Assembly: GCF_001488575.1 (NCBI RefSeq)
Contig: NZ_LN831304.1
Location: 1-52,625, forward strand
From: Halobacterium hubeiense
Lineage (GTDB): Archaea; Halobacteriota; Halobacteria; Halobacteriales; Halobacteriaceae
Direction of reading: 5' to 3'
DNA length: 52,625 bases
Numbering within the stretch: the first letter of the stretch is position 1; the number at the start of each line of letters is the position of its first letter. The translations under genes were made by a program, and so were the position numbers. Positions 1-52,625 of this stretch are shown here, one piece after another. Under the pieces are notes generated by a model. The model worked only from the letters and a program-made list of their open reading frames with translations. It ran no database searches and had not been told where the DNA came from.

Positions 1-148
1 CTGGACGTGATTACATGAATAATCACGACCACTTTCAAGTACCCCGCCGCCGTCGGTGAAGCACGAATGCTGCAACCGCCTCACGACGGCGCTTCCCCCA
101 GGGTAGAGGCACCGAGACCGGACTCGCAGGACGGTGGAGGGCCGGTGG

Positions 149-1375
149 ATGTCTGACCGAGCACTTTCGACGCCGCTCGACGATAGCTTTGAGCGTTACC
201 TCCAGGACAAGGGGAAAGGCCGCGGTGGCGACGGCGGGAACTATCGACGAAACGCTGCGCGTGAGCTCGAGCGGTTCGCCGAGTGGGTCGCCGGCGACCG
301 CGGTGACGACGACTGGGCCGGGATCGTCCCCAACGACGTCGACCGCGATCCCACCTTCGACGATCTCGACGAACGCGTCTTCCGCGAGTACGCCCGGTAT
401 CTCGCTGGTGACCGTGGCCTCAAACAGAACACCGTCCAAACCTATTACCGCTATATCTCTGCGTGGTGTGGCTGGTGCGTCAACGAGGGATATCTCGAAG
501 CCCATTACGCGCAACGGGCGAGTGCGATGGCGCCGCTGCCGGAGGACGACGGCCGCAAGCCCGGCGACCAGCAGGCCTGGACGTCCGAACAGCGCCACGC
601 CCTCACCCGCCACGTCGACGAACAGGCTCGCGACGTCGTCGAGGCGTACACGACACTCCCAGAGGATACTGACTCCCTCGACAAGCAACGAGCACGCTAC
701 GCGGCGCTGAAGGCGGCTCGTGACCGGGCTCTGGTGTTCGTCCTCGCGTACACCGCCGTCCGCGTCGGCGAACTCCTCCGCGATCCGAACGACCCGCGCC
801 GGCGCGGCGTCCGCTGGGAGGACCTCTCCCTCGACGACGGCAGTATGGACGTCTACCGGAAGAAACAGCAGTGGGACGCCGCGAGTCTCCCCGACCCGGT
901 GATCTCGCCGCTGCGGAGCTTCCGTCAGCTGATGGACCCACCGACGGAGCGCTGGCCGGTGTTTCCGACGTTCGACCAACGGACGCTCGCAGAGCTCGTT
1001 CGGGAAGAGCTAGGCGAACGAGGGGAACGTTCAGAAGCAATTACTGAGTGCCGTAACGAATACGCCCGCGACCTCCTGCTGGCGCTCGATGAGGACATTC
1101 GGCCGCCGTCGATCACGACGGACGGCGCACGGTCAATTCTTCAACGGCTCTCGGAGACCGCAGAGATCGATATCGACCATCCGAAACACGATTATCTTGC
1201 CCCGCACGGTGGTCGTCGTGGTATGGGGGAGGTGCTTGTCCGCGCGTTCGGGTACACGGTGGCGGCCCGGTATCTCGATAACTCAGAGGAGATGGTTCGG
1301 GAGCGATATTCGCACATCGAGGCCGGAGAACTCGGTGACGTTGCAACAGAGGCGCTCTCAGAGATTGATGGGTAA
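149..1375 (+). CDS. Tyrosine recombinase/integrase (phage or ICE type)
   Basis: A site-specific DNA recombinase that would integrate or excise the mobile DNA seen to its right. Counting from ATG 149 (408 aa), the C-terminal catalytic domain shows Arg204 in AVRVGELL, a Lys pair near 237 (YRKKQ), His352 and Arg355 in HGGRR, and the nucleophile Tyr386 in RERYSH. Residues 10-120 form a SAM-like core-binding domain. An in-frame GTG at 134 would add five residues; ATG 149 is preferred because the codons before it look non-coding. It is alone on its strand, with no visible excisionase beside it. No att site or tRNA was found next to it, so its target cannot be stated. The family is very likely; activity is inferred from the complete active site. 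Confidence 0.9.
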   Translation: MSDRALSTPLDDSFERYLQDKGKGRGGDGGNYRRNAARELERFAEWVAGDRGDDDWAGIVPNDVDRDPTFDDLDERVFREYARYLAGDRGLKQNTVQTYYRYISAWCGWCVNEGYLEAHYAQRASAMAPLPEDDGRKPGDQQAWTSEQRHALTRHVDEQARDVVEAYTTLPEDTDSLDKQRARYAALKAARDRALVFVLAYTAVRVGELLRDPNDPRRRGVRWEDLSLDDGSMDVYRKKQQWDAASLPDPVISPLRSFRQLMDPPTERWPVFPTFDQRTLAELVREELGERGERSEAITECRNEYARDLLLALDEDIRPPSITTDGARSILQRLSETAEIDIDHPKHDYLAPHGGRRGMGEVLVRAFGYTVAARYLDNSEEMVRERYSHIEAGELGDVATEALSEIDG

Positions 1376-1388
1376 TTAACGGTACTCC

Positions 1389-1410
1389 TAGTGCCGAGTT
1401 TTCGGCACTA
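1389..1410. terminator. Perfect hairpin between integrase and usp
   Basis: TAGTGCCGA and TCGGCACTA form a 9-bp stem around a GTTT loop, 14 nt after the integrase stop and 33 nt before the usp start. It could end the integrase transcript or be an operator of the UspA gene. One such hairpin is expected by chance in a window of this size, so its position is the main support. Confidence 0.35.
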
Positions 1411-1442
1411 CACTCTTCTCAACACCTCTCGAACTCTATCGT

Positions 1443-1871
1443 ATGCCTGACAACGTTCTCGTCGCCTTGGACGGCTCCCCGCTTGCCGAGCGTGCACTCA
1501 TATACGCACTCGAGACCTTTCCGAACGCCACGATTACCACTATTTACGTCATCAACCCGATCGATTCGGTAATCGATGTAGAGGCCGGCGGCTTGCCAGT
1601 CGCAGAGGACTGGTACGATACCGCCCAGGAGCGGGCGACCGAGATTCACACGACTGCGACGGATCTCGCGGCGGACCACGATATTGTGCTCGATACTGTC
1701 ACTGAAGTCGGGAAACCAGCGCGTGAGATTCTCGACTACGCTGCGGACAACGGCATCGACCAGATCGTTATGGGGAGCCACGGTCGGTCAGGCCTAGACC
1801 GGACGTTCCTCGGAAGTGTTGCCGAGACAGTCACTCGCCGAGCACAGATCCCGGTAACCATCATTGGATGA
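1443..1871 (+). CDS. UspA-family universal stress protein
   Basis: A 142-aa single-domain universal stress protein (PF00582). It starts with the typical first strand NVLVALDGS and ends with the ATP-binding signature GSHGRSGLDRTFLGS around residues 112-126, where G-x2-G-x9-G(S/T) can be read. Such proteins are cytosolic, usually dimeric, and bind ATP or AMP under stress; the exact role is unknown. It lies 33 nt before the P1B-4 metal ATPase on the same strand, so the two may be co-transcribed and this copy may serve metal stress. Confidence 0.9.
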   Translation: MPDNVLVALDGSPLAERALIYALETFPNATITTIYVINPIDSVIDVEAGGLPVAEDWYDTAQERATEIHTTATDLAADHDIVLDTVTEVGKPAREILDYAADNGIDQIVMGSHGRSGLDRTFLGSVAETVTRRAQIPVTIIG

Positions 1872-1904
1872 AACCCTCGACTCGTGTGCCGGGATTAGGA
1901 TCGG

Positions 1905-4145
1905 ATGAATGCTCGTCGGCCCACCTCAAACGTGAAATCAAACCAACTCATAGGTACCGAGAACGTGGCTGTTACTGAATCTCCATCTCTCTCGACGTGT
2001 ACGATCCACATTGAACGACGGGGTGGTCGGGGCGACGCGGGAGCACGGGCACTTGAACGACATCTTAGGCGTCTCTCCGGCGTCCACGATGTTGACGTCT
2101 CGTTTCGAACAGGAGACGCCCGGATCACCTACGACGGGAGCCTCATCTCAGAAGAAACGATTCGAGACGCTGTCCGCGACCGCCACGTGTCGATTCAGGA
2201 CGAATCTGAGACAGCAACGGATGAGGTGAGTACCCGCTCGGAACTCAGGCAGGAGGTCGTGTTCGTCGGCTTGACCCTCCTCGGGATGGCCGTCGGCCTA
2301 GTGACGGGGTGGCTCGAAGGACCTCAACTTCTCATGTGGGCTGGGTACGGCGTCGCATACGTCTTCGGTGGCTGGTACGGACTCAAAGGGGCGGTCGAGA
2401 CGCTGCGCCACCGTGCGGTCGACATCGACCTGTTGATGATCGTCGCGGCACTCGGTGCCCTCTCGATTGGCGCCCCGTTCGAGGGCGCGATGCTGCTGTT
2501 CCTGTTTTCGCTCTCGAATACGCTCCAGCACTACGCGATCGGCCGCTCACGCCGAGCGATCAAGTCCCTCGTCGAGATGCGACCGGATGAAGCGCAGGTG
2601 CTACGCGACGGGGAGGAGGTCACCGTCCCAATCGACGAAGTCGCCGTGGGCGACGTGTTCGTCGTCCGCCCGGGTGACCGCATCCCGCTCGACGGCGTCG
2701 TCACGTCCGGCGAGGGGACGGTCGATCAGGCGTCGCTCACCGGTGAGTCCGTCCCCGTGCCGAAGGAACCCGGTGACGAGGTGTTCGGGGGGACGATCAA
2801 CGAGAGCGGCAGCCTCGAAATCGAGGTCACGCGGCAGGCCCACGAGTCGGCGATCAGCCGTCTCATCCATATGGTCGAGCGTGCTCAGAGCGAGAAGGCG
2901 CCTACACAGCGGCTCATCGACCGCCTCGAGCAGCCGTACGTCCTCGGCGTGTTCGGACTCACAATCGCGGCGATCGCCATCCCGCTCGCGCTCGGAAGCG
3001 AGTTCACCAGCACGTTCTACCGCGCGATGACGCTCATGGTCGCTGCGTCGCCGTGTGCGGTCATCATTTCCACGCCGGCGGCGGTGCTGTCGGCGATCGC
3101 CTCCGGCGGCCGGCAGGGCGTCTTGTTCAAGGGCGGCGAACACGTCGAGGCGGCGGCGAACATCGACGCGGTCGCATTCGACAAAACGGGCACCCTCACG
3201 CGGGGCGAGACACAGCTGACGGACGTGTTCGTCCGGGATGGCCTCGCGGACGAGTCACTGACGCCCGACGAGCTGCTCTCGCTCGTAGCCTCCGTCCAGG
3301 CCCGCTCGGAGCATCACTTGGCTCGTGCGACCGTCTCGGAAGCCGAAGCCCGCGCCCTCGACGTCCCCGACGCGCGACGGTTTCAGTCGGAGGCCGGGAA
3401 AGGCGTGCGCGCCGACGTCGACGACGGAACCATCCACATCGGGAATCGGAGTTACGTCGAGACGGTTCTCGAAGACGCTGCGATCGAGGGACTCGAACCC
3501 GGTCTCGACAGGCTTCGGACCCTGGAGGCGGAGGGGAAGACCAGTGTCCTTGTCGCCCGCGAGCACGCTGGCAACGCCACGGTACTGGGATGGCTTGCGT
3601 TCACCGACACGGTCCGGCCGGGGGCTGCAGAGATGATCGAGGATCTCCGGTCGCTCGGTGTGGAGCACATCGTTATGCTGACCGGCGACAACGAACGTGT
3701 CGCCCAGCAGATCGCCGACGAAGTCGGTATCGACGAGGTACAGGCGGAACTGCTGCCGGAAGAGAAGGTGGCAACTATCGAAGACCTGGTTGAGCGATAC
3801 GAGAACGTGGCGATGGTGGGTGACGGGGTGAACGACGCACCCGCGTTGGCGACGGCGACGCTCGGGATCGCGATGGGTGGCGCCGGGACCGACGTTGCCC
3901 TCGAAACGGCTGACGTCGTCTTGATGGGCGACGACATCGGGAAGATCCCCTACGTGCTCGGACTCGGTCGCAGGACGCGCCGGACGTTGACGGTCAATCT
4001 CACAATCGCCTTCGGTGCGATCGCCCTGATGGTTGGGACGATTCTGTTGCGAGGCATCCCCCTGCCGCTGGCCGTGGTCGGCCACGAGGGGTCCACCGTC
4101 CTCGTTTCACTGAACGGGCTTCGGTTACTCGGATTCCGTGAATAA
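1905..4145 (+). CDS. P1B-4-type heavy-metal-exporting P-type ATPase
   Basis: A membrane ATPase expected to export a divalent metal (Co, Zn, Fe or similar) from the cytoplasm. Motifs in order (746 aa): actuator TGES at 279, transmembrane SPC at 382-384, phosphorylation DKTGT at 426, hinge GDGVND at 639-644, and HEGST at 727-731 in the last helix. SPC together with HEGST is the signature of the P1B-4 (CoaT/CtpD/CzcP) branch and argues against copper. The N-terminus (about 25-100) looks like a ferredoxin-like HMA fold without the CxxC metal site. The nucleotide-domain HP motif reads SEHH instead of SEHP. The substrate ion is inferred from motif class only. Confidence 0.9.
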   Translation: MNARRPTSNVKSNQLIGTENVAVTESPSLSTCTIHIERRGGRGDAGARALERHLRRLSGVHDVDVSFRTGDARITYDGSLISEETIRDAVRDRHVSIQDESETATDEVSTRSELRQEVVFVGLTLLGMAVGLVTGWLEGPQLLMWAGYGVAYVFGGWYGLKGAVETLRHRAVDIDLLMIVAALGALSIGAPFEGAMLLFLFSLSNTLQHYAIGRSRRAIKSLVEMRPDEAQVLRDGEEVTVPIDEVAVGDVFVVRPGDRIPLDGVVTSGEGTVDQASLTGESVPVPKEPGDEVFGGTINESGSLEIEVTRQAHESAISRLIHMVERAQSEKAPTQRLIDRLEQPYVLGVFGLTIAAIAIPLALGSEFTSTFYRAMTLMVAASPCAVIISTPAAVLSAIASGGRQGVLFKGGEHVEAAANIDAVAFDKTGTLTRGETQLTDVFVRDGLADESLTPDELLSLVASVQARSEHHLARATVSEAEARALDVPDARRFQSEAGKGVRADVDDGTIHIGNRSYVETVLEDAAIEGLEPGLDRLRTLEAEGKTSVLVAREHAGNATVLGWLAFTDTVRPGAAEMIEDLRSLGVEHIVMLTGDNERVAQQIADEVGIDEVQAELLPEEKVATIEDLVERYENVAMVGDGVNDAPALATATLGIAMGGAGTDVALETADVVLMGDDIGKIPYVLGLGRRTRRTLTVNLTIAFGAIALMVGTILLRGIPLPLAVVGHEGSTVLVSLNGLRLLGFRE

Positions 4146-4173
4146 CGGTCGCTGAAGGCTTCGAACGGACCGA

Positions 4174-4395
4174 TCAGCAACAGCTGGTGTCGTCGGGAGT
4201 CCACTCACACGCATTGCCGGTAGTAAGATTGTTTTCGTCGATATATGCGGAGAGACAGGCGTAGTTACAGAAGTACTTGGGCGAGCCACAGTCATCATCG
4301 CAGTCGCGGACGCAGATGGGGTCGTGGTCGAAGATTTGGGATTCACAGTACGCACACGTCTCGTCTGTTTCGGGTGCTGAGACGGTCGTCGACAT
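4174..4395 (-). CDS. Small Cys-rich zinc-ribbon-like protein
   Basis: A 73-aa acidic protein with ten cysteines, including CAYC, CVRDC, FCNYAC and a terminal CC, consistent with a small metal-binding (treble-clef or zinc-ribbon) fold. The ATG at 4395 is preferred over an upstream in-frame ATG because the MSTTVS start begins the acidic, well-behaved part. It is convergent with the P1B-4 ATPase, 28 nt from its stop, suggesting a metal-linked role such as buffering or sensing. No function can be assigned. Confidence 0.65.
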   Translation of the reverse strand: MSTTVSAPETDETCAYCESQIFDHDPICVRDCDDDCGSPKYFCNYACLSAYIDENNLTTGNACEWTPDDTSCC

Positions 4396-4521
4396 ACTCG
4401 TGTCGAGGAGGCTCTCACGGATAACGTTTCCTCGGGCTGTACTGAGTGATGCCAATTACCAGCCCGCATTATCACCCACAGATGTCCCCCGCAGAGCTGT
4501 AAAGCCGCCCGTCACAGTTCC

Positions 4522-5166
4522 TCAGCTCCTGGTTCGCGTCACCCGTCGATATCCTTCGTACAGGGCCGGTAATCCGAGCGGAAGTGCGAGGAACCCGAAC
4601 CCGAGAAGGGCATATCGGTCTGTATCCTGGTGTCGCATGACGAGGAGCGTCGTGACGATGCCGAATAGCGCAATTGTGTATGCCGTGTTGCTCCAGAGCA
4701 CGTCGTAGGTCGAACAGTACAGCCAGCAAACGAACGTGTAGGCTGGGGCGTTCCAAGTCGGAGGATGGAGTTTCGGCCAGAAGAACCGGCAGTACGTGGT
4801 CCAGCCCAGCATCGCCAGGGTCGGCAACCCGACGAGCCACACCGCTGCTCCACGGCTCCTGTCGCCGTATCGCCGGTATCCGGCGAGGAAGAGTGCGGGG
4901 AAGCAGAAAACCCACAGCCAGATGCCGATAGTGTAGGTCACTGGCCAGTGCTCGATGCGGGGCTGTACAACCGGCAGCCGTACTGCCTTGGGCAGCGTCG
5001 CCCACGGGAACGAGGGGTCGGGAACCGGATTCGTGAGGAACGCGACCAGACAGAGTCCCGTCCCGACGAGGAGTCCGTACAGTCCCAGCGTCATGTATCG
5101 GTCAAGCCACGGTGGAAGCTGCAGATGCCTTGGCTCTTGACGGCGGTCGGAGAATCCGGTCATCAT
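4522..5166 (-). CDS. Multi-pass membrane protein of unknown function
   Basis: A 214-aa protein with about five hydrophobic helices, at roughly 27-45, 75-97, 108-125, 140-170 and 185-205, and an Arg-rich C-terminus. I do not recognise the family. It follows the SHOCT protein gene by 20 nt on the same strand, so the two probably form an operon in the metal island. An adjacent second Met allows a start three nt later. Confidence 0.65.
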   Translation of the reverse strand: MMTGFSDRRQEPRHLQLPPWLDRYMTLGLYGLLVGTGLCLVAFLTNPVPDPSFPWATLPKAVRLPVVQPRIEHWPVTYTIGIWLWVFCFPALFLAGYRRYGDRSRGAAVWLVGLPTLAMLGWTTYCRFFWPKLHPPTWNAPAYTFVCWLYCSTYDVLWSNTAYTIALFGIVTTLLVMRHQDTDRYALLGFGFLALPLGLPALYEGYRRVTRTRS

Positions 5167-5186
5167 TCAAGTTTCGCGGGTGGAAA

Positions 5187-5558
5187 TCAGGTATCTCGTT
5201 CGAGTGCTTCGCGTCGCTGTTCGTATTCCTCGTCGGTCAGCTCTCCGCGGGCGTAGGCGACCCGGAGCTCCTCGAGGGCTTGGTCTGAGCTACTCTCACT
5301 TCCCGTAATCGCACGGTAGATGAGGTAGCCACCGCCGAGGAGGGCAGCGAGGAACAGTAACTGCATCACGATGCCGACGATGAACATCCAGCCAGGCATC
5401 GTCCCGTCACCCCACATGTGACCGCCCCACATCCCGCCCATCATTGGGCCGAACCCCATCATCCCGAAGCCCATGAAGAACAGTGGGACGATGAATACGG
5501 CACCGATGATAACGAGGAGGAGCGTAACAAGTCGCGTGTCGTCTGAATTTGTCGGCAT
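5187..5558 (-). CDS. SHOCT-domain membrane protein
   Basis: A 123-aa protein: two transmembrane helices (about 10-35 and 55-85) joined by a Met/Gly/His/Trp-rich loop (GMMGFGPMMGGMWGGHMW), then a C-terminal SHOCT domain (about 93-121; LEELRVAYARGELTDEEYEQ). SHOCT (PF09851) is a short helical domain linked to oligomerisation; its function is poorly known. The Met/His loop could bind copper, which fits the neighbouring metal genes, but this is inference. It is divergent from the YHS permease, with a 181-nt gap that must hold both promoters. Confidence 0.8.
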   Translation of the reverse strand: MPTNSDDTRLVTLLLVIIGAVFIVPLFFMGFGMMGFGPMMGGMWGGHMWGDGTMPGWMFIVGIVMQLLFLAALLGGGYLIYRAITGSESSSDQALEELRVAYARGELTDEEYEQRREALERDT

Positions 5559-5739
5559 ATTGTAATCCCTCCGTGAGTTTGGGTCTCAAGTAATACTACG
5601 TCCTAACTATTCAATGCGGTTGTGCCTTCGACCTGCGTGTTCTACCCACCGCTAATCTTTTGAATTCATACTTACCGCGGCTCTAACCCGAACTATCTGA
5701 AGGAAAACTGCAAAAGATGATCCGCACGATGATACATCT

Positions 5740-7125
5740 ATGCAGGTGACGATGGTCGAGGGCATCTTCGAAGCCCTCCGAATCGGTGTCGGGTTCCTCT
5801 GGACGGCGGCGTGGGCGATCATTATGGGTCTCACGATCACGAGTCTCGTCCAGGTCTACGTCTCCAAGGAGCGGATGGCACAGGTGCTGGGCGACGGTGA
5901 TCTGAGTGGGCTCACCAAGGCGACCGCGTTCGGCGCGGCGAGCAGCGGCTGCAGTTTCGGCGCTGTCGCTATCGGGAAGGGCCTGTTCAAGAAGGGAGCG
6001 CACGCGGTGAACTTCCTCGCGTTCATGTTCGCGTCGACGAATCTCATCGTCGAACTCGGGCTGATGATTCTGATTCTGCTCGGCTGGGAGTTCCTCCTGG
6101 CGGAACTGCTGGGCGGCCTCATCCTCATCGCCGTGATGGCGGTGATCGTCCACCTCACGCTCCCCGAGAATCTCTTCGACGAGGTCCGGGAGACGCTCAA
6201 CGAGCGCGACCGTGAGGCGGGCGTCACCGAAGACCCCACCTGCGGGATGGAAGGCAAAGACGAGTACACGCTCACGACCGACGGTGGGGAGACGCTCAAA
6301 TTCTGCTCGGAGGGCTGTATGGAGACCTACCGCCAGGAGACGTCGAGTCGCGGCGGGTGGCGTGACGAGTTGCTGTCGTGGGGTGGCTGGTACAAAATCG
6401 GGAATCAGTACCGCAAGGAGTGGTCGATGATCTGGAAGGACATCGTCGCTGGCTTCCTCATCTCGGGGTTCGTCATCGTCTTCGTCCCCCAGTGGGTGTG
6501 GAACACGCTGTTCATTCAGGGCGACGGCCTGCTCGTGACCGCCGAGAACGCAATTATGGGTGTCACCATAGCCGTCCTCAGTTTCGTTGGCAGTATGGGC
6601 AACGTCCCGTTCGCCGTCGCGCTGTGGGGCGGTGGCGTCAGCTTCGCCGGGATCATCGCGTTCGTCTACGCCGACCTCATCACGATCCCCGTGCTGAACG
6701 TCTACCGGAAGTACTACGGCTGGAAGATCATGCTGTACATCCTCGGCGTCTTTTTCGTGACGATGGCGTTCACCGGCTTCCTCATGGAGCTGCTGTTCGA
6801 CGCGCTGGGAATCGTTCCGGATCTGGCGGGCGGCGAGACGGCGACGGAGCAGACGTACTTCAAACTCAACTACACGTTCTATCTCAACCTCATCGCGTTC
6901 GCGCTCTCCGGGTTCCTGCTGTATGTTTATCGTCGCGGTCTCGGTGCGCCCGGCCAGTACCGCGATCCCGTCTGTGGGATGCGGACTGACGACAGCGAGC
7001 CATCGGCGACGCACGACGGCGAGACGTACTACTTCTGCTCGCAGACCTGCAAGGAGACCTTCGGGGAAAACCCGGACGAATACGCCACCGGGCATCCGAT
7101 GGTGATGGAGGGGCACGACCACTGA
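5740..7125 (+). CDS. Permease (DUF318/ArsP-like) with two YHS metal-binding domains
   Basis: A 461-aa inner-membrane permease. Two blocks of transmembrane helices (about 5-150 and 235-395) surround the family signature GAASSGCSFGAVAIGKG near 65-85 and a matching VGSMGNVPFAVALW segment near 286-300. Each block is followed by a YHS domain: one at 165-205 (DPTCGM ... FCSEGCMETY) and one at 409-450 (DPVCGM ... YYFCSQTCKETF). YHS domains (PF04945) bind soft metals, so the protein likely moves or accepts a metal such as copper. The last residues are Met/His-rich. The metal and direction of transport cannot be read from sequence. Confidence 0.85.
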   Translation: MQVTMVEGIFEALRIGVGFLWTAAWAIIMGLTITSLVQVYVSKERMAQVLGDGDLSGLTKATAFGAASSGCSFGAVAIGKGLFKKGAHAVNFLAFMFASTNLIVELGLMILILLGWEFLLAELLGGLILIAVMAVIVHLTLPENLFDEVRETLNERDREAGVTEDPTCGMEGKDEYTLTTDGGETLKFCSEGCMETYRQETSSRGGWRDELLSWGGWYKIGNQYRKEWSMIWKDIVAGFLISGFVIVFVPQWVWNTLFIQGDGLLVTAENAIMGVTIAVLSFVGSMGNVPFAVALWGGGVSFAGIIAFVYADLITIPVLNVYRKYYGWKIMLYILGVFFVTMAFTGFLMELLFDALGIVPDLAGGETATEQTYFKLNYTFYLNLIAFALSGFLLYVYRRGLGAPGQYRDPVCGMRTDDSEPSATHDGETYYFCSQTCKETFGENPDEYATGHPMVMEGHDH

Positions 7126-7280
7126 CGGACAGCTCGTTGATGGTTCACAGTCTCGATTGAGTACGTCAGTCGTGCTTGGACACATCCGCTGACGCGGCCA
7201 TACTGAACACGCTACCGTGACTCTTGAGCAGAGAGAATTGGAAGCCGAATTTATGATACCCGCCTTTGAATTCTGACTGA

Positions 7281-7730
7281 ATGTACGACCGAATTCTCCT
7301 GTCGACCGATGGAACTGTTGCGTCTGAAGATGCTGAAACGCATGCACTCGAGCTCGCAGCCGCTCACAACGCAGTCCTCCATGTGCTCTACGTCGTTGAC
7401 GAGGATGTCGTAACTGCGTACAGCGGGGACGAGTACGTCGACGAAGCCGAAGGTCCCGAACACGGTCTCGAAGAACACGGCGAGGAGACGCTTTCCGAAC
7501 TCCGACGTCGAGCCGCAGAAACCGATGTCGATGTCGAGACGGCAATGCAACATGGCCGCCCCGCTGAGACCATCGTGGACCACGCAGACGACTGTGACGC
7601 CGATCTCCTCGTGCTCGGTACCAAACGCCGGCCGGACGAATATCGTGCGTTGCTCGGAAGTGTCACCGACCGCGTCCTTCGGCTGACGACGCGTCCGGCA
7701 ACCGTCGTGAAAACCGAAGTCAGCGAGTAG
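7281..7730 (+). CDS. UspA-family universal stress protein
   Basis: A 149-aa single UspA domain starting YDRILLSTDGT and ending with a nucleotide-binding segment LGTKRRPDEYRALLGSVTDRV near 116-136. The Gly spacing departs from the canonical G-x2-G-x9-G(S/T), so ATP binding may be weaker. A TATA-like AATTTATGAT lies about 30 nt upstream, consistent with a near-leaderless transcript separate from the permease 155 nt before it. Confidence 0.88.
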   Translation: MYDRILLSTDGTVASEDAETHALELAAAHNAVLHVLYVVDEDVVTAYSGDEYVDEAEGPEHGLEEHGEETLSELRRRAAETDVDVETAMQHGRPAETIVDHADDCDADLLVLGTKRRPDEYRALLGSVTDRVLRLTTRPATVVKTEVSE

Positions 7731-7744
7731 GGAACGACCGTCCG

Positions 7745-8140
7745 TTACCGTCCATCATCTGGTGTGAGACGGGCGCGACGGCGGTCAAACTCCTCGTCGT
7801 CGATCTCGCCACGGGCGTACCGCTCTTGGAGGACGGCGAGTGCGCTATCCTCAGCGGGGCCGTTCGATTGCGACCGCGTTCCCAGCCAGTAGATGAAACC
7901 GAGGGGGACGGCGACGAGGAGTGCCATCCACAGGAGACCGAACAGCATCATCCCCCAGCCCCAGCTACCCCATCCGGCCATGTGGCCGTCGTTCCACATC
8001 CCGTCGTGCCAGCCCCACATCATTGCATCTGGGACAGTCGCGTGTGTTAGCGCCATTCCGGCGACGACGGCCAGAGCCAGCGCTCCGACGACGATGAGTC
8101 CCAGAGAACGAATCCCGCGTGCTTGAATTGGATTTTGCAT
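7745..8140 (-). CDS. SHOCT-domain membrane protein
   Basis: A 131-aa protein with two transmembrane helices (about 13-35 and 60-88), a Trp/His/Met-rich external loop (MMWGWHDGMWNDGHMAGWG) and a C-terminal SHOCT domain (about 99-126; LQERYARGEIDDEEFDRR). It has the same architecture as the protein encoded at 5187-5558, so the island carries two paralogues. It sits 28 nt after the DoxX gene on the same strand and is probably its operon partner. Confidence 0.8.
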   Translation of the reverse strand: MQNPIQARGIRSLGLIVVGALALAVVAGMALTHATVPDAMMWGWHDGMWNDGHMAGWGSWGWGMMLFGLLWMALLVAVPLGFIYWLGTRSQSNGPAEDSALAVLQERYARGEIDDEEFDRRRARLTPDDGR

Positions 8141-8168
8141 TGTTGTACTCCCAAAGGTCTCGGCGTGG

Positions 8169-8729
8169 TTAGCCGAGGATGTATTCGAGGGCGGGATAGC
8201 GCTCGACGAGCGTCTCGCCGCCGACGTCGTAGTTCTCGATGTACTGGTCGAGGCCCAGGATGCGGCCCGCGGCGAACGCGGCGACCGCGAGGAACACGAG
8301 CATGTACGCGAAGTCCCCGTTGATGAACCCGTGACCCATGTCCCAGTTCCCGAAGTAGAACATGAGCATCATGAGCGCGCCGAAGAACGCCGCGAGGCGG
8401 ACGAACGCGCCAACGAGCAGGCCGAGGCCGATGAACAGCTCGCCCCACGGCACGGCGACGTTCGCGAACTCGACGAACCACGGCGTGCTACCCATCCACG
8501 CGAACATGCCCGCGAGCGGGTTGCCGTTCGTCGCCGCGACGTTCGACAGGTAGCCGCCGGCGGCGAACTCGCCGGTGATCTTCGTGAACCCGGAGTACGC
8601 GAACGCGTAGCCCATCATGAGGCGGAGCGCGAGTACGAACCACGCGCTGAGGCTGTGGACTTTCCCGCCGACGGTCAGGCCGCCGACTCTGCTCTCGAGC
8701 TGGTTCATGCCGGAGTCGAGTGTGGACAT
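8169..8729 (-). CDS. DoxX-family membrane protein
   Basis: A 186-aa protein with four hydrophobic helices in the DoxX/DoxD pattern (PF07681/PF04173). It shows the first-helix signature LALRLMMGYAFAYSGFTKI near 30-50 and a conserved PWGELFIGLGLLVG near 94-107. DoxX-like proteins are linked to quinone-dependent sulfur oxidation in Acidianus and to redox stress systems elsewhere; the role here is not known. The gene is divergent from the winged-helix regulator at 8844, which may control it. Confidence 0.85.
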   Translation of the reverse strand: MSTLDSGMNQLESRVGGLTVGGKVHSLSAWFVLALRLMMGYAFAYSGFTKITGEFAAGGYLSNVAATNGNPLAGMFAWMGSTPWFVEFANVAVPWGELFIGLGLLVGAFVRLAAFFGALMMLMFYFGNWDMGHGFINGDFAYMLVFLAVAAFAAGRILGLDQYIENYDVGGETLVERYPALEYILG

Positions 8730-8843
8730 AATTATTGCACCTTCAACTATCAGTAGGCGGAGTAAGACGATATAATAGCGAGCCGGCGTTCTGAGTCAGA
8801 AAACCGGGGGGCTATATTACGCTCCTGTCGCGAGTACGGACGT

Positions 8844-9194
8844 GTGACTGAGGAGGCCGACCCGTCGGACATCTTCGCCACGCTTGACGACGAGTATGCC
8901 CGGGACATCCTCGTGGCGACGAAGACCGACCGACTGTCCGCGAAAGAACTCAGCGAGGAATGCGACATGTCACGGCCGACCGTCTCACGCCGTGTCACGC
9001 GCCTCGTCGAGCAGGGCCTCCTCGAGGAGTACACGCACGTTGACCCCGACGGACGGCACTACAGTGAGTACGAGGCGCGCCTCGAACGCGTCGAAGTTCT
9101 CCTGCAGGCCAAGGGCTTCGATGTCCAGATCGATGTCCGGCCGGACCCCGCCGACCGGATTACGACCATCTTCGAGGAGATGCGGGGAGACTGA
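8844..9194 (+). CDS. Winged-helix transcriptional regulator (ArsR-like)
   Basis: A 116-aa protein with an N-terminal winged helix: residues 8-70 read DIFATLDDEYARDIL, then LSAKELSEECDMSRPTVSRRV as helix-turn-helix, then a wing around YTHVDPDGRHY. The C-terminal 45 residues are a short helix plus FDVQIDVRPDP. It starts with GTG, and a CTATATTA TATA-like box lies about 25 nt upstream. No cysteine cluster for metal sensing is visible. It is three nt before the next gene and divergent from doxX, so it likely regulates this locus. Confidence 0.82.
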   Translation: MTEEADPSDIFATLDDEYARDILVATKTDRLSAKELSEECDMSRPTVSRRVTRLVEQGLLEEYTHVDPDGRHYSEYEARLERVEVLLQAKGFDVQIDVRPDPADRITTIFEEMRGD

Positions 9195-9197
9195 CTC

Positions 9198-9473
9198 ATG
9201 GAACACACGTTATTCGTCATCGGCAAGCTGTTCACGACCGCGCTGGCGCTGGTAATCGCGTACCAAGCCTATCGTGGGTACCAGCGGCATCACACGCAGT
9301 TGCTCCTGTACGTCGCCGCCGGCTTCGCGCTGGTCGGGTTGGGCGGCCTTCTCGAAGGCGTCCTCTTCGAACTCCTCCAGGTGTCGATCTTCGAAGCAGG
9401 ATTCGTCGCAGCAGTTGTCACCGCAGCCGGGATGCTGTCAATTCTCTACGCCCTCTATGCCCCGAACCCCTGA
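9198..9473 (+). CDS. Small three-helix membrane protein
   Basis: A 91-aa protein with three transmembrane segments (about 5-22, 32-55, 65-87). It starts three nt after the regulator stop codon, so the two genes form a tight operon. Small membrane proteins paired with a winged-helix regulator are common in haloarchaea; this one may be a membrane sensor or partner. No function is assigned. Confidence 0.75.
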   Translation: MEHTLFVIGKLFTTALALVIAYQAYRGYQRHHTQLLLYVAAGFALVGLGGLLEGVLFELLQVSIFEAGFVAAVVTAAGMLSILYALYAPNP

Positions 9474-9582
9474 GTATTCGGGACATTCATTCGAGAAGCG
9501 TCCTCTGGGCGTCGTTCCTTATTCGAAGTCGCTATTGTTCGGATTCCCTTATTCTCGCTAGTGTAGGGTCGCAGCGGGAATT

Positions 9583-10005
9583 ATGTCCGCACCAGTCGTA
9601 CAATATCGTATGATTCGAACACTCGTGGGTGTCCTCGGCGCTATCTCAGCACTGTTCCCGGACAAGATCGTCGGGCTCTTCGAGAAACTCGCGATTGCGA
9701 ACCCAAGTGAGGGAACTGTGAGAGAGTGGGTCCGTCCAGCTATCCGGTCGGAGGGCGTTCTGATAGCTGCGATTTCCCTCCGTAACGGGCGAGCATACGC
9801 GTGGCTGATGAATCTTACCGGCCTGTTCGGCGCGATCGTCCTCCTGTTTCCCGATCTGTATCGGAGATTTGCCACCGCGTTCCTGTACGAGCGTCCGGAG
9901 TCGATAGAATGGAATGAGCGATTCCGCTCGGGTATTCGGGCTATCGGCGCACTATATGTCTTTTTAGCAGCGAAGACGTACAGGGAGCGCCACAACGAGA
10001 CCTGA
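9583..10005 (+). CDS. Hypothetical membrane-associated protein
   Basis: A 140-aa protein with hydrophobic stretches near 10-27, 55-65, 75-92 and 118-130 and many Arg residues between them. I do not recognise the family. An in-frame ATG at 9610 (MIRTLVGVLG) is a plausible alternative start, because the first hydrophobic helix begins there. It lies 109 nt after the membrane-protein gene and may be transcribed with it. Confidence 0.55.
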   Translation: MSAPVVQYRMIRTLVGVLGAISALFPDKIVGLFEKLAIANPSEGTVREWVRPAIRSEGVLIAAISLRNGRAYAWLMNLTGLFGAIVLLFPDLYRRFATAFLYERPESIEWNERFRSGIRAIGALYVFLAAKTYRERHNET

Positions 10006-10151
10006 ATCTTCCCGCCATCGACAGCTGGTGAATCTGTGATTTGGTTCGTTGCGCCCGCAGGTGTTACTTGGATTCTAAAGTTTGACCCCCAAGAGACCAG
10101 TATGATCGAAGAGGGAATCCGCTAAAGAGAGGGAGACGTATGTACCTCTGT

Positions 10152-10349
10152 ATGACGACAACCATCACCGTGGAAGGAATGTCGTGCGGTCACTGTGAGC
10201 AGACGGTCGAAGAGGCCCTTGAAGAGGTCTCTGGCGTGACTTCCGTGACCGTCGACAGGGAAAGCGAACAGGCAAGTGTCGAGGGTGAGGCAGAGGTCAC
10301 GGCCCTTGTGGAGGCCGTCGAAGGCGCAGGGTACACCGCTCACGCCTGA
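10152..10349 (+). CDS. CopZ-like heavy-metal-associated (HMA) chaperone
   Basis: A 65-aa stand-alone HMA domain (PF00403). From the ATG at 10152 it reads TTTITVEGMSCGHCEQTV, with the GMxCxxC metal site at about 9-14, and has the usual beta-alpha-beta-beta-alpha-beta length. It would carry Cu(I) in the cytoplasm to a copper ATPase. An upstream in-frame ATG at 10140 adds MYLC, but the family normally begins just before the first strand. It lies 144 nt before the CopB-type ATPase on the same strand, the expected context for a copper chaperone. Confidence 0.92.
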   Translation: MTTTITVEGMSCGHCEQTVEEALEEVSGVTSVTVDRESEQASVEGEAEVTALVEAVEGAGYTAHA

Positions 10350-10493
10350 GTAGGAATTAGCGGATAGCACGGACCGCTTCGAGACGACGGTCTACAGTTG
10401 TCTTTGGAGTTTGCCTACGATGGTCCTGCTGTACGGTTTCAGGGGCGAAGATTCAGGAAGCCAGCGAATCCACCTCTACAGAGAACATGATCT

Positions 10494-12776
<2,283 letters not shown>

Positions 12777-12962
12777 AACGCTCCCGATCGCTTCGGAGCT
12801 TCTTTCAATTGAGTTCGGTTGATGGACAGCAAATGGCGACACTGCGTGATTTCGGTGGGTATCGCTATGCAGTCACCGATTCCACAGTTTTCTCGAGGGG
12901 TACGTAGTTTGGTATACACAGACGCTTCCTCTGATGGGCTACATTGTTGCACCAGCACTAGG

Positions 12963-12968
12963 TTTATA
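12963..12968 (+). promoter_or_regulatory. TATA-like box of the 34-codon ORF
   Basis: TTTATA lies 25 nt before the ATG at 12993. This spacing places transcription start at or next to the start codon, typical of leaderless haloarchaeal genes. It is the main evidence that the small ORF is expressed. Confidence 0.45.
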
Positions 12969-12992
12969 CCGTTAGACGGACTTCATTCCGAT

Positions 12993-13097
12993 ATGAGCCT
13001 CGAAGAAACGGTTGACTACCTCGCCGAGGAACTCGACCTCGAGCGAAGTGAACACGTCCGTGAGGTTGGTCAGTCGGTCGCCGAGCTTCGCGACTGA
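12993..13097 (+). CDS. 34-residue acidic protein, convergent with Fic/Doc-like gene
   Basis: A short ORF reading MSLEETVDYLAEELDLERS, continuing as an acidic, mostly helical peptide to AELRD. It has a well-placed TATA-like box, and its stop codon directly abuts the stop codon of the opposite-strand Fic/Doc-like gene with no base between. It may be a small antitoxin-like partner or an unrelated short protein. Homology was not recognised and protein-level support is weak. Confidence 0.45.
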   Translation: MSLEETVDYLAEELDLERSEHVREVGQSVAELRD

Positions 13098-13985
13098 TCA
13101 GAACATTTCTCTGAAGTCTCGTTCGACCAGTCCGTTCTCCAGATACGTGATGAACTCTTGTTTCGTTGGTCCTTGACGGTCAAGTAGATCGTCCCGTCCT
13201 GCTCGTTCGAGAACTGCCTGCGCGAAGTCCGTACAGTGGGATTCGTGCTGCCCAGCATACTCTGAGAGGGCTTCTCGCCAGTGCATATCCAGCTCGAACT
13301 CGGCTAATCGGATTTGGATCCCATCTTTCCGTTCGACGAGGTCGACGTCCAGCTCTTCGAGTTGCTTGAAACGGAGGTTGTTCCGGCGGACAGTAATGAG
13401 CCGTTTGGAATCGACGATATAGGGATCGACCCACTCTCGCCAGGAATCGTCGTCGACGTGTGTTCGTGGCATCTCAAAATCCGGGTCCACACCCTCAATA
13501 CAGAACTGCAGCATCGCGATGCCAGTTCGATGATTCGCATTCGGGAGGGAATGTCGGAGAATCAAATTCGACATCACCTCTCCAGCGACGGTCGGAAGTG
13601 GTGCTCCCCAGGAGACGTGATCGAGTGCCTGCTGGATCTTTTGCGGTTCGAACTCCTTGTAGAGCCGGAACTCATCCTCATCTCGAACATCGACCGCGGC
13701 TTCGAGCAACTCTACTAATCGGAATGCGACAACCTGCCCAGCACGGGGGAGGTCACGAATACGGTCGCTCAGCCATTCCTGATCGAAGTCGACCTCTCGG
13801 GCTGATTCGATCTCTGAATCGCCTTCGTAGAGCACATAGACCGGTGTTTCAAAGGGGTACCCGATGAGCTTTGTCGACTCGTCGGATTGCTCTCGCTGAG
13901 ACAGGATCTCTGCCACCGATGCCGAGCTATATTTGAGTGAGAAATTCTCGGCCTGTGGGTGGTGATAGAAGACGAGCCGAGCCAT
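13098..13985 (-). CDS. Fic/Doc-like protein
   Basis: A 295-aa acidic protein whose middle carries HSLPNANHRT at 145-154. This aligns position by position with the Doc/Fic active loop HxFxxANKRT: catalytic His145, Ala-Asn150-151 and Arg153, with Phe replaced by Leu and the acidic residue by Asn149. Doc phosphorylates and Fic proteins usually AMPylate targets. The weakened motif leaves activity uncertain, and the surrounding domains (1-110 and 170-295) are unfamiliar. There is no Phd-like antitoxin upstream; the nearest partner candidate is the convergent 34-aa ORF. The fold call is mine from one motif. Confidence 0.6.
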   Translation of the reverse strand: MARLVFYHHPQAENFSLKYSSASVAEILSQREQSDESTKLIGYPFETPVYVLYEGDSEIESAREVDFDQEWLSDRIRDLPRAGQVVAFRLVELLEAAVDVRDEDEFRLYKEFEPQKIQQALDHVSWGAPLPTVAGEVMSNLILRHSLPNANHRTGIAMLQFCIEGVDPDFEMPRTHVDDDSWREWVDPYIVDSKRLITVRRNNLRFKQLEELDVDLVERKDGIQIRLAEFELDMHWREALSEYAGQHESHCTDFAQAVLERAGRDDLLDRQGPTKQEFITYLENGLVERDFREMF

Positions 13986-14038
13986 CTTACTGTGGATTCG
14001 TGGGAAGTGGGTAAAGCAGTCCCGCTTTTATAATGATT

Positions 14039-14335
14039 CTACGACGGAGTGGGTGCGTTCACGTCTTCTAAATACTGACTTTCCCACTCACGTCGCGCCT
14101 CGATTTCCCGCAATCCGCGTTGCGTGACTGTGTACACGTTCGTCCGCTTGTCGAGTTCGCCCTTCTCCAGCAGTCCTTTGTTGACGAGATCGTCGAGATT
14201 CGGATAGAGGCGGCCATGATTGATCTCCTGCTCGTAATAGTCGTCGAGTTCGTCCTTGATTGCGAGCCCATGTGGTTCCTCGAGACCGGTGGTTACGTAC
14301 AAGATATCCCGCTGGAACCCAGTTAGATCGTGCAT
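14039..14335 (-). CDS. PadR-family transcriptional regulator
   Basis: A 98-aa winged-helix protein. Residues 1-80 match the PadR pattern: LTGFQRDILYVT, then GLAIKDELDDYYEQEINHGRLYPNLDDLVNKGLLEK split over helix-turn-helix and recognition helix, then a wing ending YTVTQRGLREIEAR. Haloarchaea carry many such short PadR proteins; ligand and targets are unknown. It is divergent from the DUF1931 histone gene, with a 134-nt shared upstream region. Confidence 0.9.
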   Translation of the reverse strand: MHDLTGFQRDILYVTTGLEEPHGLAIKDELDDYYEQEINHGRLYPNLDDLVNKGLLEKGELDKRTNVYTVTQRGLREIEARREWESQYLEDVNAPTPS

Positions 14336-14436
14336 CTGCCTGTTCCCTATTTTTGAGGGGTGGCATATGTTCTCTCTGGTACTCAGAGGCGAATTCGGCG
14401 GGACTGGTCAGGAAGACTACGTGAGAACTTCGAACC

Positions 14437-14443
14437 TTTATAT
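14437..14443 (+). promoter_or_regulatory. TATA box of the histone-like gene
   Basis: TTTATAT ends 27 nt before ATG 14470, the spacing expected for a leaderless transcript. It supports the short downstream gene and its chosen start. Confidence 0.6.
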
Positions 14444-14469
14444 GGTGGACAAGAGAAGTCCGCGATGGA

Positions 14470-14637
14470 ATGTCTGACCTAATCGTCAAAGCAGCCGTGA
14501 AGGACGCACTTTCGGACCACAACGTCTCGGCAGATTTCTACGACGCCCTCAACGAAGAGGTCGCCGAACTGCTCGACGACGCCGCAGAGCGTGCCGAGGC
14601 CAACGACCGGAAGACGGTCCAGCCCCGCGACCTGTAG
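14470..14637 (+). CDS. DUF1931-type single-histone-fold protein
   Basis: A 55-aa protein beginning MSDLIVKAAVKDALSDHNVS and ending NDRKTVQPRDL. The sequence follows the haloarchaeal DUF1931/CBF-NFY-like histone family: a short helix, a long central helix (FYDALNEEVAELLDDAAERA) and the last strand RKTVQ. Such proteins have a histone fold and may bind DNA or act as small regulators. It has its own TATA box and is divergent from the PadR gene. It lies 74 nt before xseA. Confidence 0.85.
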   Translation: MSDLIVKAAVKDALSDHNVSADFYDALNEEVAELLDDAAERAEANDRKTVQPRDL

Positions 14638-14711
14638 GCCTGCGTAACGCAGCCCATCCGGCACTCGAACGTAGCTTTTTGAGGTTACTGTTCAGAAGTT
14701 AGGCAACGGAG

Positions 14712-15764
14712 ATGGCGGACGCACCGGATACCGAACGGCAGGCGGTCGAACCCGATGCGAGAGAGGTCCTTAGCGTGTCCCAGCTGAACGACCGGATCGC
14801 GTCGGTCGTCCAGGACACGCCTGCCCTCAACGGCGTCCGCTGTATCGGGGAGGTCACCGACCTCCACCAGAACAGCACGGCGCTCTACTTCACGCTCACC
14901 GACGGCGAGGCCGAGCTCCCCTGTATGATCTGGGCGAACCGCTACCGGGAGATGGACGCCGACCTCGAGGACGGGACCGAAGTCATCCTCGAGGGCGATA
15001 TCGATTACTGGGGGGAAGGTGGGAAAATCGACCTCAAACCGTGGGAGGTGATCGTCGTTGGCGACGGCGACCAGGCGGCTGCCGTCGAGCGACTGCGAAG
15101 CGAACTCGAAGAGCGTGGCTGGTTCGAGGACGAACAGAAACAGCAACCGCCGGCGTTCCCGGAGCGGGTCGGTGTCGTCACGTCCCTTCAAGGAGACGCC
15201 CGGTACGACATCCAAAACGCGATCCACGGACAGGACCCCACCGTCGACATCCTGGTGAAGGACGCAACCGTCCAGGGGTCGAACGCGCCGACGTCCATCG
15301 CGAACGGCATCCACCATCTCGACCGCTCGGAGGACGTCGACGCCATCATCGTCAGTCGGGGCGGTGGGAGCGATTCGAACCTCCAAGCCTTCAACACCGA
15401 GCGGGTCGCGGAGGCGATCTTCACCGCGAATACCCCGGTTGTCACCGCGATTGGCCACACCGATGACCGACTCATCGCGGATCAGGTGGCGGACGTCGCG
15501 ACGATCACGCCGACCGCCGCCGGTGAGTATATCGTGAACTCCCGCCAAGAGTTCCTTGCGAGTGAGATCGAGCCGCTGGAGCAACAGCTTGACGCCGCGT
15601 ACGAGACCTTCCAGCAGGACCACGAACACGAACAGGAGCTCGCCGAAGCAGTCGATGAAGCGACCGCACCCGAGGGCCTCCCACCGATTTACTACAAGGT
15701 CGCCATCGCTGTACTGCTGTTGCTGTTACTGGTCATCACTGGGCTTTGGCTGGGGGTGATCTAA
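14712..15764 (+). CDS. xseA: Exonuclease VII large subunit, with C-terminal membrane anchor
   Basis: The catalytic subunit of exonuclease VII, which degrades single-stranded DNA from both ends. Residues 20-115 are an OB fold (IGEVTDLHQNSTALYFTLTD). The nuclease domain shows RVGVVTSLQGDARYDI near 155, the signature VSRGGGSDSNLQAFN near 214-228 and VVTAIGHTDDRLIADQVAD near 240-260. At 350 aa it is about 100 residues shorter than E. coli XseA, and the long C-terminal helical region is replaced by a single hydrophobic helix at about 326-349 (VAIAVLLLLLLVITGLWLGV). That tail implies attachment to the membrane. xseB follows two nt later. Confidence 0.92.
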   Translation: MADAPDTERQAVEPDAREVLSVSQLNDRIASVVQDTPALNGVRCIGEVTDLHQNSTALYFTLTDGEAELPCMIWANRYREMDADLEDGTEVILEGDIDYWGEGGKIDLKPWEVIVVGDGDQAAAVERLRSELEERGWFEDEQKQQPPAFPERVGVVTSLQGDARYDIQNAIHGQDPTVDILVKDATVQGSNAPTSIANGIHHLDRSEDVDAIIVSRGGGSDSNLQAFNTERVAEAIFTANTPVVTAIGHTDDRLIADQVADVATITPTAAGEYIVNSRQEFLASEIEPLEQQLDAAYETFQQDHEHEQELAEAVDEATAPEGLPPIYYKVAIAVLLLLLLVITGLWLGVI

Positions 15765-15766
15765 CC

Positions 15767-15949
15767 GTGGCAAAAGACGCCGAAATCCACGATCGGGTGA
15801 GTCGCGTCGAGGAAATTATTGAGCAGCTCGACGCGGACGAGTGCGACCTCGATGAAGGTACTGCACTCCACGAGGAAGGGGAGGAACTCCTGGCCGAGGT
15901 GCGAGAGATCCTCGACGAGGGGAGCGGCGAAGTTGTGGAGCTCGAGTAA
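15767..15949 (+). CDS. xseB: Exonuclease VII small subunit
   Basis: A 60-aa acidic protein: IHDRVSRVEEIIEQLDADE, then LDEGTALHEEGEELLAEVREIL. This is the two-helix XseB pattern (VEELEEIVxxLExGexxLEExLxLYEEG). I choose GTG 15767, two nt after the xseA stop; an in-frame ATG at 15746 would overlap xseA and add a non-conserved MAGGDLT. XseB binds the helical part of XseA and is needed for the active complex. Confidence 0.88.
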   Translation: MAKDAEIHDRVSRVEEIIEQLDADECDLDEGTALHEEGEELLAEVREILDEGSGEVVELE

Positions 15950-15967
15950 GCGAGCTGATTCTCAGCT

Positions 15968-16010
15968 TTAACCAACAGACTCCCCACCGCACTCGGCATG
16001 TGTTGGTTAA
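15968..16010. repeat. Dyad TTAACCAACA / TGTTGGTTAA, copy 1
   Basis: TTAACCAACA at 15968-15977 and its exact inverse TGTTGGTTAA at 16001-16010 are separated by 23 nt. The dyad starts 19 nt after the xseB stop and is followed by a T-run (TACTTTTTCT). The same arms recur at 34590-34631. It may be a terminator for xseAB, an operator before the conjugation operon, or a recombination or replication site; sequence alone does not decide. Confidence 0.6.
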
Positions 16011-16158
16011 TACTTTTTCTACGAGGGCAACAAGTAATTTGGTTATAATTTACTCAACAAATTTGCAGTTATTGGTGGCCAGAAAGCATTTAGGCATCAT
16101 CCAGCTACCGCGCCAATATGTACCGGGACTCAGCCGGTGCATACCCATACCCGCATGT

Positions 16159-16437
16159 ATGATTACGAGGTCAGTCACCATCGAAGACATCGATGACCTG
16201 TACCTGATGTGGAACGACCACATCAACGCCTCCGCCCTCTATCGCCGCGCCCTCCGCGAGGAAATGGAAGTCCGCGGTGTTGACCCCGATGAACTCCGCG
16301 ACCTCCTCGAACGGGCCCGCGAACAAGGCTACACACTCGAAGAGATCGCAGAGGACACCAACCGCTTCGACGACCTCCAGTCTCTCGTCGAAGAGCAGCA
16401 GAACCAGCCCACGGCTGGAGACGCCACTGACGACTAA
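16159..16437 (+). CDS. Small RHH-like protein at the head of the conjugation operon
   Basis: A 92-aa protein. The first 36 residues (TRSVTIEDIDDLYLMW, then INASALYRRALREEM) fit a ribbon-helix-helix pattern: one strand and two helices. The rest is acidic and helical. ATG 16159 is chosen because the upstream in-frame codons lie in a non-coding AT-rich leader. It lies six nt before the pilin-like gene, so it heads the conjugation operon and could be its DNA-binding regulator or a relaxosome accessory factor. The fold is inferred. Confidence 0.65.
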   Translation: MITRSVTIEDIDDLYLMWNDHINASALYRRALREEMEVRGVDPDELRDLLERAREQGYTLEEIAEDTNRFDDLQSLVEEQQNQPTAGDATDD

Positions 16438-16443
16438 CCCGCT

Positions 16444-16863
16444 ATGTCACAGGATCAGACTCCCTCCGACCCTGAGCGTAGCGTCGAAAACCAGTCACCG
16501 CTGACCGGGAAGATCCCTCGACAGGCAGCGCTCACCGTCGTCCTCCTGAGCCTGTTCGCTGTCCAGCCGGTCGCCGCCCAGAGTAACGCCGTCTGTAGCG
16601 CAGACAACCTCCCGAGTATGATTGAGGGGTTCTTCCAGCTGACCACCGCGCTGGGGATCGTCGGCCTCGCCATCGTCTGGCAGGCTGACTCCCTCATCGA
16701 GATGTTTACCCTCAATCCCGAGCAGAAGAAGGGCCTCAAGCGCCACAAGCGGTCGGCGATGAAGTCCGCGGTCGTCCTCGTCGTGCTCGGCCCGCTCTAT
16801 ACGGTTGCCGGGTCGATGATGGGCCTCCCGCTGGCGCAGTGCGTCGACCTCGTCCCCTGGTAA
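16444..16863 (+). CDS. Pilin-like small membrane protein (VirB2/TrbC-like)
   Basis: A 139-aa protein with an N-terminal signal-like helix (about 27-45, ending PVAAQSNA, a plausible cleavage site) and two more hydrophobic segments (about 60-80 and 100-122) separated by a Lys/Arg-rich loop (KKGLKRHKRS). Size, processing site and position before the VirB6- and VirB4-like genes suit a VirB2/TrbC-type pilin. Two cysteines (about 51 and 134) could form a disulfide. The role is inferred from context. Confidence 0.55.
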   Translation: MSQDQTPSDPERSVENQSPLTGKIPRQAALTVVLLSLFAVQPVAAQSNAVCSADNLPSMIEGFFQLTTALGIVGLAIVWQADSLIEMFTLNPEQKKGLKRHKRSAMKSAVVLVVLGPLYTVAGSMMGLPLAQCVDLVPW

Positions 16864-16891
16864 CCACTCCGCAGTCCCCGTTGCGAGCCCT

Positions 16892-18625
16892 ATGAACCAT
16901 CGAGAGCTCTCCGTGCTCATGGCCGGCTTGCTCGCGACGAGCCTAGTCACGGGTATCGTCGCCGCTGACCCGCCACGACCAGGTACGGAGGGGAACGGGC
17001 TCACGGAAAACGAGTCGGCAACGCTGTGGTCACGTGATGCGGACAGCTACATCACGCAAGAGGAGTACCGCCAGCGCTACGGCGAGGACCGCTCCGCTGT
17101 CCATCAAGTCGCGAACGGGACGGACATTACGTTCAAACGGCCGCCCACGACCGCGGCGACGTGGACGCGGAACGACTTTGAGGACCTCAACGCCGGCGGC
17201 CCAGATACGTCCGTGCATCCGCCGCACGCGGACCTCGAGGACGGCGTCTTCATCGAAGATGCTCACGCAACGATCTTCGCGGTCCAGCCCTCTACTCGTG
17301 GCCACCTCGAGTCCGGTGAAACCCCACTCTACATCGCGCCGAATGGGACGATGCGCGGGTTCGTTGATTACCGCGTTCGCGTACCCAACGGGAGCTCCTC
17401 CGGCAACACGACTATCTCGTGGTCGCTCACGGAGCACGAGATCGAAGCAGTCCGGGTGAAGACGGACGGCGAGACCATCGCCGAGCGTGACGGGGCCCAT
17501 ACGCCTGCCCTCGACTACCAGATCGAGGACGACTGGAGTGCAAATCTCACGCTGGAAGCGGAGATTAGCGTCCGGCTGAAGAAAACCGTCAGAACCGACC
17601 TGGGTGACCGAACGGACGTCGACGTTACCTATCGGACGGAATCACGCAACGTCTCCGATTCGATCGCCGTCGAGATTTACGACCTCTCGGCGTACCCCTA
17701 CTACGCCGAGTATCCGAACGGCGATGCCGGCGTGGCCATCTTCCAGTCGCGGCCGTGGCAGGGGTACACGCTCACGGAGGACGGTGAGGCACGGGTCCGT
17801 GGCATCTGGCGGTTCTACACCGCTCGGAACACCAACTGGGACACGCTCGTTCGGTCGAATCGGACTGCTAGTGCGACCGTTCAGTCGGACGCGATTCCGG
17901 TGTACGTCCACGCCTACCCTTCGCGGATCGGGCCGCGTGCCGAGCCGGTTCGAGACGGGCCGGAACTCATCGAGACCTGGGGGACTGACCGCCCGTCGCC
18001 AGTCGGCACCATCGGTGAGAACATCGATATCGACATCGTCAACCAGTCGTACACGACGACGTACGGCGTCGCCGTTCGAGCCGAGAACGTCGATCGAGAG
18101 GCGCTGCACGTTGCGGGCATCGTCCGGGGCGTGAATGCGTCAATCGTCGAGCCGGATGCCGGCTCCGAGCGACAACTCCGCCGCAGTAATCTCACTGTCG
18201 AGGTCATCCAACAGAATCAGTCCCAAGCGACGCTCAGGGTCGAACTGCGGGACAATCAAACTGGTGCGCCGATCGGGCTCGACGATAGCCGTCAGTATCC
18301 AATCGGCGGCACCACCCGGAACGGGTACATCACGGTCGCGGATCAGCGCATCGAGACCAACGCCTCGGGGGTGGCGATCGTGACCATCGACGAACCGGGC
18401 ATCTACACGGCTCGGTACCACCCTGGCTCGTGGCTCGGGCACGACCCGGCGTACGTGAGTGATACCGCGACGGCCCGCTGGCATCCACTCGGGACGATCG
18501 ACGGCTGGTTTGCACTGGTGTTCGAGGTCGGCTGGCAGCTTCTGCCGTTCTTCGTGATGTTCTACGCTGGCAAGCGCCTCCTCCGGATGCTCGGCCCAGA
18601 AGATATCTTCGGACAAAACCCGTGA
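16892..18625 (+). CDS. Secreted, membrane-anchored surface protein of the conjugation operon
   Basis: A 577-aa exported protein: signal peptide at about 8-25 (VLMAGLLATSLVTGIVAAD), a long beta-rich extracellular part with many Asn-x-Ser/Thr sequons (archaeal N-glycosylation sites), and a transmembrane helix near 540-565 followed by a short basic tail. The extracellular part includes Ig-like repeats near the end (ASGVAIVTIDEPGIYTARY). I do not recognise a named family. Its place in the operon suggests contact with partner cells or a scaffold for the conjugation pore. Its stop codon is followed almost directly by the inserted TnpB element. Confidence 0.7.
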   Translation: MNHRELSVLMAGLLATSLVTGIVAADPPRPGTEGNGLTENESATLWSRDADSYITQEEYRQRYGEDRSAVHQVANGTDITFKRPPTTAATWTRNDFEDLNAGGPDTSVHPPHADLEDGVFIEDAHATIFAVQPSTRGHLESGETPLYIAPNGTMRGFVDYRVRVPNGSSSGNTTISWSLTEHEIEAVRVKTDGETIAERDGAHTPALDYQIEDDWSANLTLEAEISVRLKKTVRTDLGDRTDVDVTYRTESRNVSDSIAVEIYDLSAYPYYAEYPNGDAGVAIFQSRPWQGYTLTEDGEARVRGIWRFYTARNTNWDTLVRSNRTASATVQSDAIPVYVHAYPSRIGPRAEPVRDGPELIETWGTDRPSPVGTIGENIDIDIVNQSYTTTYGVAVRAENVDREALHVAGIVRGVNASIVEPDAGSERQLRRSNLTVEVIQQNQSQATLRVELRDNQTGAPIGLDDSRQYPIGGTTRNGYITVADQRIETNASGVAIVTIDEPGIYTARYHPGSWLGHDPAYVSDTATARWHPLGTIDGWFALVFEVGWQLLPFFVMFYAGKRLLRMLGPEDIFGQNP

Positions 18626-18760
18626 CATCCTCATCCACCATGAACGGTAGAGTCCCCTACAAAGGAAGTCTCGCGGAGCGAGGAGGTTTCGGAACTGTAC
18701 GCCGAGAGAGTCATCTGTCGGGGTCTCCGACTCGTCTCTCGGTGTCCCGTGGTGCTGTCA
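18620..18760 (-). ncRNA. Candidate omega/reRNA overlapping the tnpB 3' end
   Basis: In TnpB elements the guide RNA overlaps the 3' end of tnpB and runs into the element end; haloarchaeal sense-overlapping transcripts of this kind are known. Here the last 40 codons of tnpB are non-conserved and include a CTCGC/GCGAG hairpin (18670-18682). The exact ends are a guess from the family, not from sequence. Confidence 0.35.
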
Positions 18761-19923
18761 CAGGCACTCCCGTCCCGTGGCGAGTCATCGCCCGCCGGTT
18801 TCAACGGCAGGCTCTCTCCCCACGGGTCGAGACGGTTAGCGATGTTAACCGCCGCGTTCAGATCTGCCTGATACGTCGTCACCCAACAGCTGTCGTTGGT
18901 ACAACGAAACTCCGCCTGACCCGAGCGCGATCCGATGTGGGAGCACGCATGGCACGTCTGCGACGTGTATGCCGGATTGACGTACTCGACAGGGATGCCA
19001 GCATCGAGGGCTTTGTCCTCGATACGGTCCTGCAATCGGGCGAACGCCCATGTGTGAAGACGACGGTTCATCCACTTTCCGCAGTCCAGCGACTCACGGA
19101 TATACGACAGATCTTCGAGGACAATTACTGGCTTCTCAAACTGCCCGGCGTACTCGACGGCCTCTCGGCTCGCCTTCTCGACAATATCCGTGAGTGCGTT
19201 CTGGTGGTAGTTGGAACGCTCGTCAATCCGCCAATCGGCGGCGTTTCGCTCTCGAAGACGACGGAGCGTCGTGAACATCTCTTTCCGAAGATATCGCGCG
19301 TGTCCACCGTCAATGAACAGTGGGTCTTGTGGAGCACCGCGCTCGACGGCACAGCCGACGAGCAACGCCGACTCACCCACATCGAAGCCGATCGGTGTAG
19401 GCTCTTCAGGCGGTTCTTGCTCCGGTACACTGTATTCGACGGTGACGTTCAATGTCCACGACGTTCGGGTTTGGCGCAATCGGAACTGGCCTACAGACAC
19501 GTCACCATCGTAGAGGCGATCCCACAACTCCCGCTGATCGGGATTGATGCGAAGCGGTATCCAAAACGAGGTCCCGCGCCCAGCTTGTGGAACGCGCCAG
19601 CAGAACTCGTGGGTCCGATCGGGCGAGTGATCCAATTCCCAACCCCGGTTCGTGAACCGGACTGGGTGATCGTCAGTCAATTCCTTGGCGTTGTACGTAT
19701 TGTAGAGTTGCGGGACGTAGGACTTGAGCGCGTCCTTAGCGTAGGACGTGAGGTTGTCGTCCGTGACGATGTTGTTGACTGCCGAGCGCGTCTCCGCACC
19801 ACTATTGAACGCGTCCGAAAGGGCACGGCGATACGTGGCCACGGTTCGCTGAAGGCGTCGCTCTTTGTGTGTCGTTGGAGGTACGAGCGTTGCCTGAAGC
19901 GTTTTCGTGACCGTGGTACCCAC
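18631..19923 (-). CDS. tnpB: TnpB, RNA-guided DNA endonuclease (catalytic site intact)
   Basis: A 430-aa TnpB. RuvC motifs are complete: Asp in GFDVGESAL near 179, Glu in IVLEDLSYIRE near 276, Asp in YQADLNAAVNI near 357. The zinc finger is present (CHAC ... CTNDSC, about 330-350). The C-terminal 60 residues are poorly conserved and probably reflect overlap with the guide RNA. TnpB cuts DNA chosen by its omega RNA and helps keep the element at its donor site. It is transcribed opposite to the conjugation operon. Confidence 0.9.
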   Translation of the reverse strand: MGTTVTKTLQATLVPPTTHKERRLQRTVATYRRALSDAFNSGAETRSAVNNIVTDDNLTSYAKDALKSYVPQLYNTYNAKELTDDHPVRFTNRGWELDHSPDRTHEFCWRVPQAGRGTSFWIPLRINPDQRELWDRLYDGDVSVGQFRLRQTRTSWTLNVTVEYSVPEQEPPEEPTPIGFDVGESALLVGCAVERGAPQDPLFIDGGHARYLRKEMFTTLRRLRERNAADWRIDERSNYHQNALTDIVEKASREAVEYAGQFEKPVIVLEDLSYIRESLDCGKWMNRRLHTWAFARLQDRIEDKALDAGIPVEYVNPAYTSQTCHACSHIGSRSGQAEFRCTNDSCWVTTYQADLNAAVNIANRLDPWGESLPLKPAGDDSPRDGSACDSTTGHRETSRRPRQMTLSAYSSETSSLRETSFVGDSTVHGG

Positions 19924-19981
19924 ACTAATGTTAACGAAGGGATGATAGTTAAGGATAATGAATTACTAAGTTCCAGAGTAG

Positions 19982-20119
19982 ATGCCGAACCTGAATATCG
20001 AGGTCAGCGAGGAGGAGTACGAGCAACTGAGCGAAGTCAAAGACGCTCATGGGCTTACGTGGCGAGGATTGGTGTTACAAGGAGCAAGAGCGCTCGACAA
20101 AGAAGGGCCACTCGGATAG
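19982..20119 (+). CDS. 45-residue helical protein paired with TnpB element 1
   Basis: A small ORF reading MPNLNIEVSEEEYEQLSEVK and ending ARALDKEGPLG. The pattern (short strand NLNIEVS, then two helices with GLTWRGLVLQGA) resembles a ribbon-helix-helix fold. It is divergent from tnpB with 58 nt between starts and occupies the place where tnpA sits in complete elements. It may regulate tnpB or be an antitoxin-like relic; function is unknown. Confidence 0.6.
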   Translation: MPNLNIEVSEEEYEQLSEVKDAHGLTWRGLVLQGARALDKEGPLG

Positions 20120-20179
20120 TAAATACACGGTCCCGTGTTCGTAGCCGCTCCGTCCCGCAGAGATCTGTTCCCTAAAACA

Positions 20180-21043
20180 ATGACTCAAAAACACTCACAG
20201 CTCAGCAGACGGACCGCCCTCCAGACAATATCTACTGCCGCCCTAGCCAGCATAGCTGGGTGCATGAATTCAAATGGGAACTCCGAATCCCCCAGTGACG
20301 GAACTCCCTCTTCGAACGATCAGGGTCCACTTCAGCGCGTTGTAGTCGATGGGACAGCGATCAAAGTGGAACTCTCGGAAGAGACCGATGTTAGCCAAGT
20401 CAACCTCATCCAGCCGAATGGGGAACCGTTTGGTCAGCGTGACGTAGCAACAGGAGCACAGCAAGTTTCGTTCGAGATTGGAACCTCATACACTCCAGGA
20501 GAGTATCGTGTTCTCGCGCTAGAGGGCGAGGAGACTGTACAAGAGTCTGCTCTTTCCGTTCAACCGGATCTTAGCATTGTGGAGATGGGGATCGGGAAGA
20601 ACCAGCCTGAAGAGATGTGGGATAGCTCGAGTGACAAAATCTCAAAAGAGGCCTTCGTTTCTGTCGAAAATCAAGGGAATGGTCCGGATGCAATCACGCA
20701 GCTCCTCTTTATCGGTGATGTTCCATATCCCTCGGATGATGAAGGGACGAACTACGATGAAAACGACGATGTCAGTGGCATATACGATCCAGAAGAAGAT
20801 ATAGAAGTTGACGAGGTAGTCATAGAACCGGGAGAGCAGCTTACACTGTACAGTTACCGTTCACCGTTCGCATTCGTTCGAGGTGAGGGAACTTCGTGTG
20901 AGAGTGAAGAACAAACCGGGAGCTTCGAAGTCATTCTAGAAACACGGGTAGGGACTAACCGCGTTTCCAATACTCCGCTTCAGAAGAGTTCGATAATTGT
21001 GAGATTACGATTAGTGAGGGCTAACTATGGTGGACCTGATTGA
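20180..21043 (+). CDS. Tat-exported lipoprotein of the conjugation operon
   Basis: A 287-aa protein. The N-terminus has twin arginines (LSRRTALQTIST) and a lipobox ending IAGC, after which a Ser/Asn/Gly-rich linker begins, so it is probably a Tat-exported lipoprotein anchored outside the membrane. The rest is beta-rich with a CARDB-like stretch (AFVSVENQGNGPDAI). ATG 20180 is preferred over an upstream in-frame ATG at 20135 because the signal sequence starts there. It is AT-richer than the genes around it and overlaps the next gene by 17 nt, so it still belongs to the operon despite the TnpB insertion upstream. Confidence 0.75.
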   Translation: MTQKHSQLSRRTALQTISTAALASIAGCMNSNGNSESPSDGTPSSNDQGPLQRVVVDGTAIKVELSEETDVSQVNLIQPNGEPFGQRDVATGAQQVSFEIGTSYTPGEYRVLALEGEETVQESALSVQPDLSIVEMGIGKNQPEEMWDSSSDKISKEAFVSVENQGNGPDAITQLLFIGDVPYPSDDEGTNYDENDDVSGIYDPEEDIEVDEVVIEPGEQLTLYSYRSPFAFVRGEGTSCESEEQTGSFEVILETRVGTNRVSNTPLQKSSIIVRLRLVRANYGGPD

Positions 21044-22142
21044 TGTCGTCTTAGAGGGGTTCAAAGATGTCGTCGATTGGGTTATCTCACTCTTCATGGA
21101 GGGACTGAACACTGGTTATGAAACCCTCACTGAGGAGATGTTCGGGACTCCAACGCCTGAAACGGAAGGCGCGTTTGTCTTTGGTGCGCCAACAAACGGA
21201 CCTTGGCCTGCAATCCGGGATGCGTTGGTCGGTGGTGAGATTATGCTTATCTCACTGCTTCTACTGGTGATGTGTGTTCAAGGGCGACACACAATTCGGA
21301 TATTCAATATCGGAAGTGCGTACGAGGCAAGGCGGACGAAGAAGACTGCGTGGGTTGGTGTATTCCTCATCATCAGCTGGTACTGGGTCAGTATTCTTGG
21401 ACTCTACATCGTCGATGGGTTCACGATAGCGTTGATGCCGAGTCTAGAGACCCTAGGTGATGCGATGCTGAATTTCCTGAAAGAGTCCCTAACCAATCCC
21501 GGGCTTGCGTTCGTGTTCGCAATGGTTGGCGGTCTCTCGATGTGGGCACTTGAGGCTCTCTACTACATTCGGGAGGTGTTACTTTACGTGTATGTCTACG
21601 GGATGCCGATAGCTTTCGCTCTCGCCTATGGTAACGTTCCAGTCCTTTCGGACATCGCGATGGGATTCTCTAAGCGGTTTGTTCCTTTGGCGGTTCTACC
21701 CCTTCCAGCAGCAGTCGTGTTCAAAGGATACGATCTGCTCTATTCGCAGGGAGCGCTCACGCCAAATAGTGCGTTTCTGAAGTACCTAGTTGCGTCCTCA
21801 CTACCGCTTATCGCGGTCTATCTCACTTGGAAGACGTTCAAATACGCAACCCCGCTGACGGCGAAAGTTCTCGGCGGTGCCACCAAGGGAGCGGCCCTTA
21901 TCGGTGGCGTAGCTGCCGGTGCGTATGCCGGGGGCGCGGGCGTCGCGACCACCGCCGCTCGGTGGGGACCGAAAGCCGCAGCCGGCCATGCCGTCGCACA
22001 GAAAGCTGCGGCCCGCGGTGGTCATGGCGAGGGTGGAGATAGTACGCCCTCGTACCGACGCACCGAGAACGACCCAGGTGGCACTACGTCGGAAACATCG
22101 GGTGAGGAACGCGGAATGGACTTTGATAGAGGTATCCACTAA
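21027..22142 (+). CDS. VirB6/TrbL-like polytopic membrane protein
   Basis: A 371-aa protein with about six to seven hydrophobic helices between 70 and 310 and a long Ala/Gly-rich tail (AAGAYAGGAGVATTAARWGP) ending in charged disordered sequence. This matches the general layout of VirB6/TrbL inner-membrane pore proteins, but no sequence motif proves it. Its place directly before the VirB3/VirB4-type genes supports the call. The first two thirds are AT-richer than the tail. Confidence 0.6.
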   Translation: MVDLIDVVLEGFKDVVDWVISLFMEGLNTGYETLTEEMFGTPTPETEGAFVFGAPTNGPWPAIRDALVGGEIMLISLLLLVMCVQGRHTIRIFNIGSAYEARRTKKTAWVGVFLIISWYWVSILGLYIVDGFTIALMPSLETLGDAMLNFLKESLTNPGLAFVFAMVGGLSMWALEALYYIREVLLYVYVYGMPIAFALAYGNVPVLSDIAMGFSKRFVPLAVLPLPAAVVFKGYDLLYSQGALTPNSAFLKYLVASSLPLIAVYLTWKTFKYATPLTAKVLGGATKGAALIGGVAAGAYAGGAGVATTAARWGPKAAAGHAVAQKAAARGGHGEGGDSTPSYRRTENDPGGTTSETSGEERGMDFDRGIH

Positions 22143-22144
22143 AC

Positions 22145-23266
22145 ATGTCCATCGACAAAGACGCAGCCGCTCGGCGCATCATGGACCAGTTCGGTGAGGA
22201 GAGTCGCATCCCCTACCTCAACATCGAGGAAGGCGACGTCGGCGTCCTGATCGCCTTCCCGATCGTCGGCCTGTTCATCGCTGGCCTCACCGGCATCGAA
22301 TCACTCGCCCTCCCGTTCGTCGCAGGTGGGTTCGGGTTCGGCGTCGCGATCGTCTACGTCTCGCCCGACCACCTCAACGCGTGGACGTGGACGAAAGACG
22401 TCTATCGCTACGTCAAGCGCCCCCAGATCACGTTCAGTGCCCCGGAGGACGCCGACAGTAGCACCAACGAGACAGAGCGGAACGAGGGCGGGCTCGCGAA
22501 CTACACACCGTTCAAGCCCGACGAGCGGACGCAGGACCTCACGAATATCGAGCGGGCGTGGCCGGGGGCAGGCGCGATCCAGCGCGCCGACGGCACGATG
22601 GAGGCGTTCATCGAGATCGACCCTGGGAACATGGACTTCGCGATGTCCGACGATTGGGCGCAGCTCCAGGACGCCGGCGAGGAATTCGCCAACAAGGAAC
22701 TGGACTCGAAACTCAAACTCCACGCGACGACCCGCTCGTTCCCGGTCGAACAGATCACGGAAAACATCGAAGACCGCCTGAACGACGAGGACGTCAAAGA
22801 AAATCCGATCTTCCGGGAACTCCTCGAGGAGTATCGAGAGACGCGGCCGAAGGAGATGCGCGACCGTGGAATCCAGCAGGTGCGGTACTACATCGGCGTC
22901 CAAGTCACCCCGCTGGAGGTCTATGACCGCTTCCGAGACGAGGGGACGCCGGCCGAGAAGCTGACGCAGTTCCCCGTCATCGGGTTCCTCTTCAACCCGT
23001 TCGTGACCCGCCGAGAGGACCTCACCGACGTCGAGCGCCGCGCACAGATGTTCGAAAAGCTGGATAGCCGGGTCAACGACGTGCGGTCGGAGTTCATCCA
23101 GCAGGCCTCAGGCTGGTCCGCTCGGCGGCTCAGCACGGTCGAGCTTTTCGTGTTGAATATGGACTTCTGGAACGGCCGCGAACACGAGTACGACGACGCA
23201 GAGAGCGTCGTTCGAGAACAACCGATCATCGGCCATTCGCGCCGGGAGGATGCCCACGATGCGTAA
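22145..23266 (+). CDS. VirB3/PrgI-like membrane domain with VirB4 N-terminal domain
   Basis: A 373-aa protein. Residues 30-80 are two transmembrane helices (IAFPIVGLFIAGLTGIES and an adjacent one) like PrgI/VirB3. The rest (about 120-350) resembles the non-ATPase N-terminal half of VirB4/TraC proteins (FIEIDPGNMDFAMSDDWAQL). No Walker motif is present, so ATPase function lies in the next gene, which overlaps by 8 nt from its preferred start. It therefore seems to be the N-terminal part of a VirB4 split into two subunits. Confidence 0.65.
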   Translation: MSIDKDAAARRIMDQFGEESRIPYLNIEEGDVGVLIAFPIVGLFIAGLTGIESLALPFVAGGFGFGVAIVYVSPDHLNAWTWTKDVYRYVKRPQITFSAPEDADSSTNETERNEGGLANYTPFKPDERTQDLTNIERAWPGAGAIQRADGTMEAFIEIDPGNMDFAMSDDWAQLQDAGEEFANKELDSKLKLHATTRSFPVEQITENIEDRLNDEDVKENPIFRELLEEYRETRPKEMRDRGIQQVRYYIGVQVTPLEVYDRFRDEGTPAEKLTQFPVIGFLFNPFVTRREDLTDVERRAQMFEKLDSRVNDVRSEFIQQASGWSARRLSTVELFVLNMDFWNGREHEYDDAESVVREQPIIGHSRREDAHDA

Positions 23267-25484
23267 CCTCGTCCTCCAGACGGGCAGCGGAGCCGTCGGC
23301 CAGCTCACAGAGTGGCTCACGAATCCGACCTCAGCTGAAGGGGCGGCCCTCTACATCCTGCTCGCGGTACTGGTCGGTATCGGCGGGAAACTCCTCTGGG
23401 ACTGGTACACCGACGACGATGAGGAAGAGGTCGAGTTCTCGGATTTGCTCGACGAGGAGACCATCGAACAGGGCGCGGCCGAACGCCAACTTCTCGACGA
23501 CATCGCCGAGTCACACAAGACGGTGACGGCGCCGGCGGCGATCGAGTGGGAAACGCGCGCGGCACGGGTCGGCGAGCAGTGGACGACGACGCTGTACATC
23601 GCTGACTACCCGGACTACCCCAACGACGGCTACCTCTCCGAGCTCTTCGAGATGACCGACGTGCAGTTCGACCTGACGGCCCACATTACGCCGAAGAACC
23701 AGGAACGGGCGCGGAACGAACTGCAGGATATCGCTGACGACCTTCAGGTGGACGCTGACCTCGAACAGAGCGTGCGGAGTGCCTACCTACAGGAACGCGC
23801 CAACGAGGCCGCAGCGACGTACAAGGCCGTCGAGAACGGCGCGAACGTCTTCGACCAGGGGATGTTCATCACAGTACGAGCCGACGAGAAGGAGAACCTC
23901 CGCGACGCCGTCCAGAAGGTCAAGAGCGCACTCCGCGACGATCCGGCGAACCTCACGCCGAAGACAGCGATCTGTCGGCAGGATCTCGCCCTCCAGTCCG
24001 CCGCGCCCATCGGCGACAACGAGTTCGGCCGGACGTCGATTGCGCTCGGCGGCGCCGTCGGCGCGCTGCTGTCCTCGCCGCACAACGCGACGATTCTCGA
24101 GGAGGGTGGCGTCGAGTTCGGGATTCACAAGGACAACCAGAGTCCCGTGGTCATCGACCCGTTCGCGCGGGACAACGGGTACGCGATGTTCACCGTCGGC
24201 GACACGGGTTCGGGGAAGTCGTTCAGTTCGAAGCAGAACTTCATCCGGTCGATCGAGCAGAGTAAGGACCGTATCGGCATCATCCTCGAGCCGCTGAATA
24301 ACTGGGCCGGCGTCGCCGAAGCGCTCGATGCCAAACGCATCACTGTCGGCGGGACACTCGGGCTGAACCCCTTGGAGATTCGGGAGACGCCCGAGCACGT
24401 CCAGCGGGCGATGGGCGAGGACGCCAGCCCGTTCAACGAGAAGCTCGACGACGCGATGAGCTTCCTGACGAACTTCTTCGCCCTCCGCGGCATCTCGCTG
24501 GGCGACCGCCGGACGACACTCGAACTCGGGCTCAAGCGGGCGTACAAGCGAAACGGAATTACCGACGACATCTCGACGCACGGCAACCCGAGCCCGACGA
24601 TTCAGGATATGATGGACGTCTTCGAGGACATGGTTGACGACCCCGAGGAGTTCGTCGTCCGGTCCGACGAGGAGGCGGGGAAGATCAAGGAAGACGCGAC
24701 GTGGCTACTCGACCAGCTCCGCCCCTTCGAGGACGACGGTCGGCACGCCAACCTCGGCCAAGAGTCCGACTTCGACATTCGGGACGAGAAGGTTATCTAC
24801 CTCGATCTCGCCCAGCAGGAGGGCAGCGTCGACAGCAGCACGGCGCTGACGATGCAGTTGCTCATCTCGCTCGTCTACGAGCGGGCAAAAGTCTCGGAGA
24901 AGGAGGTCGTGTTCTACATCGACGAGGCGCGGTACATCATGCAGGACGCCGCGAGCCTGGCGTTTCTTGAAACGGTGTTCCGTCACCACCGCCACCACGA
25001 CCTCTCGATCCGGCTGGTCACGCAGACGGTCGACGAGTTCTTCGAGCACGCCGAATCCGAGGCGATCCTGGATCAGTGTGCAGTCAAGCAGTTCCACCGC
25101 CTCGACGGGATGGACGAGGAGTGGGCCGACGAGTTCGGGCTGAACTACGCGCAGATGCGGTTCGTCCAGGACGCCGTGCCGGGCAACGAGGACGCCGGCT
25201 TCTCCGAGGCCCTCGTGGGCGTCGACGGCGAGTGGCGCGGTATCCAGGTCAAAGCGATGCCCAAGGAGAAGCAGGTCATCGACTTCGACCCGACCTCACA
25301 GATCCGGTCCTCGCTGCCCGGCGCCGGCGACGACGCCGTCGAGACCGAGATGCAGGAGTTCCAGGAAGAGCTCGAACACCGAGCAACGAACGGAACGAAC
25401 GAAACGAGCGAACTGAACGAGGAATCAGACGCCGTCGAAGCTGAGCCAGACGGCGGGTCAACGGAGGACACCAACGATGGCTGA
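23259..25484 (+). CDS. virB4: VirB4-family conjugation ATPase
   Basis: A motor ATPase of the type IV secretion apparatus. Counting from ATG 23259 (741 aa): a transmembrane helix near 28-48 (AALYILLAVLVGIGGKLLW), a linker domain, Walker A GDTGSGKS at 314-321, Walker B VVFYIDEA with Asp555-Glu556, and a conserved RLVTQTVDEF (arginine/sensor region) near 588-597. The C-terminus is acidic and disordered. ATG 23250, three codons upstream, is an alternative start. It overlaps the gene before it and, by 8 nt, the coupling-protein gene after it. Confidence 0.88.
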   Translation: MRNLVLQTGSGAVGQLTEWLTNPTSAEGAALYILLAVLVGIGGKLLWDWYTDDDEEEVEFSDLLDEETIEQGAAERQLLDDIAESHKTVTAPAAIEWETRAARVGEQWTTTLYIADYPDYPNDGYLSELFEMTDVQFDLTAHITPKNQERARNELQDIADDLQVDADLEQSVRSAYLQERANEAAATYKAVENGANVFDQGMFITVRADEKENLRDAVQKVKSALRDDPANLTPKTAICRQDLALQSAAPIGDNEFGRTSIALGGAVGALLSSPHNATILEEGGVEFGIHKDNQSPVVIDPFARDNGYAMFTVGDTGSGKSFSSKQNFIRSIEQSKDRIGIILEPLNNWAGVAEALDAKRITVGGTLGLNPLEIRETPEHVQRAMGEDASPFNEKLDDAMSFLTNFFALRGISLGDRRTTLELGLKRAYKRNGITDDISTHGNPSPTIQDMMDVFEDMVDDPEEFVVRSDEEAGKIKEDATWLLDQLRPFEDDGRHANLGQESDFDIRDEKVIYLDLAQQEGSVDSSTALTMQLLISLVYERAKVSEKEVVFYIDEARYIMQDAASLAFLETVFRHHRHHDLSIRLVTQTVDEFFEHAESEAILDQCAVKQFHRLDGMDEEWADEFGLNYAQMRFVQDAVPGNEDAGFSEALVGVDGEWRGIQVKAMPKEKQVIDFDPTSQIRSSLPGAGDDAVETEMQEFQEELEHRATNGTNETSELNEESDAVEAEPDGGSTEDTNDG

Positions 25485-28400
25485 GTACCTGCGCGTCACG
25501 CCGACATCCGAGCGGCTTGACCCGGAGAGCATCCCCCGAGTCCTCGACAGCCTCCACAAACTGACCACGCCCGGCTCGTCGGGCCTCGGGGCGAAGCTGA
25601 ACCCACTCCACAGTGAGACACCACCCCGATTCGAGTTCCTCGCGATCAGTGATGGCCCGGACGACCCGGTAGAGTTCTTCTACGGGGCCGATGCGCACCT
25701 CGATACGCTTGAGAAGCGTCTCCGCTCCATCTATCCAAGCACGTTCGACATCGAGCGCGTCGACGTCGACGTCGCCTCTCGGCTCATTCAGCCAGTCGAG
25801 TTCACACCGCAGGAATTCGTCGACCACTACGAGGCCGGGCGGCTGCAGTACGAGTTTGGCCCGGCAGAACAGTACGACATCGTCGACGAGGAATCAGCGG
25901 ACTCCGAGCCAGCCGAAGCGGACCCCGTTGTCGACGGCGGTACAGCAGCCACGAGCGTCCCCGATCATCACGTGACTGTTGGGGACACAGCCCTGGAACT
26001 AGCGCCGCCCGATGCACTTCCAGACGACGAGGAAGAGCGACGGGCCATCGAGAAGCCGACGATGACACCGACGGGAACGATTCTGGCTCGCCCGGCACAA
26101 GACGCTATCTCGCCGCTCGGTGTCCGGTGGTGTGGCGCCGCGTCGCGGAAGCAGGACTGGATGACCTCGCTGACGCCGTTCACGGCAGAGGAAACGAACG
26201 GAGATCTCTCGTCCGTCGACGAGCCCGGCGCGGCGCTGGCGTCGCTGATCGACCACTTGATGGAGGCGACAGCGCCGACCGCGTTCCAAGTCGTCTTCCA
26301 ACGGCGTGCTAGCTGGCAGTCCGACTCGGAGGTACGGAAAGAGGACCTCGTCGACGGCCGGGATACGTTCTTCCAGGAAGTCGTCGGGTCGTTGCTCGAG
26401 GTCGAGGAGCAACGGAGCGACCAGGACGACCGGCAGCTCAGCGAGGCCGTCGAGAAGCGCATCGAGTACATCGACGCGAAGAACGCCAAACGGTCGTTCA
26501 CGGTCAACATCCGGGCCGTCGGCGTCCCCACCGACGACACCCGCGACGACCTCGATGCCCGGATGGACTCGCTCCTCCCCGTGTTCGACCCACTTGATGG
26601 ACCGTTCTACGAGGTCGAGGGGCAACGCCTCCGAGACAGCGGCTTCCGTGAGAAAACGAAGGAGAAGAAGCCACGGGCCGCTCTCCAGCGCCTCCTCAAT
26701 CGCGAGTTGACGACGGGCCGGGGGAAGACACGCCCCGAGCTGGTCCTCAGCGGGACGGAGCTCGCGAACTTCGTCCTCGTCCCCTCCTCCGAACAGTTGA
26801 CCGTCGAAGGGACGCGGGGAACGAGGGCCGAACAGCAGAGTCGGAATCCGCTCCCGTGGCCGAACCCGGATCTGATCCAGCAGTTCCAGGACGGGATGGC
26901 CATCGGCTACGCGCTCGACGAAAACGGTGAGCCACGGCCGGACCCCATCCGGATCCCGCCGGACCTGTTGCCGACGCATTACGGGCGGTTCGCGTCGACT
27001 GGTGGCGGGAAGTCGAAGGCCATCATCAACGATGCGCTCTCGCTCCGTGAGACGACTGGTGGCCCCGTCGTCCTTGTCGACCCGAAAGGGGACGGAATGT
27101 GTGAGAACTACCTGCGCTGTCACTACGAGCGGTTCGGTGGCCTCGACGACGTCTACCACTTCCGCGTCCCGGAGACAATCCCCGCGTTCTCCTTCTTCGA
27201 CATCCGGCCCGCGCTCGAGGCTGGTCGCAACCGTGAGGACGCGATTCAGGACAAGGTCGACCATTTCCACGACATCCTCCGGATGATTATGGGCCGCGAG
27301 CAGTACGGGCAGGCGTTCGTCGCGAACGAGATCCTCAGCTACCTGATCAAGGCGCTGTTCGACGAGGAGTATGGGAGCGACGTGTTCGGGCTGGACGACC
27401 TCTTCGCCGCCGCGCTCCGGATGCAGCGCGACCAGACGATTCCCCCGGTCTCGGCGGACAACCAGAACATCGAGGAATCGCTGACGCGCCACTTCGCGAA
27501 GGACAACCACCAGTTCCAGGTGTCGATGGACGCGGTCGGGAACCGTCTCGACAAGCTCAAAGAGGACGCGCATCTCCGGCGGATCTTCAGCCACGTCCCC
27601 GAACAGAACGACGCCGGCGAATACGTCGACAACCGCTTCGACTTCCGCGAGTTCCTCGATGAAGACGCCACCATCATCTTCGACCTGGGCGACCTCCGGC
27701 CGGAGGCACAGCGAGCGATCACACTCCTGCTGTTGAGCAACCTCTGGGACGCCGTGCAGGTTCGCCGTCGCGACGGTCAGACCGACTACGAGAAGCTCAC
27801 GAACCTCATCATCGAGGAGGCGGCGCCGGTGGCGTCGACGAAGCTCGTCTCCGAGCAGCTACTGCCGCAGGGCCGGTCGTTCGGCCTAAGTATGGGGCTC
27901 GTGATGCAGTTCCCCGAACAGGTGCGGAACCGGAACGAGCGGGCCTACGACGAGGTGCTGAACAACATCAAGACGAAGCTCATCGGCAACATCTCGATCG
28001 AGCGCGATCTTGCGGAATCGCTTGCCCACGAGGACCTCAGCCCGACCGAACTCCGCAACCGGATCAACACGCTTCCGAGCGGCGAGTGGATTGCGCAGCT
28101 CCCGAGCCCATCCTTCGGGGAGACTGGTCCACCGCCGTTTTCGCTGAAGCCGCTCCCGATTGCGCCGGGGCATCCAGAAAGCGACCAGCCGCTCACAGAG
28201 CCCCAGGAAGACCATTTCGAGTCCGTGTCCCGACCACGGATGGTCGAGCGGACACAGGCCCAGCACGGGCTAACAGAGCCGACTGAGTCGCGCACTGCTC
28301 CGGAAGAGACTGGCTGGGGGAGTACGGGGACCGAGACGACGGGCTCGGGTGCCGACGGCGATGCAGCGACCGACCCGACGCAATCCGCGTTCATCAGCGA

Positions 28401-29301
28401 ATCGACGACCGAGGACACATCGACGTCGACCACCCAGTCCGAGACGGACAGCGACCCAGATGCGGACGAGTCAGAGATGAGCCCCCTGTTCGGGCAGGCC
28501 ACCGAGACGGACGAGGAACCAGCTGGTGACCAAGCAACGCAGCCGGGGAACGGGGCAACGCCCGTCCAGGAAAGCAGCGTGCCCGTCCCCGATGACGAAC
28601 TCCGACAACGCGAACTCAGCCGTGACGACGTTCGGTTCCTGAATCGGGTCCTCGACGTGATGAACAGAGAGGACGACGAGTACACGCTACTGGACAGGAT
28701 GAGCCAGCTCCGGGACGAATACGACGACCTCCATGTGGAGCGGCTCACGGAGCAGGACCTCCTGGAAGCGGACTCCGCGGCGGGGCGCAAGTACTACACC
28801 GTCCTCCCGGACGGTCGAGACCTCCTCGGGAAAGAATTGAAGGCGGGGCCAGGAGCGGGGGATCTCGGCGAGAAAACGCCACACAAGGTTGGCGTCCGGC
28901 TCCTCGAGCTGTGGCTCCAGCAGCGTGACGACGTCGGTCGCGTGGAGCCGTACTACGAAACCGAAGACGGCACGGTACTGGACGTGGCCGGCTTCGACGA
29001 GGACGGCGAGCTTGTCTGGGCCGGCGAAGCAGAGCTCGCGAGTAACAACCGGCACGCCCCGGTCGAGGATTACGACAAACTCAGCGCGGTGGACGCCGAC
29101 GCAATCTGGGCCTTCAACAATCGCGAGACGGCGCTCGACGTCCTGGATAGCCTTGCCGACGCCGATCGGATCGGCGAGCGGGTCAGCGGGCGGGCGGCAC
29201 GGTCGTTCGCGACCATCAGAGACGCCGTCGACGAGTTCGATGCTGGGGGCCTGACCACCGTTCGAGGCTTCAAAAATCTCGACCAAGAACTCAACCAATG
29301 A
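25477..29301 (+). CDS. VirD4/TraG-like coupling ATPase with C-terminal nuclease-like domain
   Basis: A 1274-aa protein. Residues 1-480 are an accessory region; the AAA motor has Walker A STGGGKS at 507-513 and Walker B LIIEEA with Glu780-781. Residues about 890-1045 are low-complexity, Thr/Ser/Glu-rich linker. The last 220 residues form a winged-helix-like part (LLDRMSQLRDEYDDLHVERL) and a segment VLDVAGFDEDGEL, then AGEAELASNN. The latter resembles the D ... ExE core of PD-(D/E)xK folds, but lacks the usual Lys. No transmembrane helix is obvious, unlike classic VirD4. It would bring DNA to the secretion channel. It overlaps the primase gene by 4 nt. Confidence 0.78.
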   Translation: MAEYLRVTPTSERLDPESIPRVLDSLHKLTTPGSSGLGAKLNPLHSETPPRFEFLAISDGPDDPVEFFYGADAHLDTLEKRLRSIYPSTFDIERVDVDVASRLIQPVEFTPQEFVDHYEAGRLQYEFGPAEQYDIVDEESADSEPAEADPVVDGGTAATSVPDHHVTVGDTALELAPPDALPDDEEERRAIEKPTMTPTGTILARPAQDAISPLGVRWCGAASRKQDWMTSLTPFTAEETNGDLSSVDEPGAALASLIDHLMEATAPTAFQVVFQRRASWQSDSEVRKEDLVDGRDTFFQEVVGSLLEVEEQRSDQDDRQLSEAVEKRIEYIDAKNAKRSFTVNIRAVGVPTDDTRDDLDARMDSLLPVFDPLDGPFYEVEGQRLRDSGFREKTKEKKPRAALQRLLNRELTTGRGKTRPELVLSGTELANFVLVPSSEQLTVEGTRGTRAEQQSRNPLPWPNPDLIQQFQDGMAIGYALDENGEPRPDPIRIPPDLLPTHYGRFASTGGGKSKAIINDALSLRETTGGPVVLVDPKGDGMCENYLRCHYERFGGLDDVYHFRVPETIPAFSFFDIRPALEAGRNREDAIQDKVDHFHDILRMIMGREQYGQAFVANEILSYLIKALFDEEYGSDVFGLDDLFAAALRMQRDQTIPPVSADNQNIEESLTRHFAKDNHQFQVSMDAVGNRLDKLKEDAHLRRIFSHVPEQNDAGEYVDNRFDFREFLDEDATIIFDLGDLRPEAQRAITLLLLSNLWDAVQVRRRDGQTDYEKLTNLIIEEAAPVASTKLVSEQLLPQGRSFGLSMGLVMQFPEQVRNRNERAYDEVLNNIKTKLIGNISIERDLAESLAHEDLSPTELRNRINTLPSGEWIAQLPSPSFGETGPPPFSLKPLPIAPGHPESDQPLTEPQEDHFESVSRPRMVERTQAQHGLTEPTESRTAPEETGWGSTGTETTGSGADGDAATDPTQSAFISESTTEDTSTSTTQSETDSDPDADESEMSPLFGQATETDEEPAGDQATQPGNGATPVQESSVPVPDDELRQRELSRDDVRFLNRVLDVMNREDDEYTLLDRMSQLRDEYDDLHVERLTEQDLLEADSAAGRKYYTVLPDGRDLLGKELKAGPGAGDLGEKTPHKVGVRLLELWLQQRDDVGRVEPYYETEDGTVLDVAGFDEDGELVWAGEAELASNNRHAPVEDYDKLSAVDADAIWAFNNRETALDVLDSLADADRIGERVSGRAARSFATIRDAVDEFDAGGLTTVRGFKNLDQELNQ

Positions 29302-30182
29302 CCTGGCGACAGGCGACCCGCGAGGAGATTTACGCCTACTACGCCGAGGAGTTCCCCCGCTATCTGGACGACCTGCCGGAATTCATCACGGCGACCGGTC
29401 CGAAACAGTACGCCATCGCCTTCCGCGAGTCCCACCCGGTTCGCAAAGACGAGGTGCCGGCCAGGGACTTCATCCGGCGGGATACGTGGCAGACAGATCC
29501 GTCGGGGGACCGAACGACATCCGAGTTCAACGACTTCGAGGACGTCGTCGACTTCATTCGACACCCCGCTCGCAACGACCCGCTGGGGCGGAGCAAGTTC
29601 GCGCTTGCTGATCCGGAGGTGCTGGAACAACCGGACCCACGTCCCGACGCCGTCTACTACGCGCTGGATCACTGGGAACGACCCTGGGTCCTCCTCGTCG
29701 ACATCGACGCGAAAGAGATCGCCCGGGCCCGAGCGGACGAGATGGTCTCAGCGGATGTCGACGATCGGGACGACGATGCGCTCCTCGACGCTGCGGGCAT
29801 CCTCGACGCCGCTCCCGAGGGGTATCCGTACGCCTTCGAAGATGTCGACCGCGCCATCGAGTACGGGTTCGAGCTGAGGGATATCTTCGAGGACGATTTC
29901 GACGCCGAGGAAACGATGGTCGTCTACAGCGGGCAGGGTGTCCACGTCTACCTACTGGATACCGATCCGGCGCACCGATACGACGAGCAGAGTCGCGAGG
30001 TGTTGAACGACCTTCTCCTCGAGACGTACGACATCCCGATCGACCCCATCGTGACCGCTGACCGCCGGCGGGTCGCCCGCTTGCCCTACTCGCTGCACGC
30101 CGACGTCTGTAGCATCGTTCAACCAATCGAGAGCCCAGCGTTCGACGTTCGGTCGGCGACACCCGAGGTGATCGACGAATGA
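29298..30182 (+). CDS. Archaeo-eukaryotic primase catalytic subunit (PriS-like)
   Basis: A 294-aa primase of the archaeo-eukaryotic superfamily. The metal-binding pair is Asp135 and Asp137 in LLVDIDAKE; the nucleotide-binding loop is SGQGVHVY at 211-218 with His216; the third motif is RLPYSLH at 261-267. All three match PriS. It would make RNA or DNA primers for element replication or for the transferred strand. It overlaps the coupling-protein gene upstream and the PriL-like gene downstream by 4 nt each (ATGA type), so the three are translationally coupled. Confidence 0.9.
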   Translation: MTWRQATREEIYAYYAEEFPRYLDDLPEFITATGPKQYAIAFRESHPVRKDEVPARDFIRRDTWQTDPSGDRTTSEFNDFEDVVDFIRHPARNDPLGRSKFALADPEVLEQPDPRPDAVYYALDHWERPWVLLVDIDAKEIARARADEMVSADVDDRDDDALLDAAGILDAAPEGYPYAFEDVDRAIEYGFELRDIFEDDFDAEETMVVYSGQGVHVYLLDTDPAHRYDEQSREVLNDLLLETYDIPIDPIVTADRRRVARLPYSLHADVCSIVQPIESPAFDVRSATPEVIDE

Positions 30183-31702
30183 GTCCGAGTACGCCCACCG
30201 ACGACGAGGACATGGCGTATCGAGTTGCGTCACTCCCGCTGGAGTACGGTGAGACCCGCATCAACCAGCTGTTTACGCGTGGCTACAATCGATACGTCGT
30301 CGACGGCGAGGACCAACCCGAGGACCTCGTGAACGACGTCGAGCGGTTCGGGACGGCGGCGTTCAAAGAGCAGGTTCGTGCCGATGCCGCCGAGGAGCCG
30401 TTCGTCGACGAGCCGGGGACGCTTGCCGTGCTCGCGACATTGAGTGCGACCTGTGTGAAAGAGCACCCGAAGTTTGAGCACGCGTCGCCCCGGAACATTC
30501 AGGTGCTCTACGATATCCGGGAGCTGTACGTCAATAATCTCGCCTCCCTCATCCGCGCCCACGGCGATGGGTCGCTCCAGCAGGACATCGCCGACGTACT
30601 GTACAGCAAGGAGCCAGGTGAGGATGGCCCGCATCCGGGTCGGGTCTGTACAGGCATCACGGAGATGCCGGAGTTCGGGGATGGCCTCTATCTCGAAATC
30701 CCGATGGCTGCGGCGTCACGCAAATGCCTTGTTCGGGAGGACGAGGCGTCGACGAGGAGTGACGATGGCGGGGAGATACTGACGCGAGTGAAAGACAACA
30801 AGCTGTACGTCCCGGTCGGTGATTTCGACAGCAAGTATCGGAACTACGCAGAGCGGGCGTTCAAGAAGCTCCTGCGGGTGCAAGAAGACGGGCTTTCCGA
30901 CGACCAGCTGACGTGGCTGACCACGAACGAGTCTGCGATTACGGAGCGGATCGATCGCTTCCTTGAGACCGGCCATCACGAGCGAATCTGGCGGAACTGG
31001 GACCGTGGGGAACGGACGATTCGCGTCCTCCGGCGGGCCCTGAGTGACGCGCCCGACGACGTGGCGCAAAAGGGTGAGTTCCACACGGCGAAAGAGCTCT
31101 ATCGAGCTGTTACGGCGTACGATGCCGAGGACGACTGGGAATCCTCTGTAACGGACTGGATCTCGAGTCCGAGCAGTCTCGCGAAGACGCTGGCTGACCA
31201 CGAGTCTCACTCGGCAGTCACGATCGACCGCGACGGACGCGTCAATACGTACCGAATCGGGCGAGCTGGAACCGGCGCCGAACAGATCGAGGTGCGAGAG
31301 ATCGAAGACCTCTTCGAACTCCCCTGTATGGCGAATATGGAGGAACGGCTCCACGAGAAGAAGCCGGTGCGGAAGGACCTCTACAACTTCGCGCGGATGG
31401 TGATGTGGCTGCCGCAGTACCAAGACAGCAGCCTCGACGAAATCGTCACGGATCTCAAGGACGTCTTCTCTCGGTGGCCGTGGTACGACGAGCAGGAAAC
31501 CGAGTACCAGGTCCGTTACGAGTTCTCGAACACGATCGACGGCGACACCCCGTTGCCGATGAACTGCGATAACGACGATCTACAGCGCTACTGTATCGGC
31601 CAGGACCAATGTCCCTACTCTATCTGGGGCAGCCTCCCGTTCCCGGATGAGATGTACGAGCAGGTCGAGGAGGAATCCGCCGGTCCTGCTGAGCAATTCT
31701 GA
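30179..31702 (+). CDS. Primase partner protein with PriL-like Fe-S domain
   Basis: A 507-aa partner of the PriS-like protein. Four cysteines fit the 4Fe-4S domain of primase large subunits: Cys383 (ELPCMANM), Cys463 (PMNCDN), Cys472 (QRYCIG) and Cys478 (DQCPYS). The 80-residue gap between the first two matches PriL, while the last two spacings are shorter. The N-terminus (LPLEYGETRI) also resembles PriL; the middle (about 240-380) has winged-helix-like character. The gene ends the long operon that began at 16159. Confidence 0.78.
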   Translation: MSPSTPTDDEDMAYRVASLPLEYGETRINQLFTRGYNRYVVDGEDQPEDLVNDVERFGTAAFKEQVRADAAEEPFVDEPGTLAVLATLSATCVKEHPKFEHASPRNIQVLYDIRELYVNNLASLIRAHGDGSLQQDIADVLYSKEPGEDGPHPGRVCTGITEMPEFGDGLYLEIPMAAASRKCLVREDEASTRSDDGGEILTRVKDNKLYVPVGDFDSKYRNYAERAFKKLLRVQEDGLSDDQLTWLTTNESAITERIDRFLETGHHERIWRNWDRGERTIRVLRRALSDAPDDVAQKGEFHTAKELYRAVTAYDAEDDWESSVTDWISSPSSLAKTLADHESHSAVTIDRDGRVNTYRIGRAGTGAEQIEVREIEDLFELPCMANMEERLHEKKPVRKDLYNFARMVMWLPQYQDSSLDEIVTDLKDVFSRWPWYDEQETEYQVRYEFSNTIDGDTPLPMNCDNDDLQRYCIGQDQCPYSIWGSLPFPDEMYEQVEEESAGPAEQF

Positions 31703-31895
31703 AGCATAGACTCCCCCGAATCTGTGGAAGTATTAGATAGTGATTGGTTTGGCGACCCTGCTGATAAGAGAGCGGATCGACCATCGCGTTGAATCGCTAA
31801 GTACAGGTGAAGGCGTTACCTGATCAACCACCCATATATTTTATATCCGTTATATCTGGATATTCACTGGCTGTTGGTAGCTGCAACTGGTGTTC

Positions 31896-32669
31896 TCAAT
31901 CAAGATATTGACTAATGAATTGCTCCGTCCCCTGCTGAAGATGTTCTGAAATCGTTTCTTCATTCATATCCAGTTCATCGACTAATTCTTGGATCGTGAC
32001 TTCCCGCGAAGTGTCGTAATAGCCAAGTTCATATGCAGCCACGGTCGTTTTGAGTGCCGCTAACCGTGTCCGTGCCTCGCTCGCACTCAATGAGGCGGTA
32101 TAGATCGGCGACCCCGGTTGTATGAAACGACCCCCCTCAGTTAGTGGACCTGTATCCACAGGAGTGAATCCAATATCTTCGATAAGATTCGAAACTACAC
32201 TTTTCGCCTCATCATCATCCCCAGCGATAAATATCGCAAGACGATCATCTGGATCGGCATCTGACCGTTGACCGTCCCGGAGGGTCTTCCAATATGTAGC
32301 ATTGAATGCCTTAACGACTCTAGAATCTTCGAGATGATCTGCAATGAGGTCCGTATGTGTCTCTCCGATGTCGATAAATCCATCCCGCATCGGGTAGTAA
32401 TTTGATGCACTGATAACGATCTTATCACTGAGGGTGTCCGCAGGGAGGGATTCGTATGCATTGAACGGAATTGCCTCCATGACGACCTCGCCGAAATCGG
32501 CTGCTTCAGAGACGGTCCCCGCATGAGCGTTGTTTCCGAGCTCGTCAACGAGGTCCGTGAGTGTTTCTGGTCCCCGAGAATTACTGATCATAACCTCATG
32601 GCCTGCATCAGCAAAATGTTGGGCAGCTGTACTTCCGATATCTCCTGCGCCAATCATTCCGATTTTCAT
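31896..32669 (-). CDS. F420-dependent NADP reductase-like protein fused to an HTH_10-type helix
   Basis: A 257-aa protein. Residues 1-215 are a Rossmann NADPH-dependent F420 reductase-like domain: IGMIGAGDIGSTAA at the start, MISNSRGPETL for NADP phosphate binding, and FNATYWKTLRDGQ near 130. The last 40 residues (TIQELVDELDMNEETISEHL) look like the C-terminal helix-turn-helix of haloarchaeal Bat/HTH_10 regulators. The fusion suggests a redox enzyme that also senses and regulates, but DNA binding is inference. It is divergent from an HxlR regulator. The gene is AT-richer than the conjugation operon. Confidence 0.82.
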   Translation of the reverse strand: MKIGMIGAGDIGSTAAQHFADAGHEVMISNSRGPETLTDLVDELGNNAHAGTVSEAADFGEVVMEAIPFNAYESLPADTLSDKIVISASNYYPMRDGFIDIGETHTDLIADHLEDSRVVKAFNATYWKTLRDGQRSDADPDDRLAIFIAGDDDEAKSVVSNLIEDIGFTPVDTGPLTEGGRFIQPGSPIYTASLSASEARTRLAALKTTVAAYELGYYDTSREVTIQELVDELDMNEETISEHLQQGTEQFISQYLD

Positions 32670-32817
32670 CGATAGTCCCCCCTATGAGTGGGTACGTGAA
32701 AAGCTACCAAGTTAGTAGTCTGGTTGCTACTACCGAGAGTGGAAGTGAGGGGGATCAACTTATCAATCCATACTCGTCTCAATTGAAACCTGAAATACGT
32801 GGATCGCTCCTCTTATA

Positions 32818-32837
32818 GTATCCTCAACTGAGGATAC
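32818..32837. promoter_or_regulatory. Palindrome in the reductase/HxlR intergenic region, upstream copy
   Basis: GTATCCTCA-AC-TGAGGATAC is a perfect inverted repeat with 9-bp arms, overlapping a TATA-like TTATAGTA (32814-32820). It lies 44 nt before the HxlR start. With the second palindrome at 32858-32874 it makes a likely operator region, although single palindromes of this length do arise by chance. Confidence 0.5.
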
Positions 32838-32857
32838 TTCGCTCCGGAACGTCTATT

Positions 32858-32874
32858 ACTACGAATTTCGTAGT
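32858..32874. promoter_or_regulatory. Palindrome directly before the hxlR start
   Basis: ACTACGAA-T-TTCGTAGT, a perfect 8-1-8 palindrome ending six nt before ATG 32881. HxlR-type dimers bind such dyads, and the position would block transcription, so autoregulation is plausible. It is different in sequence from the palindrome at 32818. Confidence 0.55.
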
Positions 32875-32880
32875 GGTGCT

Positions 32881-33240
32881 ATGAGCGAGAGCAAAGCAAG
32901 TCAAGAGTCAAAACGGGGTGAAGGGGTTGATGAGAGTACGCTCTTCTCACTTCTGGGGAAGGCACATACCTTAGAAATCCTCAACGAGATTGTCACCACA
33001 GACAAGCAGTCGATCCGTTTCGGCGAACTCCAAGATTCGCTCGAACTTTCGCCGAATACACTCTCTCGACGACTCGATGAACTTGTCGAAGTTGGGTTTC
33101 TTGAACGTACTCAGTACGACGAAATTCCGCCACGAGTAGAATACGAAGAAACAGAGATGGTGAACGATCTCACGCCTGTTTTTCGAGGATTAGAGACATG
33201 GATGGAACGGCACGGATCAGATCAACTTGAGTGTTCCTGA
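32881..33240 (+). CDS. HxlR-family transcriptional regulator
   Basis: A 119-aa winged-helix protein. After an acidic N-terminus it reads LFSLLGKAHTLEILNEI, then IRFGELQDSLELSPNTLSRR as recognition helix, then LVEVGFLERTQYDEIPPRVEYEET as wing; this is the HxlR/MarR-like pattern (PF01638). HxlR proteins often sense redox or electrophile stress via cysteine; here the only Cys is at the very end. It is divergent from the F420-reductase-like gene, a common arrangement of regulator and target. Palindromes just upstream are its likely sites. Confidence 0.88.
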   Translation: MSESKASQESKRGEGVDESTLFSLLGKAHTLEILNEIVTTDKQSIRFGELQDSLELSPNTLSRRLDELVEVGFLERTQYDEIPPRVEYEETEMVNDLTPVFRGLETWMERHGSDQLECS

Positions 33241-33304
33241 GATTCAGTAGTTTATAGAGCCGTGAGCTGAAGCCTGTTCGGAACTCTACGTAATTAAGTG
33301 AGAC

Positions 33305-33604
33305 GGCTCTGTTGAAATCCTATTAGAAGTTGTGAACGCAATTGCACAGACCCACTCAATGGACTGTTCCAAAACCATAACCTCGGCATGACCCTCCAGT
33401 TCGACACGGACACCTCGACGGTTCTATCATCTCAGACGCGAATGGAAACCCGCACATCGAAATAGAATCACATCGATAAGCTCGCACACCTAATTAACGG
33501 TCAATTCTTCATCGAAGGCGTGAAACAAACATCGGCAGCTTTCTGCATTTACCCCCTATATTCAGCAAACCGGTTGTGTGAGTTGGGAGGGTTTCAGCAG
33601 AGCC
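33305..33604. mobile_element. 300-bp IS6-like remnant or MITE
   Basis: GGCTCTGTTGAAATCC at 33305-33320 and the inverse-oriented GGGTTTCAGCAGAGCC at 33589-33604 are terminal inverted repeats with two mismatches in 16. The GGCTCTGTTG start resembles IS6/IS26-type ends (GGTTCTGTTGCAAA). The 268 nt between them contain no open transposase frame, so this is a decayed or miniature element. No matching target duplication was seen beside the ends. Confidence 0.55.
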
Positions 33605-33646
33605 ACTCCCCTCAGAATGTCGAAAATTATACTGCGGACTAGAATC

Positions 33647-33978
33647 AGGTTCTTCTGAACACCCGTCGAGCAATTTTCAGCGGCTAACACGGCCGGAATA
33701 GAAGGGAATAGGGAGTATTTCACGATTCGAGGTGGCGAGCCGAAGAACCTCGAGAGATATACAACAGGTAAAGTAGCGGTTCCCGGGTATCCAGATACGT
33801 CCGAAATCACCTTCGTTACCCCGCCGTCGAGCAATTTTTGAGGTTGAAGTATTATCCCGGGACTCGTCGAGGTACTTTCTATGCCCTCAAATCGGCCCGA
33901 CGAGGTTCTTCTGTAATTTGAGTCCGTTATTCCGCCTTGCATATCGCGGTTTTCGTCCAAAGAAAGAGGCGATATGCA
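33647..33978. repeat. Repeat-rich non-coding block (candidate origin or transfer site)
   Basis: CCGTCGAGCAATTTT occurs at 33663-33677 and 33834-33848. AGGTTCTTCTG occurs at 33647-33657 and 33903-33913, and the inverse GAAGAACCTCG at 33742-33752. A dyad TGCATATCGC / GCGATATGCA lies at 33938-33947 and 33969-33978. Iterated short motifs in an intergenic region are typical of replication origins, oriT sites or decayed mobile DNA. No Orc1/Cdc6 or Rep gene lies beside it, so the role is open. Confidence 0.4.
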
Positions 33979-34139
33979 GTGTGCGAAGGCCGCCGGCTCT
34001 CTCAGGCCGAGGGGCCGTCACAGGGGTAGCGGAACTACGGAAGTGTCAGAATTAACGCATAGGTTGACGGGGGGCGTTTCGGTGGTGTCTGTCGTCCCCG
34101 CGAGGGGTGGCGGGGCGCATCACGTGCCCCCGATAGACG

Positions 34140-34580
34140 ATGGCTTCGGAACAACGCAGGAAGACACGAGCAGCGGATCACGCAGGAACTACCCCCGACG
34201 ATGAGGCGCCGTGGGCGGACCTCGAGATGGCGGTTCCGACCGAACGGGATCACGCGTCGGTCGTCGCCCTTGTGGAGTGTGCCCTCGTCGAACTCACGCA
34301 CGAGGCCGTGGGCGCCGTCTTCATCTCCCGGCAGGTCGGGCGGTCGACGCGGACGCAGTACGTCGCCGCCGACGAAGTCGGCGAGCAGTTCCAGAAACGG
34401 CACTTCGACGACCGACTGGGCTGGCACGAGACCACCGTCCCTCGACGAACCGTTCGCGACGAGCTCATCACTCAGCTCACGCAGTTGCCCTCGACGTCGG
34501 CGGAGCGATCAGGTGAAGGAGCAACCAGCGAGCCAGACACCTTCGTCGTGAAGCCAGTTCGAGAGCTCCGAACGCCGTAG
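34140..34580 (+). CDS. Hypothetical acidic protein
   Basis: A 146-aa protein with a predicted alpha/beta core (VPTERDHASVVALVECALVE, then AVGAVFISRQVGRSTRTQYV) and disordered ends. I do not recognise it. The frame is preferred because the protein is acidic, while the overlapping frames give Arg-rich products. It stands alone, nine nt before the second TTAACCAACA dyad. Confidence 0.5.
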   Translation: MASEQRRKTRAADHAGTTPDDEAPWADLEMAVPTERDHASVVALVECALVELTHEAVGAVFISRQVGRSTRTQYVAADEVGEQFQKRHFDDRLGWHETTVPRRTVRDELITQLTQLPSTSAERSGEGATSEPDTFVVKPVRELRTP

Positions 34581-34589
34581 CGGTTAGGC

Positions 34590-34631
34590 TTAACCAACAT
34601 CTTCGGCCGATATCGACACGATGTTGGTTAA
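34590..34631. repeat. Dyad TTAACCAACAT / ATGTTGGTTAA, copy 2
   Basis: TTAACCAACAT at 34590-34600 and its exact inverse ATGTTGGTTAA at 34621-34631, 20 nt apart. Arms match the copy at 15968-16010. It begins ten nt after a stop codon, like copy 1, but has no T-run after it, which weakens a simple terminator explanation. Confidence 0.6.
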
Positions 34632-34762
34632 CGCAGGGGTTAGATCCACTCCCTTGCCCCCACCCACCGCCCGACTCCTCGAGTGAGTGTATCCTGGCGA
34701 CCGGTGGGCCCGAACGGCCGTCGCGACGGGTTTTATCGGGCCACTGTTCGTCGAGAGCGAGT

Positions 34763-35308
34763 ATGGTCGTCGTCGAGGAGGTCACAAAACTGAGCGAGCG
34801 CCGTACCCAAACCTCGTCCGAGGTATTTCCGGATGATTCGTTGGCGTCGATTCGGGAAGCCGTCGAGGCCGTCCCATCAAGCATCTTCGACGGCTCGACG
34901 AAACACACGGAGGTCGGCGGCTTCGATGCCGCGATCGCCGACGAGCTCTCGCAGTACGAGTACGAAGGGGACGCCGCCGGCGGCTACAACCCGAACTGCA
35001 AGCTCTGGTCGCATCAGGGGTTCAACTACAGCGTCGATCTCTACGACGCCGACGCCCGCATCGCCATCGAGGTCGAGAAGAGCGAACGGAAGAACGTCAG
35101 CGACGATCTCCTCAAGTTCCAGAAGGGGTACCGCACCCAGAAGGACGGCCGTCCGAAAATCGAGTTCGGCTGTCTGGTGGTGCCGGTGAACTACCTTGGT
35201 CGGCATAACCTCTACCAGCACAGCCTGACCAAGCTCGACTTCATGAAGGGCGTCCTGTTCATCGACGACGTCGCCGTCATCGGCTATCACGACCCGCGAC
35301 CGGACTGA
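34763..35308 (+). CDS. Possible PD-(D/E)xK nuclease (BglII-like fold)
   Basis: A 181-aa acidic protein. The core YSVDLYDADARIAIEVEKSE (89-108) gives Asp92 and Glu103-Val-Glu105-Lys106, a pattern like restriction-endonuclease-type sites, followed by LKFQKGYR and IEFGCLVVPVNYLG, which suit the next helix and strand. No methyltransferase is nearby, so it is not a standard restriction system. It could be a stand-alone nuclease, a transfer or repair factor, or a non-enzymatic relative. The nuclease call rests on one motif. Confidence 0.5.
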   Translation: MVVVEEVTKLSERRTQTSSEVFPDDSLASIREAVEAVPSSIFDGSTKHTEVGGFDAAIADELSQYEYEGDAAGGYNPNCKLWSHQGFNYSVDLYDADARIAIEVEKSERKNVSDDLLKFQKGYRTQKDGRPKIEFGCLVVPVNYLGRHNLYQHSLTKLDFMKGVLFIDDVAVIGYHDPRPD

Positions 35309-35381
35309 CGCTGTCCGCCCTGACTGTTTGTCGGCGCCGGGAGGCGTGCAGCGCGCGACAGTGTGCGCTGCGTGACTCACC

Positions 35382-35672
35382 ATGCCTGGTCCCGATCCGC
35401 ACGACGACACGAGTCGCGACTCCGAACAGTTCGAGAAAGAACTGCTCGCCCAAGACCGCGACGTCGCCGGCGGCGACACGGCGGACGTCGACGACAGGAC
35501 GGCCCAGAACCTGATCAACGACCTCGTCGACGCGGACGTCGTCACTCCGGTTCCCGAGGACCAAGTTCTGGTTCACGAGCCAAGCGGCACCACGTTCGAC
35601 TCATCGACGCAGCTGGCCGTCTTCCATCGCGGCTGGACGGTCGGCCGTGACGCCGACACGGAGGGCGAGTGA
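35382..35672 (+). CDS. Hypothetical acidic protein, operon with zinc-ribbon gene
   Basis: A 96-aa acidic protein with a helical N-terminal half and a beta-like C-terminal half (QVLVHEPSGTTFDSSTQLAV). Not recognised. Its TGA stop overlaps the ATG of the next gene (TGATG), so the two are translationally coupled. Confidence 0.6.
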   Translation: MPGPDPHDDTSRDSEQFEKELLAQDRDVAGGDTADVDDRTAQNLINDLVDADVVTPVPEDQVLVHEPSGTTFDSSTQLAVFHRGWTVGRDADTEGE

Positions 35673-36007
35673 TGCAGCAGACCCTTGTCGGCTGTGCGTT
35701 TTGCGACGCGCCGCCCGGTACCGAGACTGGCGAGGCCCACACCTGGGGGCAGGACGAGCGGGTCACCCACCCGATCTGTGTGGACTGCGCCATTCAGACG
35801 GAGCCGGATCCCGACGAGCGCGATCACGTTGCCTGTGACGGTTGTGGACTGGTCGTCGACACGCTCGCAGCGCTCACGCGGTTCCGGGTCGAACTCGGGC
35901 ATCTAGAAGGCCCGGTACAGCTGTGCGCCCGCTGTAGTCCGGGCGGGCTCGCGACGTACTGGACGCGCGAACTCGAGGAGCATCTCGTCGCGACGCCGGC
36001 TGAGTGA
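35672..36007 (+). CDS. Zinc-ribbon-type protein with four CxxC pairs
   Basis: A 111-aa protein with CAFC near 8, CVDC near 36, CDGC near 56 and CARC near 85, arranged as two zinc knuckle pairs. Such proteins bind nucleic acids or partner proteins. ATG 35672 overlaps the preceding stop; a GTG three nt upstream is possible. The function is not known. It is common next to HTH/PIN pairs on haloarchaeal plasmids as far as I recall, but I cannot verify that here. Confidence 0.65.
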   Translation: MQQTLVGCAFCDAPPGTETGEAHTWGQDERVTHPICVDCAIQTEPDPDERDHVACDGCGLVVDTLAALTRFRVELGHLEGPVQLCARCSPGGLATYWTRELEEHLVATPAE

Positions 36008-36020
36008 CCCAAACACTTTT

Positions 36021-36042
36021 TACTGTTTCGCTGTAAACTGTA
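36021..36042. promoter_or_regulatory. Imperfect dyad before the HTH/PIN operon
   Basis: TACTGTTT-CGCTGT-AAACTGTA has 8-nt arms with one mismatch and ends 14 nt before the GTG start at 36057, after a TTTTTACTG TATA-like stretch. It is a candidate operator for the winged-helix protein it precedes. Confidence 0.4.
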
Positions 36043-36056
36043 ATCAAGAACGAATC

Positions 36057-36653
36057 GTGTCACGCACCTCAAACCGCGCCGACGGCGACATCGTCCAGGA
36101 CTTCCTCTCGGTCGCCGATCTCCTCGAGGAGCCACAGCTCGCCCAGCTGTACGCGTACCTCGCCCGGGAGAGGGAAGCGACCGTCCAGGACGTAATGGAC
36201 GACCTCGAGCTCGCACAGGGAACCGCTTACAGCTACGTCAACCGGCTCGTCGACGCCGGCGTCGTCGACGTCACCGACGACGAGCAGCCGCGCCGGTACG
36301 CAGCCCGAGAGATCGACCTGACCGTGACGACGGCTGCGGGCGACCGCGAGTACACGATCACGCCGTCGCTCATCGACGCCGTCGGCCGCCGCGAGACGGA
36401 CGCCGACATCGATACCTACATCGACCGCCACGGCGTCGCCGGCCTCGCAACGGCGCTCACCTACTCGGTCGCCCGCGAACGCGGCGAGGTGACCCACCGG
36501 CTGATGGCCGAGGATCTGGACATCTCGCCGCTAGCTGCGGAGATGATCCTGCAGGCGCTACGCCCCGTCGCCCACGAGCACTACGACATCGAGGAGGCAG
36601 GGGCAGGACTCGACGAGTTGGATATCGACGACGACGGCGCTGACGACGCGTGA
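36057..36653 (+). CDS. Winged-helix DNA-binding protein, partner of PIN-domain gene
   Basis: A 198-aa protein. Residues 15-75 form a winged helix (LAQLYAYLAREREATVQDVM, then LAQGTAYSYVNRLVDAGVVD). The rest (DREYTITPSLIDAVGRRE and following) is helical with an acidic tail. It starts with GTG and its stop overlaps the GTG of the PIN gene (GTGA). Regulator plus PIN ribonuclease is the standard toxin-antitoxin order, which makes this the likely antitoxin or regulator, though it is much larger than classic VapB proteins. Confidence 0.72.
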   Translation: MSRTSNRADGDIVQDFLSVADLLEEPQLAQLYAYLAREREATVQDVMDDLELAQGTAYSYVNRLVDAGVVDVTDDEQPRRYAAREIDLTVTTAAGDREYTITPSLIDAVGRRETDADIDTYIDRHGVAGLATALTYSVARERGEVTHRLMAEDLDISPLAAEMILQALRPVAHEHYDIEEAGAGLDELDIDDDGADDA

Positions 36654-37159
36654 GCCGGCTCCACATCGCCGACACCGGCCTGTTCGTCGCGATGGGACAG
36701 CCCTCGAACAGCCGCTACCAGGCTGTTCGCCGATTCGCTCGCCGGAACGACATCACCTTCGTCCTGCCCGAACGGGTGTACGAGGAGTTGACCATCGAGG
36801 ACCCCGACGTTGAAGCGCCACCTGTCGACGCCGCGATCGACGAGGGCTGGGCGACGGTTGCGGCGCCGCTGGAGTTCTCCGAGCCTGTCGTCTCGCGGGT
36901 GATGGACGGGGTCCAGCGGTACATCGCGAACGCCGATGACCGACCCGCCGACGAGGTCGAGCGTGCGGACGCCGCCCTCGCCGCCCTCGCTGCCCAGCAT
37001 CTCAACGCGGGGAAGGCGACCGAGGTGTACATCTACACGACGGATATCGCGGCCGGCGAAGGCGCTGAAACCGTGCTCGCGAGTGAGGGCTACGGGGACT
37101 CGGTGACGTACGTGAACGGGTTCCGGTTCATCGAGGACCTGGTCGCCGGCGACAGCTGA
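36650..37159 (+). CDS. PIN-domain protein (possible VapC-like toxin)
   Basis: A 169-aa protein with PIN-type acidic residues: Asp8 in HIADTGLFVAMG, Glu46 in VYEELTIE, Asp107 in ERADAALAAL and Asp132 in IYTTDIAAGEG. PIN proteins are metal-dependent RNases, and VapC toxins cut tRNA or rRNA. It is coupled to the winged-helix gene by a 4-nt overlap, consistent with a toxin-antitoxin module, although a role in RNA processing is also possible. Confidence 0.72.
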   Translation: MSRLHIADTGLFVAMGQPSNSRYQAVRRFARRNDITFVLPERVYEELTIEDPDVEAPPVDAAIDEGWATVAAPLEFSEPVVSRVMDGVQRYIANADDRPADEVERADAALAALAAQHLNAGKATEVYIYTTDIAAGEGAETVLASEGYGDSVTYVNGFRFIEDLVAGDS

Positions 37160-37161
37160 CG

Positions 37162-37422
37162 CTACTCGGGGTCGAGGTCACGGGCGTCAACGTCGCCGGC
37201 GAGATACTGCTCTCCCGTTCGCGTGATATCGTAGACGCCGTTGCCGAGGTGGACGAGGAGGCCGTATTCGACCAGCGTCTTGCAGCGGGCATTGATGTGT
37301 TGACGGGAGAAGCGAACCCGATCGCTGTCCGCCATCTCCTTCGGGGTATCGGGACCGGCTTCAGCGAGATGCTCTAGAATACGGTCATCGGCGCGAGACA
37401 TCCAGTCGGCGTCAAAGCGCAT
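37162..37422 (-). CDS. Small winged-helix regulator (phage PhiH1-repressor-like)
   Basis: An 86-aa winged helix. It reads WMSRADDRILEHLAEAGPDT, then RFSRQHINARCKTLVEYGLL as recognition helix, then a wing VHLGNGVYDITRTGEQYL. This pattern is shared by many haloarchaeal phage/plasmid repressors of the PhiH1 type. A start at the internal Met8 is equally possible. It is convergent with the PIN gene, two nt apart. Confidence 0.82.
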   Translation of the reverse strand: MRFDADWMSRADDRILEHLAEAGPDTPKEMADSDRVRFSRQHINARCKTLVEYGLLVHLGNGVYDITRTGEQYLAGDVDARDLDPE

Positions 37423-37543
37423 AATCGCTTGTGGTTGCGCCGACGCTATCCCGAACGCGATAAGTCAATTAGCAAAGCGATAAGCTTCTGTGGTTGACTT
37501 CACGCATTTTATACGACTGGTATCCTTAGTCACAAGCGTTCAG

Positions 37544-37804
37544 ATGCATTCTCCATCAACCGGCCGTTCGGGCGGGCCAAATGATCTCCTCCTCGAGATC
37601 GTCGAGACACTGGAGGCGTGTGGACTCGAGGATGATTCCTATCAGCTTCAGGAGTACATCGATGTCGGGGCGCTCGAACAATTGGTGGCTTCGTCTGATG
37701 GGGATATCACTGTCCAGTTCACCGTCGAAGGAATCCGGCTCGATGTGTCACCAGAGGGTGTGGACGTCCTCGTCGAGGCTCATTCTGGAACCCCTGAAGA
37801 GTAG
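37544..37804 (+). CDS. HalOD1 output-domain protein
   Basis: An 86-aa protein made of one HalOD1 domain (PF18545-like): LLEIVETLEACGLEDDSYQL, then IDVGALEQLVASSDGDITVQF, then a last strand EGIRLDVSPEGV. HalOD1 domains occur alone or after response-regulator and sensor domains in haloarchaea; their role is unknown. ATG 37544 is chosen because a TTTTATA box at 37507-37513 lies about 31 nt upstream; an earlier in-frame start at 37490 would include that box. Confidence 0.8.
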   Translation: MHSPSTGRSGGPNDLLLEIVETLEACGLEDDSYQLQEYIDVGALEQLVASSDGDITVQFTVEGIRLDVSPEGVDVLVEAHSGTPEE

Positions 37805-38173
37805 CGGTCCCCGTTCTGAGTACCTAGTTCCTTCCTGAAAGCCCTCGGCCGCTCGACGTCCCGCGACCGCCGCTGCGCGCCTCGTGCCTGCGGTGCTTGC
37901 GGGGTCGGGGGACGGCCGAGACGGCCTCGCCCTTTCTGAGTCCACCAGGACAGTGGAAAGCCCACCGAGCGACGTAGCCGGCTGAACAGGGGCGTACGTG
38001 ACGGCCCGCCCCGCTCGCCGCTGCCGCCCTCCGCGTCGCTCGCGACCAGAGATGTGTCAAAATACAATCGTTATAACTTTAACCCGGGAAGGCTGAATTG
38101 CTTAGCAAGGAGAATCAGGGAGCAGATTCCCATCTCGTTCCCACTGCGTTCACAAGCCGAAAAAGGGGTCAAA
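37805..38173. other. 369-nt GC-rich non-coding stretch
   Basis: No gene supported. It is very GC-rich, with short palindromes such as GGCCGAGACGGCC, and contains the left copy of the 54-nt direct repeat (37994-38047). From about 38050 the sequence switches abruptly to AT-rich, marking the start of the cargo genes. Confidence 0.5.
37994..38047 (+). repeat. 54-nt direct repeat, left copy
   Basis: Shares CGCCCTCCGCGTCGCTCGCG and flanking sequence with 42069-42123 in the same orientation, with a few substitutions and one indel. The identical core is 23 nt and the next most similar part is CCGCTCGCCGC. The two copies enclose the AT-rich cargo genes and TnpB element 2. Confidence 0.7.
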
Positions 38174-38404
38174 ATGCCACAAGAAATCGTCTTTGAGGAA
38201 GAAAGGCGCGAATACGTCCTTGATGCACTCAATAGAGGTGTTGATGACGAAGGGTTCGTCGTCGATTCCGAGGGAGAGCGAGTTTTAGCCACTGACGGAG
38301 AACCGATCAAAGCAGAGGATATTGGATATATCGGGCACGGATCTACCGACTTCGTTCGCGACGATATCTCTCAAATTCGAGAATATCTCCACGAATCGGA
38401 CTAA
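38174..38404 (+). CDS. Hypothetical 76-aa protein, first gene of AT-rich trio
   Basis: A 76-aa acidic protein (MPQEIVFEEERREYVLDALN and on) with a beta-like middle (VVDSEGERVLATDGEPI). Not recognised. ATG 38174 is preferred over a start at 38054 because the upstream part is basic and unlike a haloarchaeal protein. It lies five nt before the next gene. The composition is clearly AT-richer than the conjugation operon, suggesting recent transfer. Confidence 0.55.
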   Translation: MPQEIVFEEERREYVLDALNRGVDDEGFVVDSEGERVLATDGEPIKAEDIGYIGHGSTDFVRDDISQIREYLHESD

Positions 38405-38409
38405 TCTGA

Positions 38410-39408
38410 ATGTGCAGCTGGGACAATTTTCTGGAGAATCTCTTCTCAGGTAGCGATAACAGTAATGACACAGAGAATGGAGATGAGGACCAATCCCCAA
38501 TAGCCGATGACGACTCTCCGTACAAGTACTCAACTGGAGAAACACTTGACGCGGATCAATCGCCAGAAAGGCCGGAAGATCTTCCGGATCAATCGCAGTA
38601 TGATGTCGTCGCTATCGCAGCACTAGACGACGGTCGGATTTTTGAAATCGATACAGTAAACGAGCGAGAAGTCCTGTTCATTGATCCCAAAAACGCAGGT
38701 GCGGCGCGTCAATCCGACGCCAAGGCTGCCATCCGAGATGGTAAAGAACAGACGGGTGGACTATCGCCGCCGGAGTCACATCCACTTATCGCGGCATATC
38801 ACGGAGGGGGTGAAGAATATATGGACTCACTCGAGGAGTTCTACGAACGAAAGGTTCCTACCCGCTTCGTGGAAATGATCAAAGACGCTGCGCTATTACG
38901 CTATGCCGAGACCTACGACAATCTCTCACTCTTAGACGTCCGCGAGCGGAAGGCAGAGATGACTAAATATGGTGATGAAGCTTTAAACGCTGCTTCATTC
39001 TGCTCAGCAGGATTCTTCGACTTTAACGGCCTGTTCCAAGAAAAATACCGAGAGCGTGTTCTCAACGGTTCGGACACAGAAGACGATTATCGTGATGCCT
39101 TCATCCAGACTGTCCGAGCGGCCCCTTTCGTCGTATTTGTAAAAAGCGACCAACAAGGGGCCTATTACACAGATGACGAACTGGAACCGTACGAACAAGT
39201 CTACGACGATGCCCTCCAGAAGTCTCGACACATCGATGAGTATACTTGGGACTTCGAGTACATGCAAATTCGAGGTACTGGGCCCAGTACACATCCCACT
39301 GTTAGAGAGACCTGCCGATATTTTAGGGATAATCACGAGAACCTGGATTACAGCCTTGAAGAAGAAGAACGTGATCTTGTATTCAAATTCGATCCGGAAA
39401 CGCTCTAA
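38410..39408 (+). CDS. Hypothetical 332-aa acidic protein
   Basis: A 332-aa protein with a disordered acidic N-terminus (about 1-60) and a helical alpha/beta body. Notable stretches are YDVVAIAALDDGRIFEIDT (66-84), HPLIAAYHGGGEEYMDSLEE and APFVVFVKSDQQGAYYTDDE. No transmembrane helix, Walker or nuclease motif stands out. It is the middle gene of a tight three-gene set with a membrane protein, and AT-rich. Unknown function. Confidence 0.6.
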   Translation: MCSWDNFLENLFSGSDNSNDTENGDEDQSPIADDDSPYKYSTGETLDADQSPERPEDLPDQSQYDVVAIAALDDGRIFEIDTVNEREVLFIDPKNAGAARQSDAKAAIRDGKEQTGGLSPPESHPLIAAYHGGGEEYMDSLEEFYERKVPTRFVEMIKDAALLRYAETYDNLSLLDVRERKAEMTKYGDEALNAASFCSAGFFDFNGLFQEKYRERVLNGSDTEDDYRDAFIQTVRAAPFVVFVKSDQQGAYYTDDELEPYEQVYDDALQKSRHIDEYTWDFEYMQIRGTGPSTHPTVRETCRYFRDNHENLDYSLEEEERDLVFKFDPETL

Positions 39409-39414
39409 CACATA

Positions 39415-39804
39415 ATGTCGTATCTTCGAGATGCACTTCAGATTATTAATGACGATACACCGGTCTTTGCCTTTCTGCCGGTGGCCAACGTCACCTATCT
39501 ACTCATTCTCGAATACGAAACGAAAGTGTTCGTGGGAGGACTTATTGTAACATTCCTCTCGGCATTTCTCTATTTGCTTATTGATCAGGACCCAACGTAT
39601 GATGACTATACAAATGGAGTAAGAGCCATTTTCGTAATCTGGCTTATTCTCTATGCCGAGAGCATCCGCAGGCTCTTCTTAGAATTTGAACACAATCTCG
39701 TTTTCCCAGAGATTCTTGTTTTCATCTCCACGACATTCATTAGTCTAGTCGTTTGTGATAAAATCCTCAAAGATAGGCTAGATGATTATTCTGGAGTGAT
39801 TTGA
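39415..39804 (+). CDS. Four-helix membrane protein, third gene of AT-rich trio
   Basis: A 129-aa protein with hydrophobic helices at about 17-32, 37-56, 67-83 and 95-113. It starts six nt after the 332-aa gene, so the three are co-transcribed. A soluble protein paired with a small membrane protein is a layout seen in several defence and signalling systems, but no motif supports a specific role. Confidence 0.6.
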   Translation: MSYLRDALQIINDDTPVFAFLPVANVTYLLILEYETKVFVGGLIVTFLSAFLYLLIDQDPTYDDYTNGVRAIFVIWLILYAESIRRLFLEFEHNLVFPEILVFISTTFISLVVCDKILKDRLDDYSGVI

Positions 39805-39832
39805 CATCACGGCCCAAGAGAGGTGTTTTTGA

Positions 39833-39855
39833 GCGCCTGCAAAGGGTGCAGGCGC
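39833..39855. repeat. Left-end hairpin of TnpB element 2
   Basis: GCGCCTGCA and TGCAGGCGC form a 9-bp stem with a five-nt AAGGG loop. IS200/IS605 elements carry such subterminal hairpins, recognised as single strands by TnpA. The element would need TnpA supplied in trans. Confidence 0.5.
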
Positions 39856-39944
39856 AGTCGGTCATGCCTGCACAACACAGGTGATTCCAGATGCTATACC
39901 ACCAACAGCGACAGGTGAATCCGAAGCCGGAGGCGCGATGACCG

Positions 39945-40121
39945 ATGTCGGTTGAATTGGACGAGATCAAGCAGGCCGAAGCTGAACTGGAGGAGTGGCT
40001 AGTCGAACAGGCCGAGAACGGTGTTGCGGAAATCGTCCTGATCGGGCTTCTTCGGGACTACGCGGACGACATCGAACACCTCGGTTACGTGCCGCGAATG
40101 TGGGGCGAGTCAGAGCAATGA
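39945..40121 (+). CDS. 58-aa protein coupled to tnpB element 2
   Basis: A short [23 protein letters not shown], then [20 protein letters not shown], ending WGESEQ. It is acidic and helical. Its TGA overlaps the ATG of tnpB (ATGA), so translation is coupled. Unlike the divergent RHH-like protein of element 1, it is in the same strand and operon as tnpB. It may regulate TnpB or its RNA; not recognised. Confidence 0.65.
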
Positions 40122-41359
40122 GGCGAACCAACACCTTCGAGGTCGTCCCGCAATCGGAGCGGGCCGACACCGTCCTTCGACGCCTCCTCGATGCGTCAGC
40201 GAGCCTCTGGAACCAGTTGACGTATGCGCGCCGACAGCAGTTCTTCGCCGGCGAGAGCGTCTGGGATTGTGAGAACTACTACGACGAGTACGTCGACATC
40301 TTGGGGTCAGCAACGACACAGCAGATCACCCGCGTCAACGACGCCGCTTGGCGGTCGTTCTTCGAGACGGTCGAGGAGGCCGACCAGGAGGTCAGCCCGC
40401 CGGGCTACTGGGGAAACCGAGACGACGGGCGCGACCTGCGGACCTACATCCGCAACGACACCTACACGACCTCTTGGGGCGAGCGCTCCCGGCTCGAAGT
40501 TCCCATCGGCAGCCAGCTCAAAGACGAGTACGGCTTCGATCGGTTTGAACGGCTCCGGGTTGCTGTCCGGGGGGAGCCACACTGGCAGGGCGAGCAGGGC
40601 CGTCTCCACCTCACCTACGACGACGTCGACGAGACGTATCGGGCCCACCAACCGGTGACGGTGCCCGAGACTGAGCAGGCGACGCCGACGGGGACGGACG
40701 TCGCCGCGCTCGATATCGGCGCGAATGTCCTCGTGGCGTGTACGACGTCGGCAGGTAACCAGTACTGGTACAGCGGCCAGGAGCCGTTCCGGCAGTTCCG
40801 CGAAACCACCGAGCGCATCGCCGACGCTAAAGCGAAGCTGCCGGATGGACAGGAGACCAGCAATCGAATTCAGCGGCTCTATCGGAAGCGGTCCCGCCGG
40901 CGCGACCACGCCGTAAACGCGCTCCTTCGTGATCTGGTCGAGCGACTCCACGACGACGGCGTCGAAACCATCTACCACGGCGATCTCACCGGCGTTCTCG
41001 GCGAGTACTGGTCCGTCGAGGCGAACCTCAAAGCGCGTACCTTCTGGGCGCATCGACAGTGTCTCGACCAGCTCGCGAACGTCTGTGAGGAGTACGGCAT
41101 CGAGGTGGCTTCACTCTCCGAGGCGTGGACCTCCCAGACGTGTCCGGAGTGTGGCGAACGCGAGCGGACGCGCCGACATCGCGAGACGCTGCGGTGTCCG
41201 TGTGGCTTCGAGGGGCACGCCGACCTCGTCGCGTCGCGGACGCTGGTCGAACAGGCGACGAACACCGCGGTCAGGCCGACGGCACGGCCCGTGCGGTTCC
41301 AGTGGGACGACCACCAGTGGTACCCCGTTGAGGGGGACGCGGTGGAACCCAACGAATAG
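40118..41359 (+). CDS. tnpB: TnpB-like protein with altered RuvC-II residue
   Basis: A 413-aa TnpB. RuvC-I Asp is in [13 protein letters not shown] near 198, the zinc finger is CPEC ... CPCGF near 344-365, and RuvC-III Asp is in [11 protein letters not shown] near 370. At RuvC-II, where the catalytic Glu normally sits (EDL), the sequence is [11 protein letters not shown] near 288, with Gly in place of Glu. Some TnpB and Fanzor lineages have a relocated catalytic Glu; nearby VEANLKAR could supply it. Otherwise the protein would be nuclease-dead. ATG 40118 overlaps the small ORF. Confidence 0.88.
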
Positions 41360-41460
41360 CGCACAGACCCGCAAGGTTCCGCCGTGGTGTCGCCGGGACA
41401 CCAGCGAGCGGGCGCTCCGTGTACGCGGAGTGGATGTCGATCCGCTGGTCGCTCGCTTTT
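41340..41460 (+). ncRNA. Candidate omega/reRNA of TnpB element 2
   Basis: After the tnpB stop the sequence folds well: TGGTGTC/GACACCA (41385-41403), then CCAGCG (41401-41406) with CGCTGG (41443-41448) and AGCGAGCG with CGCTCGCT, enclosing a CTCCG/CGGAG hairpin (41415-41430), all followed by TTTT. A structured RNA at this place is expected for a TnpB guide RNA. The two first stems compete slightly, so the fold is provisional. Confidence 0.5.
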
Positions 41461-41515
41461 CCAGCTGCTAGCGCTTTCAGTAATGCTCTAACTGTTGTCG
41501 GTGGAATGGGGGGTT

Positions 41516-41992
41516 ATGTGGGTAGACATTCTCGTGGTCGCGGTCAGTTTGATCGGCTCGTTCCTAATTTCGATGTATACGGTCAACAGTAGAATCGACA
41601 AGGAACGGGGGCGTGAGATCGAGCGGTTGTACGTGGATGCGGGTGTGCAAGCGGATTTAGCCAGGAAGGAATACTCGAATGAGGTTCTCAGTGAGAACTC
41701 GACCGGGAACGACACGGTGGAGGTTCTCAGAGCACGAGCTGACGAGCTCCAGCAACATGCAGCTGAGGGTCGATATCTTGGGGTGGACGAGTCGATCTGG
41801 TCCGCTCTCAGAGATATCGGGATGAACTACCGCTGGATGGCCTCCGAAATAGAGGCTGACGAAACAACGGACTGGTCGGAGCTGACGGACCTCGAAGACG
41901 AAATGTGGGAGTTGACGGCGAAAGTATCTGAGAGTATCCCGTCCGAAACGGAGTACTCGGCGGCGCGGAACGATTGGTGGCCGTTCTGGTAG
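41516..41992 (+). CDS. Membrane-anchored protein with helical cytoplasmic part
   Basis: A 158-aa protein from ATG 41516: one transmembrane helix at about 3-23 (ILVVAVSLIGSFLISMYT), then a charged helical region (DKERGREIERLYVDAG and RARADELQQHAAEGRYLG) and an acidic tail. A TTG start at 41495 is possible. It is the last gene before the right copy of the direct repeat. Unknown function. Confidence 0.5.
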   Translation: MWVDILVVAVSLIGSFLISMYTVNSRIDKERGREIERLYVDAGVQADLARKEYSNEVLSENSTGNDTVEVLRARADELQQHAAEGRYLGVDESIWSALRDIGMNYRWMASEIEADETTDWSELTDLEDEMWELTAKVSESIPSETEYSAARNDWWPFW

Positions 41993-42068
41993 CCACAAGG
42001 CGGAAGAGCAATTTCGAGTCAGGGGCCGTTTATTGAGCTGACAAGACCCTCTATCGGCTGGCCGGTGT

Positions 42069-42123
42069 GTATGATACGGCTCGCACCGCTCGCCGCATTC
42101 CGCCCTCCGCGTCGCTCGCGACC
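42069..42123 (+). repeat. 55-nt direct repeat, right copy
   Basis: Same orientation as 37994-38047. The last 23 nt (CGCCCTCCGCGTCGCTCGCG and ACC) are identical; the left part differs at several sites and by one indel. Distance between copies is 4.08 kb. Confidence 0.7.
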
Positions 42124-42191
42124 GACCATTCCGGGCGGTCTGCCTGCAGTAGCGGGCGGACTGCCGGGCTAAAATGAATGTGCCCTCGACG

Positions 42192-42437
42192 CCAGCGGGA
42201 AAGCGCGAGGGGTTGCGCGGCGTGGCTGCTCACCCCCCACGCTTTCTCCGCTGGTCGCTCGCTCCGGGCGGGTCGGCGCGCGGTGCTGGTTGGGGCCACC
42301 TCATGCAGGCGCGCTCTCGCTCGCGCCCCGGTAGGGCGCTCGCGAAGGCGCGAGCGAGAGCGCGCAGATGGTTCTGTCGGTCGTTGTCGTCGGAAAACCG
42401 CGATGTGGTAGCATCGCGGTGTCGGCGCGTGAGCGCC
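42192..42437 (+). promoter_or_regulatory. Row of four hairpins upstream of the OB-fold gene
   Basis: (a) CCAGCGGGAAAGCG at 42192-42205 with CGCTTTCTCCGCTGG at 42240-42254, one bulge. (b) GCGCGCTCTCGCTCGCGCC at 42309-42327 with its perfect 19-bp inverse at 42347-42365. (c) ACCGCGATG/CATCGCGGT at 42397-42420. (d) GGCGC-GTGA-GCGCC at 42424-42437, a GNRA-type tetraloop. The last hairpin ends 26 nt before ATG 42464. This could be a structured leader RNA that autoregulates the ssDNA-binding protein, or a single-strand origin. Confidence 0.6.
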
Positions 42438-42463
42438 TTCAGTGGTACCTTGGAGAGATACCA

Positions 42464-43330
42464 ATGTCCAGTAACAACGCTAGCGGAAAGGTCGTTTCGG
42501 TCGATGAACAGGCATTCGAGAAAGCGGGCGGTCAGGCGGTCGATGAAGACGGCTTCCCAGTCGTCGACGAGACGCCGGAGTTCGAGGCGGCGGTCGAGCA
42601 GGAGACGCAGGCGAAGGTGGATGCAAACCACCCGGACGGGATCGCGGACACGAGCAACGAGCGGATTCACGGTGTCACCCTCGAACAGGAAGAGCGCATT
42701 CGGGCGCGGGAAGCCGAACTGGAGCGCATCAGTGCCCAGGCCGAGCTGGGAACGCAGGACGGTCGCGAGCAGCGCACGCGTGAGGTCGTCAGCGAGCAGT
42801 GTGGTCGTGACGAGCCGGCGCCGGCGGAGCGTACGGATCCCCGAGAGAAGCTGACGCAAGAGGAACTCGCGGAGGTCAATGAGCAGGCGATGCGGATCAG
42901 CGACGAAGTGCAGGGCGGCTGGTCGAGAGCGGTCGTCGCGAAGCAGCTGGCTGAGAAGGTGCAGCGCGGGCGGGACGTCACGAAGGCGGTGCTGGAGACC
43001 CTCGAGGAGTTGAAGGCGGCGCCGGGGGCGATCGTGCCCATCGCGGACGTGCCGGACGTCCCGGTCGGTGAGGTGACAGTTCAAGGAACTGTGCAGACCC
43101 TTTGGGAACCGAGCAGTAGCGCGATTCAGCAAGTCGGGCTAATAGCGGATGACAGCGGGAAAATCAAGTTCACCTGCTGGGAGAAATCCGGGCAGACGGT
43201 TGTCCGCGAAGGGCAGACAGTCAGGTTCAGAGCGGCGGCCAAGAACTGGTACGAAGGTCGGTGCTCAATCGCGCTGACTGGGTGGTCGGATATCCATTTC
43301 CCAGAGCGTGGCCGCTGGTGGGAAGCATAG
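42464..43330 (+). CDS. OB-fold ssDNA-binding protein (RPA-like)
   Basis: A 288-aa protein. The first 190 residues are acidic and largely helical/disordered (VDEQAFEKAGGQAVDEDGFP); the last 90 are an OB fold (VGEVTVQGTVQTLWEPSSSA, IKFTCWEKSG, VRFRAAAKNWYEGRCSIALT), like RPA/SSB-type domains of haloarchaea. It would bind single-stranded DNA during replication, repair or transfer. ATG 42464 follows the hairpin array; an ORF start at 42368 would run through the hairpins and is rejected. A T-rich tract at 43345-43357 follows the stop. Confidence 0.75.
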   Translation: MSSNNASGKVVSVDEQAFEKAGGQAVDEDGFPVVDETPEFEAAVEQETQAKVDANHPDGIADTSNERIHGVTLEQEERIRAREAELERISAQAELGTQDGREQRTREVVSEQCGRDEPAPAERTDPREKLTQEELAEVNEQAMRISDEVQGGWSRAVVAKQLAEKVQRGRDVTKAVLETLEELKAAPGAIVPIADVPDVPVGEVTVQGTVQTLWEPSSSAIQQVGLIADDSGKIKFTCWEKSGQTVVREGQTVRFRAAAKNWYEGRCSIALTGWSDIHFPERGRWWEA

Positions 43331-43344
43331 CCAGCTGACGCAGC

Positions 43345-43357
43345 CTTCTTTTTTCTT
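43345..43357 (+). terminator. T-tract after the OB-fold gene
   Basis: CTTCTTTTTTCTT begins 15 nt after the stop codon. Haloarchaeal transcription often ends at such T-runs, with or without a hairpin. No strong stem precedes it. Confidence 0.5.
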
Positions 43358-43499
43358 ATGAGCCGGACCGACCCGGACCCCGCCGCCCCACCCACCGCTC
43401 CGTGCTCGCTTCGCTGCGCGCGCAGCCACGACCGAGGTGTAGAATGGGGAGGTAAGTTGACCTCCTCTGGAAAGCCAATATGTAACAAGGAGAGTTTAT

Positions 43500-43520
43500 C
43501 TGCGCCGCCGATGGGCGCAG
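43500..43520 (+). promoter_or_regulatory. Hairpin directly before the homing-endonuclease start
   Basis: CTGCGCC and GGCGCAG form a 7-bp stem around GCCGATG, ending four nt before ATG 43525. A TTTATC element lies at 43495-43500. The stem could dampen translation of the endonuclease. Confidence 0.4.
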
Positions 43521-43524
43521 CGCG

Positions 43525-44154
43525 ATGTCAAATAGTTCACCCGAGACCCACGATTTCGATGCGTGGTTTACTGGCTTCTTCGACGGTGAAGGCTGTATCC
43601 GCATCGCAATTGCCGACCGTGAGCGGTACAGCACCGGCTTTGAACTTGCACCAATGCTCCGGATCACCCACGAACAGTTGACTGGAACTCTCGACGCAGA
43701 AGGATGGATTGGCGTGAAAGTAGACCAGAATAGTGAGTATCGAGTCGACCATCGACTTCAGCCGCAGATCGAGGTCACCGAAACATATCGTGACCACCTG
43801 ATGGAGGCGCTCTGTGCGTACTGTGATACTCGCGGCGTGAACTGTCATGTGTCCAGTCTCGAAGCTAATGAGAACCGGAGCGATCAGTACATTTGGGGCG
43901 TGCAGGGTATCAGCAATACACGGACGCTCCTCACCCCGCTCCGCGATCAGTTCATCGTCAAGCGCGAGCAGGTCGATCTCCTCCTTGACGAGATTCTGCC
44001 CCGGATGGAGCAGGGCGTCCATCACGAGAAAGAAGGTTTTCTTGAGGTGATGTACTACGTCGACCGGTTCAACTCGTACAAAGGTGGCAGTCGAGGGAAA
44101 TACACACTCGAGTATTTCGAGGATCTCTGGGGGATGAAATACACTCCCGAGTAG
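43525..44154 (+). CDS. Free-standing LAGLIDADG homing endonuclease
   Basis: A 209-aa DNA endonuclease-like protein. One clear LAGLIDADG motif is at 13-23 (WFTGFFDGEGCI), with the catalytic acidic residue in DGEG; the family pattern continues with LRITHEQL and EVTETYRDHLMEAL. Only one such motif is seen, so it probably acts as a dimer, unless a degenerate second copy near YIWGVQGISN contributes. It is not inside an intron or intein that I can see, so it is a stand-alone selfish or domesticated gene. Confidence 0.82.
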   Translation: MSNSSPETHDFDAWFTGFFDGEGCIRIAIADRERYSTGFELAPMLRITHEQLTGTLDAEGWIGVKVDQNSEYRVDHRLQPQIEVTETYRDHLMEALCAYCDTRGVNCHVSSLEANENRSDQYIWGVQGISNTRTLLTPLRDQFIVKREQVDLLLDEILPRMEQGVHHEKEGFLEVMYYVDRFNSYKGGSRGKYTLEYFEDLWGMKYTPE

Positions 44155-44393
44155 CTATATCGCGCGGTGGCCGCACGAGAGGAAGAGTGAGAGTCAGTAG
44201 ACCGTTTTTTGTGAAGTCTCGGCCAAGACGCGTTCGTTACACTGCATAACAAAACTCGTACACAGACCGGTCAACCAACCACGCCAGAACTAGCCTACGT
44301 ATAGCGATTCGTGGCCGGCAACAGTCAGCTGACGCGAAGGACACCAGTGATGGCCTGTGATGAAACCCAGACACAAACTATCATAGGTCAGTA

Positions 44394-45536
44394 CTACACC
44401 TTCTCAGAAGAACCAACATACTCGTTCATCTTTCGTATAGCCAAGAGGACGGCTACATCCGCAGCACCAAACGCATCTCTATAGATGCTGCCCACTACTT
44501 GCTCCATCTTCTTTTTCTGCGTTCGTTTACGTTCTTCTACATACCGGGTATTTCGCCGAGTACATCCGGGAATATTCGGCGATTTCGCGGGGACTTGATG
44601 GGACGGAATGCTTGGAACTTCTTCGATCTCTCCATCAACCTCAATCTCTGCTACATGACCTTCCCTTGACCTGTACTCGTCCATTCTCTCAGCTAAACTG
44701 TCTAGGTAATCTTCGCTGCAGGAGTCATGTAACACGATGTTTTCGGCGTTGTGGAACTGCATCAGGTTCACTTCATCTACTGCTTCCCGGGACTTCAACA
44801 AGACCTGCCCTCGATAGTTCGAATCGACAGAGTAAACTCTTGGATCGTACAGGAAAAGCACTCGCTTGGGGTCAATCGGGCAGTAAATCTGCAGTCCTCC
44901 CTCCACCAGTCCTGCACCACCGCTTGACTTGAACGCTGGGTTATCCAAGACAATTGGAGTGTCAGAGAATAGAAATTCTCCACCACCTGGGTTTCGAAGC
45001 ATTACTCCATCCAGATCACCAAAAACGAGGAATCCGAATATACCTTGAAGAATCATGTTTAGATGTATTCCAAGAGCAGCGGCATCAACGAGCGAATCTT
45101 GCTTATCGTCTACGCTGTCGATGTGGTCTTTCCATTCGATTCGATCATCGTATACTCCGTCTTCCATGTCGATTCTGAATCCCTCCCGAAGGATTCCGTC
45201 ACCGGCATCAATATCTGCTCGTACCCGTTTGTGCCGTGTTCTTTGAGTGCCTATGAAGGAGAGAAGAAGCAGTCTTTCACGGCGATTCATCTCAGTTAGG
45301 TAATTGCCGCTTCGAAGTGCCTCTAACGGTTCTTGATGTAGTCCCTCGATTTTTTGTAGCTCTTGTTCGACGTGAGTCGCGTTGCCGTACAGATAGTCCT
45401 CAGAACAAACGTTGCTAATAGAGGTTTTGACAGGGATTTGTCCGTCCTCGATGTGGTAAACGCTGATTTTTTCGTCTTTGGCCCAACCCTGAAGGTAGTG
45501 TTTTGGGACGTAGTGCTGGTTCTTGTACTCAGGCAT
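44394..45536 (-). CDS. DUF4238-family protein
   Basis: A 380-aa protein. The N-terminus has the family signature NQHYVPKHYLQGWA (about 6-19), followed by helices with RRERLLLLSFIGTQRTRHK, then FSDTPIVLDNP near 190 and CPIDPKRVLFLYDP near 218-231, the usual C-terminal DUF4238 blocks (PF14022). The function is unknown; such genes turn up in accessory and defence-rich regions. It overlaps by 8 nt with the membrane-anchored protein upstream and is co-transcribed with it. Composition is AT-rich. Confidence 0.82.
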   Translation of the reverse strand: MPEYKNQHYVPKHYLQGWAKDEKISVYHIEDGQIPVKTSISNVCSEDYLYGNATHVEQELQKIEGLHQEPLEALRSGNYLTEMNRRERLLLLSFIGTQRTRHKRVRADIDAGDGILREGFRIDMEDGVYDDRIEWKDHIDSVDDKQDSLVDAAALGIHLNMILQGIFGFLVFGDLDGVMLRNPGGGEFLFSDTPIVLDNPAFKSSGGAGLVEGGLQIYCPIDPKRVLFLYDPRVYSVDSNYRGQVLLKSREAVDEVNLMQFHNAENIVLHDSCSEDYLDSLAERMDEYRSREGHVAEIEVDGEIEEVPSIPSHQVPAKSPNIPGCTRRNTRYVEERKRTQKKKMEQVVGSIYRDAFGAADVAVLLAIRKMNEYVGSSEKV

Positions 45537-46104
45537 TCCTCTGATTGTGTTTCCGCCAGTTCTCGACGGCTTGGTCAGGGCCAGATAACTCCAGTTCGTT
45601 CTCGTACGTGACCGTGTACGAACCCTGGTTATCTTCCACCGTCAGGACGTGTTCGATTACTGCGTAATCGTTCCTAACGAACGGTCCGATGTTTTTCTCC
45701 GGTTCAATTGCTGCACTTCCCCGGTACCGTGCGGAGGAGTGCGGTTCAAGCTCCTTTCCTGTCCAGTTGGTTCGGTAGTTTTCTACCTCTAATTCGGTAC
45801 CGGCGGAGTCAACCAGTTCTCCGTCCTTCCGGAATCCTTTGAGATTATGGTCGAATATTGCGACGTATGCTCCTTTCTCTCCGGTGTTCGCGATTTTGAT
45901 GTGGAAGTGACCAGTCCATCGAGCACTGTCGTCGATGGAGTGGCTGCCGCCGCCGAAGCCGGCTGTCGGATCGTTCTCCTGCGGTAAGACTTCGACACCA
46001 GAACGTTTCTCCTTGTAGTGACTGAGATACAAGTTCCATGTAGTGACGCCGAGCACAGCTACACTGAGAAGTACTCCTGCGGCTTGAAGCAGGGAAACTG
46101 GCAT
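45529..46104 (-). CDS. Membrane-anchored partner of the DUF4238 protein
   Basis: A 191-aa protein with one N-terminal transmembrane helix (about 5-25; SLLQAAGVLLSVAVLGVTTW) and a beta-rich domain. The body has SHSIDDSARWTGHFHIKIAN and VLTVEDNQGSYTVTYENELE, suggesting an Ig-like or jelly-roll fold. Not recognised. It is upstream in an operon with the DUF4238 gene; the paired arrangement suggests a joint role. Confidence 0.65.
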   Translation of the reverse strand: MPVSLLQAAGVLLSVAVLGVTTWNLYLSHYKEKRSGVEVLPQENDPTAGFGGGSHSIDDSARWTGHFHIKIANTGEKGAYVAIFDHNLKGFRKDGELVDSAGTELEVENYRTNWTGKELEPHSSARYRGSAAIEPEKNIGPFVRNDYAVIEHVLTVEDNQGSYTVTYENELELSGPDQAVENWRKHNQRNA

Positions 46105-46795
46105 CTCTTATTCTGATTTTGCCCGTCGCCCGTGATAACTGTTCACCACGTTCCTATGCCAGCGGCACTGAACTCTTCGAGGTTGTTTTCTCGGTGAGAA
46201 ACGAAAATACGCCAAATTTACAAACCGAGCATGGTTGCAATACTTCTGAGAAACACAACAAGTGAGTAGCGGGGAGTGATGAATTTCCCTCCAGAAGTCA
46301 GGTCTCCACCGATTTATTGAACAGGCTGTTGTAATGGCTTTCGCGCCACAATTAACACCACGATATTATCAGAAATTCTCCACTACCCCCATCCGCCAAG
46401 CCAGCTCTACTCATCGGCTATTCTACTCGGCACTTCGGTGCATAGAATGCAAACACAGAACCATATTTGACTCACAAAATACCGGAATATAGTCCTGAAA
46501 CCGCGAAATTCCGGCATACCTCGCCTGCTACAGATATACTAGTAGTTACTGTATTTGGAACGCCCCCTCCTCGAACCTCCCTCCGAGGAGGCGGCCGACC
46601 TATATCGAGATTCTACTAGCAGTTCTTCGCTGCACCGAGATAGATCAATCGCTAAGTACAGCGCCCTTACTGAGCGGCTGTTTCACTCCGAATCACCGGA
46701 TTAAAATCCGCCTTGATGTCATGCGTCGGTTCGGTAAGTACAGACGACTAACTTTGTGTTGGAATAGAAGGGAGCAGGCAGAGCGTATCCACCCC
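46105..46795. other. 691-nt non-coding stretch before the Trk cluster
   Basis: No gene supported on either strand. It is AT-rich at the left and contains a GC-rich hairpin (CCTCCTCG with CGAGGAGG, 46566-46591), which may end a transcript. It separates the mobile region from the potassium-uptake genes and could hold the right boundary of the inserted DNA, but no repeat of integrase-type length was found. Confidence 0.45.
46566..46591. terminator. GC-rich hairpin left of the Trk cluster
   Basis: CCTCCTCG and CGAGGAGG form an 8-bp stem with a 10-nt loop, about 200 nt past the stop of the last trkH. No T-run follows on the minus strand, so the terminator role is only a guess. Confidence 0.3.
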
Positions 46796-48346
46796 CTATT
46801 GGTAGAGGTTGAACCGCCGGAATATCGTCCCGAGAAGGACTGCGACAGGGATTATTTCCAAGCGGCCGACCCACATGTTGATTATCAGCATCGCTTTCGC
46901 GGTGTCGGGCATTCCCGGCCCAGTGATGCCGGAGTCCAACCCAACGTTGCTCTGCGCGCTCATCACGTCAAAGATGACGTACTCCAACGGGTAGGCTGGA
47001 GACAGTACGCGGAGGAGGACAGCGACGCCGATTGCCAAGAACGTAATCCAGAGAACGAATACGACCGTTGCCTCAGTATATTCGCGTTCGGCGTGCTGCT
47101 CGCCGAGCTTGCGCTCACCGATGCGGAGGTATCGAATCGCCGTGTCCGGCCGGAACACTTCCTGAATCTGCCAGACAGTACCCTTGATGAGCGTGGCGAC
47201 GCGAATCAGTTTGAGCCCGCTCGTCGTGGACCCCGCCGCGCCGCCGGTCAGCATCCCCAGACACGTCAGTAGCGTCGCGCCAGCACTCCACACCTGTTCA
47301 GTCCCGCCACCGACTGCTGCGCTCCCGAAGCCGGTGTTCGACGTCGCCGACACGAACTGGAACAGGCTCACACGGAACGTCTCCTCCAGCGTCGCGTACT
47401 GGCCGTTGGCGTACAGAATGCCAGTTAGCGCGAGTGAGCCACCAGCAAACCAGAGGAACACCCACCGCGTCTGGAGGTCCGCGTAGAAGTTCCGTAGCTC
47501 GCCCTTGAACAACAGGTAGTGAATCGGGAACGCGATGCTGCCCGCGACCATAATCGGGACCGTCGCGTACTCGATGAGCGGGCTGTCGTAGTACCCGATA
47601 GACTCCGCATGCACCGAGAACCCGCCCGTCGCAATACCAGTCATTCCGTGGTTGATAGCGTCCCAAAGCGGCATTCCAGCGAGCAGGAAGAGGAGAATCG
47701 AACCGACGGTGAGACCGACGAAAATCTTCCAAATCTCTTGGACCGTCGTGACGATACTCGGATGGATCTTCTCCGAGCGCGCTTCGCTCTCGTACAGTGT
47801 ATACGATCCGCCGCCACCATTTCGCCGGAGAATGGCGACAGTCAAGACGATGACACCGACGCCACCAATCCACTCGATGAGCGACCGCCACCAGTGCAGC
47901 GACCGTGGCAGTTTCTCTTCGACGGCAGCCATCGTCAGGCCCGTCCCAGTGAAGCCGCTCATGCTCTCGAAGACGGCGTCGAGCGGATGGAGAAAGATTG
48001 CCGTCGTCGAATCCATCGGCGGCGTATTCGCCCAAACAGGGAACGGGTCAACCTGAATCGTCCACGCGATGAAGAGGAACGGAAGTCCGCCAAGAATACC
48101 GACGAGCGCCCACGAGCTCGCCGCAGTGACCATCGCATCGCGTTTCTCCGGCGGCGCTGCATCTCGGTAGCGTCGGGCCAACCCGGTTCCAATTCCACCC
48201 GTGATAACGGCAGAGGCGAGGAACGCGGGAATGGTGTAGAACTCTCGGTTGACAGCTGCCACGAGGATAGAGGCGACCATCATCAGTGAGACTGCCTGCA
48301 CGATGCGGCCAACGTCGCGTGCGACCGTGTCCGTCTCAACTCTCAT
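46796..48346 (-). CDS. trkH: TrkH-family potassium uptake membrane protein
   Basis: A 516-aa pore-forming Trk/Ktr subunit. The four pore loops with their filter glycines can be read: SGFTGTGLT near 111, TGIATGGFS near 230, ATSNTGFGSA near 327 and AQSNVGLDSG near 459. It has eight core transmembrane helices plus N-terminal extensions. It needs TrkA proteins for gating; the last gene of the leftward cluster, it follows the UspA-like gene by 36 nt. Confidence 0.93.
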   Translation of the reverse strand: MRVETDTVARDVGRIVQAVSLMMVASILVAAVNREFYTIPAFLASAVITGGIGTGLARRYRDAAPPEKRDAMVTAASSWALVGILGGLPFLFIAWTIQVDPFPVWANTPPMDSTTAIFLHPLDAVFESMSGFTGTGLTMAAVEEKLPRSLHWWRSLIEWIGGVGVIVLTVAILRRNGGGGSYTLYESEARSEKIHPSIVTTVQEIWKIFVGLTVGSILLFLLAGMPLWDAINHGMTGIATGGFSVHAESIGYYDSPLIEYATVPIMVAGSIAFPIHYLLFKGELRNFYADLQTRWVFLWFAGGSLALTGILYANGQYATLEETFRVSLFQFVSATSNTGFGSAAVGGGTEQVWSAGATLLTCLGMLTGGAAGSTTSGLKLIRVATLIKGTVWQIQEVFRPDTAIRYLRIGERKLGEQHAEREYTEATVVFVLWITFLAIGVAVLLRVLSPAYPLEYVIFDVMSAQSNVGLDSGITGPGMPDTAKAMLIINMWVGRLEIIPVAVLLGTIFRRFNLYQ

Positions 48347-48382
48347 CGTGGCTGATTATTCGACGTTCCAAGTTGGAGAGCA

Positions 48383-49531
48383 TCAGTTGTTAGGCTCATT
48401 CTCGTTGTCAATAGCTTCGATGCCGCGTTTCCACCGGTAGTAGAGCGAACGCATCGTCTGATCAGAGTCATGTGCCATGAGAATCGTCGCTTCACTGAGA
48501 TCTGAAATTGTTTCCCGTGCCGATTGGAACACTAACTGCTCCAGTCGGGATTTCTTCTCTGGAGCCCCAATGGCCACGAAATCGTGCTTTTTCGCTTCTT
48601 GGACGATCGTATCGGTAGTATTGGATGCTTCTCTGAGCACCGTTTCGGTGCGCACACGCGAACCGAGAACGTAGTCAGCGAACTCCAGCAGATCCTCACT
48701 CTCAGCCCGTACCTCCACAGATGCATCCGGCGAGATGACGTGAAGCACAGTAACCGATGCATCGGTATAACGTGCTATTGCGCGCGCTGCTTCTGTAGCA
48801 AGAGCCGCGTGTGGACCCGCACCAACAGGCACCAATATCGAATCGATCGTCCCCACGTCCGATTCGGCAAGCGAAGCAACAGTATGCTCCGCAACGTCCG
48901 GGACATACAACGCATTTTCGCCGCCTCGTACCCCCAGATTTTCGACGAAGACGTCACACTCAGCGTCAGCTAGAATCCTCTCAATCGTACTTCGCTGCAG
49001 TAACCAGCCCTCGTCGAGGCCGGTTCCGCGTAATAACAAGACGGCTGTTTCATCCTCCTCGCCGAGAACATCCATGATGCCTTCGGTGACATCTAGGACA
49101 ATCCGAACAGCTGCACTGATTCGAACACCCGGGGAAAGTCCCCGTGCCACGTTCGCAACCTCCGCTAACTGCGTTTGCCGTTCCCTGACGGTTTTGACAG
49201 CGGTCGTCGTCTCATCGTCGATTGGTTGCTCCGTATTCACGGACCGGCGAACGGTTTCGAGTGCTGCTTCGTTCGGAACCGTCTCGATTCCGAGCAACAG
49301 TACTCGACCATCGTTGTCCGCCGCAATCGCAACCGCCGTCTGGAGGAACCGCCTGACGTTGAGTCCTGTATGCGTATCAAGCAACTCGTCGGTAACCGGC
49401 ACGACTACGATCGGGTCTGGTGTTTGAATACGCGGTCCGTCCCTGAGATACGGATCCGTTCCCGAGCTGGAAGACGGGCGTGAGACGGCAACCCGAACGT
49501 CTGATAGATCGGTGTCGTCGGACGGCGTCAT
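48383..49531 (-). CDS. Two-domain UspA-like protein in the Trk operon
   Basis: A 382-aa protein with two universal-stress-like domains, at about 38-190 (DPIVVVPVTDELL...) and about 235-355 (IDSILVPVGAGPHAALATEA...). The nucleotide-binding glycine motif is not clear in either. It overlaps trkA by 4 nt and precedes trkH by 36 nt, so it is embedded in the potassium operon and may modulate transport in response to nucleotides. The regulatory role is inference from the operon. Confidence 0.8.
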   Translation of the reverse strand: MTPSDDTDLSDVRVAVSRPSSSSGTDPYLRDGPRIQTPDPIVVVPVTDELLDTHTGLNVRRFLQTAVAIAADNDGRVLLLGIETVPNEAALETVRRSVNTEQPIDDETTTAVKTVRERQTQLAEVANVARGLSPGVRISAAVRIVLDVTEGIMDVLGEEDETAVLLLRGTGLDEGWLLQRSTIERILADAECDVFVENLGVRGGENALYVPDVAEHTVASLAESDVGTIDSILVPVGAGPHAALATEAARAIARYTDASVTVLHVISPDASVEVRAESEDLLEFADYVLGSRVRTETVLREASNTTDTIVQEAKKHDFVAIGAPEKKSRLEQLVFQSARETISDLSEATILMAHDSDQTMRSLYYRWKRGIEAIDNENEPNN

Positions 49532-50193
49532 GAGGTCGTGAAGGCGTCTGTAATCTGGTTAGTCGCTCCGTCTCTAGCAAAAATCGTGACAACGTCACCG
49601 GCCCGGATTTCAGTCTCGCCCTCCGGAATGATGAGGTCGTCGTCGCGGACGATGGCCACGATTATCGTCTCTTCGGGCAGCAGATCTTCCCTATCAGCGT
49701 CGATCAAGCTGAGGCCACCGATTGGAGCGTCCTCATCGACTGTCGCTTCGAAGATTTCGGCGTCACCAGCAATCGGCATGAAGTCACGAATTGCGGGGTG
49801 TTGGACAGCTCGGTAGAGATATTGGCCGTTAAGCCGATGCGGACTCTCAACGATTGTCACCCCCAGATCTTCGAACAGTTCCATGTGGGCGGGATCGTTG
49901 ATTGAGCTCACGAGCGTCTCGACCCCATACTGCTTGCCGAACATGGTAATCATGAGGTTCACTGAATCGCTCTCAGTCGTCGAAATGAGCGCGTCAGCCT
50001 CCTCGATTCCAGCTTCAAGCAGGATATCTTTCGACGCCCCATCCGCGTTGATGACCATGCAGTCGTAAGTCGCACTCACCTCCTCAGCTAGTTCGGTGTC
50101 GCGTTCGATTACGACGACCTCGTGGTCGTCCTGGGTTGCGAGGTCGATGACGGTACTTCCGGTACGGCCTGCGCCGATGATGATTACGTACAT
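49528..50193 (-). CDS. trkA: TrkA potassium uptake regulator (RCK)
   Basis: A 221-aa cytosolic protein. The Rossmann RCK_N domain starts IIIGAGRTGSTVIDLA (about 4-19) and binds NAD(H) or ATP; the RCK_C domain is at about 140-215 (AEIFEATVDEDAPIGG). It gates a TrkH pore. The 4-nt overlap with the UspA-like gene indicates one operon. Confidence 0.93.
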   Translation of the reverse strand: MYVIIIGAGRTGSTVIDLATQDDHEVVVIERDTELAEEVSATYDCMVINADGASKDILLEAGIEEADALISTTESDSVNLMITMFGKQYGVETLVSSINDPAHMELFEDLGVTIVESPHRLNGQYLYRAVQHPAIRDFMPIAGDAEIFEATVDEDAPIGGLSLIDADREDLLPEETIIVAIVRDDDLIIPEGETEIRAGDVVTIFARDGATNQITDAFTTS

Positions 50194-50306
50194 TAGTTGG
50201 AATCGTGGTGATGGTCGGATTCAATACGCTCAGGAGAGGTCGTCTGCTGGCGGCCCTGGGACATCGAGTACCGGAGTGCTGGGTCGTCTATGGTGAGTCA
50301 TACGGG

Positions 50307-51932
50307 CTAGCTCCGGAAGATACTGTTAATCAGGACGAGGACGGGGATGATTTCGAGCCGCCCCATCCACATCTGTACGATGAACAGTAGTTCTGCGATG
50401 ACGGGCATCCCCGGACCGGTAATCCCTGAAGAGAGCCCGACAGTACCCTGTGCAGTCGCTACTTCGAAGACCGCATCTGCGAGTGTGAAGTTCGATGGGA
50501 GGACTGCCAGCAGTACGAACAGCGACAGCGCGAGGACGATGAGATACGTGAACGCGAAGGTCGTCGCGGCGCGAATCTCGTCGTTGGCCTCGGCAGCCTT
50601 GAACGTCTGCTGTCCAATCCGAAGGTCGTCGATGGCGTGACTGGGTAGGAATACCCGAGAGACCTCCCAGCTAATCCCACGCGCAATAATGTAACCGCGC
50701 AGAATCTTGATCCCGCCGACGGTCGCCCCCGCAGACCCACCGAGTAGCATCGCTCCGAGGACGATAACCATGACCGCACCGTTGTTCCAGTCACCAATCG
50801 CAGATGTCTGCCAGCCTGTGGTCGTCTGCGCGCTAATGTACTGGAAGAGGCCGTCACGGAACGCCTGGCTCGTCGCAACACGCCCCATATACGCGAGCGG
50901 GTCACCGTCGTAGGGAACGCCGACCCAGCGAGCGAGGAATGCCGCTAGGCCGAGGACGCCGACGACGAACAGGCCAAACATCACTCTGACCTGTGGGTCT
51001 CGCGCGAACTCACGGAGGTCGCGCTCGGAAACCGCGCCGTAGTAGACCGGAATCGAGATTGCGCCCGTTATCATCGCCGGGATGTGGATGACCTCCATCG
51101 CGTAGGAGCCGTAGCCGGCGATGGAATCATCGAGGGTACTGAATCCGCCGGTGGACTGCCCAGTCATCGCGTGATTGACCGCATCGAAGATCGTGTTTTC
51201 GATACCGTAGCCGGGATTGACGAGGAAGGTCGCCGCTGCGAGATAGACGGCAACGAGGGCGGTGATACCGACGTAGATCTTCCAGATCGCACGCGCAGTA
51301 CCCACAATACTCGGGCGGAGCTTCTCGCTGCGTGCTTCGGACTGGTACAGGGATATCCCCGCCGTGCCGTGAGGCTGTCGAAGGATCGCCAACGAAAGGA
51401 CGATCATCCCCGCACCGCCGATCCACTGCATCTGTGAGCGGTACCAGAGGAATCCATGGCCCACGGAGGGTTCGTGGACACTCATCGTCAGGCCCGTGGT
51501 CGTATACCCGCTCATGCTCTCGAAGAGGGCGTGCAGCGGGTTCTGAAAGTGGAGGAGACTCGATTGATAGCTCGCCCCTGCTGGAACGAACGATTCGAGC
51601 ACGGCCGGTGGCGTAAGGTACGCCGCGATGACGAACGGCAGCGCACCGAACGCCGCCGTGACGAGCCACCCAAGGGCCGCGACGATCATCGCGTGGTAGC
51701 GTTTCGGTTCCGGCGCATCTTCACAGAGCTTGTACGCGGCCGCACCGGCAAGCACAGTAATTCCTGCAGCACTGAGGAACGCCACTGCATTATACCACTC
51801 CCGATAGAGCAACGAGACCAGCAGCGGCACCAGCATCAGTCCACCGATGAGGACCTGTAAGGCACCGATGTCTCTGATTACCGTTTTCGAGGCGGTTACG
51901 AAGCCGGGACGACCGATGGATGAGTCGGACAT
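50307..51932 (-). CDS. trkH: TrkH-family potassium uptake membrane protein
   Basis: A 541-aa Trk pore protein. Filter loops read SGYTTTGLT near 140, TGQSTGGFS near 260, AQTTTGWQTS near 364 and AQGTVGLSSG near 495. It is the second TrkH of the cluster and about 40 nt downstream of a partial trkA. Sequence differs clearly from the other TrkH, so the two systems may differ in affinity or regulation. Confidence 0.93.
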   Translation of the reverse strand: MSDSSIGRPGFVTASKTVIRDIGALQVLIGGLMLVPLLVSLLYREWYNAVAFLSAAGITVLAGAAAYKLCEDAPEPKRYHAMIVAALGWLVTAAFGALPFVIAAYLTPPAVLESFVPAGASYQSSLLHFQNPLHALFESMSGYTTTGLTMSVHEPSVGHGFLWYRSQMQWIGGAGMIVLSLAILRQPHGTAGISLYQSEARSEKLRPSIVGTARAIWKIYVGITALVAVYLAAATFLVNPGYGIENTIFDAVNHAMTGQSTGGFSTLDDSIAGYGSYAMEVIHIPAMITGAISIPVYYGAVSERDLREFARDPQVRVMFGLFVVGVLGLAAFLARWVGVPYDGDPLAYMGRVATSQAFRDGLFQYISAQTTTGWQTSAIGDWNNGAVMVIVLGAMLLGGSAGATVGGIKILRGYIIARGISWEVSRVFLPSHAIDDLRIGQQTFKAAEANDEIRAATTFAFTYLIVLALSLFVLLAVLPSNFTLADAVFEVATAQGTVGLSSGITGPGMPVIAELLFIVQMWMGRLEIIPVLVLINSIFRS

Positions 51933-51972
51933 GTTACTTCACCATTATGTAGGTTGTTTTGCTATTCATGGG

Positions 51973-52625
51973 TCAGACTTCCCGGTCTTCGTAATGCCCG
52001 AAGATATCGGTGAGCTCTGGATCTGCTCCGGTCGCAGAATAGACCGTCAACAGGTCGTTCGCCTTGACTCGCGTGCTTCCTCGGGGCGTCAGTGGTTTGT
52101 CTTCGCCCTCACGTTCGATGGCGACGATTAGGACATCGTCTGAGAGCAGTCCTTCCTCGCCCGCTTCGGTGAGTGTTTTCCCAGCGATTGGCGCGTCCCC
52201 GGTGACGGTGATTTCGAAGACTTCGGCTTCTTCGCCGATGCGCATGTAATCGACAATTGCTGGTCTGGCGACCGCTCGGTAGAGGTAGCCAGCGATGAGA
52301 TGCTGCGGGTTCTCAATCGTATTCACGCCGATTTGCCGGAAGAGGTTCATGTGCTCTGCATCGTGAACGACCGACGTGATGGCTGGTATCTCCAACTCTG
52401 TAGCGAGCAGGCACACCATGACGTTCGTGGCGTCCTGGTCGGTCGTCGAAATGATGGCGTCAGCGCGCTCAGCGCCGGCATCTTCCAGCGTTTCCATCGA
52501 GGTCGCGTCCGCATTCAGTACCAAGCAGTCGTACTGACTGGCGATTTCGTCGGCTTTCTGTGTATCCCGCTCGATAACGACGACCTCGTTTCCGGACCGA
52601 GTAGCGATGTCAATAAGGGGTGACC
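51973..52625 (-). CDS. trkA: TrkA potassium uptake regulator, N-terminus beyond window
   Basis: Partial gene; the reading frame runs open to the window end (LIDIATRSGNEVVVIERDT is readable before the first internal Met). It carries the RCK_N remainder (DCLVLNADATS, ISTTDQDATN) and RCK_C (AEVFEITVTGDAPIAG). The Rossmann glycine motif lies outside the window. It is the first visible gene of the leftward potassium cluster. Confidence 0.9.
   Translation of the reverse strand, partial: SPLIDIATRSGNEVVVIERDTQKADEIASQYDCLVLNADATSMETLEDAGAERADAIISTTDQDATNVMVCLLATELEIPAITSVVHDAEHMNLFRQIGVNTIENPQHLIAGYLYRAVARPAIVDYMRIGEEAEVFEITVTGDAPIAGKTLTEAGEEGLLSDDVLIVAIEREGEDKPLTPRGSTRVKANDLLTVYSATGADPELTDIFGHYEDREV

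What the first reader, a model, noticed from the sequence alone, without database searches (positions are those of the whole stretch)
40118..41460. TnpB with Gly at the RuvC-II glutamate, coupled to a 58-aa protein and a well-folded downstream RNA
RuvC-I and RuvC-III Asp are present but the EDL motif reads GDL. The ORF is coupled by ATGA to a small acidic protein, and a branched hairpin structure follows the stop. Such a protein may use a relocated Glu, or be a nuclease-dead guide-RNA-binding regulator.
Basis: partly seen in the sequence, partly recalled or inferred. Interest (0 to 1): 0.6.

Follow-up and report, generated by a model that had tools for sequence, protein, structure and literature searches.

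The report
Plasmid RNA-guided nuclease with frozen guide
A salt-loving archaeon's plasmid carries a TnpB nuclease whose missing catalytic glutamate has merely moved, and which has lost its transposon but kept one fixed 16-letter guide matching a conserved control region of many related plasmids, so it may act as a frozen plasmid-against-plasmid weapon.

Summary
The lost RuvC-II Glu (G288) is replaced by E335, at the published alternative position (E-x6-CxxC). Across 74 aligned TnpBs the two states exclude each other: 40 G/E, 33 E/(P,A,S), none with both Glu; the one G/G is a frameshifted gene. That part is a known kind. More unusual is the 3' end. In tnpA-bearing relatives the scaffold ends at GATGTCAA and the flank (the guide) differs at every insertion. 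In the window's clade tnpA and the transposon left end are gone, and the 16 nt after the scaffold (TCCGCTGGTCGCTCGC, 41441-41456) are 92% identical between 11 unrelated flank contexts, after which conservation collapses. The same 17 nt recur at 42247-42263 in a noncoding leader upstream of an OB-fold gene; that leader occurs in 121 haloarchaeal plasmid records. Plasmids without this TnpB often read TTAC-target, and TTAC is the left-end flank of the mobile relatives; carriers read TTTC, another variant, or are truncated. The one closely linked TTAC leader sits with a broken tnpB. I infer an immobilised nuclease with a fixed guide against sibling plasmids and TAM-based self-immunity. Cleavage is untested; the 58-aa partner's role is unknown.

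The parts
39826..39855 (+). T-run and leader hairpin (GCGCCTGC-AAAGGGT-GCAGGCGC) in front of the 58-aa gene; a leader shared by other haloarchaeal plasmid genes, not the transposon left end
39945..40121 (+). 58-aa acidic protein, haloarchaeal plasmid small-protein family, overlapping the tnpB start by ATGA
40118..41359 (+). TnpB, 413 aa
40712..40714 (+). RuvC-I Asp, D199
40979..40981 (+). G288 in place of the canonical RuvC-II Glu
41120..41122 (+). E335, alternative RuvC-II Glu (E-x6-C)
   Evidence: PMC10711439
41222..41224 (+). RuvC-III Asp, D369
41285..41440 (+). predicted omega-RNA scaffold, overlapping the 3' end of tnpB and ending in GATGTCGA; the 5' limit is approximate
41441..41456 (+). 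fixed guide TCCGCTGGTCGCTCGC
41457..41460 (+). T-run after the guide, possible transcription terminator
   Evidence: conserved in most contexts; terminator role is inference
42190..42300 (+). conserved noncoding plasmid leader with a covarying stem; holds the guide match
42243..42246 (+). TTTC next to the self target (TTAC in many plasmids without this TnpB)
42247..42263 (+). 17-nt exact copy of the guide plus one base (target-like site)
42464..43330 (+). OB-fold / single-strand-binding-like gene downstream of the leader
   Evidence: PF21473, 0.0046, below cut-off; annotated relatives

Best explanation
This is an immobilised IS200/IS605-type TnpB with a rearranged but complete RuvC site (D199, E335, D369). 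It has lost tnpA and the transposon left end, and its omega-RNA carries a fixed 16-nt guide. Proposed mechanism: the tnpB transcript is processed to an omega-RNA ending in TCCGCTGGTCGCTCGC; the complex recognises TTAC followed by that sequence in the conserved leader of related haloarchaeal plasmids and cuts them, which favours the carrier plasmid. Carriers escape because their own leader reads TTTC instead of TTAC, or is another variant or truncated. Shown here: the Glu swap, loss of tnpA and left end, the fixed guide, the sequence match in the leader, and the allele pattern. Inferred: transcription, cleavage, the TAM and the competition role. The 58-aa protein is a recurrent companion of tnpA-less TnpBs with an unknown, possibly accessory, role.
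For: E335 and G288 swap without exception in 73 intact sequences. Sixteen nt after the scaffold end are 92% identical between 11 unrelated right-flank clusters, against 47% and 27% for the next two 16-nt blocks, while five tnpA-bearing insertions have five different guides after GATGTCAA and all follow TTAC. The guide recurs exactly at 42247-42263 and, with 0-2 differences in the 15-nt core, in the linked leader of 10 of 17 close relatives. In 292 genomes the leader has only TTAC or TTTC before the target; genomes with this TnpB are 11 TTTC: 1 TTAC, without it 12: 20 (Fisher p = 0.0018; family-stratified permutation p = 0.007). Leaders within 20 kb of intact carriers are never TTAC. The DL31 carrier with TTAC has a broken tnpB, and the Natrinema pellirubrum carrier's leader is truncated before the target.
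Against: No transcript, cleavage or interference was measured. TTTC is also common without this TnpB, and within the best-sampled family alone the contrast is weak (8:1 against 6:6). One full-length carrier (G080) has TTAC 95 kb away, though its guide differs at positions 1 and 14. The window's own target matches all 16 guide positions and differs only in the TAM. Part of the guide can pair with tnpB codons in the predicted fold.
Confidence: 0.5

Rival explanations
1. TldR-like use: the TnpB, guided by the fixed RNA, binds the TTTC leader of its own plasmid and represses or tunes the OB-fold gene rather than cutting DNA.
For: The guide matches a site about 215 bp upstream of the OB-fold start on the same plasmid, exactly in the window, L019, L023 and L025. 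The carrier association with TTTC could equally mean that TTTC is the recognised motif.
Against: The catalytic triad is invariant, unlike TldRs. Nine of the linked carrier leaders lack TTTC (GGGGAAT|G or ATAT|C types) and many differ from the guide at position 9, so self-matching is not maintained. Mobile relatives insert after TTAC, not TTTC.
Confidence: 0.2
2. The conserved 16 nt are structural: the scaffold or right end has simply grown by 16 nt, pairing with tnpB codons, and the true guide is what follows (TTTTCCAGCTG...).
For: RNAalifold pairs the segment with the FQWDDH codons, and the T-run after it is also partly conserved.
Against: The scaffold end is placed by homology with five mobile relatives. 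The pairing partner in tnpB is equally conserved in relatives whose guides differ. It does not predict an exact 17-nt copy in a plasmid leader preceded by TTAC or TTTC in register, and the sequence after it has no match elsewhere in the genome.
Confidence: 0.12
3. Relic: an ordinary TnpB element once inserted in the leader after TTAC; its guide is a leftover of that site, carried along by plasmid recombination without current function.
For: The guide equals the leader sequence directly after TTAC, as an insertion there would leave; TnpB-driven spread of insertion sequences in plasmids is known (PMC11870625).
Against: The guide, triad and ORF are kept across many genera and 11 flank contexts. 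Unselected relics should decay: tnpB-less copies L046 and L047 each already carry a guide change.
Confidence: 0.12

Closest known systems
TnpB with rearranged RuvC-II / alternative Glu (RII-r clades; E_alt of pro-Fanzor TnpBs and Fanzors; PMC10278001, PMC10711439)
   Same: Asp in RuvC-I and RuvC-III, no canonical Glu, Glu six residues before the first zinc Cys pair; an RII-r5 member is active in a TAM screen.
   Different: DIG rather than the DPG motif of pro-Fanzors; second zinc knuckle is CxC; no tnpA and a fixed guide.
IS200/IS605 (IS1341-type) haloarchaeal elements with sotRNA/omega-RNA (PMC12558985)
   Same: TnpB with a 3' RNA overlapping the ORF end; homologous scaffold end; relatives with tnpA in the same genome.
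   Different: No tnpA, no recognisable left end, guide not set by the insertion site; no match to any Rfam family.
TldR (TnpB-like nuclease-dead repressors; PMC13418256)
   Same: TnpB freed from its transposon, fixed guide, partner gene, match upstream of a gene.
   Different: TldRs have an inactivated RuvC; here the triad is complete by the alternative Glu and self-targets vary.
TnpB gene drive of insertion sequences in plasmids (PMC11870625)
   Same: TnpB expected to act against sibling plasmids that lack the element.
   Different: There the guide records the current insertion site; here it is constant and the cassette lies outside the target, so carriers would need a changed target or TAM.
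Plasmid-borne type IV and V-M CRISPR systems in inter-plasmid competition (PMC11656645)
   Same: Proposed role: RNA-guided action against conserved regions of other plasmids.
   Different: A single protein with one unchanging guide in place of a CRISPR array with many spacers.

Membership tests
TnpB (RNA-guided nuclease family) | OrfB_IS605 and zinc-ribbon (TNB) domains with TnpB/Cas12f fold | tested here: met
TnpB (RNA-guided nuclease family) | omega-RNA overlapping the 3' end of the ORF | tested here: met
   conservation, covariation and low synonymous change; homology to relatives; transcript not tested
TnpB (RNA-guided nuclease family) | guided DNA cleavage | not testable with these tools
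   needs an assay
Alternative-Glu (E_alt / RII-r) TnpB | non-Glu at the canonical RuvC-II position and Glu six residues before the first zinc CxxC | tested here: met
   G288, E335-x6-C342; definition
Alternative-Glu (E_alt / RII-r) TnpB | placement inside a named RII-r clade by phylogeny | not tested
   the classification paper is not held
Pro-Fanzor / Fanzor | DPG motif at RuvC-I | tested here: not met
   DIG
Mobile IS200/IS605 element | tnpA beside tnpB and a left end adjoining TTAC | tested here: not met
   no tnpA beside it; no significant left-end match
Mobile IS200/IS605 element | guide changes with the insertion site | tested here: not met
   same 16 nt in 11 flank clusters, in contrast
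TldR | inactivated RuvC triad | tested here: not met
   D199, E335, D369 invariant
TldR | guide matching a site upstream of a regulated gene | tested here: inconclusive
   match in the leader of the OB-fold gene; regulation untested
Haloarchaeal sotRNA Rfam families | covariance-model match | tested here: not met

The most novel reading that the evidence does not exclude
Haloarchaeal plasmids have domesticated several TnpB lineages (this alternative-Glu clade, a second clade about 59% identical, and an unrelated canonical-Glu clade), each behind the same 58-aa partner family and each with its own frozen guide, as single-guide nucleases for plasmid-against-plasmid exclusion with TAM-based self-immunity.
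Probability: 0.35. Interest if true: 0.9.

Novelty: new variant of a known kind. Interest (0 to 1): 0.75.

Why it matters
The domesticated TnpBs described in the papers read here are nuclease-dead repressors (TldR) or CRISPR effectors. A catalytically complete TnpB with one fixed guide, whose carriers are changed at the motif next to the target, would be a minimal one-protein, one-guide exclusion system and a step between transposon drive and CRISPR. It also supplies a natural guide, target and predicted TAM for an alternative-Glu TnpB, and makes the use of fixed-guide TnpBs in archaea directly testable.

Tried and rejected
Nuclease-dead TnpB: rejected because E335 replaces the lost Glu. Cassette left edge as the IS left end: rejected, since no significant match to the left end of mobile relatives was found and the hairpin also precedes other plasmid genes. 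Sequence after 41456 as the guide: no second match in the genome with up to 3 mismatches, and it lies 16 nt beyond the scaffold end of relatives. Rfam sotRNA families: no match. Phages as carriers of the RNA or the leader: no match. The viral-contig hairpin scan gave only unrelated hits. Lineage-3 guide: among 292 genomes, three of four exact matches are its own cassettes and the fourth has unrelated flanks, as expected by chance, so its target is unknown. Its resemblance to another part of the leader was judged too weak to use. Lineage-2 guide: no second copy in its own genomes and only weak plasmid hits.

Full report
CHECK. The ORF, the GDL motif, both Asp residues, the ATGA overlap with a 58-aa ORF and a structured 3' region are all present. 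The protein is a TnpB by Pfam and NCBIfam. Its AlphaFold2 model (mean pLDDT 82.6) matches Cas12f and TnpB structures best. The folding energy of the 3' RNA is unremarkable on its own (z -1.44), but conservation, covariation and suppressed synonymous change in the last 38 codons (0.12-0.15 against about 0.33) support an RNA there.

ACTIVE SITE. Aligning the protein with relatives and with the other TnpBs of the same genome shows a strict swap: Gly at position 288 goes with Glu at 335, and Glu at 288 goes with Pro, Ala or Ser at 335. With 29 more haloarchaeal TnpBs the counts are 40 G/E, 33 E/(P,A,S), no E/E and one G/G, which is the frameshifted L033. E335 lies six residues before the first zinc Cys pair, the position published as E_alt for Fanzors and their prokaryotic relatives (PMC10711439). 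Clades with a rearranged RuvC-II are described, and an RII-r5 member was active in a TAM screen (PMC10278001). In the model, D199 ends strand 194-199, E335 follows strand 329-334 and D369 lies at the start of helix 368-381, consistent with one site; distances could not be measured. So the catalytic arrangement is already known, and the enzyme is probably active.

THE CASSETTE IS NOT AN INTACT TRANSPOSON. Relatives about 59% identical pair with tnpA. Five insertions begin after TTAC and end at GATGTCAA, followed by five different sequences (L002, L003, L054, L270, L271). The window clade has neither tnpA beside it nor that left end. Its left edge is a plasmid gene-leader hairpin, followed by the 58-aa gene.

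THE GUIDE IS FIXED. The homologous scaffold end in the window is GATGTCGA, ending at 41440. In 29 distinct loci falling into 11 right-flank clusters, the next 16 nt are 92% identical between clusters; the following 16 nt (mostly a T-run at the start) are 47% and the next 16 are 27%. Only positions 1 (T/C), 9 (any) and 14 (C/T) vary appreciably. Caveat: loci were collected with a pattern that allows those changes, but every lineage-1 locus examined matched it.

THE TARGET. The same 17 nt occur at 42247-42263; about 0.5 matches with up to 3 mismatches are expected by chance in the window. The site lies in a conserved noncoding leader. In the annotated examples fetched it sits roughly 150-270 bp upstream of a gene for an OB-fold, DNA-binding or replication-factor-A protein, and in two cases upstream of a TFIIB-family gene. 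The leader occurs in 121 plasmid records. It has a stem whose arms change together: GGGTAAGCG with CGCTTACT, GGGAAAGCG with CGCTTTCT.

TAM AND SELF-AVOIDANCE. In 292 genomes the four bases before the target are TTAC or TTTC only. TTAC is what precedes the left end of the mobile relatives, and it stands in exactly the register needed. Genomes with this TnpB are TTTC 11 to 1; genomes without it have TTTC 12 and TTAC 20, plus one with both (Fisher p = 0.0018 leaving that one out; family-stratified permutation p = 0.007 counting it as TTAC). Leaders within 20 kb of an intact carrier gene are TTTC, GGGGAAT|G or ATAT|C types, never TTAC. Carriers Halapricum desulfuricans and Halobaculum roseum also have TTTC. 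The carrier plasmid of DL31, whose tnpB has an in-frame stop and a frameshift, has TTAC. In Natrinema pellirubrum the leader is truncated just before the target. The exception is G080 (TTAC 95 kb away, guide differing at positions 1 and 14). Within the best-sampled family alone the association is weak (8:1 against 6:6). These alleles were examined after the hypothesis arose from one plasmid (L197), and the sample is related, so the p-values are indicative only.

READING. A repressor of its own OB-fold gene should keep its own target. Instead carriers' targets vary, including at guide position 9, while the catalytic residues stay. That favours a nuclease aimed at other plasmids, with carriers protected. 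This is inference: no RNA, cleavage or interference was measured, and TTTC is also common in non-carriers.

THE 58-AA PROTEIN. It belongs to a haloarchaeal plasmid family found in 38 of 292 genomes. Close members precede this TnpB clade. More distant members directly precede TnpBs about 59% identical without tnpA (L053/L114, L116, L120). Close members also precede an unrelated canonical-Glu TnpB in H. salinarum (L048) and in L113. Both of those TnpB groups share post-scaffold sequences among their members, though in the first group part of the sharing could be inheritance of one insertion site. Other family members sit without TnpB near DUF6735 and SWIM zinc-finger genes. It is a recurrent partner of tnpA-less TnpBs; its function is unknown.

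NOVELTY. The protein is a new member of the alternative-Glu TnpBs. The fixed-guide, tnpA-less, catalytically complete cassette with TAM-altered carriers is, to my knowledge and in the papers searched, a new variant of domesticated TnpB. Key papers on TnpB classification and TldR were not held, so earlier description cannot be excluded.

Noticed in passing
window 39826-39855; L052, L065-L089: A T-run plus hairpin GCGCCTGC-NNNN-GGTGCAGGCGC occurs in 24 of 292 haloarchaeal genomes and precedes several unrelated plasmid genes as well as the 58-aa gene; L027-L032 have a second hairpin of the same design between the 58-aa gene and tnpB.
   Followed up: partly
L053/L114, L115, L116, L120: A second TnpB group with the 58-aa partner and no tnpA shares the post-scaffold sequence TACGTTACGTTTGACGAGGA with mostly codon-like variation; no second copy in its own genomes.
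   Followed up: partly
L048, L113, L262, L263: An unrelated canonical-Glu TnpB behind the 58-aa gene shares the post-scaffold sequence CTCCGGGTGG[T/G]CTGCC across four genomes, then diverges; target unknown.
   Followed up: partly
window 42190-42300 and loci L195-L236: The leader upstream of the plasmid OB-fold gene is an unannotated, highly conserved structured element in 121 plasmid records, with interchangeable inner hairpins and a covarying stem.
   Followed up: partly
L016-L033: Left and right flanks of the cassette are combined freely between plasmids (same left flank with different right flanks and the reverse), suggesting recombination at the cassette.
   Followed up: no
L128, L130: Distant members of the 58-aa family lie next to a RAMP-superfamily (Cas7-like) gene, weak Pfam match 0.0019.
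   Followed up: no
G000 (window's genome): The genome holds about 20 TnpB-like zinc-domain matches and four tnpA genes; alternative-Glu and canonical-Glu TnpBs coexist in it.
   Followed up: partly
G000:C1:195456: A second copy of the leader with an exact guide match and TTTC lies on the largest contig of the window's genome.
   Followed up: no
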